Shown: positions 1-64,000 of the stretch, one piece after another
Layout: every line of letters starts with the position of its first letter
Position numbering within the stretch: the stretch's first letter is position 1
Origin: Charina bottae
Taxonomy: Eukaryota > Chordata > Lepidosauria > Squamata > Charinaidae
DNA length: 64,000 nucleotides
Reading direction: 5' to 3'
Assembly: GCA_023362775.1 (NCBI GenBank)
Contig: JALMGJ010000001.1
Coordinates: 91,080,501-91,144,500, forward strand
Translations under genes and position numbers: made by a program
The notes under the pieces: model-generated
What the model saw: the letters and a program-made list of their open reading frames with translations, nothing else
Told to the model about the DNA's origin: nothing
The model's database searches: none

Positions 1-138
1 CAGTCACTCTCTCTCAGCCCAACTCACCTCACAGGGTTGTTGTTGTGGGGAAAATAGGAGGAGGAAGGAGTAATAGGTATGTTTGCCGCCTTGAGTTATT
101 TATAAAAATAATAAAGGCAGGATAGAAAATAAATAAAA
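1..138 (+). mobile_element. tRNA-derived SINE, 3' part cut by window edge
   Basis: The window opens inside a SINE: cagtcactctctctcagccc, then cacctcacagggttgttgtt, a ggcaggatagaaaataaata tail. The same body is seen in full at 43233-43480. The tRNA-like head lies outside the window. The (AAAT) tail marks the 3' end. Library name not known to me; it is a common squamate tRNA-SINE type. Confidence 0.85.
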
Positions 139-221
139 TCAGCTGCTCGCGCCTGCGTGTAAGCTTCCTATGTTACATATTAACATCCCATAATATTATC
201 TAGCATGTCTTTGCTAATGCT

Positions 222-418
222 CTGTGGCTTGAATGATGTCAACTGGATTTCTATTTTCTTAGTAGAAACGTTTCACTCCTTATCCAAGGAGCTTCTTCAG
301 TCTGAAGAAGCTCCTTGGGTAAGGAGTGAAACGTTTCTACTAAGAAAATAGAAATCCAGTTGACATGATTCAAGCCACAGACTGTTCCACCTGGATGACT
401 GAGAACCTTCATCGACAT
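222..418. mobile_element. Penelope-like family A palindrome
   Basis: Two 79-base arms (222-300 and 302-380) are reverse complements with about two mismatches, meeting at base 301. Bases 381-418 continue one side with ctgttccacctggatgact, seen inverted at 36957 and 53143. Both arms share private changes absent from other copies (agtagaaacg instead of agtggaaacg), so one arm was probably copied from the other. No coding capacity. Assignment to Penelope-like elements rests on the hammerhead-type core, the inverted layout and retroposon-style duplications of a sister copy; the element could instead be an unnamed foldback repeat. Confidence 0.7.
302..340 (+). ncRNA. hammerhead-like core (family A, right arm)
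   Basis: CTGAAGA at 302-308 fits CUGANGA. A 7-bp stem II (310-316 with 321-327, one G-T pair) leads to GAAACG at 328-333, then TT and TCT. One extra base sits between the core and stem II. The upstream AGA strand seen in other copies is lost at the palindrome centre, so this copy is probably inactive. Confidence 0.45.
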
Positions 419-1674
419 TTTGCTAATGCTCATTTGAATATTCAAGGGGTGTGTTTTTCCATTATAATTGGGTAGGGGTCTTTCAAAGTTCAACACAACT
501 GCCCAACTCGGGTTCCCTGCAGTCTGCTCATCCTTGCATTCCTCTGCTTATCAGCTGGAGCCTCCCACTCCCACTTCCCCAATTAAGGGTGGCTCCTCCA
601 TCACCCTTTTCATTAACTCCCATTGAGGAAGCTTCAGTCTTCATGGATTAGCAACCTGCAGTCAACCTATTAACAGGAGTTTTGGTGATGACATAGTATC
701 TATTGAATGGGGACAGTAGGGAAAACACTCTTACTGGTTTAAGACAGGAGTGGGCAAATGCCATACAATATATAATGCACATAATAAATCCAAATGCAAA
801 TCTGCACGATAATGTATGGACATTTGTGACTGCGGGGCTATAATTATAAATGATGGAGAGCGAGTGTACAGCAACATCTGGTGAGGTTAATGCGGCTATG
901 GTTTGGAATGTATATATGCTAACTAAAGGCATGACACTGAATCAATGCAAAGTGAACCAATTTGCATATATTGGAAGAGCCTGCTGCTGAATATTCACAG
1001 GTCATTCAATGCCTAGATTTGAGATCTAGCTCTTGCTGAAGTCCATTGAGCATAAACTAGAGGTGTCAAGGGGCATCAGGAAAAACAATCTGTTACTCAA
1101 ACAAACATGAGGAGCCTTTATAGAGGTCAGAGAGTTGTTGTTTGCCTTACAGAAGGAAAAAAGATTTCCTTGGATGGTGTAGCTATCTCCCCAAAGTTCC
1201 CTCTTTTGGTTGAGCAGCTCATACTACTGAACCCCTGCAACCCATCTTCTAGGGTCCCCGCTCAACACTGCAGTTGGGATCCAGCTTGTTAGCCTTATGA
1301 GATTTATGAGCCTTTTATTATTCCTCTTCACTATGGAGCTGGATTTATTGCTAAGAGGAAGACAGACTTTCTTTCCACCCCTCCAAAATATATGATGTTT
1401 GATTATCTGACTTCTTCTGAGAATCCATTCCACTGGGAAGGAAACATCAATAGTATACATCCATAGACAAATTATATAGATCTGGAGCCTGGTACTTGTA
1501 CTTTTAATCTTTCCTTGCCTTTTGTTTCTAGTTCTCCAGTGTCAGCAATATTTGAAAAGCCATGCAAGGCACTGCATACTCTCAAAAGATAGTGTGTATA
1601 TTTTACTACTCTTACCTAACCCTAATCAACCCTCCAAGCTGAAGATCCATGTCAATGTTCTCCATTCTGGGACC
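419..1674. other. No recognised gene or repeat
   Basis: AT-rich unique-looking sequence. Short ORFs of 60-95 codons occur on both strands with no motif, splice pattern or similarity that I recognise. Confidence 0.6.
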
Positions 1675-1682
1675 CCCTAGAT

Positions 1683-2191
1683 TAGGCTGACCATATTTAC
1701 TTGAGACAAAAATGGAACACTGGGATGGCAAAACAGGACGGGGTCTTATTTAATATTCCGTATTCATGAAAAAGACAGGTCCCTGCCCTGGGTCCACGCG
1801 ATTGGCTCCCACCTGCAAACCCCGCCCCCAGGTCCGCACGATTGGCTCCTGCCTGAAAACCCCACCCCCGGTCTGCGCAATTGGCTTTTGACTGCAAACC
1901 CTGCCCCTGGTCCACGCGATTGGCTCCCGACTGCAAACCCCGCCCCCGGTCCGCGTGATTGGCTCCCACCTGCAAACCCTGCCCTCCTTTGCCATGCACT
2001 GATAGGCAGGAGGGCTGCCTCTTCCAGGCTGCCTCCAATCGGCAGCTCCGACTCAGATCCTCCTTCCGTGCCATTCCCGCCGGGTTTAAAAAACGGGACA
2101 AAATTGAAATTTTTATCAAAACAACGGGACAGTTGAAAAATGCTAAAAAACCGGGACTGTTCCGTTCAAAACGGGACATATGGTCAGCCTA
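1683..2191. mobile_element. Non-autonomous hAT-like element with CCAAT/GC-box array
   Basis: Ends are inverted repeats TAGGCTGACCATAT and ATATGGTCAGCCTA. A perfect 8-bp target duplication CCCTAGAT flanks it (1675-1682 and 2192-2199), which is the hAT signature. The interior at about 1790-1985 holds five tandem units of about 39 bp built on GATTGGCTCC and AACCCCGCCCC. Poly-purine/pyrimidine ends with repeated CGGGAC follow. No transposase. Confidence 0.85.
1790..1988. repeat. Five-unit ~39 bp tandem array (ATTGG + CCCCGCCC)
   Basis: Each unit contains GATTGGCT (inverted CCAAT box) followed by CTGCAAACCCCGCCCC (GC box) and GGTCCRCGC. The same unit recurs in two other hAT-like elements at 4790-5070 and 18185-18300. 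Confidence 0.85.
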
Positions 2192-2453
2192 CCCTAGATG
2201 TACTTGAACATATGCTTTGCATTGCAGATTGAAAACTCCTGTTTTGGTCTCTAGTCTGGCAAACCCAGACTTTGGTTAATGTGAGTTTATTAATGAATCC
2301 GGAAAAGCATTAGGAGGAGGAGCCCTAAAAGTCTCATGAGGACTCAGTGTTGGAAGGATCATCACGAAACCATTTAAAACCTGGGCTGGAGTGAGATGAG
2401 GCCATTTTCATGCAATCACAGGAGAACGTGTTAGGTGATGGTTAACTATGCGG

Positions 2454-2969
2454 GGTTCCAGGCTTGAAGTAATCCAAACAACGTGTTGTAAGGCTAACAA
2501 TATCTTTATTGATAGCATAAGGCAATAATGGATGTATAGTGCATTATTGCAAAAAGGTAAAATCAAAGCATAAGCAGAGTTCCATCACCAGAAGTGAGGA
2601 AAGAAATAACATCATGGTCTGTGCAAAGACCAGGCATGGTTACAGTTCAGATACAAGTACATGCAGATAGCAGTCTACATAAAGAACAGAAGACATATGT
2701 ATGTAGAACATAAGTATAAAGGACTACCCATGGTTCATAGCTCACATCTGATTGGTTCAAACATGGGCATCTCTTTTAGCATAGCATTTTTGGTGGTAAT
2801 TGTACTTACTATAAAGCGTCACACGATGGCAGTGTTGTGTATTGGCCTTTCTTTGGGCTATAGTTGTTTTGAGAACAATCCTGATTACGGGTTTTTATTA
2901 TGTCTAGCTACAGAGATATCTCAACACCTGCCATCTACGTCTCAGATGTTTTTGAGAACCAAACTTACA
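2454..2969 (-). mobile_element. Candidate solo LTR
   Basis: A 6-bp direct repeat ATGCGG flanks the segment (2448-2453, 2970-2975). Read on the minus strand it starts TGTAAGTTTGG and has AATAAA (plus-strand tttatt at 2505-2510) near its 3' end. The far end reads GGAACC rather than a clean CA, so the boundary may be wrong. No internal region or genes are present. Confidence 0.4.
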
Positions 2970-2975
2970 ATGCGG

Positions 2976-4067
2976 AAAACAATGTAGATTGTTTTCACTT
3001 GTATTTTTCCACTCTCTGGCCAGACACAGTGGAAGAAAATGCCATGCGTTTAATTCTGCATAGAATGCTTTAACCAAATAACCTTAACAGAACGTTGGGG
3101 TTGCCAGGGTGCTTGGCTGCCGATACGAAGTGCAAGGGAGGAAAGGGCGTTTGTAAAGGCCTCACCACCTTTCCCCACAGCAGGTCTTCCAGTGTGAAAG
3201 CATTCTGCTAAACACAAAGCACCTGCTAGACTTTTCTGGGTCATCCTCCACCGCCATTCCTGAGGAAGAGAGACACGAACGCTAAGGAGGCATGGGTTCC
3301 AAATTGTACTGGACAGAAAATTGGATTATGCCTTTGTTTTCTGTGATTTTGATTTTGTTAACAGAGGCAGCCCTGTTTAATTAAATCCATCCCTCCGAGC
3401 CTATTACCGAAAGCTAAGGAGACAAAAGTCACTGCAAAAAAAGGAATCTTATTTTTCTGCAGCAACAGAGCATTTGGACTAATAGAAAAGGCTCTGGCAA
3501 CCTCCCAAGCTAATTAAGGACTGTTGCAGTCAGTCAGGTAAGAGGCAGTGCAAAAGGGCATCATCAGCCAGAAAGTTCATGGCCCTGATTTTATGAGCTG
3601 GTCAAAGCAGCGAAATCCATGGTTTCAAGGTATTTCCAATGGAACAGTGTTACAGCATCAAAGCTGTGTTTCCTGCTTCGAAATCATCTCTCACTTGCAG
3701 CTTGTCTCTGACAACACAATACTTCTTTTTATTTCTCTTGCATCCTGCATCTCCATTGGTAGACAAATAAATAAAGAACCAAAATTATTTGCTCTCAGAA
3801 AGAATAGTCTTGAAGATAAGAAGCTGCCACACTGTCAAGCTGTGTACAGAACAAGGTCAGGAAGCTCTACAAGTCACACATTGTAGATCACTTTTAGGAT
3901 ACAACATTCTCCCAAAGCAGCCTATAAGATAAAACAATATGAACAACACATTCCCCAAATAATAAAAACTATTTCAGTGCCATCAATACTCAAATCAGAA
4001 AGGCTATAGAAAACCACTAAGCCTTTAAGCAAGATTAGCAAAACAGTTCCTGTAGGGATTAATTTTT
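2976..4067. other. No recognised gene or repeat
   Basis: Unique-looking noncoding sequence. The 112-codon ORF at 3548-3886 shows no domain I know. Confidence 0.55.
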
Positions 4068-4268
4068 GTTAGAGTTATATCCTATCTTTCCTCCCGAAGC
4101 TCAGCGTTGCATACTGACAGCAGGTCTCCCTTCCATTCCCTCCCCAAAGCAATCCTGTAAAGTAGGGAAGGCTGAGAGATAGCAGCAGGCCCAAAGGAAT
4201 CCAGTGAGATTCCATGAGTGAGGATCATCTTGAACTTGGGTCTCCAAGTCCTAATCCAACATCTAAAA
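4068..4268 (-). mobile_element. Old tRNA-SINE remnant
   Basis: Minus-strand relic: tatcctatctttcctcccga (tail side), caatcctgtaaagtaggg, gaacttgggtctccaagtcc and taatccaacatct (head side) match the order of an old amniote tRNA-SINE. Highly diverged, no clear target duplication. Confidence 0.6.
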
Positions 4269-4537
4269 TTTATAAATCACATATACAAACTTGCTAAATC
4301 CTCTCCCATCTCACTGAAATCATGCAAAGTTCAATGATTGTGAGAAAACTTTATTCCATTCCTTTATGTTTTTAAAAGTTAGGTTGCGGTACCTATTCCC
4401 AGCTATTGTCCTCCAAGCTGCTATTTTGAGATTTTTAGGGAGGTGGACAGAATTCGGCCCATTTTATATTCCACTGATATTAAGGCACTGGAGAAGATCA
4501 AAATGCATTGGAACTATACAACCTAATTGTATTAGAG

Positions 4538-5127
4538 CAGGGGTCCTCAACCACTGGGCCGTGGCCCACTAGTGGGCTGTGGCCTGTTAGGAAGTGGGCC
4601 GCACAGCAGGAGTTGAGTGGTGGTGTCAGGAACGAGCCTGTCCCTGCCGCCATGAGTCGGAGGAAGAGCAGCCAGTAGCAGGAAGAAGCTGGGAAGGCGC
4701 AAAGACAGCCTGAGCCGGAGCAGCTGATTGGTGGGACCCTGAAGGGGAAACACCTCCACACAAAGAAGGGTGGAGAGGCAGGCCAAGGAGCACGAGGCCC
4801 GATTGGTCCCCGCTTGCAAACCCCACCCTCCCGTCCGTGAGATTGTTTCCCACCTGCGAACCACCACCCTTGTCCATGAGATTGGCTCCTGCCGGCAAAC
4901 CCCGCCCCCCGGTCCACACAATTGGCTCCCGCCTGCAAACCCCGCCCCCATCCGGGCGATTGGCTCCTGCCTGCAGACCCTGCCCCCCGGTCTGGGTGAT
5001 TGGCTCCCGCCTGCAACCCCCCCCGTCTGCGCAATTGGCTCCCGCCTGCAAACCCCACCCCCCAGTCCGTGGAAAAATGGTCTTCCATGGAACCAGTCCC
5101 TGGTGCCAAAAAGGTTGGGGACCCCTG
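4538..5127. mobile_element. Non-autonomous hAT element (GGGGTCC ends) with CCAAT/GC-box array
   Basis: Ends CAGGGGTCCTCAACC and GGTTGGGGACCCCTG are inverted repeats. The 8-bp duplication is TATTAGAG (4530-4537) versus TACTAGAG (5128-5135). The subterminal text (ggccgtggcc, cctgttaggaagtgggccgc, ccatggaaccagtccctggt) resembles a widespread vertebrate hAT MITE. Seven units of the 38-bp GATTGGCT/CCCCGCCC array fill 4790-5070. The long ORFs here on both strands are repeat translation, not genes. Confidence 0.88.
4790..5070. repeat. Seven-unit ~38 bp tandem array (ATTGG + CCCCGCCC)
   Basis: About seven imperfect units of GATTGGCTCC-YGCCTGCAAACCCC-GCCCCC-GGTCCG. Units differ by point changes and small indels. 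Confidence 0.85.
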
Positions 5128-5142
5128 TACTAGAGTATACAT

Positions 5143-5464
5143 AGGAGGCGCGATGGCTCAGTGGTTAAGACGCCAGGCATGTTGATTGGAAGGTTGGCGG
5201 TTCGAGACCCAAGCGCCGCGTGACGGAGTGAGCTCCCGCACTCGCCCCAGCTCTTGCCAACCTAGCAATTCGAAAGCATGCAAATGCAAGTAGATAAATA
5301 GGTACTTCGGTGGGATGGTAACAGCGTTCCACAGGCGTCATGCCAGCCACATGACTGCAGAAAAGTGTCTTCAGACAACGTTGGCTCTTTGATTAAGAAA
5401 CGGAGATGAGCACCGCCCCCTAGATTCGGACACGACTGTGCAGGGGAAAACCTTTACCTTTACC
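5143..5464 (+). mobile_element. Sauria-type SINE (BovB-tailed tRNA SINE)
   Basis: The tRNA-like head has A box ggctcagtggttaagacgcc and B box ggttcgagacc. The body follows with cgtgacggagtgagctcc and gcatgcaaatgcaagtag. The tail cggacacgactgtgcagggg then accttta repeats. Flanked by TATACAT (5136-5142 and 5465-5471). The 3' segment around CGGACACGACTG resembles the BovB 3' end at 51893, consistent with BovB-driven mobilisation known for Sauria SINEs. It sits directly beside the hAT element's duplication. Confidence 0.88.
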
Positions 5465-5471
5465 TATACAT

Positions 5472-5820
5472 TTCTACTCAAAAGGAAGACTCATCAATAT
5501 TAGGGGCACTTCTAAATAAGTAACTTACTCTGCTTGTATTGGGAAGGGTATGATGAATTCCCTTGAAATCCATCACTTTGTAAACATATCAATAAACTAC
5601 CAGATGGTCTTATTTCACTGGGGTTGGAAATGTGTGCAAAATGCACCTACCCACTCCAATTTTAGTCCAGCATAATGATTATCATGCACTGCACCATGAG
5701 CTTCTTTTATTTGATGAGGGATTGGCAAAACCAAAATAATGTAAATGAGGCTTTACCCATTGTGAAATAACAAAATGTAAAAATGTAAAAATGTATGTTC
5801 AATCCTTCACTTAGGAAAAA
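5472..5820. other. No recognised gene or repeat
   Basis: AT-rich spacer between the Sauria SINE and the CR1 fragment. Confidence 0.5.
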
Positions 5821-6500
5821 ATAAATTAAATCTGCAGATATTCAATGAGGGGTACCTGGTTTGCCAATAACAACTATGAAAAAGACCTTGGGATTATTAT
5901 TGATCACAAAGTGAATCTACAATGAAAAAAAAAAGGTAAATAAAATTTTAGGCTGCATCAACAGAAGTATAGTCTCTTGGTCTCAGGAAATACTAGTTCC
6001 ATTGTATTCTGTATTGGCCAGTCTACACCTCAAGTGGAGTGGTTAGTTCTGGGCATCATGTATTTAAGAAAATTGAGGGAACTGGAATATTTCCAGAGAA
6101 TGGCAATAAGGATGATTAGGAACAAGTTACAAAGTCTTACGAAGGGTGATTAGAATGGTTAATCTTGAGAAAACTGAGGAGGAGGAAAGATATCATCCTA
6201 CTGTGTGACTTTGGGCCAGTCACTTTCTCTCAGCCCATGACATCAGGCTCGGGCGACAAGCCGGTCGGTCAATTCCTGTCGCAACCAATGGATCAACATT
6301 CGGTTGAACTGAGTAGGAGGAAGGATACCATCCTACTGTTCAAATATCTGAAAGGGTGTGATTCAGAAGACCAAGCCCTGCCCTCTATTTCTCAGAAGGC
6401 CAGACACAGAATAATGAATTTAAGTTACAGGAAGGCAGAGTCTGATTGAATGTTAGAAACAAAGTCCTAATAGTAAGAATAGTTCAACAAAGAACCCCTT
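5821..6500 (+). pseudogene. CR1-type LINE 3' fragment, decayed
   Basis: Broken reading frames translate to the end of a CR1 reverse transcriptase ORF: LGIIIDHKVN, then ILGCINRSIV, PLYSVLASLHLKWSGQFW and, after a SINE insertion, LFKYLKGCDSEDQALPSI. These follow CR1 order (thumb region to the C-terminal YLKG segment). Several stops and frameshifts; not functional. A 5'-truncated SINE splits it at 6205-6314. Confidence 0.75.
6205..6314 (+). mobile_element. Truncated SINE (second tail type) inside CR1
   Basis: Carries gtgactttgggccagtcac, ctcgggcgacaagccggtcg and gcaaccaatggatcaacatt, matching 7331-7593. Flanked by about 25-bp direct repeats (6180-6204 and 6315-6339, two mismatches), a clear retroposon target duplication. 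It lacks the tRNA head and the A-rich end. Confidence 0.8.
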
Positions 6501-6612
6501 ATCCAGACTGGTGATAAGTTCCTCTTCATTGGATGTGTACAAGCAGAAGCTAGAGTGCCATCCCGCATTCCTGTATAGAGTGGAGGTGAAGGGTGAACCT
6601 GATGGTCTAAAT

Positions 6613-6746
6613 CAGTGTTTCTCAACTGTGGCAACTTTAAGATGTGTGGACTTCAACTCCCAAAATTCCCCAGCCAGAATGCTGGCTGGGGAATTCTGGG
6701 AACTGATGTTCACATGTCTTAAAGTTTCCATGATTGAGAAACACTG
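6613..6746. mobile_element. hAT-type palindromic MITE (CAGTGTTTCTCAAC)
   Basis: Near-palindrome with ends CAGTGTTTCTCAAC and GAGAAACACTG. The centre is a mirrored pair: ggacttcaactcccaaaatt, then ccagccagaatgctggctgg, then gaattctgggaactgatgtt. The 8-bp duplication GTCTAAAT is perfect (6605-6612 and 6747-6754). Same family at 63462 and, interrupted, at 36921. Confidence 0.9.
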
Positions 6747-7330
6747 GTCTAAATGGCTATTTTCAACTCTAGGGTTTTAGGATCCTCACTCAGGTGCTTA
6801 ATTTTTCCCTTCAGCTTCATCTGAAAAAAATATATCTTAATGAACCTTGCAATCCCAGTCCTGCTTTTCTTGTAGTGAATGCAATCAGCTGCAGTATTAA
6901 TTGCAGAGTTCTTTTTAGGTTATCACAGAGTTTGTGAAAAAGTATTGGTTAATTGCACACATACACATAACTTATTCCCCCTGCCCCAAAAATGAATATT
7001 CAAAACATGCAACTCAGTGTTTATTCTAAAAAATAAAAAATGAAGAGTTTGATAGATGCACGTAAACACTGTAAGCTTTACAACAGTTGGAGCCAAGTAT
7101 GAGAATATATGTCTTTGTTTCTTTGTAATCTATCAGAAAATACATATGATTTCCTGACAATGGCAAACTAGTACATTGAACACTTATTTCTACCTTATAG
7201 TTTACACTGCTTACCTGCTTCCTTAAGCATGTATATGGACACACATGTATTAGAATATAATATTTACCTAATTTATCAGTGACATAAATTACTAGGCTAT
7301 TAAGACTAAGATTAAGATCTAGGCTATTAA

Positions 7331-7593
7331 CATTCACTGGACCGAGCGCCAATTTGGTCTAGTGGTTAAGGCTCCAGGCTAGAAACCAGGGGACCGTGAG
7401 TTCTAGTCCCGCCTTAGGCATGAAAATTGGCTGGGTGACTTTAGGCCCGTCACTTTCTCTCAGCCCATGATGTCAGGCTCAGGTGACAAGCCAGGCCGTC
7501 AATTCCTGTCGCAACCAATGGATCAAAATTCGGTTGATCTGAAAAAAGTGGACCTTGCACATGCAGAAAAAATGCTAGGAAGAAAAAAAATGT
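7331..7593 (+). mobile_element. tRNA SINE with alternative tail
   Basis: Head gagcgccaatttggtctagt, ggttaaggctccaggctaga and gttctagtcccgcc match the 43233 SINE. After ctctcagccc it switches to gatgtcaggctcaggtgaca, gtcaattcctgtcgcaacc and an aatgctaggaagaaaa tail. A 13-bp target duplication TCTAGGCTATTAA flanks it (7318-7330, 7594-7606). So one tRNA head is joined to two different 3' ends in this genome. Confidence 0.85.
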
Positions 7594-7905
7594 TCTAGGC
7601 TATTAAGGGAGATGGAAAAATAAGCAATACTAAATAACTCTAGGTTAAACTACAATGTTTTAAATAGAGAATGATAAAGCTCCTTTCTACGGTTGTCATA
7701 TTTCCATACTGTGCCGTTTTCAAGAAAATGTGTGTCCTTATAGTTAGCAGGAATCAAGTACACCTCAAAGCTACTTTTGAAGTACACCTTTAAAAATGAA
7801 CCTATATCTTAAAACAAGACAAATAGATCACAACAGAAGAACTATATATCTTATATTTAAAAAACAAATCTATATCTTAAAACTCAGGTAAAAAGTCTGC
7901 TCAAT

Positions 7906-7954
7906 TCACTCACTCACTCACTCACTCACTCACTCACTCACTCACTCACTCACT
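7906..7954. repeat. (CACT)n microsatellite
   Basis: About twelve perfect CACT units. Confidence 0.98.
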
Positions 7955-10900
7955 GCATTTATCTCACAAATGAATCACTAGGTGGTTTGTAATGAAATTA
8001 AATTAAAATAATAAAAAAGGATAAAAAGTAAACCAGAAGGGATGTGTAGCTGACATCTATATATGGCAGGAATGGATAAAGAGATGGGTCTTTAGTAGAC
8101 ATCTAAAAGATGTCACAGCACAAGCCTCAGAAAGTTCTATGGGTTCCATCTGTGGTCAGTGTTAGAGGAAATGAGAACGACAGGCACTGCGTAATGGCAC
8201 TGGGGTGCACGGGCACTGGGGGATGTTGGACACATGGCTTTTGCTGCTCAGCAACGTGCATAGCAAACAAGCATTCTTGTCTTGGTTTATAGCTTTAGAT
8301 GCTTTGCTCCCCTTTAAACAATAAACTAAATTGGAGAATGAAGCTGTTTATTTCTGCATGTAAGGTTTAGTGCCAGTATCAATCTTTCATTATGTTATAA
8401 GTTGTCACTTGATTTCCACCTCTGCGCTGGCAGAATGAACTGCCGGCTGAATGTTGCCAGCTGTTTCTAGCAATCACAGCATATTTTATCAGACAGTTTG
8501 GTGGGAAGCAAAGAGAGCAAGGCTCCTGAATTGTACCTTGCTGACCTTCAAGGCAATGTATGAAAATAGATAGCTCAAGGGGCATAAAAATGGTGCCTGA
8601 CACCAAGAAATAACACACAAAGGCAGATGTCTTTTTTCACATTCATTTGGCAAGAAAGAGCAATGAGGTTTCCAAGAATCATGGATACTCGCAGAAGGAC
8701 AATGTTTTTCTCATTTTCCCTTGTTGAGAAAATGTTCAGTCTTGAGGTAATGAAGAGGGAGAGGATACTATTCAGTTAAAGGTCAGTGTCAAAATAGTTT
8801 ATAATGCTTCCAGCTCAGAAATCATGCAGTTAAAAAAGAATGGAGCTCCTTCCCTTTTATAACTCGAAAATGGCCTTAAGAAAATTGAGAGGTTATTTTT
8901 TGCTCAGTCCTTAAATCTCCAGCCTTTACTTGGAGCATCTTCACTTCCTTCGCCAGTTCTACTTTGCATTTAATGTGAGACCCATAACCCTGTTCTTGGA
9001 GAAGAGAAAAAGGGTCATAACTGAGTGGCAGAGGGCCTATGTTGCATGCAGAAGACACCAGGATCAGGGTCTCAGCATCTTCACTTCTTTGGCATTGAGA
9101 AAGTCTCCAGTTCCATCTTAGAATCAGAAGGATCTCAGAGAGCTGGAAAGGAGTACTTGGCAAGAACTGTTGCTTGTCTGGGGAAGCAGGCAGTTCTGGA
9201 TTAAAGTAGCCAAAGATCGGAGCATAAAATAGAAATATTCATTTCTTCCCCCAAGCATGTTCATTCCATTCCGCTTCCATGTCACTTTGAATTTCTTTTT
9301 AAGACTGTATAAAAGTTCATACACATTGCTGCTATTACCCCTTAAGCATGCATTAATTTCCCTTTTGGAGAAAGAAAACAATTCTCTATTCTTTTCATTC
9401 AAGCTTATGGAACCCATGGGGATTTCAATCAATATTTGTGACTTCACCAGCAAAGTTGAAAGACAGTTGTTGGAAGTAATGAGTGTTATAAAAAACCCAA
9501 ACAAACAAAACAAGTACTTGCACCAACCAAGGTGTCAGCTTTCCAGTAGATGCTTCCTTTCTTCCTGGAAACTCCAGAGAGCACTCAAAATCTTCCCTTG
9601 CTGTGCCAAACCTGAGGACAGTTATTCTTTTCTTGCAATCATGTTTGCTGAATGCTCTTTTCTTGTAAAACAGATGGGACACACACACAGGGCAAGAGCA
9701 TTAGCTTCAAATGTGATTGAAAACCAAAATCAAGGTTGTTTCCAAGTTTCCAAAATGCTGCCTTGTTGTTAAGGTTAGTTTTTATGGGATCCTGGCTGCC
9801 AGCCGGTCAAAACAGGTACTTCGGAGCACCTCATTTGAAAGCTCCAATTATTCACTGCAGGTTGAGGGCACTTGCCTTGCTCATCTTTCTTTGCTGGCTT
9901 GCTGTACATGGACGTAATCATGTTAACACTCAGTGGGCCAGCAGCATCCAAGGTGAACAGAAATGCAACCGAAGCAGGGATGGAAGTGGTTCAAAAGCAT
10001 CCCTAACAATGTAAAACAGGACTGCAGTTGTATGAGTTGACCTTGTAAATATGAAATTAACATGCAAGGGCTTACTGCGCCACTTAAGCGAATGGTACCG
10101 GGGAAGGGGGTATATATTTAAATTGTTGTAAGTGCCTATGCCTTGCACATATGGTTGCCCTTTCTGCCGAGCCAGCTTTCCACTCTTAGGGCAGCTTTGA
10201 CATTGGGAACATGCAACCGTGAATGTTCCTTGCCTAGTCAAGACTAGGATACACAATATTTCCATGTTGAAAAGTGTAAGCCAAGGAACACAGAACTGAA
10301 CCTGCCATTACAGTATGCAAGAATCAGGTTGGGGGTGCCAGCTCACAAGAATATCTTCAGCTATGGCTCTTCTCCTGTGGTTACTCCCCCTTTCTCCACT
10401 GCTATAGGAGGCTGATGTAGGAAGCTGTCAGTGAAGGGCTCACATGGTTGATTTGATTGGCTGGCCAGAGCAGGCCCCTCCTGCTTGGTTGCCCAATCTT
10501 CCTTGTCTAAGGAAGCTTAGACGAATGTGACACTTCTGCAGGGAACTGGAATGTCCAACAGGAAAAATGGGGAGAGAATGAAGTCATGCTGATTCTGGAC
10601 ATTGATGTGAATGTTTCTCCTAATCTAAATCCGAAGGCATTTTTTATCCTGAACCTCTTTCTTAAGGGAGAGATGAAATCCATATCCAAATCTTTCACCG
10701 AATGGTTTCATTTTCCCCAGAATTCTTTCAAGATTTATTATTCTCTGGCTGGCTTAAATTCTGTGAAGAGTAAAGATAATGGAAGAGTAGAGCTTTTGAG
10801 ACAACATCACAAGCAGCACTTTTATAAACAGATCACTTCAAAAGACACATTTTGTGGATTTTTTTGATGTTTTAATCATACACAAAGGCACTTGCCTACC

Positions 10901-11092
10901 CATGGACCATATCATGCTTGAAATTATAGTCTCAAAGTCAATGGTCATTTATCAAATTTAGAGCAAAGATAATGGGCTCAAGAATCTCCTTAGGCACATA
11001 AGAGAAAGTTTCTGGGGGGTATGGGGAAAGAAGCTGAGTAATAGGAATGAGAAACTTGAAGTAAGGGTGATGAAAGAAGTTTCAGGCATTGC

Positions 11093-11272
11093 AAGATGTG
11101 GCTTCAGATCCACACTGGGAGTGAACTGAGACCCTTTGAAATCCCCATCCATCATTGCTGGGTATCTTCCATTGTGCAAGCCTGGCTTCTGCTTGCTTTA
11201 ACCTTACCAGAAAGCTTAGTGACCCTGGTGCTTGGAATTCTCTTCCTGTGTGGATTTGAAGCCACATCTGGT
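11093..11272. repeat. Inverted repeat, possible MITE relic
   Basis: agatgtggcttcagatccac (11093-) is the near reverse complement of gtggatttgaagccacatct (ending near 11270). About 24 bp pair with about 130 bp between. No target duplication identified. Confidence 0.45.
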
Positions 11273-12465
11273 GGTACCAGAAGCTTTCCACTACATGATA
11301 GAGATGTTTATGGGTCTTTTTCCAATTCTTATTGGAACAGAGGAAGTTAAAGACAAGAGTTTGTAGTTCTACAGGAATGAGCACCTTGTTGTTGAAATAC
11401 AGCTCTCAGAATCTCTTAGTATAGGTCTGGGTACCTGGATTTACTGGAAGTTGCAGTTCAGCAATGTTTGGAGGGTCACAGTTCTCCTACCTCTGAAATA
11501 GAGAACTTATTACAAGTAGGTGAATTACTGATAGTTCAGTGACCTTAAGATAGTATAATTGAGATTACATCCATCTATTAAAGCTCAAGACCTGGACACA
11601 GGAAAGTCTGGGCCTTTTTTGTGTTTTGTTTACTACTCTGAATAAAATAAACCTCATCAGCCAAAATGAAAGAGAAATGTAACTGAATTTAAAATGTTGA
11701 CTCATGTATATTGAATACTTACCAAAGTAAGGAGGCAGGGAATACATTGAACAAATCCATTTCCTTTCCTATTTGGTGTTCATGTTTACATTTGCTGGTT
11801 TGTCACAAGGAGTACTGTAGATCCAGATTGAAAAGGTGACTATTTCTTTGGCAATTTCAGGCTGTGCTTTTGTCTGATCCCATTTGAATTAATTTCTCAA
11901 GATGAATTTCATAAGGCGATCTATTAAATGCTGTAATAACATCCTGAATAAATTCCCCTTTACAATGCCATAATTTGTATGTAATCTTATAAAAAGAAAA
12001 GACTATGTCAGGCTGATTTAGGGTGCATAAACTCAACACTTTCTATTGCTTTATAGTTTTGAGGGATTTAGCTCCTGAGCCATTTTTCTCACAATATTAA
12101 TTTTTAAAAAATGGAATAGAATTCTGATTTAAAAGGAGATATTTAGTTCATCTTCTCCCAACAGCTTAATACCTATTAGTTTATCATAGATGTATGTGTT
12201 TGCTCCTGCCCACTTCTTTTTTGGAGTAGGACAGGCTACCAGGAAAAAAATCTACAAGGAATGGAAGAGGTGGTTAGCTTCTGCAAAGAAAATCTGCATT
12301 GACCTCTGAAAAACTGGGTGGCCACATCTACCTTCCAGTTCTTTTGTTATGAATGCCTTCATGACACCCTGACCAAAAACAAGGCAACCATATATTAATC
12401 TACTCAGATCACATAATTTATGTTCAATGAATCTGGCAAACCCAGGACGTTGGGTGAAACAAGTA

Positions 12466-12803
12466 GGTAAAGGTAAAGGTTCCCCCCGCACATTTGTGCA
12501 GTCGTGTCCGACTCTAGGGGCCGGTGCTCATCTCCGTTTGTTAGCCGAAGAGCCAGAGTTGTGCGAAGACACTTCCACGGTCATGTGGCCGGCATGATGC
12601 ACGCGGAACGCTGTTACCTACCCACCGAAGTGGTACCTATTCATCTACTTGCATTTGCATGCTTTCGAATTGCTAGGTTGGCAAGAGCTGGGGCTAGTGC
12701 GGGAGCTCACTCTGTCATGCGGGACTAGGGATTCGAACCTCCGAACTTGTGATCTTCCGATCGACAAGCCTGGCGTCTTACCCGCTGAGCCACCACGCCC
12801 CTT
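12466..12803 (-). mobile_element. Sauria-type SINE
   Basis: Minus-strand copy: aaaggtaaaggttcc tail, gtgtccgactctaggggccg, catttgcatgctttcgaatt, then the tRNA head ending ctgagccaccacgccc. A 12-bp duplication GTGAAACAAGTA flanks it (12454-12465, 12804-12815). Nearly full length, low divergence. Confidence 0.9.
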
Positions 12804-12815
12804 GTGAAACAAGTA

Positions 12816-13586
12816 ACTCATGGTTATATTAATCATAGTTTGCAAACAGAGTTGGCTACAGGTAGATGATGATACAGACAGTAACATGCAGAATGTCCTC
12901 TGGAAACCGGGGGCTGTCCTTGTGCTGGGGCAAAGTGTCTCTGTGGCTTTGCCTTGGAAAGTAAATAGAGCTGAATTTGATTTCTGGCAACTTCATGGAT
13001 GTTTCAGGTACTTTTCTTGGTTTACTCAATTGAAAGGCTTGGCAAGGCCAGGTGTACCTCTCTCAACTTTCTCTCTGAGGAGACTTGTCCTTAATCCCTT
13101 CTTCCTCTGACTTTTCCTTTCATGTCAACACCCCCCGAGGGCACAACTACCCAAGTTTAATTCTCCATCTGGAGAGTGCCCCCTTTTCTGCCCCCCTTTC
13201 TTTGCTTCCTATCAACCAGTATCATTGGATGGACATAGCCTTCAGTTAACAGGAATAACCTAACTGGGTATCAGGCCTCCCATTTCGGGAAAGCCAGGTG
13301 AATATTCTCAGTTGGCAAGCTCCAGGAGCCATTCATCCTATTACTCGTGCTTACTGTACGTGCACAGACACATACAAACAGTGTAAGTATCCTAAAGGCA
13401 GAGAATGACCTACTCTTCTCCTTTTTTGTTCATGATTAGATGCAAGATCTTCATACTTACTGCCTGATCATGGAAAGCCAGATTTTCTCCACTTGTGCAC
13501 CACATTCCACATCTTAATTCTTCCTCCTGGCTCCCCAGCATTGGTGGATTAGTTTCTTTCCCCTTCTCTCAAACCAATATATATAT
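12816..13586. other. No recognised gene or repeat
   Basis: Unique-looking sequence; the 96-codon ORF at 12820-13110 has no recognisable domain. Confidence 0.5.
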
Positions 13587-13587
13587 A

Positions 13588-15166
13588 AGCTGCTCAAAAA
13601 AATAAAGGGAACACTGAAATAAGACATCCTAGATCTGAATGAATGAAATATTCGTATTAATTACTTTGTTCATTACATAGTTGAATGTGCTGACAACAAA
13701 ATCACACAAAAAGCAATGGAAATCAAATGTAAGCAACCCCTGGAGGTCTGAATGTGGAGTTACACTCAAAAATTAAAGTGGAAAAGAACACTACAGGCTG
13801 ATCTAAAATTGATGTAATGTCCTTAAAACAAGTCAAAATGAGGCTCAGTAGTGTGTGTGGCCTCCACGTGCCTGTATGACCTCCCTACAACGCCTGGGCA
13901 TGCTCCTGATGAGGTGGCGGATGGTCTCCTGAGGGATCTCCTCCCACACCTGGACTAAAGCATCCCCCAACTCCTGGACAGTCTGTGGTGCAACGTGGCA
14001 TTGGTGGATGGAGCGAGACATGATGTCCCAGATGTGCTCAATTGGATTCAGGTCTGGGGAACGGGCGGGCCAGTCCATAGCATCAATGCCTTCGTGTTGC
14101 AGGAACTGCTGGCACACTCCAGCCACATGAGGTCTAGCATTGTCTTGCATTAGGAGGAACCCAGGGCCAACCGCACCAGCATATGGTCTCACAAGGGGTC
14201 TGAGGATCTCATCTCGGTACCTAATGGCAGTCAGGCTACCTCTGGCGAGCACATGGAGGGCTGTGCGGCCCCCTAAAGAAATGCCACCCCACATCATTAC
14301 TGACCCACTGCCAAACCGGTCATGCTGGAGGATGTTGCAGGCAGCAGAATGTTCTCCACGGCGTCTCCAGACCCTGTCATGTCTGTCACATGTGCTCAGT
14401 GTGAACCTGCTTTCATCTGTGAAGAGCACAGGGCGCCAGTGGCGAAGTTGCCAATCTTGTGTTCTCTGGCAAATGCCAAACGTCCTGCACGGTGTTGGGC
14501 TGTAAGCACAACCCCCACCTGTGGACGTCGGGCCGTCATACCACCCTCATGGAGTCTGTTTCTGACCGTTTGAGCAGCCACACGCACATTTGTGACCCAC
14601 TGGAGGTCATTTTGCAGGGCTCTGGCAGTGCTCCTCCTGTCCCTCCTTGCACAAAGGCGGAGGTAGCGGTCCTGCTGCTGGGTTGTTGCCCTCCTACGGC
14701 CTCCTCCACGTCTCCTGATGTACTGACCTGTCTCCTGGTAGCGCCTCCATGCTCTGGACACTACGCTGACAGACACAGCAAACCTTCTTGCCACAGCTCG
14801 CATTGATGTGCCATCCTGGATGAGCTGCACTACCTGAGCCACTTGTGTGGGTTGTAGACTCCGTCTCATGCTACCACTAGAGTGGAAGCACCGCCAGCAT
14901 TCAAAAGTGACCAAACCATCAGCCAGAAAGCATAGGAACTGAGAAGTGGTCTGTGGTCACCACCTGCAGATCCACTCCTTTATTGGGGATGTCTTGCTAA
15001 CTGCCTATGCTTTCCGCCTGTTGTCTATTCCATGTGCACAACAGCATGTGAAATTGATTGTCAATCAGTGTTGCTACCTAAGTGGACAGTTTGATTTCAC
15101 AGAAGTGTGATTGACTTGGACTTACATTGTGTTGTTTCAGTGTTCCCTTTATTTTTTTGAGCAGTG
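13588..15166 (-). mobile_element. Tc1/mariner transposon (DD34E), near-complete
   Basis: Inverted ends contain TGCTCAAAAAAATAAAGGG (13591 onward) and its complement at about 15142-15163, set in TA targets (13586-13587, 15167-15168). The interior encodes one transposase on the minus strand. Length about 1.58 kb is typical of Tc1 elements. Only one clear frameshift separates it from a full ORF, suggesting fairly recent activity. Confidence 0.93.
13845..14869 (-). pseudogene. Tc1-type transposase, one frameshift
   Basis: Catalyses cut-and-paste transposition into TA. The likely start is the ATG at 14869, since [17 protein letters not shown] opens the helix-turn-helix DNA-binding region; a longer open frame runs to 14914. 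The second domain carries the DD34E catalytic set: first Asp in LFTDESRF, second Asp in MQDNARPH, Glu in DLNPIEHIWD, ending near RGGHTHY. The N and C halves are in different frames. The break lies near 14456-14461, where EHKIGN replaces the expected EH-DW context, consistent with loss of one base. All catalytic residues are still encoded. Confidence 0.92.
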
Positions 15167-15168
15167 TA

Positions 15169-15909
15169 TATATATCCAAACTCTTTCATCCTCTCCAGTT
15201 GTTCTAGCTGCAGAAAAAAAGGATTCTGAACCTATTTTTTCCCCATTTGGGGGAAGATAAGCAGAATGGAGAGATACATTTTAGTGCCCCCCCATCCCCA
15301 CTGGTGAGCGAACTGGTAACTCTCCTACCGCTGCAGTTCTGATTGCTTTCAAACCAGTGTTCCTCTATGCCAGCATTAAAGTTCAACCCCCTCCCCCACT
15401 GCCAGTTGCCTGTACCCTAAACAGCTTTGATAAAGCTTTGACATCACTGGAGAGATTAAATCTAACATTCTTAGGCCTGCTGGTTTTCCCTTCACTTATT
15501 CTGTCTTTTTAAAATAACAGCTTGTTGGTGGCTTAACACAGATTGTTTTTCATGACAGTTCTTGAAAAACTGTCTATTTCATTGTCCAATTTTATCAGCG
15601 TAAGTGGGTATAGGCTGAAGGGTCCACAAAAAAGGAACTGGATATATTAGGCACTGGGCCGGATGGTCTGTTAGAGGCAGGATACTAGGTTGAAGGACCC
15701 TAATAGGCCCAGAATCCTTGTCCTCTTAGAGTGCTAGTTTTTAAGGAACGTTTCTCATTTTTTTCAGCAGAAGGACTTCAAGAGGAGCAATTGGTCAAGA
15801 GGGTTTGTTCACTAGACATCAGTATCTAATCACCACCTGAAGACAAACATTACAAGGATATCAAAGGGTGATAGTCACAACAAACTCCTGGCAGTGTTCA
15901 CCAGCAGCA
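15169..15909. other. No recognised gene or repeat
   Basis: Short (TA)n next to the Tc1 end, then unique-looking sequence. Confidence 0.5.
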
Positions 15910-15917
15910 GTCTAAAG

Positions 15918-16209
15918 CAGGGCTTTCCAAAGTTTTCCCGCGGCGACACACCAACCGCCGTTGGTGTGTCGCCATGGGAAAACCTGGAAGTGCCGCTGTT
16001 GTGGCAGCACGCAAAAACCCGGAAGAGCTGCTGCCGCTTTCGGTTTTTGCACGCCGCGGTTGGTGTGTCGCCGCGGGAAAACCCGGAAGCACTGATGATG
16101 ATCAGCGCTTCCGGGTTGTGTGGCGACACACCAGACTGTGTGTGGCGACACACCAGACTGTGTGTGGCGACACACTTCTGTGTCGCGACACAGAGTTTGG
16201 AAAGCTCTG
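15918..16209. mobile_element. hAT-like CAGRGCTTTCCAAA element, copy 1
   Basis: Ends CAGGGCTTTCCAAAG and TTTGGAAAGCTCTG; perfect 8-bp duplication GTCTAAAG (15910-15917, 16210-16217). Interior is rich in TGTGTGGCGACACACC and GGGAAAACCCGGAAGC. No transposase. Sister of the 25280 copy. Confidence 0.88.
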
Positions 16210-16217
16210 GTCTAAAG

Positions 16218-17089
16218 AATCTGATGGACTCACACATGACTTTAACATCTCATTGCTTGATGCCTTGAAAACAAATGTTTGAGTGCAAAGAAAATTCTAC
16301 TTACAATGTTCTGAAGTAAGAACTTCATGCATGTACCTCGACACTTAGAATAATCACTAGTGAACATGTACGTGTGTGTACGTGTCCTGCAGTTGACACA
16401 AGAAGTGCTAAGATGTGGGTAAAGTTAAATTGGGTGACAATGCTGAACTCATGCTGCATTTTGAAACATGTCTTTTTGTTTTGTTATTCCATCACCAGCA
16501 TTTATTTCTCCCAGTGGCCATCAAGCCAGCAGCTTGATGGACATGACACCAAAGATGACATGTGAAAAGTTTGTCCACCATACACAGTACTCCAGATTAC
16601 TGTGCAAAATAGTGGAATGGACCTCTAACCTGTGTAACCCTTAAACTGCTTGAACTGGCAGCTGGGTAAATTCAAATTAGGGCCAGAACATAGAACTGCC
16701 AACACATAAAATCCAGCTTGATTTTGGAATTTTGTATTATTTACTGTATGCATGCCTGATAGATGTTACCCTCAATCTTTTGATGCTGCATTAGTTCTGA
16801 TCCTTTGCTGAAATAAAATATAACTTAGTGTCAACTCTGCCACCTTCCTGCCCCACTGCCCATTTTATGATTTAAGCATCTTGCATAGTAAGTACTCCAG
16901 TAGAAAGACAACATATTGCTACAGGCAAGGGAAAAGAACTTTGATGGCAAAGGGAATACTTAATTCAGAAGCTTTGCTTTTGGTCTCATATAGTCTGAGA
17001 GACAGAAGTCAAAAGAGAAGCATCATCATTATGGCTTAGCACCACAGGATGTAAGAAGCTAGACACTGAAAGAATCCAAGATGTTCAAA
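16218..17089. other. No recognised gene or repeat
   Basis: AT-rich noncoding sequence. Confidence 0.5.
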
Positions 17090-17730
17090 TACTATGCTCT
17101 AAAGTCCCTAGATTGGCACACATAACACCTCTATTATGTGAGCTGCATTGGGTGCCAGTCTGCTTCTGAGTCCAATTCAAGGTGTTGGTTATCACCTTTA
17201 AAGCCCTACATGGCATAGGGCCAGGTTACCTGAGGGACCTTGTCCCCAATACATCAACCCGTCCCACCTGATCATGCAGAGAGGGCATGCTGCGGACCCC
17301 ATCTATAACAGAATTCCATCTGGCGGGGTCCAGGAGACGAGCCTTCTCTGCAGGAGCTCCCGCCCTGTGGAACAACTTGCTCCCGGAGGTGAGGTTAGCC
17401 CCATCACTCCTGACCTTCCGGAGGAACCTGAAAACTTGGCTCTGCCACCTTGCTTGGGGCCGGGAAGGGAATAGTTACTCTTGGGGATGGCTAGTGCCTT
17501 AGAGTGCTCCTCACACACATGGACTGAGTGAGACCTTTTTGCCACTTGGATTTTATTCTGATTTTATAATTATTAATAATTGTATTATATTTTATATATT
17601 GTATTTATATTTTATGCTTCTTGTTTTAATAAATTATCTTATTGTAAACTGCCCAGAGTCCCTCCTGAGGAGGGAGATGGGCGGTGATAGAAATTTGATA
17701 GATAGATAAATAAATAAATAAATAAATAAA
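17090..17730 (+). pseudogene. L2-type LINE 3' end
   Basis: 5'-truncated LINE. Frames translate to the C-terminus of the reverse transcriptase ORF (LHWVPV, FKVLVITFKALHGIGPGYL, then NNLLPEVRLAPSLL and NLKTWLCHLAW) with stops. The 3' UTR has the hairpin-like gagtccctcctgaggaggga and gatgggcggtgatagaa, then (AAAT)n. Very similar to the 59600-60190 copy. Confidence 0.85.
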
Positions 17731-18109
17731 ATAAAGTCACCAGTAAATCCTGGGAACTGCCTCCAGGAATGAATGAGAAAGCTTTTCTTGTGTCATAAAT
17801 CAATTTCTCTCTGCCAGAAAACTTTATTCAAGAGCACAGGAATACTGTTAGCAAAACTTTATATTACTTATTGGTCTTCTACAAGTAGCAGCACCATAAC
17901 CACACACCCAAGAATGTACCACTCCAGTACAGAGCCAGCCGTTTTCTGCTGGCACCTTAGAGCAGCAGGAAAAACAACAGAGTGAAGACAAGGGGCTTTG
18001 TTCAGTAGTAAGGCACATATTGGTATGTGAAAAAAGGAAGTCTCAAACCTGTTCCATTGTTTCTCCCGCAACTCCCAGAATTCCGAGCCAGCCTGTGGTT
18101 GCCTTAAAG

Positions 18110-18378
18110 CAGGGGTGGGGAACCTTTTTTCTGCCAAGGGCCATTTCGATATTTATAACCGGGGACCGGGGGGGTTGGGGGCGGGGTTTCTGGGATTTCT
18201 GCGGACTGGGGGCCGGAGTTTGTGGGTGGGAGCCAATCACAAGCACTGGGGGGAGGGGTTTGCGGGTGGGAGCCAATCGCATGGAAGGGACGGGTTTTGC
18301 GGGCCGGAGCCCCGCGGGCCTTAGGCGGGAGCCCTGTGGGCCATATACGGCCCGCGGGCCTGATGTTGCCCACCCCTG
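18110..18378. mobile_element. Non-autonomous hAT element (CAGGGGTGGGG ends)
   Basis: Ends CAGGGGTGGGGAACC and GTTGCCCACCCCTG; perfect 8-bp duplication CCTTAAAG (18102-18109, 18379-18386). Subterminal gccaagggccatttcg and atacggcccgcgggcc. Two inverted units of the GGGAGCCAATC/GGGGTTTGCGGG array lie inside (18185-18300). Confidence 0.88.
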
Positions 18379-18386
18379 CCTTAAAG

Positions 18387-19522
18387 GCTGTCAATAAGGC
18401 AGCTTTATTGAAAGAAAACGAAATAGAAGCTGTGCTTCTTAAGAAGCTAATTCTCTTCTCAGCAGTACCAAAGAACACGTACATGCAGGCTAATTTCTGG
18501 TATCAGGACTAAGTCCTCCTATTGAGAATCTCTGCTGAAAAGTACAGGCAATCCTGAGCTGAAGGGAGCAGCATCCACACTTGGTGGCAAAGAAATATTT
18601 TTTGTTTACGTTTGATGTCCTTCCACGTTGTACAAGGAATTCAGAAGGGCTTCATGTTCTCTAAGTGACAGCTCAACATGGTTACACAACACATATACAT
18701 AGTGCTTCAGATTCAAATCCCAAAAGGGGGGTTGGAATGTGCAGAAGTGCAAATGAGTCTGCAACTCTTTAAAGGAGCTGGGTCTTTTTTCCACGTGATC
18801 CCAGGAAACGATACAGCTGCTTGAACAAGTAGTAGACATATGGCACGTTCAAACTTTTTCAGCCAAAACTTGTTAGTTAAAAGGAAAAAAAAAATCCCAC
18901 ACATTCCAGTGATAGAAAATTGGCCATGTTTGAACTTTTTTTTTGTCCTCAGTCTCTCACAGAACCCCATCAATTTCTTGTGGAACCCAAGGGTTCCATG
19001 GAACACAATTTGAAAAACTCTGATTGATCGTATCTTTCCAAAAATGAACCCAAACTGCTGCAAAGCATATACATGTGTCCCACCCAGGGGTGAAAGTTCA
19101 TAATCAAAATGCTAAACTGAATACCAGAGTTAGAAATCTAAGCCCAGTTCAGACAGCAAACCAGAATCTGGGAACATATGACTCTCCAGAGGTTTCTGAA
19201 GCACAATTGCCATCTGCCACAGCCAAAAAGGTCTATGATAGAATTGTATATATCAACATCTGGAGAGCCACCCCATTCCTCATCCGAGCATTAATCAAAT
19301 GTGCTTGCCCTGTCTTGTGCCTGCTTCAGAAGACACATCCTGATTTTGTTAAATCAGTTTCAGATTCATCTGAATTGGGAAGCTGTGATTTAAGCTTCCC
19401 ACAAAGTAGGGCTAAAACTTGGTTCCAATATGTCAGGGAAACTATAACTGGATCACAAATTGTATTTGGGTAGTACTGTTTGGTTTGGACATAGTATGCT
19501 GTATGACCCCATTCAATTGTGA
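18387..19522. other. No recognised gene; intergenic next to EPHX2
   Basis: Unique-looking sequence downstream of the EPHX2 3' end. I see no exon of a neighbouring gene. Confidence 0.5.
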
Positions 19523-19528
19523 TTTATT
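19523..19528 (-). promoter_or_regulatory. EPHX2: Candidate polyadenylation signal for EPHX2
   Basis: Minus-strand AATAAA about 380 bases below the EPHX2 stop codon. It is the first exact hexamer I find downstream; the real cleavage site is inferred. Confidence 0.4.
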
Positions 19529-19904
19529 CAGTAATCTCTGCTTAAATAAATCATGGTCCAGGGATGTGTGAGCACAGCTAGGCCACTGAGAATTTTCTTA
19601 CAATCTCTCTCTCTCTCTGACTCTGATAAGGTTCCAGCAATCAAAAGAATAGAGATCAAAGGATAGCAAAACCTCAGCATGGTTATATGTTTTTAGCATT
19701 CTATTTAGGCTACTTTTAAAAGTCCATTTTATGTTGATCATAACTAATCCCTTCTAATGCATTCAATTTTTAAAGATCAACCAGAAAATATATTTCAATT
19801 CCAAAAGCACTGCAAGAGCTCCATAACCAATCATCTTATGAATCCTTTCCTCCTTCCCAAAATGAAAGGTAACAGTTTAGCCAATATGGGGGCTGAGATC
19901 CTGT

Positions 19905-19989
19905 TCAAAGCTTGGCAGTTGTTTGCGGCGAAGCATTTTTGTGAACACCTTCCAGCCACTCGATCAGGATTTTGTTCAAAGCTGCAGGC
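19905..19989 (-). CDS. EPHX2: EPHX2 last coding exon, with stop
   Basis: Acceptor ttctctgcag precedes 19989; the exon completes a split codon (AG + G), then reads PAALNKILIEWLEGV and ends ...TTAKL-stop (TGA at 19905-19907). This matches the C-terminal helix of soluble epoxide hydrolase. The terminal Ala-Lys-Leu fits the type 1 peroxisomal targeting tripeptide, whereas human EPHX2 ends in the weaker Ser-Lys-Met. A second possible acceptor 8 bases inside (ggcctgcag) would break the frame. 3' UTR continues below 19905. Confidence 0.93.
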
Positions 19990-20361
19990 CTGCAGAGAAA
20001 ATACAAGTTGGCAAGGCAGGTATTTTGCAATGTGTGCACTTGCGTGCGCAGACCCTCACACAGAGGGAAATCTGATTTTAGTGCCCAAAGAACCCAAATT
20101 AATGCCAAGTCACATTTTGCTAATTCACTGCAAGCTTTAGGCTTTTTCTCATGTGCCCAGAGAAATATACAAGAACAAGAAATCTGATCTCTGATCTCTG
20201 ATTGTGGTGACTGAAAACTGAATTATAAACCAACTTTCTGCTTGTATCCTTCCAGATGAGTTGACGTCAACTCTCAGAATGCCCCCCGTCAGGCATGCTG
20301 ATTGGAGAATCTGGGAATTGACATTCAACACATCAAGAGGGTTACAGGCTACTCTCTAAAC

Positions 20362-20592
20362 CATAGCTTTCCAAACTGTGTGTCGTGACACTTTAGTATG
20401 TTGCGACACAACCTGGAAGTGGACGTGCATGGCGGCGGCGCGGGGGTGGCGTGTATGGTGGTGGCGGTAGTGACGACGGCAGTGGCGCGCCATCAGCGCT
20501 TCCACGTTTTAGCGGAAAACATGAGGCCGCCGCACCCCCCACACGCTGCCGCCGTTGGTGTGTCGCCAACGGCAGCAGTTTGGAAAGCACTG
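20362..20592. mobile_element. hAT-like CAGRGCTTTCCAAA element, copy 2
   Basis: Ends CATAGCTTTCCAAACTG and TTTGGAAAGCACTG; perfect duplication CTCTAAAC (20354-20361, 20593-20600). Interior is CGG-rich with cggcggcgcgggggtggcg. Lies in the last EPHX2 intron. Confidence 0.87.
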
Positions 20593-20721
20593 CTCTAAAC
20601 CTTCAGAATGCTGCTCTATAAACCTTTATCAAAGTGAAGCGCATGTTCTGCCCAAAATCGCAAAAAATGCCATCTCTGCTCTCCTTTCTGAATGTGCTAC
20701 CAGTATTTAGATTGAATTTAG

Positions 20722-20845
20722 ACTTGCATTACATTTACATCCTGCCTTTCCTCTGGAATCTCAAAATGGTGTAAAAAGTAAGCTTTTTCTCATTTGATCC
20801 TCAGAACAAAAACCCTGAATGTTAGAATGTAGAGAAGAGGCAGGA
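20722..20845 (-). mobile_element. Old tRNA-SINE remnant
   Basis: catcctgcctttcctctgga, then tcatttgatcctcagaacaa: tail-side remains of the same old SINE type as 4068-4268. Confidence 0.45.
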
Positions 20846-21069
20846 ATGGAAAATATCTGGCCACGCCAAGTTTGGAACATTATTTATTTAGACTTTTGCA
20901 TTATTTCTATATTAACATATTTAACATGTTATCCTACATTAACATAAACATGCTAGCTTTTGAGCTCTAATATAAGAAACTGCATTGGATGTAATCAGAT
21001 TTTCAGTTATCTGGCTGGCCACGGCTCTCAAAATTCTTCCCGACTGTCCATTTCTACACAGAATCTGTA

Positions 21070-21306
21070 ATTTATTTATTTATTTATTTTCTATCCCACC
21101 TTTATTATTTTTATAAATAACTCAAGGTGGGGAACATACCTAATACTCCTTCCTCCTCCTATTTTCCCCACAACCACCACCATGTGAGGTGAGTTGGGCT
21201 GAGAGAGGGGGACGGGCCCAAGGTCACCCATCCGGCTTTCATGCCTAAGGCGGGACTAGAACTCACAGTCTCCTGGTTTCTAGACCAGCACCTTATCCAC
21301 TACATC
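21070..21306 (-). mobile_element. tRNA-derived SINE (43233 family)
   Basis: Minus-strand copy from (ATTT)n through cctaatactccttcctcctc, ggtgagttgggctgagag, gcctaaggcgggactagaac to agcaccttatccactaca. The first head bases are missing. In the last EPHX2 intron, antisense in coordinates but sense to the gene. Confidence 0.9.
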
Positions 21307-21427
21307 ATTCTCGTCTGATGCTTTTCTTTGTACAAGGGAAAAGATTAACAGTATTAGGAAGAGAAAGAAAATGGGAACTGCCTCCTGATATTTAGTTTGG
21401 CCCTAAGTATCACTGCTGTATCTTCTT

Positions 21428-21935
21428 CTTTTCCCACTTTTTTTAAAATTAATTTTTATTAAAGAAGTTTTTTGCAAAGGAAAAACAATATGAATTTAAA
21501 GAAAAAAGAAAGAAAAGTGAAAGAAAAGTGATAAGTAAATAGAAAAGAAATGAAAGAAAAAGAAAAAAGAAGAAGAAAGATACAAAGAAGTGGCTTCTAA
21601 TCTTCTTTACAGCAGTTATAAGTGCATTTATATTTTATCCTCTCTCTCTAAGGTTACATCATGGCTCTCTTCTTTCCATATTCTACCCTTTCTAATCATC
21701 AATCAGAAGTTCATTTTTTCATGTTTTCAGCAAAAAGTCCATAAAGGGTTTCCAGTCACTAACAAATGTAGTTACTGTCTTTTCCCTAATCAAACAAGTC
21801 AATTTTGCCATCTCTGCAAATTCTGTCATCTTCACCAATCATTCCTCCACTGTGGGTATTTCAGAGTGTTTCCAGCTTTGTGCATATCATAATCTCGCTG
21901 CAGTTACCATGTACAAAAACAATCATCTCTACGTC
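21428..21935 (-). mobile_element. L1 LINE 3' end, truncated
   Basis: T-rich left edge (the poly-A end on the minus strand) then ctgtgggtatttcagagtgtt, aatctcgctgcagttaccat: matches the terminal ORF2/3' UTR text of the L1 at 33000-34748 (aacaatcttgctgccgtgat). No intact ORF. Confidence 0.6.
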
Positions 21936-22030
21936 TTTTCTCGTTGTCTGTCCATTAGGCCCAAGAAGAAAAGGGAGGGACCATTTTAAAAAAACCTATC
22001 TCCTTCAACTTAGCTCTTAACACTACTTAC

Positions 22031-22089
22031 CTGTCCATTTGTGTGAAGTGGCCACATTCTTCAATATGGCCACGAGTCAGTTGTGGAAT
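22031..22089 (-). CDS. EPHX2: EPHX2 exon with catalytic histidine
   Basis: Acceptor cttttctcccgctag, donor AG|gtaagt. Reads IPQLTRGHIEECGHFTQMD plus two bases of a split codon. The His of ECGHFTQ aligns with human His524, the general base of the Asp-His-Asp triad that activates water to release the diol product. Length 59 bp; phase joins exactly to the neighbouring exons. Confidence 0.95.
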
Positions 22090-22398
22090 CTAGCGGGAGA
22101 AAAAGGTAGAGGTCATAGCCACCTGAAACCATTTTGCTACTTGGTGAAACAGGATAGGTATCTTGGCTGTGGCAAGAAATCTCAGTCAGGAGCTGGGCCC
22201 CGGCATCTGCAATGAGAGGCCAAGCAACGCTGGGTCCCTCTTGTGTGCAGGGCTAATTCAGGGGAATTCCTGAGCTTTTCCCCATCTCAAAGCATCATAA
22301 GCCTCTGCTTCATAACTAAGGAGTCACTATTCAGTTGATGATTCTTAAACACAAGAACGAAATTAATTTCCTTGAATAGAGGTGGGGGCCTCAGGCAC

Positions 22399-22702
22399 AA
22401 TCTTTCCCCTATTTTCCTTCCTGCTTTGTCTTCTGTGCCTAGGAAGATTAAGACCATTTCACAAGCTCAACAGCAGCATGGTAATCTTAACGATCCTCCT
22501 TTAGATGATAAAGGGACTTAGAAATAACATCTCAAAAATAACCATGACCTAGCCACAGGTGCAAGGTCACACAGCCACCCTAGAAACATATTTAAGGGTT
22601 CCCTTACTAACTTTGCTCAGACTGAAGAAGCTCCTTGGATAAGGAGCGAAACGTTTCCACTGAGAAAATAGAAATCCAGTTGACATGATTCAAGCTACAG
22701 AA
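22399..22702 (+). mobile_element. Penelope-like family A, single orientation
   Basis: Runs from aatctttcccctattttcct to catgattcaagctacag and is the near reverse complement of 36957-37287. Contains the hammerhead-like core at 22622-22653. Lies in an EPHX2 intron, antisense to the gene. The far end (ccacctggatgactgagaac) is missing. Confidence 0.7.
22616..22664 (+). ncRNA. hammerhead-like core (family A)
   Basis: CAGA, then CTGAAGA (22622-22628), one extra base, perfect 7-bp stem II GCTCCTT/AAGGAGC with GGAT loop, GAAACG (22648-22653), TT, TCC. Short stem I pairs GA with TC; an outer CTCA/TGAG stem can also form. Antisense to EPHX2. Confidence 0.55.
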
Positions 22703-23036
22703 ATTAAAATACAGTGAAATGGAAAGTTGGGGTGACTTTTGTGAGAAGAGAAACCAGGAGATAAAGGGAACTTCCACATCACCATGGCTTCCACACCCCA
22801 ATTTTTCAAAAGCAGGGAATGATCTTCAAGCCTGCCAACCTCCAAACAGAGATAGAGGAGGAAAAATCATTGTTTGGCCTTGAACTGCTGCAGCACCTGC
22901 AGCCACAAAAATCCCTTCACTTCCATTCCCTTAAGTGAAATAAAATAACTCAGTGTGGAGGGACATGGTCCCACCCACTGACCTATTATATCTGTTCATT
23001 TATGGAAAGGTTCAGGCCAACACATATGTCACTCAC

Positions 23037-23117
23037 CCAGTCCTCCATGTGCTTGCTCAAGCCTGGAGTGAGAATTCTGTCCTTTCCAGCAGTGACCATC
23101 AGGGCAGGAACCGTGAT
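23037..23117 (-). CDS. EPHX2: EPHX2 exon with catalytic acid Asp
   Basis: Acceptor ctaaatccacag, donor gtgagt. Exactly 27 codons: ITVPALMVTAGKD then RILTPGLSKHMEDW. The Asp of GKD aligns with human Asp496, which orients the catalytic histidine. The family motif around it is PALMVTA-KD. Phase 0 on both sides. Confidence 0.96.
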
Positions 23118-23463
23118 CTGTGGATTTAGAGATGCAAGGAGAGTTGAAGCCATTTGCAGTGGTGATCAGCTAACATTGACACATGAACACATCAGCTATA
23201 CGTTAACAGCTGTATATTAACACACTGACAAATGTTAGGAGCTTTTCTCAGAGATGGGCAGAGCAGAGGAAGCTGAGGGACAGTGCAGCTGTTAAATCTG
23301 AAGGAAGAAATCATCACTCTTGGGAGACCAAAGTCACATAAAGTTGCTCATAAAGATCAAGAAAGGAAGATTTATGGTTGTAGTGCAAACTCCTGAAAAG
23401 TAGCTATGTTTGCTGCCATAGTGTCAGCCCTTCAAGGTAGACTAGGCCAGGGAACTAAAGTGT

Positions 23464-23939
23464 AGGCCAATACTACTTTTATTGTAAATATATAGTAACA
23501 GAATCTTGTAAGCCTGAATGTAATAAAAGGTTAAAATGCATAAAAGGTAAAGGTTCCCCACCCCCCACATTTGTGCAGTCGTGTCCGACTCTAGGGGCCG
23601 GTGCTCATCTCCGTTTCTTAGCCGAAGAGCCAGCGTTGTCCGAAGACGCTTCCGCGGTCATGTGGCTGGCATGACGCGCGTGGAACGTTGTTACCTTCCC
23701 ACTGAAGTGGTACCTATTCATCTACTTGCATTTGCATGCTTTCGAATTGCTAGGTTGGCAAGAGCTGGGGCTAGTGCGGGAGCTCACTCCGTCACGCGGG
23801 ACTAGGGATTTGAACCTCCGAACTTATGATCTTCCGATCGACAAGCCTGGCGTCTTACCCGCTGAGCCACCACGCCCCCCAGGCCAATACTACTTTTATT
23901 GTAAAGATATAGTAACAGAATCTTGTAAGCCTGAATGTA
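23464..23939 (-). mobile_element. Sauria-type SINE with unusually long flanking repeats
   Basis: SINE body 23542-23880 on the minus strand (tail aaaggtaaaggttcccca, head ending ccaccacgccccc). It is flanked by 59-bp direct repeats, 23464-23522 and 23881-23939, differing at one base. About 20 bases (taaaaggttaaaatgcata) lie between the left repeat and the tail. In an EPHX2 intron. Confidence 0.88.
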
Positions 23940-25271
23940 CTTCCCCCTCCCTCCCTTGATCTTCATGAGAACAAGGGAGGGTCTTGTCTGGGATGTTTTC
24001 TCAGGTTATATTTCTGCCCTGGACTCAGCCTTCTTTTATCTGATCCTTGTCTTGGTATTGGCTCTTCCTCCTGTCCCTCAAGGCCATTTCCTCTTCTCTC
24101 TACAATAGACTGAAAATCCTGTGGCATTTTAAAACACAAAAAAATGTATTGAAGAATGAACTTCAATGGACTTACATCCAATTTTGTCAGATTCATGATG
24201 TAATATATCTAATTAGCAGGGCCACAGACATTTCCAAAAAATTGGGGGCCAGAAAATCCTGAAAAATAAGACAGCAGTAGTAGGCTATAAACCCTTTGAA
24301 AATTTCAGAAGAAGCGGTCTGGATTTCGCATGAGCACCGCACTTCTCAGCTATTTTTATTTTTGCATCTCTTTTCCGGCTGAGATGTGTCTGAAACAGTA
24401 GCAACTGCTTTAATGAGTCAGTAATCCAAAGGTCAGCAAAATTATGTGTAACAGCCTAGTGCTGTGTCTGAAAATGTGCCTACCCTTTTAAATAAAAGGC
24501 AGAAGCAAGATGGGGTGCTAGAGATCATTCTGTAGGATCAGGTAGCCCCCTCCCTAATTTCTCTTCAAGGAAATGCATGTTTTATGACTCACCAACCTCA
24601 ATGTAGCACCATTTTGTGAATAGGCAAGCCATGGCAATCATTCCCCCAACATGCTGTCAGCATTTTGACTGCACCCACTAATTCAAAATGATTTCCTATC
24701 CTTCCAGGAATCCAACACTGTGACTCTTACATGAATGAAGAATGTTTTTGCCAGAAGGCACAGGCACAAAGCAAGCTCAACTCATCCCCATGACAGCTTC
24801 CTGTCATTCCAAACAACAGCTTAATCTTGTAGCTTGACAATGAGGGATGCTGATGAGATGAACAAGACTTTGCTAGGCAGAGAACCTACACTGGTTTTAT
24901 AACTTAATATAGAATCCACACATTCTTGGCTATTAAGCTGTGCAATTGGTGGAGACAGATTTTATTCAATTTTATTATTTTATTTTTCCTCTCCATTTTA
25001 TGTTTTTGTATTTGCTGTTTTAACCAAGGCTGAATTGAAAGGGAAAATATGATTTGCAGAACACATAGGCTCCAAATAATAGCACCTCATTAAACTGAAT
25101 GTGGGATTTTCCAGGAAAAGACTCAAGCTCTTAATAACCTTTTCCCCTTTGAATCTGGATTGCTGCACAGCCCAGACTGAACATTGTTAAAATAGTCTGC
25201 AACTGCTTTGAAATGTTTTATGGGGAGTATATAAATGCTTTTAAGCACTGAACATCAGAAAAATGCTGATA
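23940..25271. other. EPHX2 intron, no recognised element
   Basis: AT-rich intronic sequence; no exon with valid splice sites and EPHX2 similarity was found here. Confidence 0.5.
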
Positions 25272-25279
25272 GTGTAGAC

Positions 25280-25584
25280 CAAGGCTTTCCAAAGTTTTCC
25301 CGCGGCGACACACCAACCGCCATTGGTGTGTCGCCGTGGGAAAACCCGGAAGCGCCGCCATTGCGGCAGCGCGCAAAAACCCGGAAGCGCTGCTGCCGCT
25401 TTAGATTTTTGCGTGCCGCTGTGGCTGCTGCCGCTTTCGTTTTTTGCGCGCCGCCATTGGTGTGTTGCCGCGGGAAAACCTGGAAGCGCTGATGATGATC
25501 AGCGCTTCCGGGTTGTGTGGCGACACACCAGACTGTGTGTGGCGACACACTTTTGTGTCGTGACACACAGTTTGGAAAGCTCTG
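25280..25584. mobile_element. hAT-like CAGRGCTTTCCAAA element, copy 3
   Basis: Ends CAAGGCTTTCCAAAG and TTTGGAAAGCTCTG; perfect duplication GTGTAGAC (25272-25279, 25585-25592). Interior close to copy 1 (ccgcggcgacacaccaaccg). EPHX2 intron. Confidence 0.88.
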
Positions 25585-25900
25585 GTGTAGACAATGCAAC
25601 TCAGGGCTGGATGAGGAACAGGAGAGTTGGAATTTGAATCTTTCAACTTACATGGAGATTGGTGGGTGACTTGAACCAAGACTGACACCCAAAGGTTTGG
25701 GGAGAACAAAATGAACATGCAAAGAACCCACCAAAGTCACTTTAAGATTTTCAGAGGAAAGACAGGCAGGCAAAAATGAATAACGGGGTTTCTCTTAGAA
25801 GGCAAGGGGAGTGAATCAAAAGTTATTAAATGTTGGCACATGAAATAACAAGTCTGAGGGCTACTTTATACCACAATGGAGAGGAATGCATTGTCTACAG

Positions 25901-26193
25901 CAGGGCTTTCCAAAGTGCCACCGCTGGCGACACACCAGCGGCGGCGGCAGTGTGGCGGCAGCACGGGAGGGGGGGTGCGGCGGCGCGCGCGTCCACGGCG
26001 GCGGCACGGGGGGCGTGCGGCGCGCGCGTGCACGGCGGCGGCAGTAGCCTCCACTAAAACACGGAAGCACTGATCTCACGCCGCTGCTGCCGTTGTGCAC
26101 GCACGCACCGCCACTTCCGGGTGGTGTGGCGACACACCACGCTGTGTGTGGCGACACACTTTTGTGTCGCGACACACAGTTTGGAAAGCTCTG
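25901..26193. mobile_element. hAT-like CAGRGCTTTCCAAA element, copy 4 (CGG-rich)
   Basis: Perfect duplication GTCTACAG (25893-25900, 26194-26201). Interior is CpG-dense with alternating cgcgcgcgt runs. EPHX2 intron. Confidence 0.9.
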
Positions 26194-26803
26194 GTCTACA
26201 GCATGCATCGGAGGAAAAAAAAAACTCCAAAAACCTTGATTGGAATGAACAGATTTTCCCCCAGTATAAATCACAGGAATATGTATTAAAGTCTACACAT
26301 TTGTGTGAATAGGTGGAGGCAGTATTTGTCTGTGAACAAAAAAAGAACAATGTGGGATGGCCAGATCCAATTTTTTGTTTCAGCCTTGCTCATTTCTATC
26401 CGCAGCCTTTTCCTTATGTTCCTTGAGGGAATGTCAATGTATCCCTTGAACTGAGCTAGATTTTTACTTATGTCTTTGTAGTTTTCTTGGCAATAATATG
26501 GAACTGATTTGTCATTACCACCTTCTGATTTTTGTTTTTCCTTCCCAGTCTATAGTTTTGCCCTGGGATTTCCTGGTGTTCCCTCATCCGTGTATTAACC
26601 ACATCTGACTCGACTTGAGATCAGCCAATGTTGGCCATTATTAACTCTTTCAGGGAAGAGGCGATGGGATCAACATCAGAGTTAGGAGCTTTTGTGGGAA
26701 GTTTCTGAGCTTTGTGCCATACCAAAGAAAAATAAAAAAGAACGATTATGGGAACTTCCTTCCTGAAGGGCCAAGGCTGTTTGATGTTCCCTTCAACCCT
26801 CAC

Positions 26804-26873
26804 CTTTCTGCCCCGGGCAGAAGCATTCCAAAACGAGTTTCTTTCCATGTTTCGGTACCAGTTCAGTGGGCCC
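26804..26873 (-). CDS. EPHX2: EPHX2 exon with second lid tyrosine
   Basis: Acceptor cctctttcag, donor gtgagg. One base completes Arg, then GPLNWYRNMERN and SFWNASARGRK. The Tyr of NWYRN aligns with human Tyr466, one of two lid tyrosines that polarise the epoxide oxygen. 70 bp, ends at a codon boundary. Confidence 0.95.
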
Positions 26874-27694
26874 CTGAAAGAGGCAAAAAGGGAAAAAAGC
26901 AGGACTTAGCATAATCTTTTCTGGGCCACCACCAAACTCCAAGCGTCTATACCAAATACCGAGTCCTCCCAATACAAACATGTAGATCTAAGGAACATTT
27001 CTACCCCCTCACTCACAGTCAGTAACTTTTGTGGTTTTTTTTGGGCTGACATTGGGAGGAAAGAAAACTTTTCTGGCAGCTGCTGCCTGCCATTTCTTAC
27101 TTCTCCTCTCACCTCTCATCCCCCAACAGAATGCAAAATTCTGCATTGCATTAAAAATGCATGGTTGGGCCGGCTTCCTGTTTCAAGGAAGTGATAGCCA
27201 GAGAAGAGGGAAAAGGAGGTCATGACCAAAAATAAAGAGGAAGGAGACCTTAAAGGTACATTTAAACAAGGTAATATTTGCCCATAAATTCAGTTTTAGT
27301 TATCCCTTGAGTTGATGAAAACCAGCTGCCATTGAATTTGAAAGACACTGGCTGAAAATAATTTTATGAAAACTGTTGAATTCCTGTTCTTTTTATTTCC
27401 ACCACTTTTCTCTCTTCTCCACAGCTCAACAGTTGCCAGTCAGAGACCCCCTCAGTTGAGAATGATGGTCTACCAATCCCTATGGTTTGTACACAGCAAC
27501 ATCGAGTAGAACTCTCCCTCTGCAGGCAAGAGTATCTTACATAAATTTGCCCATATATATTCTAAAGCTAGTGGCCATTACCATTCATTGTCTTGAGCAA
27601 TGAAATTAACAAACTATTGCTTCAGTATAAACAATGTGGGTGTTGGGCATACCTGCCCAATAAAACAGAAGTGACACATGCAAACCTGCATTAC

Positions 27695-27797
27695 CTGAAT
27701 CCAGATTTCTGATACTGTTGTACATAGTACTGGAGGACTGGCTCTGGAAGAAGACAACTTGGAGGTGGGTCTTCGGGAAGTCCCACCAGCATCCCCC
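27695..27797 (-). CDS. EPHX2: EPHX2 lid exon (GGMLVGLPEDPP)
   Basis: Acceptor ttctgtgctgcag, donor AG|gtaatg. Two bases finish a Gly codon, then GMLVGLPEDPPPSCLL and VLQYYVQQYQKSGF, ending with two bases of Arg. The QYYVQQ-KSGFR segment is characteristic of the EPHX2 cap domain. 103 bp. Confidence 0.95.
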
Positions 27798-28079
27798 CTG
27801 CAGCACAGAAAAAGTTGTAATGAAAAGTATTGCATCTGCTGCCTCAGTTGCAAATGGCAGACCTCAAGTCTAAGCTAGAAAGCTCTTTCAGAATAAACCC
27901 CTTCGCTTGTTTAACCTTCATGTTTAGTATCATGTTTTCCTCTCCCTGAATCATTTTGAGACTAACCGGCACTAATAACAGAGGCACAGAGCCTTATGTG
28001 CAGAAGTACAGAGTACAGTTGACTGATGCGCTTGGCTCCTCAGAACAGATTAAAAGCTTGAATGCAATAGGTAGAGGCC

Positions 28080-28165
28080 AAAATTCCCAGAGTCCCCTCC
28101 GGAAATGGGGGGAGATGGGCGGTGATATAAGTTAGAAATATAAATATAAATAAATAAAATGCAAA
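28080..28165 (+). mobile_element. L2 LINE 3' tail fragment
   Basis: ccagagtcccctccggaaat, gggggagatgggcggtgata, then (ATAA)n: the extreme 3' end of the 17090 L2 family. Confidence 0.75.
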
Positions 28166-28837
28166 TGCCCTCTAATAGCACTGGATCAGACTGTCCTGCT
28201 ACCTATATCAATGCACGAAACACTCCACTTCAGAGAAAAAGCCTGAAACATTAGGCTTTTTGGAGGCAGTATCTGCAAAGTAATACTATTTAAATCAGAG
28301 TCCACAACCTGTGTTCCCCCAAACGTTTGGTTGCAGGACCTAGAACCTGTCTGGAGGTCACTGCCAACTGCAATTTTCAGTGTGGTAAGAGAATAAATTT
28401 TTAAATAAAAGGTAAATATGCTCTCAGGTCAAATTCTTGGTGAGACATGGACATGTCCATGGGGTTTCCTTGGGAGAAATATGGATGTGGTTTGCCATTA
28501 CCATCTTCTTCTTCTCCTTTCAACTTCCTAGTCCTATAGTTCTGGATTTCTGGAGGTCTCCCATCCAACTACTAACCAGATCCAACTCTGCTTGGTCGTT
28601 GTGGTTGTTTTTACTTCTGCTATGGTCGTAAGCAAACCTAACTGCTGGGATAAATGATTAAATGCACGGGAAGTATCCAATTTTAATTTAATGTGTATCA
28701 AATGTTATTGTTGCTCTGGGTCCATACACTTTGGGGCATATAGCCCCCGGCATACCATGCCAAAGCAAATTACAGCCCCTCCCAGAAGTTGTCAATGAGC
28801 TCCAGGGGAAAAGGAACATCCACAAGAAAACTGTAGA

Positions 28838-29182
28838 GAGCCAGTTTGGTCTAGTGGTTAAGGCAACGGGCTAGAAACCAGGAGTCTGAGAGTTCTAGTC
28901 CCGCCTTAGGCATGAAATCCGGCTGGGTGACTTGGGCCAGTCCTTGTCTCTCAGCCTTAGGAAGGAGCCAATGGCAAACCAGGAGTCTGAGAGTTCTAGT
29001 CCCGCCTTAGGCCTGAAAGCCGGCTGGGTGACCTTGGGCCAGTCACTCTCTCTCAGCCCAACTCACCTCACAGGGTTGCTGTTGTGGGGAAAATAGGAGG
29101 AAGGAGTATTAGGTATGTTCGCCACCTTGAATTATTTATAGAAACAATAAAGGCGGGATAGAAAACAAACAAACAAACAAAC
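28838..29182 (+). mobile_element. tRNA SINE with duplicated internal unit
   Basis: Head gagccagtttggtctagtgg; then the segment gagagttctagtcccgcc through gggccagtc occurs twice, separated by ccttaggaaggagccaatgg. Standard 3' end with (CAAA)n. AAACTGTA duplication (28828-28835, 29183-29190). EPHX2 intron. A three-unit relative is at 56762. Confidence 0.85.
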
Positions 29183-29482
29183 AAACTGTAACTTGCATTA
29201 GGTTTATTTATAAAATATACTGTGTTTTAGAAATTGCTGGGTGGTGTTTGGGCTGCATTTGAACTGCAATAACAGCTGTAATGAAAGAGGAAGATGCAGA
29301 TCCTGGAAAACAGAATTTCTGGAATAGAAAGTTGTAACACTTTCCCCCCAACCCCCTTTCCCAAACAACTTATTTTGCCTTAAAACATTTAAGAATGTTT
29401 CCTTAAATTCCTCCCTTGCTTGTATGTAAACAGAAAATGGGAGATTTGCTCTGAATTCTTTTGAACTGAAATTCCTGGCGAA

Positions 29483-29587
29483 GAGCCAGTTTGGTGTAGT
29501 GGTTAAGGCTCCAGGCTAGAAACCAGGAGATTGTGAGTTCTAGTCCCGCCTTAGGCATGAAAGCCGGCTGGGTGACCTTGGGCCAGA
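29483..29587 (+). mobile_element. tRNA SINE, 3' truncated
   Basis: Head and body to ctgggtgaccttgggccaga, then replaced by a GACA/GACC repeat. Sits within 160 bases downstream of the EPHX2 exon at 29646 donor site. Confidence 0.85.
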
Positions 29588-29618
29588 CAGACGGACAGAC
29601 CGACCGACCGACCGACCT
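29584..29618. repeat. (GACA)n/(GACC)n microsatellite
   Basis: gacagacggacagaccgacc followed by more GACC units, adjoining the truncated SINE. Confidence 0.9.
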
Positions 29619-29645
29619 CCATTCATGGGGGTTGCAATCTCTTAC

Positions 29646-29694
29646 CTCGCTTATTAACTCCAGATACATCAAGAAAAGTTCCCTCCATTTTATC
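29646..29694 (-). CDS. EPHX2: EPHX2 short lid exon
   Basis: Acceptor ctttccttacag, donor gtaaga. 49 bp: DKMEGTFLDVSGVNKR plus one G that starts the Gly finished by the next exon. This part of the lid is poorly conserved in the family, so the call rests on splice signals, phase and position between two certain exons. Confidence 0.85.
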
Positions 29695-30404
29695 CTGTAA
29701 GGAAAGCATTTTGAATTAAATGTGGCAAGTGAGAACCCTTAGGGGAGAGCAGGGAAGGATTTGAGAGATGTGCCACGAAGATACACTGAGCCAGACTGAT
29801 CATTTTTTTCTTCAATGGGTAAACCAATTTTAATCCAGGAAGTCCTTAATTTTGTATTTGGTATAAAATTGTGCCAGTTAAATCAAATCAGCATAATTCA
29901 TGCAGCATTAGCAGCCATGTACTGTAGCACAGCCCTATATTCTGTCAAATTCTCCTGAGCTCACTACTACTCTCCATTGGAGATGAAGAGACATGATACC
30001 ACCACACATATGCTAAGCCTAGGAATCTGTTTTCAGTTCCACGACTGAACAAATTCTGGTTCTGTTTAAAAATCTACTTTTGGTTTACCCTTTTATTTTA
30101 GGAGCTTAATTTAAGGGGTAAAGCTTTTTGGCTTTTTTTTTCAAAATGGAGAAACAAATACCTTAAATGTTCTCTTACAGAGAACCAGAAATCTACCAGG
30201 CATTCCAAGTTCCTCCTCCTGATCCCTATGCTGGACAAATGAAAAATGTATTTCTGGCCATACTTGTGCGAATTTAAGCTAGAGGGCATAACGTGTCCAA
30301 AATTGTCAATCCCAATGTACTTCTTCACAGACTTTTAGCATCCACTACCATCTGAGATCCCTTCCTTTCCCTTTGGGACAAAACCATCCATGCAGAGGAC
30401 TGAC

Positions 30405-30479
30405 CTCCTTCTTGCTAGATCGGATAATAATCTTCAGAGTTCGGTTTATATCTTTCTCCAGTTCAGCCTCTGCAATTCC
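30405..30479 (-). CDS. EPHX2: EPHX2 lid exon (GIAEAELEKD)
   Basis: Acceptor cttgctcctgcag, donor gtcagt. Exactly 25 codons, GIAEAELEKDINRTLKI then IIRSSKKE. Matches the GVAEAELE segment following QEP in vertebrate EPHX2. Phase 0 on both sides. Confidence 0.94.
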
Positions 30480-30708
30480 CTGCAGGAGCAAGATAAAAAA
30501 ACAGGTTATTCAAATTGCTCTTTAAAGAGCATGGGAGGAGTTGAACAGTTCTTTTTTCTTTGCCACCCAGCATCCACTACCTAAGAAGATCCCATGACTC
30601 CTTATCTATGAATTTATTATTCAGTTCTTTGGCCATTCCCACCAACTCCACCCCATCCCTGAAAGCCTGCATCATTAACTGAAATACCATCAGTGGAATC
30701 GTCAAGAA

Positions 30709-31004
30709 CAGAGATTTCCAAACTTTTCATGTTGGTGACACACTTTTTAGACATGCATCATTTTGTGACACACTCTTACAGCAGGGCATCATTTCGCGAT
30801 ACACTCTTACAGCAGGGCACAAGGCAGGCACTAGGACCTGCGTGGAATCCTGGCAGGGCAGGTTTGGAGGCAGCAAGGCACAAGGCAGGCACTAGGACCT
30901 CCGCGGAATCCTGGCAGGGCTCGGAGGCAGCAGCAGCTGCGAAAACACCCAGACACTGCAGCCGACACACTAACATGTCCGGACACACAGTTTGGAAAGC
31001 TCTG
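30709..31004. mobile_element. hAT-like CAGRGCTTTCCAAA element, copy 5
   Basis: Ends CAGAGATTTCCAAAC and TTTGGAAAGCTCTG; perfect duplication GTCAAGAA (30701-30708, 31005-31012). Interior has two copies of gcacaaggcaggcactagga. Shares its interior type with copy 8 at 40915. Confidence 0.88.
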
Positions 31005-31012
31005 GTCAAGAA

Positions 31013-32614
31013 AAATGTTACTGTTCAGCCATGCCCTTTTCCAGGATATACTATTCTATTCCTCTTTCATCTCCGCAATGATTTCATTTTCCCCCCTACA
31101 GCAAACTCTCAGGGATCTCGGCCTGTGAGCATGCCCAGTTGTTACTAAAGTGTTTTGAGAAGATTTTGCCTCAAGAGTTTTTTTATTCAAAATACTCCTT
31201 TATGTGTGCTTCCGCAAACCTTAAGCCTGCTGGAACGTTCTGCACAGTTGGCTTTGTAAGGAATTAAGGGCCTACATTCAGAGATTTGTGACAGCTGCTA
31301 GGTACAATCTATGTGGTATGAAGGGATCTAAATGGCTTTTTTATTTATTATGTCTATGAGCCAACTAGAGTTTCCATAATTTGGCAGTATATAAACACTG
31401 GGTAATAAATAAACCTATAAAACAATTAGGCAAAAAAAGGAGAAGGCATCTATTAAAACCTTGGAAAGAAGAGAAAAACATACCAGAACCTAAGACTAAG
31501 GCACAGCAGGAAAAAAAATGGGGGGGGGGGGAGGGGAACTGTTATCATGCCAAAATACACCTTAAGGAGGACATACCAGGACTCCCCATTTAGAGAATAG
31601 CTCTGATAAGAGGATATAAAGGTATCTCTTTGAAGATTATCACAGGGAAACAAGTTTGTATTGCAGGATGTCTTTCAAAATATCCTGTTGTTCCCAAACT
31701 TGATGTCTTGCAAATGTTTTGGCCTTCTACTACCTCAACCAGCATAGCCTTTGGATCAAAGGGGCTGAAATCCAACACACCAGATTGGGACAGGCTGATT
31801 TAGGGCTTTTGCAAGTAATACCAAGACCTTTGAATGGTGTTCAGAAGAAGCTGTTCAAGCCCTGCATTCACACTAAACCAGTTCTACCCCAACTTCTCCA
31901 TTTATTTTAGCTGTATCTCCAATACAGCTCCCTTTTTTGCTTGTCCCCAAAGCCCCAGTAGTTAACTTGGAATAAAATTTTAAAGCAAATCAAGTCACTT
32001 GCACTCATAAATTACACGTTGGCTAGGATGATGAGTGAAAGACTTGGCATCTTGTACTACTCTTTTTTTCCTGTATTTTCCCCTCTCCAAGAGGCTCCAA
32101 GCCTATCTATGCCAATTCCTCTCCTGTTCCTTGCCCCAGCTGAACAGCAGGGCTGTTTGTACAGCACAACACTTGATAGGCCCTTCTCAGCTTGCTTCAC
32201 TTTTGTACAGCTGCCCTCTGAGGAAAAAGGGGGCACTACTCTTTTGGCAATTGAACACCTCTGTTGATTTCATTTTGCCTAATGTAATAAAACAGAAAGG
32301 GAAACAAAGAAGAAAAATGTGCATTTCTGAGATACAAATATCTCCATAAAGCAATTCTGAAGTTATATTTTCTTAGCCCCCTGACAAACTCATTAATCAT
32401 ACAAAAAGGCTTCATTTTTCTATTTCTTCTTCTCGATAGAACATTGCCCTTCATAAGGGTTGCCCAAATTTTCATGCCGCTTCTAAAAATATATAATTTG
32501 GACCTGGAAAAGAAGAACGTACATGCTCATGTCACATTTATGAACAAGTGTTTCTCCCTATCCAAGAGAGGCAAGCTTTTCAGTTATTTTATTTTACTTT
32601 TTGAATATTTAAAG
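31013..32614. other. EPHX2 intron, no clear element
   Basis: Includes a G-run at 31519-31536 and a diverged MITE-like patch near 31690-31780 (caaatgttttggccttctac). No exon seen. Confidence 0.45.
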
Positions 32615-32622
32615 TTCTAAGC

Positions 32623-32995
32623 CAGGGCTTTTCAAACTTTTGCCGTTGGCGATACACCAACGGCCGGCCCACAAAAACCCAGAAGCGCCGGTGGGTGCTT
32701 CTGGGTTGCTGCGGTGGCGGCAGCAGTTGCCCCTTTTCGGAACTGAAAATGCCCTCGGTTCCGGCAGGGAGGCGAAAAGCCTCGCCGTGCATGCACACAG
32801 AGCCGGGATTCCTGGCGCACAGCTGATCGGCGCGGGGGGCGGGGGTGGAAATTCTCCGCGCTAATCAGCTGTGCGCCGGGCCCGGCAGCATGCGCACGCG
32901 ATTTTCGCCTCCCTGCCAGAACCGAAGGCATTTTCGGGGTCCCCGGAGCCTGCCCTTTCGAAGGGGCAGCGCTTTCTCCAGTTTGGAAAGCCCTG
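32623..32995. mobile_element. hAT-like element, copy 6 (outer layer of nest)
   Basis: Starts CAGGGCTTTTCAAACTT after TTCTAAGC (32615-32622). Its right end, TTTGGAAAGCCCTG at 32982-32995, is not followed by its own duplication because an L1 inserted there. A second copy of the end, TTTGGAAAGCTCTG at 35033-35046, is followed by TTCTAAGC (35047-35054). This reconstructs the original element. Interior is CG-rich and differs from other copies. Confidence 0.85.
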
Positions 32996-33508
32996 TTCTT
33001 TTTTATTATTATTTTTTATTTTCAAGATATATATTTAAAATACAAAAAAGAAAGAACTATAGATTAGATAGAAAACAGAACTGAAGTAAAAAGAACAAAC
33101 TATAAAGATGTGAATAGAAAGAGAATATAAATAAGGCGACTTCCGACTATCTCCGATACAGATATAAGATTATATACAAATCTAATCTCTTGCAAATAAT
33201 TAACCTAACAAAACATTATTTCTATTACAACAAATCGTTCAATCTTTAAAACCCAAAATCAAGACATCACTTTTTTCAGTTACAAGCAAATATTCCAAAA
33301 GTGGTTGCCAATTTGATATAAAAGTAGAAATAGAATGCTCTCTTATGAAAACTGTTAATTTAGCCATCTGAGCCAAGTCCATTAATTTAACAATCCAGTC
33401 TTCAACTGTAGGCATTGGCGGATCTTTCCATCGTTGAGCATATAACAATCTTGCTGCCGTGATCATATACAGTAGCAGAACTACATGTTGTTTCTCTAAT
33501 TGGTTTTT

Positions 33509-33903
33509 GTCAGAACTCTGGCAGAGTCCTGCCACTGAGACGGGGTTATGTGGATTGGAGTGAAAAAAAGAAACATGCAAGTGACAACGGATCCAGAGGA
33601 AGACAACCCATTAACACCAACCTCCGAGCGCTCCCACTACACATCACCGATGATGGCCGTCTGAGTACCAAAAGACATTTACATGACACGGTCCGGTCCG
33701 GGAAGACAGGAATGGGAGGGGTGAATACTCCAGGTTTAGGAATGTTTAAAATGTCAAGCCTTGCCTAAAACAAACTACTCGAGTCTTTCTTTCGTGTCAA
33801 GCTTCATGTACCTTAATAAAACGGTTTACTGCTTAGCAAGTTCGTGTCTGTCGATTTGCTTAAGAGAAACGTTTGTTAGGACAACGAAGTGGAGCACCTT
33901 ACA
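33509..33903 (+). mobile_element. Solo LTR inside L1
   Basis: 395 bp from TGTCAGAACTCTGG to GGAGCACCTTACA (TG...CA ends), interrupting L1 text that resumes on both sides. Flanks gtttt (33504-33508) and ctttt (33904-33908) suggest a short duplication. AATAAA at 33815-33820 supports plus orientation. No internal genes; family not determined. Confidence 0.7.
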
Positions 33904-33950
33904 CTTTTCCATCAAACCTAAAAGAAAAAGTTCTGGCTTTCTTTGTATAT

Positions 33951-34580
33951 TTACTTTAAGAATCTTCTGAATAATAATACATATTTGATCCCAAAACTTT
34001 TTACTTTCTCACAAGTCCACCAAAGATGGCAAAAGGTTCCTTTATCCTGTGAACATTTCCAACAGACATTAGTTATACCACTATACATTTTTGATAACTT
34101 ATCAGGAGTTAGATACCAACGATACATCATTTTATAAAAATTTTCTTTCAAATTATAATTCAACGTAAATTTCAAACCTTTCGTCCACATATTCTCCCAT
34201 TGGTCCAGCATAATATTATATCCAAAATTCTTAGCCCATTTAATCATACAATCCTTAACTTGTTCATCTTCCATGTTCATCTGTAACAAAATCTTATATA
34301 TCTTAGTAATAACATGATCATCATTTATACATAAATCCATTTCAAATTGTGTTATTTCATTAACAAATTTATATTTCTTTTTATCTAGTTTAAAACATTC
34401 CATCAATCGTATATAGGTGAACCAATGACATATAAATCCATCAGATTCCAACATTTCTCTTGTTTTAAATTTAGGTTTACCCCGTTCAAACTTTAACAGG
34501 TCTTTATATTTTAGCCAACTGCATTCCTTGCATTTCTCTTCTGGTAATTGCTTCCTGAGGAGAAAACCATAATGGTACAT
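33951..34580 (-). pseudogene. L1 ORF2 C-terminal fragment
   Basis: 209 codons open on the minus strand. Contains MYRWYLTPDKLSKMYSG and the Cys-rich CWKCSQDKGTFCHLWWTC, hallmarks of the C-terminus of L1 ORF2 in reptiles. The reverse transcriptase domain is absent (5' truncated), and the solo LTR lies downstream. Not functional. Confidence 0.85.
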
Positions 34581-34748
34581 TTGGAGACAGTCTTACCTTA
34601 TAATTATTCCAAACTCTCAATAAGGCATTTCTAATAAAATAATTTTTAAAATCCTTATTAACTTGAACTTTGTCATACCATAAATAAGCATGCCACCCGA
34701 ATCTTAATTCATGTCCTTCCAGTTGTAATAATTTCTTATTCTCCAGAG

Positions 34749-35017
34749 CAGAGCTTTCCAAAGTGCCGCCGCTGGCGACACACCCGGCGGCAGCGGCGGC
34801 GGTGACACGTGCGCGCACGGCGACGGCGCGGGGGGGCATGCGGCGGCGCGCGCACGGCGGCGGCGCGGGGGGGCGGGTGGCGGCGTGGGGGGGCGGGCGG
34901 CGGCGCACGCGTGCATGGCGGCCGCCGTGCGGCGCTGCTTCCGGGTGGTGTGGCGACACACCACGCTGTGTGTGGCGACACACTTTTGTGTCGCGACACA
35001 CAGTTTGGAAAGCTCTG
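34749..35017. mobile_element. hAT-like CAGRGCTTTCCAAA element, copy 7
   Basis: Perfect duplication CTCCAGAG (34741-34748, 35018-35025). CGG-rich with many CpG and cgcgcgcac runs. Innermost layer of the nest. Confidence 0.9.
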
Positions 35018-35334
35018 CTCCAGAGTAATCCATTTGGAAAGCTCTGTTCTAAGCATTAGGTGATGTCTACAATTCGATCAGATGGAATACATGACTATAG
35101 CAATAATATTATTGCAATTAGTCTAGAGATAGGGGGAAAAAGCCTTTTAAAAAATGGAGTTCTACCCCTGGCCCCCAATCCCAAATATATAATAAAAGAG
35201 GACTTTGATCTCCCCTATCCTCAAAATCTGGCCATTTTTCAAAGGCAGAACCTAGAATTGCCCAGTCTAAAGCAAGGATGCCAGATCAGAAGATACCGGC
35301 CTATATACTTATTGGCTTTTGCCGTTTGATTTGA

Positions 35335-35505
35335 GCTTCCCCACCCCTATTCCCATATCACTGGGTGGCTTTTGGCCAACTATTCTCTTTCAGCCCAAAA
35401 TAACAGGGCTGTTATTGTGGGGATAGAATTCAGGGAGACTCACCAATGTACATTGCCTTGAACTCTCTGAGAAAGATAGGATATTAACAACAACAACAAC
35501 AACAT
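35335..35505 (+). mobile_element. Old tRNA-SINE 3' remnant
   Basis: actgggtggcttttggccaa, tctctttcagcccaaaataa, tgccttgaactctctgagaa then (CAA)n. Diverged member of the older SINE type. Confidence 0.55.
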
Positions 35506-35609
35506 AATCACAAACCACCCTAAGGTACCAGGCAGTGTAAGTGCAAGCATCATCTGTCTCAGTTAAATACAACTAGATTCTACTTAGTCCTCCTGGATTC
35601 CATCCCGAC

Positions 35610-35783
35610 CAGGAGTGTCTGCAGAATATGGCTGGAGGAGGAGGAAAGATGGCAGCCACAATGGGGCAATCCAAGCTCCGCCTGGTGTTTGTTGTAACAC
35701 ACATAAAAACCAGGCAGAGCTTTGATTGCCCTGTTGTGGCCACCATCTTGAATTTGTTTGACCATACTCTGCAGACACCCCTG
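35610..35783. mobile_element. hAT foldback MITE
   Basis: Ends CAGGAGTGTCTGCAGA and TCTGCAGACACCCCTG; arms of about 80 bp pair throughout (aagatggcagccacaatggg with ttgtggccaccatctt). Flanks ATCCCGAC (35602-35609) and ATCCCAAC (35784-35791) are an 8-bp duplication with one change. It could form a long hairpin in EPHX2 pre-mRNA. Confidence 0.82.
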
Positions 35784-35859
35784 ATCCCAACACTAAGAGC
35801 CCCAACTCTCAGACAACCTAGGCAAGATCTACATATACTCTACTCAAAGCTCCGGGTTC

Positions 35860-36421
35860 ACTCCTTATCTTTGGAAAAATTACAATTATGCTTTTCAGCT
35901 CTCTCTATACCTTAGCAGTTTACATTTAAGTAAATGTAGAAAAGCCTTTTGAAAAGCCAGATTAAATGTGTTGCCATCAAATATGTTATACAGCAGACTT
36001 CAAAAGGCTCCCATCTCTCAAAGATGCTCTCCCTGTAATGGTATTGACTTTGAAACCGTGGCTCATATTTTATTGCACTGTGAGTTTTACAAGAGTTTTC
36101 AGCAGGATAGTATTTGGCTTATTTTAAAATCAAGATCAGGAAGATACATTTCTGAATTTGTTAAAATTTAACTCTCAGACAAAAAATCCTAAAATTACAG
36201 CGGCAACAGCCAAATTTTTAACTATGGCTATAAAAAACAAGGTATTTACTAAAAATTAAGTTTGAGTTTTTAAATGTTTCACTGTATATAATATTTATCA
36301 ATACAACATTTAAAAACTCAGTTTATTTTATTTGTTAAACTGTTATCTTACGCTAATTTTTAAAATTATATCTGTACTTTTTTATTTGGGTTTTTTTGGC
36401 TGTAAATAAAAATTATTATTA
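35860..36421 (+). pseudogene. Non-LTR retrotransposon C-terminal fragment
   Basis: The 35968-36171 ORF reads QRCSPCNGIDFETVAHILL then HCEFYKSFQQD: a C-C-H-C knuckle typical of the end of some non-LTR ORFs. The 3' end is AT-rich and closes with gtaaataaaaattattatta, a tail. Clade uncertain. Confidence 0.6.
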
Positions 36422-36956
36422 TAGGCCCTCCTGGAGTGCCATTCAGAACAGACTTTGCCCCCTGGCCACAATCCTCCACTTTATCCACAAGAACACCGTG
36501 TGTAATGAAACCTTGCTGGTGGTTCAGGGCATTTCCATCATTTACCAAGTCAAACTAAGGCATTTTTAAAATTATGACATAATTTGCTTTTAAACAAATG
36601 GTTAATATATTTTAAAAGAAACAAAGAAAGAAGGAAAACAAATTCTCCAGTAAACAGAATGTCAGGAACAAATTTTTCAGCCCCTAGTCTCTTTGGGCTG
36701 AGAGCGCCAATTGGCTCTAATTTCCAATTGCCTGAATGCAGCTATATCATCATTCTCTGCTCTCTGAATAATGGAGCCTTCTCTTGCAAAGCTAAATTGG
36801 ATTACTCTGTAGCCTAGTGGGGCCGTGATTCAGCGCTCAGCCTCAGCAGTATTTCTTCCTAACTCTGCAAGCTGAACTGCTGATAAGATGCGATTGTAGG
36901 AGGCATGTGATGGCTTAGATCAGTGTTTCTCTACCTTGGCAACTTTAAGATGCATG

Positions 36957-37287
36957 TCTATGAAGGTTCTCAGTCATCCAGGTGGAATTGTCTGTAGCTT
37001 GAATCATGTCAACTGGATTTCTATTTTCTCAGTGGAAACGTTTCGCTCCTTATCCAAGGAGCTTCTTCAGTCTGAGCAAAGTTAGTAAGGGAATCCTTAA
37101 ATATGTTGCTGTGTGACCTTACACCTGGGGCTAGGTCATGGTTATTTTGAGATGTTATTTTTATTTCTAAGTCCCTTTATCATCTAAAGAAGGATCGTTA
37201 AGATCACCATGCTGCTGTTGAGCTGGCGAAATGGCCTTAATCTTCCTAGGCACAGAAGACAAAGCAGGGAGGAAAATAGGGGAAAGA
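36957..37287 (-). mobile_element. Penelope-like family A, full single-orientation copy
   Basis: Begins tctatgaaggttctcagtca and ends near ggggaaaga. A 13-bp duplication TTTAAGATGCATG flanks it (36944-36956, 37288-37300) within MITE sequence. The hammerhead-like core at 37028-37076 is in the same strand as EPHX2. No ORF over 60 codons matching a retrotransposon, so it is a short non-autonomous form or a terminal-repeat unit. Confidence 0.75.
37028..37076 (-). ncRNA. hammerhead-like core, sense in EPHX2 intron
   Basis: Minus strand: CTCAGA, CTGAAGA (37064-37070), extra A, stem II GCTCCTT/AAGGAGC with GGAT loop, GAAACG (37039-37044), TT, TCCACTGAG. Stem I can pair GA/TC then CTCA/TGAG across an internal loop. 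It would be transcribed within EPHX2 pre-mRNA. Confidence 0.55.
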
Positions 37288-37350
37288 TTTAAGATGCATG
37301 GACTTCAACTCCCAGACTTGGCTGGGAAATTCTGGGAGTTGAAGACCATG

Positions 37351-37660
37351 CATATAGAACAGAACAGAACAGAACAGAAGAACAGAACAGCTTTATTGGC
37401 CAAGTATGACTAAACATACAAGGAATTTGACTTCAGTGCAAGAGCTCTCAATGTATTAACCTAACAACAAAAAAATAAACAATAATAAATTATACAATCA
37501 AGAAAAGAAAAATTAAAGAATAAATAATACTACAGCTATTTAACTAACACATACTCATATTTAAGGGAGAATTAAGGGACAACAATACTGCATCTGTTAT
37601 CTAGCATATGTTCACATATAACAGAGCATTACCGATCACGTCTTAGCAGTCATGTCTTAT
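37351..37660 (-). mobile_element. LINE 3' end with (GTTCT)n tail
   Basis: On the minus strand it ends ttggccaataaagctgttct followed by repeated GTTCT. Flanking catgcat / catacat may be a 7-bp duplication. Inserted in the MITE at 36921. The clade is not certain. Confidence 0.55.
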
Positions 37661-37789
37661 CATACATCAAAGTTGCCCAGGTTAAGAAACACTGGCTTAG
37701 GTTGTTCATCTCCAGTACTTAACGTGTTCCCTTGGCTGTGGACAGCTCTCTGCATTCGTGCCTACCGTGTTTTCTTTAGTAAGCCAGTA

Positions 37790-37950
37790 TGGTGGAGGGG
37801 CAGGATAGTATACAGTGTTAAGGTGGTGGACGGAGGCTGTGACTGGGGAGGTCCAGGTTCAAATAGCCACTTGACCTTGGGGCTCCCTGAGTGACTTGAA
37901 GTCCAACCTCCTTACAGTGTCGCTATTGCTGTGAGGATAAAGTGAGGGAA
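37790..37950 (+). mobile_element. Old tRNA-SINE remnant
   Basis: gtggtggacggaggctgtga, ggtccaggttcaaatagcca, cttgaccttggggctccctg: diverged head and body of the older SINE type. Confidence 0.5.
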
Positions 37951-38429
37951 GACCCACAAACCCTGCATGTGCATCCTATGTTGTATTTTTTATTTTGTGA
38001 TCTAAAAGAATCTGGGTCACAAGATTCAGGCAAGCCTTATTTTAAAAGGGACAAGCTGAGCTGTTTTTTCCCCTCTTACCTGAAAGGCTCCAACAAGTCT
38101 GCTACTACCCAAATTCCTCAACTGCTTGTTACCTTAAAAGGGATAATTGCTTCAGCTAGTCTGAGCTGGGGCAGTCACATGTTACATTGATTACTATGGT
38201 GACTGATTATTTGTTATCAAGTTAATTTGTATAGAAAAGAGGTATTTTGTTTAAGCCGGCTAGTTATGCTTATCTCAACTTATTCAAATGTAAGTTTTTC
38301 TGCCTGTAGGCCTCTCTGAGGTGAAAGAGATTCCTGTAAATATGTTTTTGTTGTTTTGAATAAATGCAACTATGGCTGTTGTGGGTCTTCCGGGCTGTGT
38401 GGCCGTGTTCTGGAAGTTGTGGTTCCTAA

Positions 38430-38465
38430 CGTTTCGCTAGCATCTGTGACCAGCATCTTCAGAGG
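38430..38465 (-). ncRNA. hammerhead-like core (family B, left arm)
   Basis: Minus: CCT, CTGAAGA, T, stem II GCTGGT/GCTAGC (6 pairs with wobble), GAAACGTT, AGG. Stem I CCT/AGG is a perfect 3-bp pair flanking the core. Confidence 0.6.
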
Positions 38466-38524
38466 GCAGGAGCACAGATAGAAGCAAAATCTCTGTCTAT
38501 CTCTGCTTCTATCTGTGCTCCTGC

Positions 38525-38565
38525 CCTCTGAAGATGCTGGCCACAGATGCTGGCGAAACGTTAGG
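38525..38565 (+). ncRNA. hammerhead-like core (family B, right arm)
   Basis: CCT, CTGAAGA (38528-38534), T, stem II GCTGGC (38536-38541) with GCTGGC (38549-38554; two central G-T pairs), GAAACG (38555-38560), TT, AGG. Stem I CCT/AGG pairs fully. Confidence 0.6.
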
Positions 38566-38693
38566 AACCACAACTTCCAGAACACGGCCACACAGCCCGG
38601 AAGACCCACAACAGCCATTGAACTCCGGCCGTGAAAGCCTTCGACAATACATTAAATGCAACTATATTTTTACTGCAAAAGTTTATTTTTATT

Positions 38694-38694
<1 letters not shown>

Positions 38695-38740
<46 letters not shown>
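38695..38740. repeat. (TC)n microsatellite
   Basis: About 23 perfect TC units; the opposite-strand ORF of Arg-Glu repeats is an artefact. Confidence 0.98.
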
Positions 38741-38741
<1 letters not shown>

Positions 38742-39042
38742 GCTTCTGCAACTCTGCATTTAAAAATAATTATTAATAACATCCTAAAGGAAAGGTGCGA
38801 TAGAAATTTCGTAATAAATAAAACCAGAATTCATCAGAGGAGGAAACAGTGACATAAATGAATTAGTAGTCTGACCTGGAAAAAGGAAGTTACTTAATTC
38901 CACAACCTGCTCTCTACAATGGCCAAAAAGCAGTTCATAATCCTCTCCTAACAAACACAGAAGCAGGCAAACATAGAGAGATTGTATTCACATGTCACAT
39001 TAAGCTGTGATTTGCTGACCAAGCCAGAAATTGTTTTATGGG

Positions 39043-39686
39043 TGTTGGGATCTTCCCCCAGAACACTGTCTGCCCTCCATGTTGTCTTCCCCCAGAACAG
39101 GTAAAGGAAGCCCAATTGTTAAAAGGTTACAAAATAGAATGAGTTTGATAATGCCAGAGATTAAGATGGAAAAGGAAGCCCAACTGCTCAGACAAAGGAT
39201 TCCCTTCCGATTCAATTGGAAAGCTTGGAACACAAAAGGTCAGCTCATTCACAGAACTTAGCCAGGCCATTCAGGTAGACCTTCTTCCCTAGCCAAACAG
39301 ATCTCCATAATCAAATAACAAAATATTCTTTCCAAGGTGCACATTCCAAGTAAGTAGACAAAGCCACAGCCCGCAGGGAACACAGACAGGAAACACAAAC
39401 AGCAGGGGGCCCAACCACAGAGCGCCTCCTCTCAGAAATCCGGCAAATTACACTTCTCTCAAGTTCCTAGGGGGCGGGAACACCTTTGCATAGCAATGAC
39501 CAAGCTCTCCTATATAAATGGCCTGTGAGGGAAATACAGGTGTGGCCACCTTCCAACCAGCATATTCTGTACTTCTGTACTCTGCATGTGCTCTTGGAAA
39601 TAAACCAGCAAACCTCTGTTCCAGCAACTGCCTGCGTCTATTCATTCCCGGCTTGGGACGAACCTTGGTAAGATTTCCTTCTAACA
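39043..39686 (+). mobile_element. Likely solo LTR with TATA box
   Basis: Begins TGTTGGGATCTTCC, ends TTTCCTTCTAACA. TATATAAAT at 39511 and AATAAA at 39599-39604 are about 90 bp apart, as in an LTR U3-R. I find only GGG shared by the flanks, so the target duplication is unconfirmed. No internal coding region. EPHX2 intron. Confidence 0.65.
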
Positions 39687-40906
39687 GGGCCAGCAAGCAT
39701 TAATATTTTCTGAGAAAGCACAATGTTCAGCCAATTCCTATTTTCTCTCTCCATTTTTTCTGCTAGACTCCAGAAGAAATAGACAGACTTGAAAACCAAA
39801 CCTAGAATAAGACAAAACTAGAATTAAAAATCTAAACCTAACAATGAGACACAGTTTGTGGTTTGTTGCAAAATAAATGAATAAATTCCTTATTGAATTG
39901 TCAAGCCAAAAAGCAAATAAACTACATTAGGATTTAGGATTACATGCCAGAGAGATGGAAAAAATCAGGTGAAACTAAAGTTGGGACACTGTATGCATTC
40001 AACTCATCCTCTCATTGATCTGCCTTTTTTAGGTAAGTCCATTTCTCCCTTTCTCTCTGAAACTTAAAAGTATTAAAAGCTATCATAAGCTTTTAAGGAA
40101 AAAGCTTATTATGCAAAAAAAAATATTCCAAAATCCATAACAACAACTAACAGTTCAATCTGCAACCCACTTTGAAATGATACGTACTGCAAACTTCATG
40201 GTTAAAACTTCTGGCCTAATTTTTGGACTTCCTTGCTTCTTCTCTATCCTGTTATTTTGTAATAATGCCTGGGGTTTTTGGTAAATTTTTGCCAAATTCA
40301 AAAGCTTGGAGAATTCACACATCTGTAAACCCTTTGTATTATTTTGATTGGTCCTAATAAAGATATTGCCAAACAATTAATTAAAATATAAAGACACACT
40401 ACATCTCCAGAGGACTATCATCAAAAGAGTAAACCTGAAAGTACTCCCAGTACATTCAGGTAAGCATGAAACATGCAACTTTGTATTTTCACCTACAATG
40501 ATCAGGTTCTATAATAAAGTTACTGTCATGCAGCAGCCAGAATTTCACAGCTATGGAATACATCCATATGCTGATATTATATTGATGATGATGGGGTGAG
40601 CATGGCAGGAATAAGACAGCTATACAACGTAATGTTCACCTGCACTGCACATTAAAAACGCTAATGTGACATCTCTCAAAGGTGTTGGAAAATGTTTCCT
40701 TTACAACAGAAAACAGAGTTTTACCACAATTGACTGTAATTTTAAATTGCTTGGGTATCTAGGAGGTTGGAATCTGACTCATGGGCTACCAGCTGCCTGT
40801 CCTTAGCTAACACTACTAGCATTCCCCCAAAACACTGAAATGGCTAGTAGAGTTGGGCAGCCCCTTGACCTTTTCTATAGGTGTCAAACAGTGCTGCAAG
40901 GACACA
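39687..40906. other. EPHX2 intron, nothing recognised
   Basis: AT-rich; no clear repeat family or exon. Confidence 0.5.
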
Positions 40907-40914
40907 CCCTAACA

Positions 40915-41120
40915 CAGAGCTTTTCAAACTGTGTGTCGGGACACATTAGTGTGTCGGCTGCAGTGTCTGGGTGTGTCACGGCTGCTGCTGCTGCCTCAGA
41001 GCCCTGCCAGGATTCTGCGCAGGTCCTAGTGCCTGGCTTGTGCCCTGCTGTAAGAGTGTGTCGCAAAATGATGCATGTCTAAAAAGTGTGTCACCAACAT
41101 GAAAAGTTTGGAAAGCTCTG
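40915..41120. mobile_element. hAT-like CAGRGCTTTCCAAA element, copy 8
   Basis: Perfect duplication CCCTAACA (40907-40914, 41121-41128). Interior includes agtgtgtcggctgcagtgtc and gcccttgccc-like gcaggtcctagtgcctggct; inverted relative of copy 5. Confidence 0.88.
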
Positions 41121-41128
41121 CCCTAACA

Positions 41129-42500
41129 CAAAGAAAGCAAAGAACAGAGGATGGGGATCTGTGGATCAAGATCCATTTGCATAAGAAAGGCCTAATAATC
41201 AATCAAGAAAACTTGAGCAGCAACTGGGCAATTTCAATAATTCATCTGTTAAATTAAAATTGTGAGCACTGAGGAAAATGACAAGGCAAAGCACTTTTGT
41301 GGTCTAGAAGTTGCTTCTCATCTCCTTATCACTTAATATAAGTGGAGAGGAACTTGATTCATTCTGTCCGCCCCACCCCTCCAGGAAACCATCAGGATTT
41401 CATCTTCAACTAGGGAAAAAAACCCTCTCTTTTTCCAGGAATAGCCAAGACTGGCACAACCTTCTTGGCCAGGACTGGCCACTTTGTGCTGGAGAAGCAG
41501 AATTACAGCTGTCTGGAGAAATTACAATTAGGCAAAGAAATAAGTTTATGGCAGCCTTGCAAGTCTGGGCTTGGGTTCCCAAGTCTAAACCTCTCTTTTA
41601 TATTTTGCCAACGCATATTCACTGTCAAGAAAAAAAGAAAAAGAAAAACCTCCAGCACAGTGTAGCAAGAAGTTCTAAATTATGCAAAATAAAATTGGTT
41701 AGCATTTTCAATCAGTAGAGTGCTGGGGGGCAGGGAGTATCTCAGTCCTCTCCCTCTTTTTCTCTCTGGATTCATCTACAGCTGTACCAACAGAACTACT
41801 GTATGACATTTAATGCATTCCACCAAGCTAGCTTAAACATGGAGTTAGATATGAAATTATTTACATATTAATAAACAAAGCTGGTAAATATTAAAGCAGC
41901 ATTACACCAGCATTCATAACCTTCCCTAACTTGGCCCTATCCTGCAACTCCCATAACTACGTTGTGACCACACTAACAGGTTGGACTGCAAACTGTGTTA
42001 GGCCACATTTGTTATGACTATGTTGCCATTTGTTCACTAATAAATAAGTACAGAGCTGACCGTGGCAACATAAAAGGGCCTTCTTTGGGGATATTTTTCT
42101 AACATCCTACTCTAGCTTATAGCTTTGGAATGTCCTGGTAGACTTCCATCCAAATACTGTACTAAGTGGGTCTGACCCTGATTAACTTTTTTGAGATTAG
42201 CCAAGGTCGGCTAGGTGCTGTTACAGCAAGCATATGTTAAAACGGGCTGACTGATACTTAGGATATCTGACTAGGGAGATAGAAAGCTTGTAAACTAAGG
42301 GACCCCCTTATAAACTGTTCTGTTCTTCCTCTGATCATGAGTTATGGTCAGATGTTCCATTTCTTATATGTCAAGATCAATCTCAAACCCCCTTTCCATC
42401 ATTCTTTAGAAAGGACCCAAGAAGATGGGAGGATCACCCCAAATTTGGTTTCCAGTACAGCCTCATCCTCCCAGCTATACAGTACAAATTAGTACCTTAC
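41129..42500. other. EPHX2 intron, nothing recognised
   Basis: No clear repeat or exon in this stretch. Confidence 0.5.
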
Positions 42501-42509
42501 AGTACTCAC

Positions 42510-42621
42510 TGGCTTTTGGAAGTAGAGCTGATAGTCAAAAATAGGAATGGCTTCCAGCTTTTTCATAATATCCACTCCAGGTTTTGAAGGAAAATAGGGC
42601 GTATTTAATCCAGCCACTGCC
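42510..42621 (-). CDS. EPHX2: EPHX2 exon with first lid tyrosine
   Basis: Acceptor tgttgttttag, donor gtgagt. One base completes Lys, then AVAGLNTPYFPSKPGVDI and LEAIPIFDYQLYFQKP. The Tyr of FDYQLYF aligns with human Tyr383, which with Tyr466 holds and activates the epoxide. 112 bp; ends at a codon boundary. Confidence 0.96.
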
Positions 42622-42890
42622 CTAAAACAACATAGCAAGAAATTAGGGAGGAGGGGAGGAAAAATGAGGTGAGGGCTTTGATACATAATGCACACATCCA
42701 GAGAGGCAGCCTTCTGTGCCTGATGCTACAACAAACAATTAATTAAAAAAGTGTCTTGGGTATCTTAAATACAATTAAATGCACTAGATTAAACAGCAAT
42801 GACAAAATTACTGAAGAATTATCACTTTATGTAGTGTACCCAAAGAACTATTTGAGGCAGGGATGGTGGTAGAAAATGTATTAGGATAGT

Positions 42891-42981
42891 GCTTCCCAAC
42901 TTGGTGGCCTTCAGTTGTGCAGAATTGGCACTCTGGGTATTATAGTGCCAGGACATCTGAAGGCACCAGGTTGGGGAAGGT
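42891..42981. mobile_element. Diverged hAT MITE
   Basis: agtgcttcccaacttggtgg and ggcaccaggttggggaagg are inverted ends around ctctgggtattatagtgcca. Short and decayed; target duplication not clear. Confidence 0.5.
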
Positions 42982-43232
42982 AGGGGTAGAGGTAGATTAG
43001 CAGTGGATTAGTAGTGCATTAAATTTTCCATACAATCATGAACCTGACAGAGTGTCACAGCAAGACATTACATTAGCCTAACATGGTGGGGAGTGGGATG
43101 GAGGCAAACAGAAGAGAGAGACCCTGTAGACATCTCTACAGGTTCTAAAGACATATATAGGGAGCCAATATGGATAGTGATTAAAGTGGTTGAACTAGGC
43201 TTAGAAGAAAGTCCCAGTTTCAGGTCTATCTA

Positions 43233-43480
43233 GAGCCAGTTTGGTCTAGTGGTTAAGGTGCTGGGCTAGAAACCAGGAGTCTGTGAGTTCTAGTCCCACC
43301 TTAGGCATGAAAGCCGGCTGGGTGACCTTGGGCCAGTCCCTCTCTCTCAGCCCAACTCACCTCACAGGGTTGTTGTTGTGGGAAAAATAGGAGGAGGAAG
43401 GAGTATTAGGTATGTTCACCACCTTGAGTTATTTATAAAAATAATAAAGGCGGGATAAAAATTAAATAAATAAATAAATA
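43233..43480 (+). mobile_element. tRNA-derived SINE, full length (reference copy)
   Basis: gagccagtttggtctagtgg (A box), gagttctagtcccacc (B box), gaaagccggctgggtgacct, ctcagcccaactcacctcac, agggttgttgttgtggg, aggagtattaggtatgttca, ccttgagttatttataaaaa, ggcgggataaaa, (AAAT)n. This is the complete structure against which the other copies were judged. Confidence 0.92.
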
Positions 43481-43489
43481 TATTCCCAA

Positions 43490-43650
43490 CAAGGAACACT
43501 CAATGGATGACATTGAGAGAGAGCTGTCAATCTCTTTCTACCCAATCTACCCCACAAGTTTCTTGTTGTGGGGTGGGACAGGCTGAAGGAAGGGGTTCTG
43601 TATACTTCACCTTGAGCTCCTGGAGGAAAGCTGGGATATAAATCCAACAA
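43490..43650 (+). mobile_element. Old tRNA-SINE 3' remnant
   Basis: caatctaccccacaagtttc, ttgttgtggggtgggacagg, caccttgagctcctggagga, aagctgggatataaatcc: older SINE tail directly behind the young copy. Confidence 0.6.
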
Positions 43651-43866
43651 ATCAATCAATATCAGATGACTATAGGTTCCTTGCGTAAAAACGGAATACA
43701 AGTATAATATTAATTAGCCAAAAAGCAGGGGTTATCAGGACCCTGACATGCTGGGAAAGTTTAGGCAAGTAAAAATCAGTGCTCTCAAAACCAGTGAATG
43801 GGGAACACAAGGAAGGGTATTATTGTATGAATATGGTTGTGCTGGATTAGATACGTAGCTCTAGAT

Positions 43867-44008
43867 CAGAGCTTTCCAAACTGTGTGTCGGGACACGTTA
43901 CTGTGTCGGGAGCTCACTCCGCACGCAGGGCTAGGGATTTGAACCTCCGAACTTGTGATCTTCCGATCGACAAGCCTGGCGTCTTACCCGCTGAGCCACC
44001 ACGCCCCC
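43867..44008. mobile_element. Chimera: hAT-like copy 9 end fused to Sauria SINE head
   Basis: 43867-43907 is the left end CAGAGCTTTCCAAACTGTG to actgtgtcggg. It switches to minus-strand Sauria SINE (agctcactccgcacgcaggg through ctgagccaccacgcccc). CGGG at the joint is shared by both parents. Neither partner is complete. Confidence 0.8.
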
Positions 44009-44306
44009 TAAGCAGCAGACTTAAGACAAATTTTCATGGGTTCTTCTAATTAAAATTAATAAAAATAAAAATGGAATTTGATATGAAAAAGGCTGAAAGT
44101 TACCAACTAAACAGAATAGGCTAGATTCCCCTTCCCCATATATTTAATTTTGTTACAGCTAAGTATGTACTGTATACTATAAGTTACAGAACTATAAGTA
44201 TGGACTGCACTTCTGCTCACAACTCCAGGTGATCAGCACCGTTTGGGTGTTTGATGCATCACCATCATACATTTTGCATGCAAATGTCACAGAGAAATTC
44301 ACTTAC

Positions 44307-44392
44307 TTGACCCGCTCTGGGTAAAAGAGAGCCATATTCCACACTGTGGCACCACCCCAATCATGACCAATGAATGTAGCCTGAACAATGCT
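44307..44392 (-). CDS. EPHX2: EPHX2 nucleophile exon
   Basis: Soluble epoxide hydrolase opens epoxides, notably fatty-acid epoxides, to diols in cytosol and peroxisome. Acceptor ccttttttttctttctag, donor AA|gtaagt. Reads SIVQATFIGHDWGG then ATVWNMALFYPERV plus two bases. The Asp of GHDWGG aligns with human Asp335, the nucleophile at the alpha/beta-hydrolase elbow. 86 bp. It joins in phase to the exon at 42510. Upstream exons were not found; a (GGAA)n run lies 60 bases before the acceptor on this strand. Confidence 0.96.
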
Positions 44393-44453
44393 CTAGAAAG
44401 AAAAAAAAGGATAAATTAAGGGTTCATTTCTTCCTGTAAGCACAGTTAGTCCG

Positions 44454-44520
44454 TCCTTCCTTCCTTCCTTCCTTCCTTCCTTCCTTCCTTCCTTCCTTCC
44501 TTCCTTCCTTCCTTCCTTCC
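44454..44520. repeat. (TTCC)n microsatellite
   Basis: About sixteen TTCC units, 60 bases upstream of the EPHX2 nucleophile exon on the gene's strand (GGAA there). Confidence 0.98.
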
Positions 44521-44847
44521 ATATGTATATACAGTAATGTATACTGCAGGCAGCTGCAGCCCATTTACTTATTGGAAAGGTGCCCAGCAAGGATAAAGTT
44601 AAGCAATATGATACCCAAATACCTTAGTAGTAAACAGTCTTCATTACATTTTATTTTTTTAAACAGGCTTTCTTGACTGGCCATGCTCAAGATGACAGCC
44701 AGTTTATGGAAGGGTCTAAAACATGATCTCAACATTTCAGATATAAACACAAGCCCAGGATTGTCAACTGTAAATACCAGCGGCTGCTGGTTTGTTCTAT
44801 CATGACTAATACCTCATAACTTAAAATTTTCAAGATCCTGTTTTCAT

Positions 44848-45159
44848 GACTTCCAGTGGGGATCATGGCTGACTGACCAGCTGTGTCCGTGAGCTCTGCA
44901 GACATATCTCACAATGCAGCTTTTTTTGGGGGCGCAGGCAGGCTTTTCCTACAGCCCTAGACTGGTTTCATGGTCAGAAAATGCTTGGAATCATCCCATT
45001 TCTACTCCAAAACGCTGTCTTGCAGTCAGAGAATCGCAAACAGCATTTGCGATGACCTGGTAAGAGATGACTGGGGACGGGGACTCCATCATTTCCATGC
45101 CGCGCTGTAGCCTTAAAGGGACAGCCACCCCATTTCTAAATCACTCAATTAATTAATTA

Positions 45160-45225
<66 letters not shown>

Positions 45226-46684
45226 TTCTGTACCCTAACAGAGGCTTTCTACAGTAAGAAGAAGCAGACTCTCTTGGTGCTTATCATTATTTCTGAATTA
45301 AATTTTTAAAATCTTTTAAAGTTTTGGCTTGTTTTCCCGTTCAAAGACTAAGGAGAATTGAGAATAAATAATTCCCTACCTGCTATTATTTTTGTATCGA
45401 ATTTGAAGGATTTAATATTTTCCTACACACTGAAATTGCTGTTTTGAATTTCTAGTTCTCCGTTCACTTTCTCGGAGAGCTGCTTGTTAACGTACTTTCT
45501 CTTGCTTCAATTTCACTCAGAAGTTTTTTATTAACTCATTATCTCCTATCTGCGCGCCATAATCTACTGCCTGAAGCATGGAAGATTTCAAGGAGACTGT
45601 CAGAGTTCCGTGGTGAGATTCACCCTGACTTTAAACAGATCTTTAGACGGCTTTTTGAGGATGCCTGTCAAGCTATTCTGCAGACTATTCGGGACATTGG
45701 GGAAGATACTATTTCAGTCATCTGGCTGAAGATGTGACGGAGGAAGATGAAGATTTTGACCAAGATGGAGATTTTTCTATTGACAGTGAGTCTGAAGTAA
45801 TTCCAGGTGACGATTATATTTTGGTGTTGATGGGGTTACAGCGACAGTCTGAGCTGCAGATAGCGAGAGTTGTTTTTCTGTGGAAATGTTATGGCTTTCT
45901 GGGGGAATGTTTTGGGAGAGAAGAAAATCTGCTTTGTGGGAGTTTTTTTGCTGAGAAGTCCGAGTTTTTAAGGGGGGCAGTTGGGCTGTTTGATTTTTGT
46001 GAGAAAAATGCCTTGTGGGTAATTGGGAGATATGTAAATGTTCTGGTTTATTTCAAAGTGGGTTAAAAAAATTAAGAATGTTTAATTGGATTGATAATGA
46101 GGCTTTTATGATTTCATTTCTCTTTAATGATTTGGACTAAGATTTATTCCATTCTTTTTAAGGTTTGTTTGGTTTTTAAGATTTATAAGGTATCTATGGT
46201 AATAATAATTGCTTGGTTTTTAGGTTTAATAGGGTTAAGATTGTTGTAGTACTATTAACTATAAAAGTAGACAATTTATATGTTTTTATAACTTGATTTT
46301 TATGATAGTGGATGGAAATATATAGAATAGTGGTAGGGAGGAAATAACTAAATAAATGTTTTATGGGGGAGGGAAGCTGATATATATATCATATGGGGAA
46401 TGATATATATATCATATGGGGAAGGAGCAATTGCATTAGTGATTTGTATATGGGCTAATGGAAGGGTTTATAGAAATAATGTGATCTTGGTTTGATATAG
46501 AGTAAGGGATTGATTATGGAAATTGCTGTATATTTTTGCTGTTGAAAGTTGGAAGTCACTTCTGTATGTAATTTTCAAAATTCTTTTTTCTTGTGTTTTA
46601 CACTTTCTTAGTTTTTCTTTTTGTAGTTTTTTGTTTTGTAGTTTTTATCTTTCTTTTAAATTTAATAAAATTCTTGTAAAAAAA
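44848..46684 (+). mobile_element. Internally deleted L1 (non-autonomous)
   Basis: Starts gacttccagtggggatcatg (L1-type 5' UTR) and ends gtttaataa-type 3' UTR: gttggaagtcacttctgtat, tttaataaaattcttgtaaa, poly(A). A 16-bp duplication AAGATCCTGTTTTCAT / AAGATCCCGTTTTCAT (44832-44847, about 46685-46700) shows one insertion with both ends. At about 1.84 kb it lacks ORF2; a broken ORF1-like region (aagcatggaagatttcaagg) is at 45575-46070. Confidence 0.75.
45144..45226. repeat. (TA)n(GA)n compound microsatellite
   Basis: TTAA repeats, then about twenty TA and fourteen GA units, inside the deleted L1. Confidence 0.97.
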
Positions 46685-46700
46685 AAGATCCCGTTTTCAT

Positions 46701-48211
46701 TTGTCCGAGGATGACTTTTTACTCTTGCCTCTTTCCTTTTTACCAAAGTTTTATTATGATCAATCCTCCCCAAAGAAGAGAGGCTGGAACTTGAGGAGCT
46801 TTTGATGACATCACAGCAGTTTAACCAATGGCTGCAGCCAGACAAACAAACGGTAATAAGTCCATTATGTAATGGTGGAATTAGCATTACTTTGGTGCTG
46901 TATTTTAATGGAAAGGGATGACAAGGTAGAAAGCGCCAACTATTAAGCTACTATTTCACTTCAAGGAAAAAAAACTGTTTTTAGGTTGAGGCTACTAAAT
47001 AAGATGCCTTCACACACTGGCTCAGTCACTTGACTTAAAGGAAACAGCCTGCCAAATTACTTTGAAAAAGAAGAAAGAGGGGAAAAAATCTAATTCTGAG
47101 CATCCAGCCCCTCACTTAACTTGAAAGACAATTTTCACTTTTAAGCACCATCTGTTCGTATATGATACAGCCTCATGCTCAGGTGTTCTTCCTCCAATTT
47201 CTTTCCTTGCTGATTGCAAAAGGAGATGCGCCAAAGTTCGACAACATTCACTACTTGCTCAATAACGAGTTAGTTACTGAGTTAGACTTCAGGGAGCTAA
47301 GAAGAGCTGAAAGGTTAAACTCAGCAGCTGCCCACGATAGCAAGGGGAAACCATCCAGTGGAGGAAGCTCATTTCAACCATATCCTAAGACAACAGACCA
47401 AAAGCTTCCTGGCAAATCCATGGTTTTCTAAACCCAAACCCTCTTCTTTTCTCTGGGTGTTACCAATATCATCCTTATGCATTTCTCCTGCCTGTGAATT
47501 GGAAATCCAGGAATATACAGTAGTATGCTTGTATACTGTAGGAGCCATGCCATGTCAAAAGAACTGTCCTAGCCCAGTATTGTTTAACACTGGCTCTCAA
47601 GGACCTAGGATGGAGCGAAGTTGTTGAAATCAATGTAGTACCAGATTCTAACAACTAGAGATACCAACAACTGAATTTTGGGATCCTATATGCAAAACAT
47701 GTGATTGACCATGGTCTCTCCCTCTCTAGCTGAGAGCAATCAGCAACATTTTAGCTCCCCAGTGGGCAAAAATGGACCAAAAAAAATCACTGCTATCTGA
47801 AAACGCATCCCTTTTTGCTTTTAACAGTGCAAGGAGATACATTAGCATAGTTGCAGGCCAGAAGCTGAGTTGGCTTTTTCAGCAATTTATAAATTGGCAG
47901 AGGAGGTAAAGATTAGGAAGCTCAAAAGATAGCAAAGCGTTTCAGTGTATTGCAGTGTTAAGGTCTTGGAAGGCTTGAAGTACAATTTTACAAAAGAACC
48001 CACACTTTTACTCTTTAACTGTGATGCAGAACAGAAGTCCAATGCAAACCACAGAATGGAACATGCTCACATAGCACAAAGTTTACCATGCTGTCAATCT
48101 AACAGCTTCCATCAGTGAGGTGAATAGTCTTTTTCTCTTTCTGAGCTATTGCTCATGAAAACCTATGCGCTAATAAAGTTGGTTAGTCTTGAAGGCACTA
48201 CCAGACACCAT

Positions 48212-48242
<31 letters not shown>

Positions 48243-48697
48243 CACTGCTTCATGCTTTGCTCAAATTGCACACCAACAAATGAGATGATGCAAGCTTATG
48301 CTGTACAAGCAATAAAAAAAGACAGCGTAACAGCTGGAGGGGGGTGGATGACAAGCAAAGCAGCTGGAAAATACAGAAGATCCACTATGACAAGCAGTAT
48401 TTTAGAAAAAAACCTTGAAGTCCTCCAAACAAACATTCTTCAAATTCTTCAAGTATGGCCACTTCTACGACAGTTTTATATGATGTTCCTTACATTAACA
48501 ACGCATTTAATTTTTTCATGTTGGAACTAATGTATTATTTTTAATTGTATTTGAGTAACAAACTCAGCAATAAGGAAGCCCACATGAAACACAAACAGAA
48601 ATGAGTAATAAAGAAAATAGAACAAAGGCATCTATTTCCTTCCTTCCTTCCACTCCCAAATTAGATCTTGGGATTGGTGTTGTATTTGTCTCACCCA
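46701..48697. other. No recognised gene; possible EPHX2 intron
   Basis: Contains a (CAT)n run at 48211-48241 and a decayed repeat at 48147-48208 (gcgctaataaagttggttag). No EPHX2 exon found. Confidence 0.45.
48211..48241. repeat. (CAT)n microsatellite
   Basis: About ten CAT units. Confidence 0.95.
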
Positions 48698-48710
48698 AAC
48701 CATACATTTT

Positions 48711-51700
48711 CTCCAGCAAAGGAGATCATTACCTTGTCGTGGTGCTGGAGCTTGAGCACCTCAATGAAACCATGAGCTGAACCGTGAAGGAACACCCAAG
48801 ACGGGAAGGTCGTGGCAGAGAGGTCAGACTAAATACGATCCCTGGGGAAGGTAATGGCAACCCACCCCAGTATTCTTGCCGTGAAAACTAAATGGATCAG
48901 TACAACCAGAGATATGTCGGTATACCGTCGGAAGATGGGACTCCCAGGTCAGAAGATGGTCAAAATGCTACTGGGGAGGAACAGAGGATAAGTTCAACTA
49001 GTCCCAGATGTGATGACGCAGCTAGCTCAAAGCCGAAAGGACGGCTAGTGGCCAACGGTGCTGGTGGTGAACGACGAATCCGATGTTCTAAAGATCAACA
49101 CACCACAGGAACCTGAAATGTAAGATCTATGAGCCAGGGCAAATTGGATGTGGTTATTGGTGAGATGTCAAGATTAAATATAGACATTTTAGGTGTCAGT
49201 GAACTGAAATGGACTGGGATGGGCCACTTCACATCAGATGACCACCAGATCTACTACTGTGGACAAGAGGACCACAGAAGAAATGGAGTAGCCTTCATAA
49301 TTAATAATAAAGTGGCTAAAGCAGTGCTTGGATACAATCCAAAAAACGATAGAATGATCTCAATTCGAATTCAGGGTAAGCCATTTAACATCACAGTGAT
49401 CCAAATATACGCCCCAACCACAGATGCTGAAGAAGCAGAAGTAGATCAGTTCTATGAGGATCTGCAGCACCTACTGGATAATACACCAGAAAGAGATGTT
49501 ATTTTCATTACAGGAGACTGGAATGCTAAGGTGGGAAGTCAAATGACACCTGGAATTACAGGCAAGCATGGTCTGGGAGAACAAAATGAAGCAGGACATA
49601 GGCTGATAGAATTTTGCCAAGACAACTCACTGTGCATAACAAACACTCTCTTCCAACAACCTAAAAGACGACTTTATACATGGACTTCACCAGATGGTCG
49701 ACACCGAAATCAGATTGACTACATCCTTTGCAGCCAAAGGTGGCGGACATCTATACAGTCGGTAAAAACAAGACCTGGAGCTGACTGTAGTTCAGATCAC
49801 GAACTTCTTATTGCAAAATTTAGAATCAGACTAAAGAGAATAGGGAAGACTCACAGATCAGTTAGATATGAGCTCACTAATATTCCTAAGGAATATGCAG
49901 TGGAGGTGAAGAATAGATTTAAGGGACTAGATTTAGTAGATAGGGTCCCAGAAAAACTATGGACAGAAGTTCGCAACATTGTTCAGGAGGCGGCAACAAA
50001 AAACGTCCCAAAGAAAAAGAAAACCAAGAAGGCAAGATGGCTGTCTGCTGAGACACTGGAAGTAGCCCAAGAAAGAAGGAAAGCAAAAGGCAACAGTGAT
50101 AGGGGGAGATATGCCCAATTAAATGCAAAATTCCAGAGGTTAGCCAGAAGAGATAAGGAATTATTTTTAAACAAGCAATGTGCGGAAGTGGAAGAAGACA
50201 ATAGAATAGGAAGGACAAGAGACCACTTCCAGAAAATTAGAAACATCGGAGGTAAATTCCAGGCAAAAATGGGTATGATCAAAAACAAAGATGGTAAGGA
50301 CCTAACAGAAGCAGAAGAGATCAAGAAAAGGTGGCAAGAATATACGGAAGATCTGTATAGGAAGGATAATAATATTGCAGATAGCTTTGACAGTGTGGTC
50401 AGTGAGTTAGAGCCAGACATTCAACAGTGAGGTTGAATGGGCCTTAAGAAGCATTGCTAATAACAAGGCAGCAGGAGACGACGGTATCCCAGCTGAACTG
50501 TTTAAAATCTTGCAAGATGATGCTGTTAAGGTGATGCATGCCACATGCCAGCAAATTTGGAAAACACAAGAATGGCCATCAGATTGGAAAAAAATCAACT
50601 TATATCCCCATACCAAAAAAGGGAAGCACTAAAGAATGTACAAACTATTGAACAGTGGCACTTATTTCACATGCCAGTAAGGTAATGCTCAAGATCTTGC
50701 AAGGTAGACTCCAGCAATTCATGGAGCGAGAATTGCCAGATGTACAAGCTGGGTTTAGAAAAGGCAGAGGAACTAGAGACCAAATTGCCAATATCCGCTG
50801 GATAATGGAGAAAGCCAGGGAGTTTCAGAAAAACATCTATTTCTGTTTTATTGACTATTCTAAAGCCTTTGACTGTGTGGATCATAACAAATTGTGGTAA
50901 GTTCTTGGTGGTATGGGGATACCAAGTCATCTTGTCTGCCTCCTGAGGAATCTGTATAACGACCAAGTAGCAACGGTAAGAACAGAGCACGGAACAACGG
51001 ACTGGTTTAAGACTGGGAAAGGAGTACGGCAGGGTTGTATACTCTCACCCTACCTGTACGCAGAACACATCATGCGACGTGCTGGGCTTGAGGAATCCAA
51101 GGCTGGAGTTAAAATCGCTGGAAGAAACATTAACAATCTCAGATATGCAGATGATACCACTTTGATGGCTGAAAGCGAGGAGGAGTTGAGGAGCCTTATG
51201 ACGAAGGTGAAAGAAGAAAGTGCAAAAGCTGGGTTGCAGTTAAATCTCAAAAAAACCAAGATTATGGCAACCAGCTTGATTGATAACTGGCAAATAGAGG
51301 GAGAAAAAGTGGAGGCAGTGACAGACTGTATTTCTAGGCGCAAAGATTACTGCAGACGCTGACTGCAGCCAGGAAATCAGAAGACGTCTACTTCTTGGGA
51401 GGAGAGCAATGGCAAATCTTGATAAAATAGTTAAGAGCAGAGACATCACACTGACAACAAAGGTCCGCATAGTTAAAGCAATGGTATTCCCTGTAGTAAC
51501 CTATGGCTGTGAGAGCTGGACCATAAGGAAGGCTGAGCAAAGGAAGATAGATGCTTTTGAACTGTGGTGTTGGAGGAAAATTCTGAGAGTGCCTTGGACT
51601 GCAAGAAGATCAAACCAGTCCATACTCCAGGAAATAAAGCCAGACTGCTCACTTGAGGGAATGATATTAAAGGCAAAACTGAAGTACTTTGGCCACATAA

Positions 51701-51923
51701 TGAGAAGACAGGATACCCTGGAGAAGCAGCTGATGCTAGGGAAAGTGGAAGGCAAAAGGAAGAGGGGCCGACCAAGGGCAAGATGGATGGATGATATTCT
51801 GGAGGTGACGGACTCAACCATGGGGGAGCTGGGGATGGTGACAGCCAACAGGAAGCTCTGGCGTGGGCTGGTCCATGAAGTCACGAAGAGTCGGAAGCGA
51901 CTGAACGAATAAACAACAACAAC
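48711..51923 (+). mobile_element. BovB (RTE) LINE, full length, frameshifted
   Basis: A 13-bp duplication AACCATACATTTT flanks it (48698-48710, 51924-51936). At 3.2 kb it is full BovB length, with 5' UTR, endonuclease, reverse transcriptase and a 3' end gaagagtcggaagcgactga followed by (CAA)n. It is the likely type of partner that mobilises Sauria SINEs, whose tails share the cgactg block. The ORF is broken at 50428, 50898 and about 51362-51409. Confidence 0.95.
49129..51912 (+). pseudogene. BovB ORF: endonuclease intact, reverse transcriptase broken
   Basis: 49129-50430 is open for 433 codons: AP endonuclease motifs NIDILGVSELKWTGMG, QIYAPTTDAEEAEVDQF, FITGDWNAKVGSQ, TWTSPDGRHRNQIDYILC and CSSDHELL. 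A frame change at 50428 leads to NKAAGDDGIPAELF. The next part (50655-51362) carries QAGFRKGRGTRDQI, FIDYSKAFDCVDHNKLW-stop, VRQGCILSPYLY and the catalytic YADDT at about 51145. The end (51409-51912) has YGCESWTIRKAEQRKID and DALELWCWRKILRV-like sequence. At least three lesions; non-autonomous now. Confidence 0.95.
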
Positions 51924-51936
51924 AACCATACATTTT

Positions 51937-52711
51937 AACATTCAAAGCTGAACATTCATTTTAAGAATTGGGTTAACCAATTTACACCTCCAGCACAGTT
52001 TATAGAGTGTTGTCCTATATGCATTTGGGTACAAAGAGTCATATGCAGCTGGACCCCTGTCTTCTGTCAGAAGGGGAAAAAATTAAAAAGCAGCTCCAAA
52101 TTAATGGGGAAAGGGATATCTGACATCTGGTTTTTTTCTACAAACCATGGGTGCTCCTCAATCTTCAGTCTTTTATGATTGCATGAGTGAAAGTTCAAGG
52201 AAGAAAGGCTCTCAGTGAAAAAATATTAACTCAGTATGAAGCAAAAAAAAACATGAAAAGAGAGTAATTTCTACATTATTGGTAATTTGGAAAAAGCTGA
52301 AAAGTACAACAGCCCATATTATATAGTGTCCTTATTTAAATGGATGGTGCAGCCTAATCTAAAATAATATGTGCCATTCAGATTATCACATTTCAATATA
52401 CAGTAGAGTATCATAGAGACAGAAGAGATATTCAGAAAGGCAGCCTAAGTTGAGAGTATTTTCATTACGAGGAAAGGCTGTAAGGTTTAGTATTTCCTAT
52501 ACTGTACCATATAAAACCACCACCTGGAGGGGCATGACATAGATTTACAACGCAATGCCTTGTTTGGAGGTAATGAGTCAAGATATGTTTTCCTCCCTTA
52601 GCTTTCTAGAGGTTGACCAAATATATTTGGTGTGCAGGAGGACCTGGAAGCTTCCAAACTCTCCTTGACACTTTAAGGAGACAGACACGTATCCAGAGAC
52701 CAGAAAATCTT
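51937..52711. other. No recognised gene or repeat
   Basis: AT-rich unique-looking sequence. Confidence 0.5.
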
Positions 52712-52870
52712 GAGTTTGGTGGATACTGTGGAGTTCTTGATGCTCTCTGAGCTTGGTAGTTTGCTTGCAGACGTTTCATTACCTGACTAGGTCACATCAT
52801 CAGTGCTCAGTGGATACTTCCCATGTTACTGATCATCCCCCAAAGGCCTATACATGCTCCTTATCACAAC
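52712..52870 (-). mobile_element. Penelope-like family C fragment
   Basis: ttgatgctctctgagcttgg, gtttgcttgcagacgtttca, ttacctgactaggtcacatc, atcagtgctcagtggatact: a family common in reptiles and other amniotes. Single orientation. Carries the best hammerhead-like core in the window on its minus strand. Ends are not sharply defined. Confidence 0.65.
52767..52806 (-). ncRNA. hammerhead-like core (family C, canonical CUGAUGA)
   Basis: Minus strand: GCA, CTGATGA (52797-52803), stem II around ACCT/AGGT, GAAACGTC (52770-52777), TGC. Stem I GCA/TGC pairs fully, core residues are canonical, and the cleavage triplet would be GTC, the preferred one. One mismatch in stem II. Confidence 0.65.
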
Positions 52871-53142
52871 ACAAATAAATGGTCCATATTTGTGCCAGCA
52901 TTTGCCTCTGACTCTAAAATTAGAGTTCTTAAGGTTCAAATTAATGGAAAATGAATAAATTGTGCTAGGCTAAACTTGGAGAATATAGGACCAAGAGAAG
53001 CATCAAATCTGAACCTTCCTTTTCATATCTGCCATACCTCAATCCACTTCTGACTCCTTCAATGGACCAAGTGCCTCCTCTGCCACCACCAAAGGCTACC
53101 TACGCTAGTCCACAATCAGATTTTTAAAAATACAGGAAGTAT

Positions 53143-53378
53143 GTCTATGAAGGTTCTCAGTCATCCAGGTGGAATTGTCTGTAGCTTGAATCATGTCAAC
53201 TGGATTTCTATTTTCTCAGTGGAAACGTTTCAGTCCTTATCCAAGGAGCTTCTTCAGTCTGAGCAAAGTTAGTAAGGGAATACTAACTTTGCTCAGACTG
53301 AAGAAGCTCCTTGGATAAGGACTGAAACGTTTCCACTGAGAAAATAGAAATCCAGTTGACATGATTCAAGCTACAGAC
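53143..53378. mobile_element. Penelope-like family A palindrome with 17-bp duplication
   Basis: Left arm gtctatgaaggttctcagtc...cagtctgagcaaagttagta; right arm actaactttgctcagactga...attcaagctacagac. The 17-bp duplication AAAAATACAGGAAGTAT (53126-53142, 53379-53395) is perfect. Both arms share cagtcc/ggactg where other copies have cgctcc/ggagcg, so stem II of the hammerhead-like core is weakened identically on both sides. Confidence 0.82.
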
Positions 53379-53395
53379 AAAAATACAGGAAGTAT

Positions 53396-54142
53396 TATAA
53401 TATTTGTTATTGCACATCCCCATATGAAACAGATAAATAGATTTGAGTGCTTTTCTGGAAGAGACTGTACTGCCCTTTGGATAAGGATTAGTAAAATTTT
53501 AAGCAGATAAAGATCACCTGAAGCAACTTCTCAGGAGGATTCAGATTCATGGCACATCATAGCAGGTGACCTAATGTGACAACAAGGTGGCCCAACCAAG
53601 GTTCCTCAGAACCAAGGACAAAGAACTAGTCTCTTTCATACCATAGAAATAAAGGGAAGTAAACCTCAATTCCTGGTGACTATGTCAAAATGTAGCAGTA
53701 TGGAAGTGATCCACTATTACCACCTAATGGGGTGCCTTTTTTTTTGACTTGCCAGTCTAGCCTGGAACCCTGGGGTGTTTTTTTTTTTTTTGTGATTTCT
53801 GATCCAAGTACTAACTAGGTCTAACATATTTCCTTTTCAAAATCAGCTATGGGCAACCAAGTACTAACACTTAATTTAGTTCATTAGATTTTTAATCCAC
53901 CTATTCATAAATGTTCTCTAGGCAGATTAAATTAGAAAAGTAGGAACACAATTAAATCCAGACAAAATAGAATATAAATCATATCCTGTTATAATAGTGT
54001 CTGCACATGTATTTAAGGCTTAGAGCAGCACTTAAAGCATCACATACTTTTAATTAAAAATAGCAAATGCATTTGCAAGTAACTGAGAACTCTTCAGAAA
54101 GGAAGAAGGATTGGCTAAGGAGCTGAACAAAGGAACTACATT
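53396..54142. other. No recognised gene or repeat
   Basis: Unique-looking sequence with a T-run near 53780. Confidence 0.5.
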
Positions 54143-54150
54143 AATTAGTG

Positions 54151-54396
54151 CAGGGCTTTCCAAAGTGCCGCCGCTGGCGACACACCAGTGGTGGCGGCGG
54201 CACGGGGGGGCGTGCGGCGGCGCGCGCGTGTACGCCGGCGGCAGCCTCCGCTAAAACGCAGAAACACTGATCCCACGCCGCCGCCGCTGCTGCCGCCGTG
54301 CATGCGCGCACCGCCGCTTCTGGGTGGTGTGGCGACACACCACGCTGTGTGTGGCGACACACTTTTGTGTCGCGACACAGAGTTTGGAAAGCTCTG
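54151..54396. mobile_element. hAT-like CAGRGCTTTCCAAA element, copy 10 (CGG-rich)
   Basis: Perfect duplication AATTAGTG (54143-54150, 54397-54404). Interior close to copies 4 and 7. Confidence 0.9.
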
Positions 54397-54404
54397 AATT
54401 AGTG

Positions 54405-56755
54405 TAACGCAAAGGACTTTTTCTTTTCTAGGAAAGCTTCCCAAATTATATATTGTCCAACAAAGCAAGAAAATCAGCTACTGATCACTATTTAGTAGCA
54501 TCTGTAGACTTCTTATGGTCTTTTATTGAGTACTTACCTGTTTAAAGCTTTACTCTCAAAAGTCTATTGTTTAAAACCTGCTCCTCCTAGTGACCCAAGA
54601 GAGATGCAGATGGGTGACAGACAAGGGGGGAAAAATAAGGAAAGAGAGCCAAAGACCAAATATTGACTGAAGAATAACTGGAGGAATGACTCTCCAATAA
54701 CTTTATAATAGTGCAGATTTTCCCAGATTTTCATTGTATCATCTATTGGCAAGAAATTCAGGAGAACATGCAATCAGTCTTTCTACTTCCATTATATCAT
54801 TCCAATCTCCCTGTAAAACAGTTAGTTTTAATGACAGTGGTGACTAAGGATGTGCAAAATCCATCCATCTGGGAGAAGGGTATTTGGAGGGATTTCAGAA
54901 GTAAATCCTCCAAATTGGAAGTGATTTGAGGTGTCCTGGAAATAACGTTCTAGACAAAAAAGTTTCTTTGGGGCCAGAACACCACTGGATCATCTCATAC
55001 CCCTTTTGGCCAGGAGGATTTACTTCAAGAAACTACTGAATCCCCGAACCCCAAACCCATAACCCAGAATGGTATAGTCCAGAAAAAGTTCAGCTTGGTT
55101 CAAAGGCAAATGGAACATTCTGGAAATCTCCAGAATAGTCCATTTTCAAATCAACTAATTTTGAACATACCTAGTAGTATCCCAGAATTATCCAACAAGC
55201 CTCATTACTAAACATAGATTTGAGTCTGGCCATTCTGATCCAAAGTACTGCATTATCTATCCCTCACCCCCCTTTTTACTCATCAACTAATATTTTGACT
55301 GGTATGAAGATATTAGACTTCTGCAAAGACTGTTCAATAATGATCAGAGCACCACAATAACTGTATACTCATCTTCTCCCTGTTCCTCTTTTTGGGATGT
55401 CTCGTCACAACTTGACTTTGACCTTTGTAGGCCAACACAAAAAGGAATTTAAGTCTGATACATTTTTCAGCTGTGTGCAATTTTGCTTTGGGCCTCTAGG
55501 CAAGCTGCAATGCTCTATTATTATGCCCAACACCCCACCCCCACTCCTGAAGCCCACCCCACAAGCCCAGCAGGCTGTCTATAATGATCTAGCACTAAAG
55601 AATATGCATTACACATTATTGATTGGACAAACAAAACTCATCAGAACTGGGGACATAGGTTGGGAACAAAAGGTACTGAGAACTTTGTTTCATATGTGCA
55701 GGGCAGGAAATACAAATCAACACAAAGTGTTGATGGCTGTAATGGTGCTGCTGAGGGCTGCAGTTGCATCTACTGAGGTCAATGTCATCTGCATGAACAC
55801 TCCACCGAGCTATTCTGGAAGCATTACCAGATGTTGCTTCAAATCTGCTAGGAAGCAAATTGAACCTCTGCTGATCTGTCAATGGTGTTGCCTGATGCTT
55901 TCCATTGGCCAAGGGTTGGTTTCCTCCTGCTGTGATGACATAGTTTTGCATTGGAAAGTGTCCAGAGGTACCTTTGACTGATTGGTTGGGGGCTCATTAG
56001 TTTCTCATGCAAATCTGAAACTATGTCTGGTAATGCTGTGAAACTCTTTAGAAAACCACTGATTAGGTCTCTCCATCCAGCTTCAGAAATCCTGCCCACT
56101 TCAGTGGAAAACTGAAGCAAGTATCTGACCTCCCTTGTTTTACTTGGGTTTCTGCAGAGATTTATTTAGCTTACTTTTATGTTACACTCCCACTTCACAT
56201 TTACCACCAACATATCTTCCTTTGCTTTTAGATCTCTTGTGTTTTGTTAGGCCATTTAGGCTGCTGCTGTACAAGACTTTAGCAACCTGCTAAATCCTTG
56301 GTAATACCAGTTAGAAGTTTATTATGACAACTGATAAGTGGATGGATACAGAGCTTATAAATTATGAGGACTGAAATATTTAGAATGGTGTGTTATAGTG
56401 TGGGACCATTTCCAGGTGTAAGTATGACTGGTCCTGTAAAAACACTTGGTAGTATCACTGTAGCTCCACCCTTTCCTTCATATTGCCTGTTCTTTTATCC
56501 TGTTTATTGATTAGAATAACTTCTCTGCATCTCCTTTTATATACAGACTCGACTCATACATAGTGCTAAGGCTCCATATGATCTGAACTCAGGCATTTCT
56601 GGTTTACTGAACACCTATAATTAAACAAATACTAATTTTCCATGTAAACTATGGTTTGCTAAATAAATCATTACTGGTTGGGTTACATGTGCTATAATGG
56701 CTGCAATCAGAAAACAAACAAAACCAAAATCAAATCAACTATAACATGATTTATA
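54405..56755. other. Unassigned stretch, one long ORF of unknown meaning
   Basis: The plus ORF 55397-55981 (194 codons) and two overlapping minus ORFs (55616-55951, 55848-56120) lie here. No domain recognised in any frame. The minus pair could be a decayed coding sequence with a frameshift; chance is also plausible. Confidence 0.35.
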
Positions 56756-56761
56756 TCATGA

Positions 56762-57190
56762 GAGCCAGTTTGGTCTAGTGGTTACGTTGCTGGCCTAGAA
56801 ACTAGGAGACTGAGAGTTCTAGTCCCGCCTTAGGCATGAAAGCCAGCTGGGTGACTTGGGCCAATCCCTGTCTCTCAGCCCTAGGAAGGAGCCAATGGCA
56901 AACCAGACTGAGAGTTCTAGTCCTGCCTTAGGCATGAAAGCCGGCTGGGTGACTTGGGCCAGTCCTTGTCTCTCAGCCTTAGGAAGGAGCCAATGGCAAA
57001 CCAGGAGACAGAGTTCTAGTCCCGTCTTAGGCATGAAAGCTGGCTGGGTGACCTGGGGCCAGTCACTCTCTCAGCCCATCCCACCTCACAGGGTTTTTGC
57101 TGTGGGGGAAAAATAGGAGGTAGGAGTATTAGGTATGCTTGCTGCCTTGAGTTATATATAAAAAAAGGTGGGATAAAAATATAATAATGG
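56762..57190 (+). mobile_element. tRNA SINE with triplicated internal unit
   Basis: Head gagccagtttggtctagtgg, then three copies of the ~95-bp unit (gagttctagtcccgcctta ... gggccagtc), the first two ending in tctcagcc-taggaaggagcc and aatggcaaacca. Normal 3' end. Compare the two-unit copy at 28838 and one-unit copy at 43233. Confidence 0.85.
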
Positions 57191-57260
57191 GAAGAATTTG
57201 GTGAATGAGGACTAACACCAGCTTAGGAACTGGCATCTGTAACTTCATGTTGTTGTGCAT

Positions 57261-57304
57261 ATAACAACAACAACAACAACAACAATAATAATAATAATAA
57301 TAAT
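57261..57304. repeat. (CAA)n(TAA)n microsatellite
   Basis: About seven CAA then six TAA units. Confidence 0.95.
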
Positions 57305-57954
57305 GTGTAAACCCAGCCATCTTTTTGTCAATCAGCAAGGACTATAACAGAACAGTAGAGGTGCCCTCTGCTCTTACAAAGACACACTACTATTAACTAA
57401 GCCACACATTAGAACGGCAAACAGTTTCACAGCATGAATGAAACATCTGAAGCATGGCAAGATGTTCATTTACTTTTGGCAATTTTATTACACTATTTCT
57501 TTCTCTAGGACCACTGCTTTATCAAATACCATTCCAGTGTTCTTGCTCCACTTATTGCTGAACTTTCACTACCCTGAACAAATTATTTTTACAGTGGTTA
57601 GGCCAGCAAGATCTCATTCTTAGGACATCACAAATAGTTGCTAACCTCAGCAAGAAGGCAGTAGACAGAGGACAAGGTCTATTTTCCATAGAAGTACATA
57701 TAGAGACCAGAGCCAAGTTTTTGAACCACCAGTTCAAGGTTGGTTGGGGCAAGAGAGTGAGCACTGCAGACATATGGAACATTTCAGAGAAGCTCACAAG
57801 AACAGGGAAGCTGGGTGGATTTTAAACTTTTCTGATTCCTAAAACATCCTTCTCCAAGCTGCTGCCATTCTGTGTACTGAAGACTAATACTTCTGGAGGA
57901 AGACACACTGGGGAAGTCTGTTCCAAATCTTATCAGAAATCCAAGTGAATGAAC
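57305..57954. other. No recognised gene or repeat
   Basis: No exon or repeat family recognised. Confidence 0.45.
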
Positions 57955-58310
57955 CTGATGACACTACATGGCATAGGGCCTGGTTACTGGAGGGACCGCC
58001 AACACCTGCCCGGCCAATTCAATCCTGCAGCGCGCCTTCTCTGTAGCAGCCCCCACCCTCTGGAATGAGGTCCCCCTGAGATCCAGATGGCCTCCATTCT
58101 GCTGTTGTTTAGAAGAGCCATGAAGACCTGGCTCTTCACCCAGGCCTTCAGCAAGGGAGAGTGAAACCCCTCACTTCATTGCACTTGCCATCTTTTATCA
58201 TCTTTTATTGTAATTTCTTTATTTGATTTTTGTGAGCCACCTAGAGTCATTGAGAATCCAGCAGTATGTATACAAGTTTAATAAATTATATCATCATCAT
58301 CATCATCTGG
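57955..58310 (+). mobile_element. L2-type LINE 3' end, second family
   Basis: catggcatagggcctggtta, cgcgccttctctgtagcagc, cctctggaatgaggtccccc, gaagacctggctcttcaccc, gtgagccacctagagtcatt, then (ATC)n. Same protein ending as other L2 copies but a different 3' UTR. Confidence 0.75.
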
Positions 58311-58364
58311 GTTAAAATACATGGGGATAAATGAAAGTAATTGTTAATGCCCACTAGCCAAACG

Positions 58365-60190
58365 AAAAAATGTGGATGATACTTTACCCGAGGATCTACT
58401 GCACGGTCCAGCGGATGTCCTGGCCACAGCCTGGAATAGGGAGGTGGCCGGGGCCTTGGAAAGGATCGCGCCTGTGCGGCCTCTCTTGCCCCATTCGACC
58501 CGACACTCCCCGTGGTTCACGGAGGGATTAAGGGTTTTGAAGAGGGTTAAGAGATGTCTAGAGCGTCGCTGGAGAAAGACAAAGACCGAATCCAACCGAA
58601 CGCAAGCTAGAGCGCTGTTAAGGCCTACCTTGTGGCAGTAAGAGTGGCGAAACATCAATATTTCTCCGCTCTTATTGTGTCTGCAGAATGCCGCCCAATG
58701 GCCCTGTTTAAGACTACTCAATCTCTCTTAGGTAAGGTGGAGTCAGTGACCTTCCTACAGCGCCATACGGAGTTTTCTGAGCATCTGCAGGATAAAATCG
58801 CTCAGATTCGTTCCAAGTTGGACTCTAAGCGTGAAGCACAGTCTGAGGAGATGCCGAGGGAACGTTCTTACCCTGTTATCTGGGAACAGTTCGATCCTGT
58901 TGGACCTAAGGAAGTGGACAGGATCCTCCCGGTTGTAAAGGCCACCACATGTCATCTAGACCCATGCCCTTCCTGGCTGGTGAAGGCAGCCCAGGAGGTG
59001 ACATGTGGTTGGGTCCAGGTCCACCCTCTTCTGTGGGGTGCCACAGGGTTCGGTTCTCTCCCCTCTCCTGTTCAATATCTACATGAAACCACTGGGTGAG
59101 ATCATCCATCACCACGGGATGAGATATCATCAATATGCTGATGATACTCAATTATATATCTCCATCCCGGGTGAGATAAGTGATGCACTGGCTGCCCTTT
59201 CTCAGTGCCTGGGGGCTGTGGGGGTCTGGATGGGGAACAACAGGCTTTGGCTGAACCCTGGTAAGATGGGTTGGCTGTGGGTTGATGGCTCATCTGGATC
59301 TGGGAAGTTGTCATCTCTAGTTCTGGATGGGGTCGCACTACTCCATTCAGACCCAGTGCAAAATCTGGGGGTCCTTCTGGACTCACGGCTCCTCCTCGAA
59401 GAGCAGGTGGCAGTCATGGCCCGAAGGGCCTTTGCGCAACTCCGTGTTGTGTGCCAGTTAAGCCCTTTCCTGGATCGGGAAGCCCTCCGAACAGTCACTC
59501 ATGCCCTGGTCATCTCCCATATGGACTATTGCAATGCGCTCTACATGGGGCTACCCTTGAAGAGTATCCGGAAGCTTTAGCTGGTCCAGAATGTGGCTGC
59601 GTGCGCAGTTATTGGTACCCCAAGATCTGCACGTGACACCTCTGCTGCGCCAGCTACACTGGGTGCCTGTATGCTTCCAGGTCCAATTCAAGGTGTTGGT
59701 TATCACCTTTAAAGCCCTACATGGCATGGGATCAGGTTACCTGAGGGACCGTCTCATCCCCATAACATCGAACCGTCCCACTCGGTCATGCAGAGAAGGC
59801 ATGCTGCGGACCCCGTCAGTAAGGGAATTTCACTTTGCGGGGTCGAGGCGGGCCTTCTCTGCAGTGGCGCCCGCCCTCTGGAAAATTCTACCCCCAGAGG
59901 TGAGGCAGGCCCCCTCGCTCCTGGCCTTCTGGAAGAATTTGAAGACCTGGTTGTGCCGCCTCGCCTGGGATGGGTAACAGTTCCTCCTGGGGATGGCTGG
60001 CGCCATAGAGTCCTCTTTTAAACATGGTCTTATCGCCCCTTGGATTTTATATTTAACTTATTTTTTACTTGTATAGTGTTTGTATCGTATTGTATTTTAT
60101 GCATTTTAATTGCTGATTTCACTGTATATCGCCCAGAGTCCCCCCTTTGGGGGAGATGGGCGGTGATAGAAATTGGAAAAATAAATAAAT
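58365..60190 (+). pseudogene. L2-type LINE with internal deletion
   Basis: 58372-58990 encodes the segment between endonuclease and reverse transcriptase (HSPWFTEGLRVLKRVKR, SLLGKVESVTFLQRHTEFS). At about 59000 it jumps to the catalytic region: [47 protein letters not shown]. The early RT motifs are missing and frames shift. From 59591 it runs LHWVPVCFQVQFKVLVITF to NLKTWLCRLAW. The 3' UTR has gatgggcggtgatagaaatt and (AAAT)n, as at 17640. Not functional. Confidence 0.88.
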
Positions 60191-61320
60191 ACTTTCCAAA
60201 AGCAATATTTACAAATGTTTGGGGTCCCCCCCTTTCTACTTAAGCCAAGACTCTTGTACCTTTGGAAGTTTGGTACATTTCTTCATAAAAAGCTTCTTGT
60301 TTTAAAATAGGAGAAAAACCAAAGATACTGGTGTCCTATTCTAAATGAAATGGCTGCCACCATCTTTTCAGCTGTGAGGATGGAACGGGGAAGATAATCA
60401 AGTCCACATTTAATGAGATTCATGAGAGACCATCAGGGTCCCATGAAAAGCACAGACCTGACATTACTGTGACTTAACTTGGATCCTAGGCTAGGATTAG
60501 GCAGAAGGAGTGAGACATGGCTGAACAAGAATAACCCCCAAAGAAATAGTTGATTGCCCACTGCCTTTACATGATTAAAAGCTGCTTTTTCTTCCCACCA
60601 TTCCCACAAATTACTAGAACCTTTCCTAAATGCTTGGTGGTCTTGAAACCAGGCAGTTGTTGAATGTTTAAAGAAACATCATCTCTAGCCTGAGAACTGT
60701 TTACTGCTTGTCATCTTTTCAATGTGACACTTTCAGTTGTCACTGGCACAGTCCTAGGTAAAAAGTGGATTTTGTTGGTCACCCTCTCTTCTTGTCTTTC
60801 AATCAGAGAGTTACAGAGAATTCAGCATATTCATCTCCATTTTTCTAGCACCGTCTTTCCTCTCTGCCTTTCAAAGCTTTCGACAGCAACCGCATCATGG
60901 CTAAATTCACCCACAGGTTGGAGGTGCCAGAGAAAAAAGTTTAGCTGGAAAATGCCAAATAGACAACAGCTTCTCAGTTTAAAAGAACCTGAGGTGACAG
61001 AGCCAGCCCAGTAGTGCTATACAAAACATTCTTAGGATGTTCTAGACATGGAGTATCTTTTTGAGTGTACTGAGTCCAGATCAAACATTCCATGTTCTGA
61101 AGTTCTATCCTAACCTCAGGACAAAATAGTTTTTATTTCATGGTGTCTCCCAATGTTCTAATGTTCCCCAATGGGCTTATTACTGCTTTTCGTAATCCCT
61201 CCAGCCATTGAAACTTGGAAAATACATTAACTAATAAGGTTCCAATTCAGATACCATTGGCTAGACTCTCCATAGGTTTCAATGAAGTGGCTCCAGACAT
61301 TCTGCCTCTGAACCAGGAGT
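60191..61320. other. No recognised gene or repeat
   Basis: Unique-looking sequence. The 96-codon ORF 60724-61014 has no recognisable domain. Confidence 0.45.
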
Positions 61321-61324
61321 TCCC

Positions 61325-61400
61325 ATATTTATTTATTTATTATTTATTAATCAAATTTATCACTGCCCATCTCCCCCCAAAGGGGGACTATAGACATATA
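61325..61400 (-). mobile_element. L2 LINE 3' tail fragment
   Basis: (ATTT)n, then tttatcactgcccatctccc, cccaaaggggga: reverse complement of the 17640/60130 tail. Confidence 0.75.
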
Positions 61401-61865
61401 GAAAGATGCCTAATACTAATACCTAATACTTTCAAATAGATTGCTTCTACTTGTCTGTGACATTTGTTCCCATTTAAAGCAAATTTGGCCAATGACATCT
61501 TACGAGAGCAAACTTCAAGTCCCCAGCTCTCTGTGTAATTTTTAACCTCCAAACCGTTTATTATTTAGCTCACAAAATAGACTTTGTCAGCAAAACTACT
61601 GACAGTCACCCGGAGCAATTAGAATACTTGATTACTACTCCAAAGCCACTAAATATTCAGTCAGTGAAGAGACTGTCAAAGGAGACAAACAGTTTTTATT
61701 AAGGACTCTGCATAAAACACTGCATCTATACCAATTATATTACCTACTGCTGCTTCATACAAGTAAAAGACTTTATTCTCTCCAATTTAATTTATACTCT
61801 TTTCACCCAAGAATAAAACTAGTTAGCCACTGAAATAGTGTGCCATTACTGAAAAAGCCCAAGTC
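61401..61865. other. No recognised gene or repeat
   Basis: AT-rich; nothing recognised. Confidence 0.45.
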
Positions 61866-62135
61866 CTAGAAAATGTCAACCTTCTTACTGATAGACCACA
61901 GGTTCTGCTTGTATTTGTTCAGGACCAATATAAGATACATAATGATAACCATGCTAGAAGCCATCAGTGTGGCAGTCCTGTAAAGGGCAAATGCTCTGAG
62001 TGTAAACCAGTTCCAGACCAGTATCATTTTAGGCAGCAGGTAGACGCTTCCATGCAAAAATGTTCAAAAAAAGTCTGTGCATAAAAAGCACGCCACAGAG
62101 GAGAGTTCTCAGCCTGGCTTCCTCCTTGATAGGCT
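61866..62135 (-). other. Possible exon or gene relic encoding membrane-like sequence
   Basis: Minus strand. After a good acceptor-like ccctttatctttttag (near 62136) one frame reads PIKEEARLRTLLCGVLFM then HRLFLNIFAWKRLPAA-stop. In another frame, 62057-61866 reads VYLLPKMILVWNWFTLRAF, ALYRTATLMASSMVIIMY, LILVLNKYKQN: hydrophobic helices with basic flanks. This could be one polytopic membrane protein with a frameshift. Family not recognised. Confidence 0.3.
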
Positions 62136-63400
62136 AAAAAGATAAAGGGATTATTTTTCCTATGCATGGAGCATTCAAACATATTATGGTTCATTACCAA
62201 GTGAAGTCCAGGCCATGCACAGATTTACATATTTATTTTAAAGTACATCTTTCAGGGAAACTTGAAGGCAGTTAACTATAAAGAGACTGAGTTTTAATCA
62301 AACAATCAAATATTTACTATAAGGCAATACAGAAGATAGAATATTCATTAAAAGTGTCTAAAAATATTCTCAAGTGGCATCTGAAATTCAACAGAGTTGA
62401 CCCTACATTGATGAGGGAATTCTGAACAGGGATACCATCACAAGTGTCTGTCTGTTTCTCTCTCCAATTGTCACCTTCCTTATGCAAGATGGGGGCACCT
62501 AGTGTAAATTTCTCTCAAACAGATCTGCAAAAGTCAGATTGCACCTCTATGAAGCCCCCGTCTCTTATCTGAGAAGACAGCAATTCTGAAAGAGAACTGT
62601 AGCAGGTGCAGCTGGGAAGTGCAGAGTATGGATTATTCACTTAATTTAGAAAAATGGAACTTTCTGGTAGAATAGAACTTTAAAAAAAACTGTTCTAAAT
62701 CTTTTGAAAGATTTTAAGCCTCACCAGGAAAACAAAAAACTGCTGACATTAACATTTCAGTTAATCAGCTGCCAGCATTTCAAATACTCTTCCTTTATGT
62801 ACCTATCCCTTTTTAATAAATCCAAAATTGATTCTTTCTCTCCAATCGGGGAATCTGAATTATAATCCTAATTATATTGTCAAGACAGATTAATGCCCCC
62901 AGAAAGGTTAAAGGAGGAATTGTTATTTAACATCATGGTGCTGTTCTGGTGACCTCTCTCTTTAGTTTCTGCTTGAGACAGACCATTTATCAAGGGTAAA
63001 AAAAGAAGCCATTTTGTCAGGAAAGGTCAGTGACACAGGACTGGCATATTTCAACTGACCGGAGCAAAAGAATTAATCCACTTGTCAGTTAAATGCATTA
63101 GCCCTTTTAATTAAATAGAATTACATTAGATTAATTAAATTAAGTTAAATGCATTAACTCTTTGATGAAATCCAGAACCAGCTCAGTCAATATCCAAATT
63201 ATATTATTACTACTCAAGCAGGTTATGTCTCATTACCCTGTTTTCATAAGGTAAAAATTATTGCGCAGAAAAGTCTGTCTGGAAAACAGTTAATACTGTA
63301 CAGTTCTTGCACCATAAGCCCACATCTCAAGACTCACAAACCTGACTTGCTTCATATTTAGCACCTATACAAGAGCCTTCACAACTGGTATCACCACAAT
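62136..63400. other. No recognised gene or repeat
   Basis: AT-rich unique-looking sequence. Confidence 0.45.
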
Positions 63401-64000
63401 TAGCCACAGGCAGTTCCCATACCAGCTTCTACTGATATGCATCAGCTCCAACCTTTTACAACAGTGTTTCTCAACCTTGGCAGCTTGAAGGTGTGTGGAC
63501 TTCAACTCCCAGAATTCCCCAGCCAGCATGTCTGGCTGGGGAATTCTGGGAGTTGAAGTCCACACACCTTCAAGCTGCCAAGGTAGAGAAATGCTGCTTT
63601 ATGGTCTTGGAGACAGTTACTCATACCCTCATCACCCTGAGCCTGTGTTACCACAACACACTTTACTCTACTACCCAGAAACTACAGTTGGTGCAGAATG
63701 CAGCAGTCCATTTGCTGGTGGGTAAGAGCTGCTTCAGTGATTTGATGCTGGTTTTGTGAGCATTGTACCAGTTATCAATAAAGTTATGGATATTTTTTTT
63801 AATCAAAAAGTAAAGTAAAATTCAAAGTGTCAGTTTTAACCTGTGAAGCCTTACATGGCTTGGGTCCCACTTACCTCTGGGGCTGCTCCTTCAAACTGAA
63901 TCTGTCTGTCTTTCTCGCCAGGACGTGGGTATGTAGTGAGACCAGAAACAGGCCTTATCAGTTACAGAAAAGCCTCCCCCCAAGAGGTCAGATCAGCCCC
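63401..64000 (+). pseudogene. L2-type LINE fragment, interrupted by MITE
   Basis: ccataccagcttctactgat and, after the MITE, ggtcttggagacagttactc give LETVTHTLITLSLCYHNTLY then QLVQNAAVHLLVG. From 63835 the text resumes cctgtgaagccttacatggc, ttgggtcccacttacct. Matches the L2 C-terminal region with stops. It runs off the window. Confidence 0.7.
63462..63596. mobile_element. hAT-type palindromic MITE (CAGTGTTTCTCAAC)
   Basis: CAGTGTTTCTCAACC left end, near-perfect palindrome through gacttcaactcccagaattc and its complement, right end GGTAGAGAAATGCTG. Flanks ttttacaa and ctttatgg match only partly, so the duplication is uncertain. Sits inside the L2 fragment. Confidence 0.85.

What the first reader, a model, noticed from the sequence alone, without database searches (positions are those of the whole stretch)
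22616..22664. Three unrelated repeat families share one RNA design with different but pairing stem I
Seen: family A pairs AGA with TCY, B pairs CCT with AGG, C pairs GCA with TGC, each around CUGANGA ... GAAACGU. The sequences outside are unrelated. The core and spacing are conserved (A and B both have one extra base after CUGANGA) while stems change, as selection on RNA structure would leave. In A and B the N7 position is A.
Basis: partly seen in the sequence, partly recalled or inferred. Interest (0 to 1): 0.78.

Follow-up and report, generated by a model that had tools for sequence, protein, structure and literature searches.

The report
Minimal hammerhead ribozymes in Penelope-like retroelements
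Three kinds of jumping gene in an animal genome each carry the same tiny RNA-cutting motif with different but matching stems, an arrangement already described for Penelope-like elements; many copies also show a regular pattern in how these elements insert.

Summary
The motif is real: nine CTGANGA...GAAACGTH units (families A, B, C) in the window against 0.025 in Markov sequences. All three are Penelope-like elements (PLEs). In the same genome A follows a frame with reverse transcriptase and GIY-YIG domains, B a 474-codon open frame, C PLE fragments; the finding's own copy keeps that frame's end. Stems I and II covary between families. This is the stem-III-less hammerhead already described for PLEs; one in Anolis cuts RNA with protein help. 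Copies of A show no clear excess conservation of the core (13 of 359 cells against 75 of 1266, p 0.11), as dead copies would.

Beyond the finding: 57 of 60 head-to-head A and B pairs have one short and one long tail about 35 nt apart, none two alike, fitting one use of each of two published reverse-transcription start sites. A copies starting exactly at the predicted cut are in excess (losses 467 against 106 and 201 at neighbouring bases), but 15 of 40 inspected are point changes and 13 are microhomology joints. RNA cutting was not measured. New members of a known kind.

The parts
22616..22664 (+). A2: minimal hammerhead unit (stem I, CUGAAGA, extra A, stem II GCUCCUU/AAGGAGC, GAAA, CGU, H17 = U, stem I)
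22371..22699 (+). A2 insertion: 5'-truncated PLE piece = end of ORF, 3' region, pLTR with hammerhead, short tail; ends and imperfect TSD (GAAATTAATTT / GAAATTAAAAT) read by eye
   Evidence: (8-bp exact repeat)
22372..22521 (+). Last 49 codons and stop of the PLE open frame (LNRGGGLRHNLSPIFLPALSSVPRK...DDKGT), one residue different from L011
223..418 (.). A1: head-to-head inverted pair of A tails, units 267-300(-) and 302-335(+), left tail short, right long; 13-bp direct repeat TTTGCTAATGCTC at 210-222 and 419-431
36957..37287 (-). A3: single A insertion, unit 37037-37070, long tail, 13-bp direct repeat TTTAAGATGCATG at 36944-36956 and 37288-37300
53143..53378 (.). A4: head-to-head inverted pair, units 53224-53257(-) and 53298-53331(+), left tail long, right short; 17-bp direct repeat at 53126-53142 and 53379-53395
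38374..38652 (.). B: head-to-head inverted pair, units 38428-38462(-) and 38528-38562(+), left tail short, right long; 13-bp direct repeat TAAATGCAACTAT at 38361-38373 and 38653-38665
52770..52803 (-). C: single hammerhead unit CUGAUGA, extra U, degenerate stem II, GAAA CGU C, stem I GCA/UGC; no TSD found

Best explanation
Families A, B and C are insertions of three different Penelope-like retroelements. Each has, where its pseudo-LTR meets the open frame, a minimal type I hammerhead: stem I, CUGANGA, one unpaired base, stem II, GAAA, and CGUH with no stem-III loop. As established for such ribozymes, stem III can form only when two copies pair through the palindrome ACGU or when a protein holds the fold; the RNA would then be cut after H17. 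The elements insert by target-primed reverse transcription starting at one of two sites about 35 nt apart downstream of the ribozyme, leaving a target duplication of mostly 12-15 bp and often two head-to-head copies. Shown here: the motif, covariation, linkage to RT and GIY-YIG, direct repeats at the ends, the two fixed tail ends. Inferred: RNA cutting, the dimer or protein-assisted fold, and its role in the cycle.
For: Motif against null: 9 against 0.025. Covariation on 10 units: 92.9% of cells paired against 66.6% shuffled, 19 cells changed on both sides against 6.4, score 0.778 against 0.296 (0 of 500 shuffles each) and at most 0.117 when slid. PLE linkage: A, L011 408-codon frame with PF01541 2.9e-7 and PF00078 1.3e-6 (28.7 bits, cut-off 29.6), an A unit (with GAAATG) 98 nt after its stop, and the window's own copy. 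B, a 474-codon open frame with the same ends in the 4 loci with an RT peptide (of 30 B loci), ending about 75 nt before the unit, RVT_1 2e-11, 36% identity to A's RT and EN. C, L010 with RT-like and GIY-YIG pieces then a C-type unit; L045 with an EN peptide 449 nt upstream (1 of 30 C loci). Copies within 3 mismatches: A 52,525, B 15,630, C 10,020, reversed controls 0. GAAACGT is read in different frames in B (GAA ACG T) and C (AAA CGT). Direct repeats of 13-17 bp at 4 of 6 window insertions. Prior art: PMC7761336, PMC6155905 (passages), PMC11167929 (main text).
Against: No Rfam hammerhead family matches, even weakly. In the covariation count two measures are not exceptional: pairs with a change on both sides 5 against 3.6 (74 of 500 shuffles) and further pair types 10 against 8.4 (89 of 500). 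The extra base after A9 departs from the hammerhead consensus as I recall it; some insertions elsewhere in the core lower activity (PMC3088659, passages). Stem I is 2 of 3 pairs in most A units. Copies of A show no significant excess conservation of the core. Cofolding two copies forms the GAAACGUUUC helix for A but not for B or C. B's GIY-YIG was not found by Pfam at E up to 0.1. No activity was measured.
Confidence: 0.9

Rival explanations
1. The shared core is common descent: the three families inherited the motif from one ancestral PLE and it is not under selection as RNA now.
For: All three are PLEs. No significant excess conservation among A copies.
Against: The DNA around the units has diverged beyond BLASTN recognition while 13 core letters are kept and the stems changed on both sides; neutral drift would have erased the core too.
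Confidence: 0.05
2. The conserved letters serve as the start of the PLE open frame (codon or protein constraint), not as RNA.
For: In B and C an ATG overlaps A9 and the frame runs through the motif; the Anolis PAc frame also starts there (PMC11167929).
Against: GAAACGT lies in different frames in B and C; A has no ATG there and its frames from CTGA close within 17 codons in 20 of 20 units; stem covariation is not explained.
Confidence: 0.03
3. The units are non-autonomous retrozymes (short tandem hammerhead repeats moved by PLEs) rather than PLE ends.
For: Many copies lack coding sequence; metazoan retrozymes carry type I hammerheads, many with weak stem III (PMC7761336, passages).
Against: Window A2 and L011 keep the PLE frame in place; 4 B loci have a long open frame at one fixed spacing; neighbours within 600 bp in the listed places are head-to-head in 40 of 40 cases, not tandem.
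Confidence: 0.04

Closest known systems
Minimal (stem-III-less) hammerhead ribozymes of Penelope-like elements (Cervera and De la Pena 2014; Lunse, Weinberg and Breaker 2017; neither held; known here from passages of PMC7761336 and PMC6155905 and from recall)
   Same: Type I core, no helix III nucleotides, in PLE pseudo-LTRs, thousands of copies, proposed to act as dimers.
   Different: All three families here carry one extra base between A9 and stem II; I could not check whether the published consensus has it.
PAc, Poseidon of Anolis carolinensis (PMC11167929, main text read)
   Same: Hammerhead at the pLTR-ORF junction, RT plus GIY-YIG, reverse transcription mostly starting 111-118 nt into the ORF and two start sites bounding the 'tail'. 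In B and C the long tail ends about 119 and 107-109 nt from the A of the ATG (B; C by eye).
   Different: Its letters are in a figure that is not held, so sequence identity with C or B was not tested.
Penelope families of Adineta vaga (PMC3846280, passages)
   Same: Direct plus inverted pLTRs, 31-bp optional tail on one inverted pLTR, TSDs of 8-10 bp in the passages seen, mostly head-to-head.
   Different: Direct repeats here are mostly 12-15 bp; the word hammerhead does not occur in that paper.

Membership tests
Minimal PLE hammerhead | Conserved core C3 U4 G5 A6 N7 G8 A9 ... G12 A13 A14 A15.1 ... U16.1 H17 | tested here: met
   9 window units, found by this pattern, so met by construction; the null gives 0.025. 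Numbering recalled
Minimal PLE hammerhead | Stem II and stem I supported by covariation, helix III without nucleotides of its own | tested here: met
   (3 families, 2 sub-variants; two of five measures not exceptional); GAAACGUH leaves no loop
Minimal PLE hammerhead | A9 directly followed by stem II (canonical hammerhead, recalled) | tested here: not met
   one extra base in A, B and C; whether the published PLE consensus has it is not known here
Minimal PLE hammerhead | Self-cleavage as dimer or with protein | not testable with these tools
   cofolding pairs two A units through GAAACGUUUC, not B or C; no activity data
Rfam hammerhead families | Score against the covariance models | tested here: not met
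   no hammerhead hit at E up to 5 in the window or up to 10 in three short stretches
Penelope-like element | RT and GIY-YIG beside the repeat | tested here: met
   A. B: RT, EN by alignment to A only. C: fragments in L010 and L045
Penelope-like element | pLTR, inverted pLTR, optional tail of 30-40 bp, TSD | tested here: met
   (A and B; C by eye only)
Metazoan retrozyme | 150-300 bp tandem hammerhead repeats without coding sequence | tested here: not met

The most novel reading that the evidence does not exclude
A PLE inserts by copying the same RNA twice, once from each of two start sites about 35 nt apart, one cDNA on each side of a staggered cut, so that a head-to-head insertion has one short and one long tail; and the hammerhead cuts the RNA in the animal, so that some template RNAs, and hence some insertions, begin exactly at the predicted cut.
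Probability: 0.3. Interest if true: 0.65.

Novelty: new member of a known kind. Interest (0 to 1): 0.4.

Why it matters
The ribozyme in PLEs is known but its activity and role in the animal are called a mystery (PMC7761336). A genome with about 78,000 copies of three families, one with a long open frame in the four loci read, lets two questions be tested by sequence: whether cut RNA is used as template, and how two start sites are shared between two DNA strands. The one-short-one-long rule argues against models in which the two arms start independently.

Tried and rejected
Rfam: no hammerhead. Viral collection: 0 matches for A, B and C patterns. The Pfam GIY-YIG search of the genome scored 150 of 3765 candidates and returned 4: L011 and L010 are used above; L009 showed no hammerhead-like motif; L012 has a C-type endonuclease peptide but only an A inverted pair, and no C unit was seen. 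Two-RNA dimer model for the inverted pairs: arms of one pair share variants more than arms of different pairs (A 16 pairs P 0.0034, B 29 pairs P 0.0002) and have similar 5' extents (A Spearman 0.75, p 0.0009; B 0.30, p 0.11; median difference P 0.0004 and 0.011), which favours one RNA or one source. Simple fold-back copying would explain that but not the short/long rule. No covariance model, structure prediction or database protein search was run. A B-family replicate of the cut-site count was asked five times and never answered.

Rows dropped or not measured: two of 35 fetched A/B pair loci (L101, L104) were not returned by the script's length and distance filter, and pairs further apart than 700 bp were not used. 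In one search some fetched flanks were short: 8 of 15 pairs show a direct repeat of 10 bp or more, 4 show none. C pairs were read by eye only: L108 one short and one long; L071 two long tails, about 290 bp apart, no target duplication seen.

Full report
The observation. The window holds nine units of the form CTGANGA, 18-20 nt, GAAACGTH: six of family A, two of B, one of C. First-order Markov sequences of the same length hold 0.025 on average (200 trials), and none with stem II of at least four contiguous pairs and two stem-I pairs; six of the nine window units pass that test, the two units at 53224-53331 and the C unit fail on stem II. BLASTN of the three families' surroundings finds no match between families. 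Stem I pairs fully in B and C; in A the third pair is A.C in four of six units, and one more (302-335) is cut short by a palindromic joint. All three families, not two, have one extra base after CUGANGA.

Stems. On ten units (six from the window, four from the same genome) 92.9% of cells pair and the covariation score is 0.778 against 0.296 for shuffles (0 of 500 reach it) and at most 0.117 for slid versions. Five of seven pairs have changes on both sides, but that count and the number of pair types are not exceptional (74 and 89 of 500 shuffles reach them). Only the outer four pairs of stem II were counted because the alignment has a gap further in. A C-type unit beside PLE coding pieces (L010) has GTTGCC/GGCAAT where other C units have GTTACC/GGTAAT, a compensated change.

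What the families are. Family A: locus L011 has a 408-codon frame with RT (PF00078, 1.3e-6, just under its cut-off) and GIY-YIG (PF01541, 2.9e-7), and an A unit, with GAAATG for GAAACG, begins 98 nt after its stop. The finding's own copy keeps the last 49 codons of that frame, one residue different, and its stop at 22372-22521. Family B: 4 of 30 B loci (L019, L029, L030, L032) have an RT peptide upstream; in all four an open frame of 474 codons, running off the locus at its 5' side, stops about 75 nt before the unit. RT is clear (2e-11), and GIY-YIG is seen by alignment to A's protein, 36% over 364 columns, not by Pfam. Family C: L010 has RT-like and GIY-YIG pieces in several frames followed by a C-type unit, and L045 has an endonuclease peptide 449 nt upstream; the other 29 C loci showed no such peptide. 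B and C proteins are 35% identical over 186 columns. Copies within three mismatches number 52,525, 15,630 and 10,020; the reversed patterns give none.

How it works. The layout is that of a type I hammerhead without a helix III of its own: A15.1-C and G-U16.1 meet with no loop, so helix III needs a second copy (ACGU is its own complement) or a protein. Cofolding pairs two A units through GAAACGUUUC; for B and C the best cofold is another. In B and C an ATG overlaps A9 and the frame runs on through the ribozyme; in A it does not. In PAc of Anolis the ORF likewise begins at stem II (PMC11167929, main text read); there the ribozyme cut RNA only with the protein present, cutting was not needed for insertion in vitro, and no RNA read was found to begin or end at the cut. 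GAAACGT is read as GAA-ACG in B and as AAA-CGT in C, so protein coding does not explain its conservation. Cutting itself is inferred, not shown, for A, B and C.

Decay. In 35 tail-anchored A rows, core cells other than the CpG differ in 13 of 359, stems, loop and flanks in 75 of 1266 (p 0.11); the CpG differs in 7 of 62, N7 and the extra base in 1 of 29 each. A few rows are misaligned at palindromic joints and were kept.

Insertion pattern. Four of six window insertions have exact direct repeats of 13-17 bp at their ends; A2 has an imperfect one by eye and C none. Among the first 100 listed perfect places each of A and B, neighbours within 600 bp are head-to-head in 15 of 15 and 25 of 25 cases; between 600 and 4000 bp they are so in 8 of 10 and 4 of 5. 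With short defined as 50-70 nt and long as 85 or more nt from GAAACG, 42 of 45 pairs have one short and one long tail; none has two of a kind; three have an end elsewhere (L086 at 71 nt, one base past the bin; L099; L100). A second set of 15 A pairs, chosen by the tail and not by the ribozyme, gives 15 of 15. The two ends are about 35 nt apart in A and B, and about 36 in C by eye; of two C pairs, one follows the rule and one has two long tails but no target duplication seen. PMC3846280 (passages) already states that a 31-bp tail is optionally present on one of the inverted pLTRs, and PMC11167929 links the tail to two RT start sites. The strict one-of-each rule I did not see in the papers and passages that I could open (searches; most of their listings were not opened). 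Arms of one pair share variants and tend to reach similar 5' extents (weaker in B), so the simplest reading is one RNA copied twice, once from each site.

Trace of cutting. Exact genome counts for A, extended base by base across the predicted cut, are 46,624, 46,518, 46,051 and 45,850: losses of 106, 467 and 201, the largest exactly between H17 and the next base. Only these three steps were counted. The 467 were recovered directly. Of the first 40 listed, 15 keep the ribozyme and are point changes or small insertions, 25 lack it; several of the 40 are the two arms of one pair. By eye 13 of the 25 join an inverted arm through shared TCC, GTC or GTCT (7 of them the same joint), so their true start is uncertain; the other 12, one joined to what looks like U6 RNA (recalled, not searched), share less. 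Among 81 tail-anchored arms read directly, 5 start 10-12 nt from the anchor, where the cut lies at 10, of 16 that start within 45 nt. This is a hint that cut RNA serves as template, not proof, and the B replicate did not complete.

Known or new. Reviews say that minimal type I hammerheads lacking helix III occur in thousands of copies in animal genomes, in PLE pseudo-LTRs, and may act as dimers (PMC7761336, PMC6155905; passages). The two primary papers are not held. The finding is therefore a sound rediscovery with three families in one genome; whether these three families have been named before was not checked.

Noticed in passing
223-418, 38374-38652, 53143-53378 and 57 further pairs in the same genome: Head-to-head inverted PLE insertions have exactly one short and one long tail in 57 of 60 A and B pairs measured.
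   Followed up: yes
family A copies, boundary after H17: Excess of copies that start at the first base after the predicted cut (losses of 467 against 106 and 201 at neighbouring bases), partly point changes and microhomology joints.
   Followed up: partly
L019, L029, L030, L032: Family B PLE has an open frame of at least 474 codons in the 4 loci read, which suggests recent activity.
   Followed up: partly
L210 (C1:38294987-38295087): A 5' end of family A joined to what looks like the 5' part of U6 snRNA (by recall, not searched), as a template switch would leave.
   Followed up: no
49117-51912: Long + strand open frames that look like a non-LTR retrotransposon with endonuclease and RT (by eye).
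   Followed up: no
23543-23878, with similar stretches at 12469-12801 and 5144-5438: Repeat of about 335 bp, 85-94% alike, that looks like a tRNA-derived SINE (by eye).
   Followed up: no
63488-63570, 6639-6720, 37291-37356 (both strands), 11386-11467 (+): Palindromic repeats matching Rfam mir-5408 below its gathering score.
   Followed up: no
13845-14956: Reverse-strand frames resembling a Tc1/mariner-like transposase (by eye).
   Followed up: no
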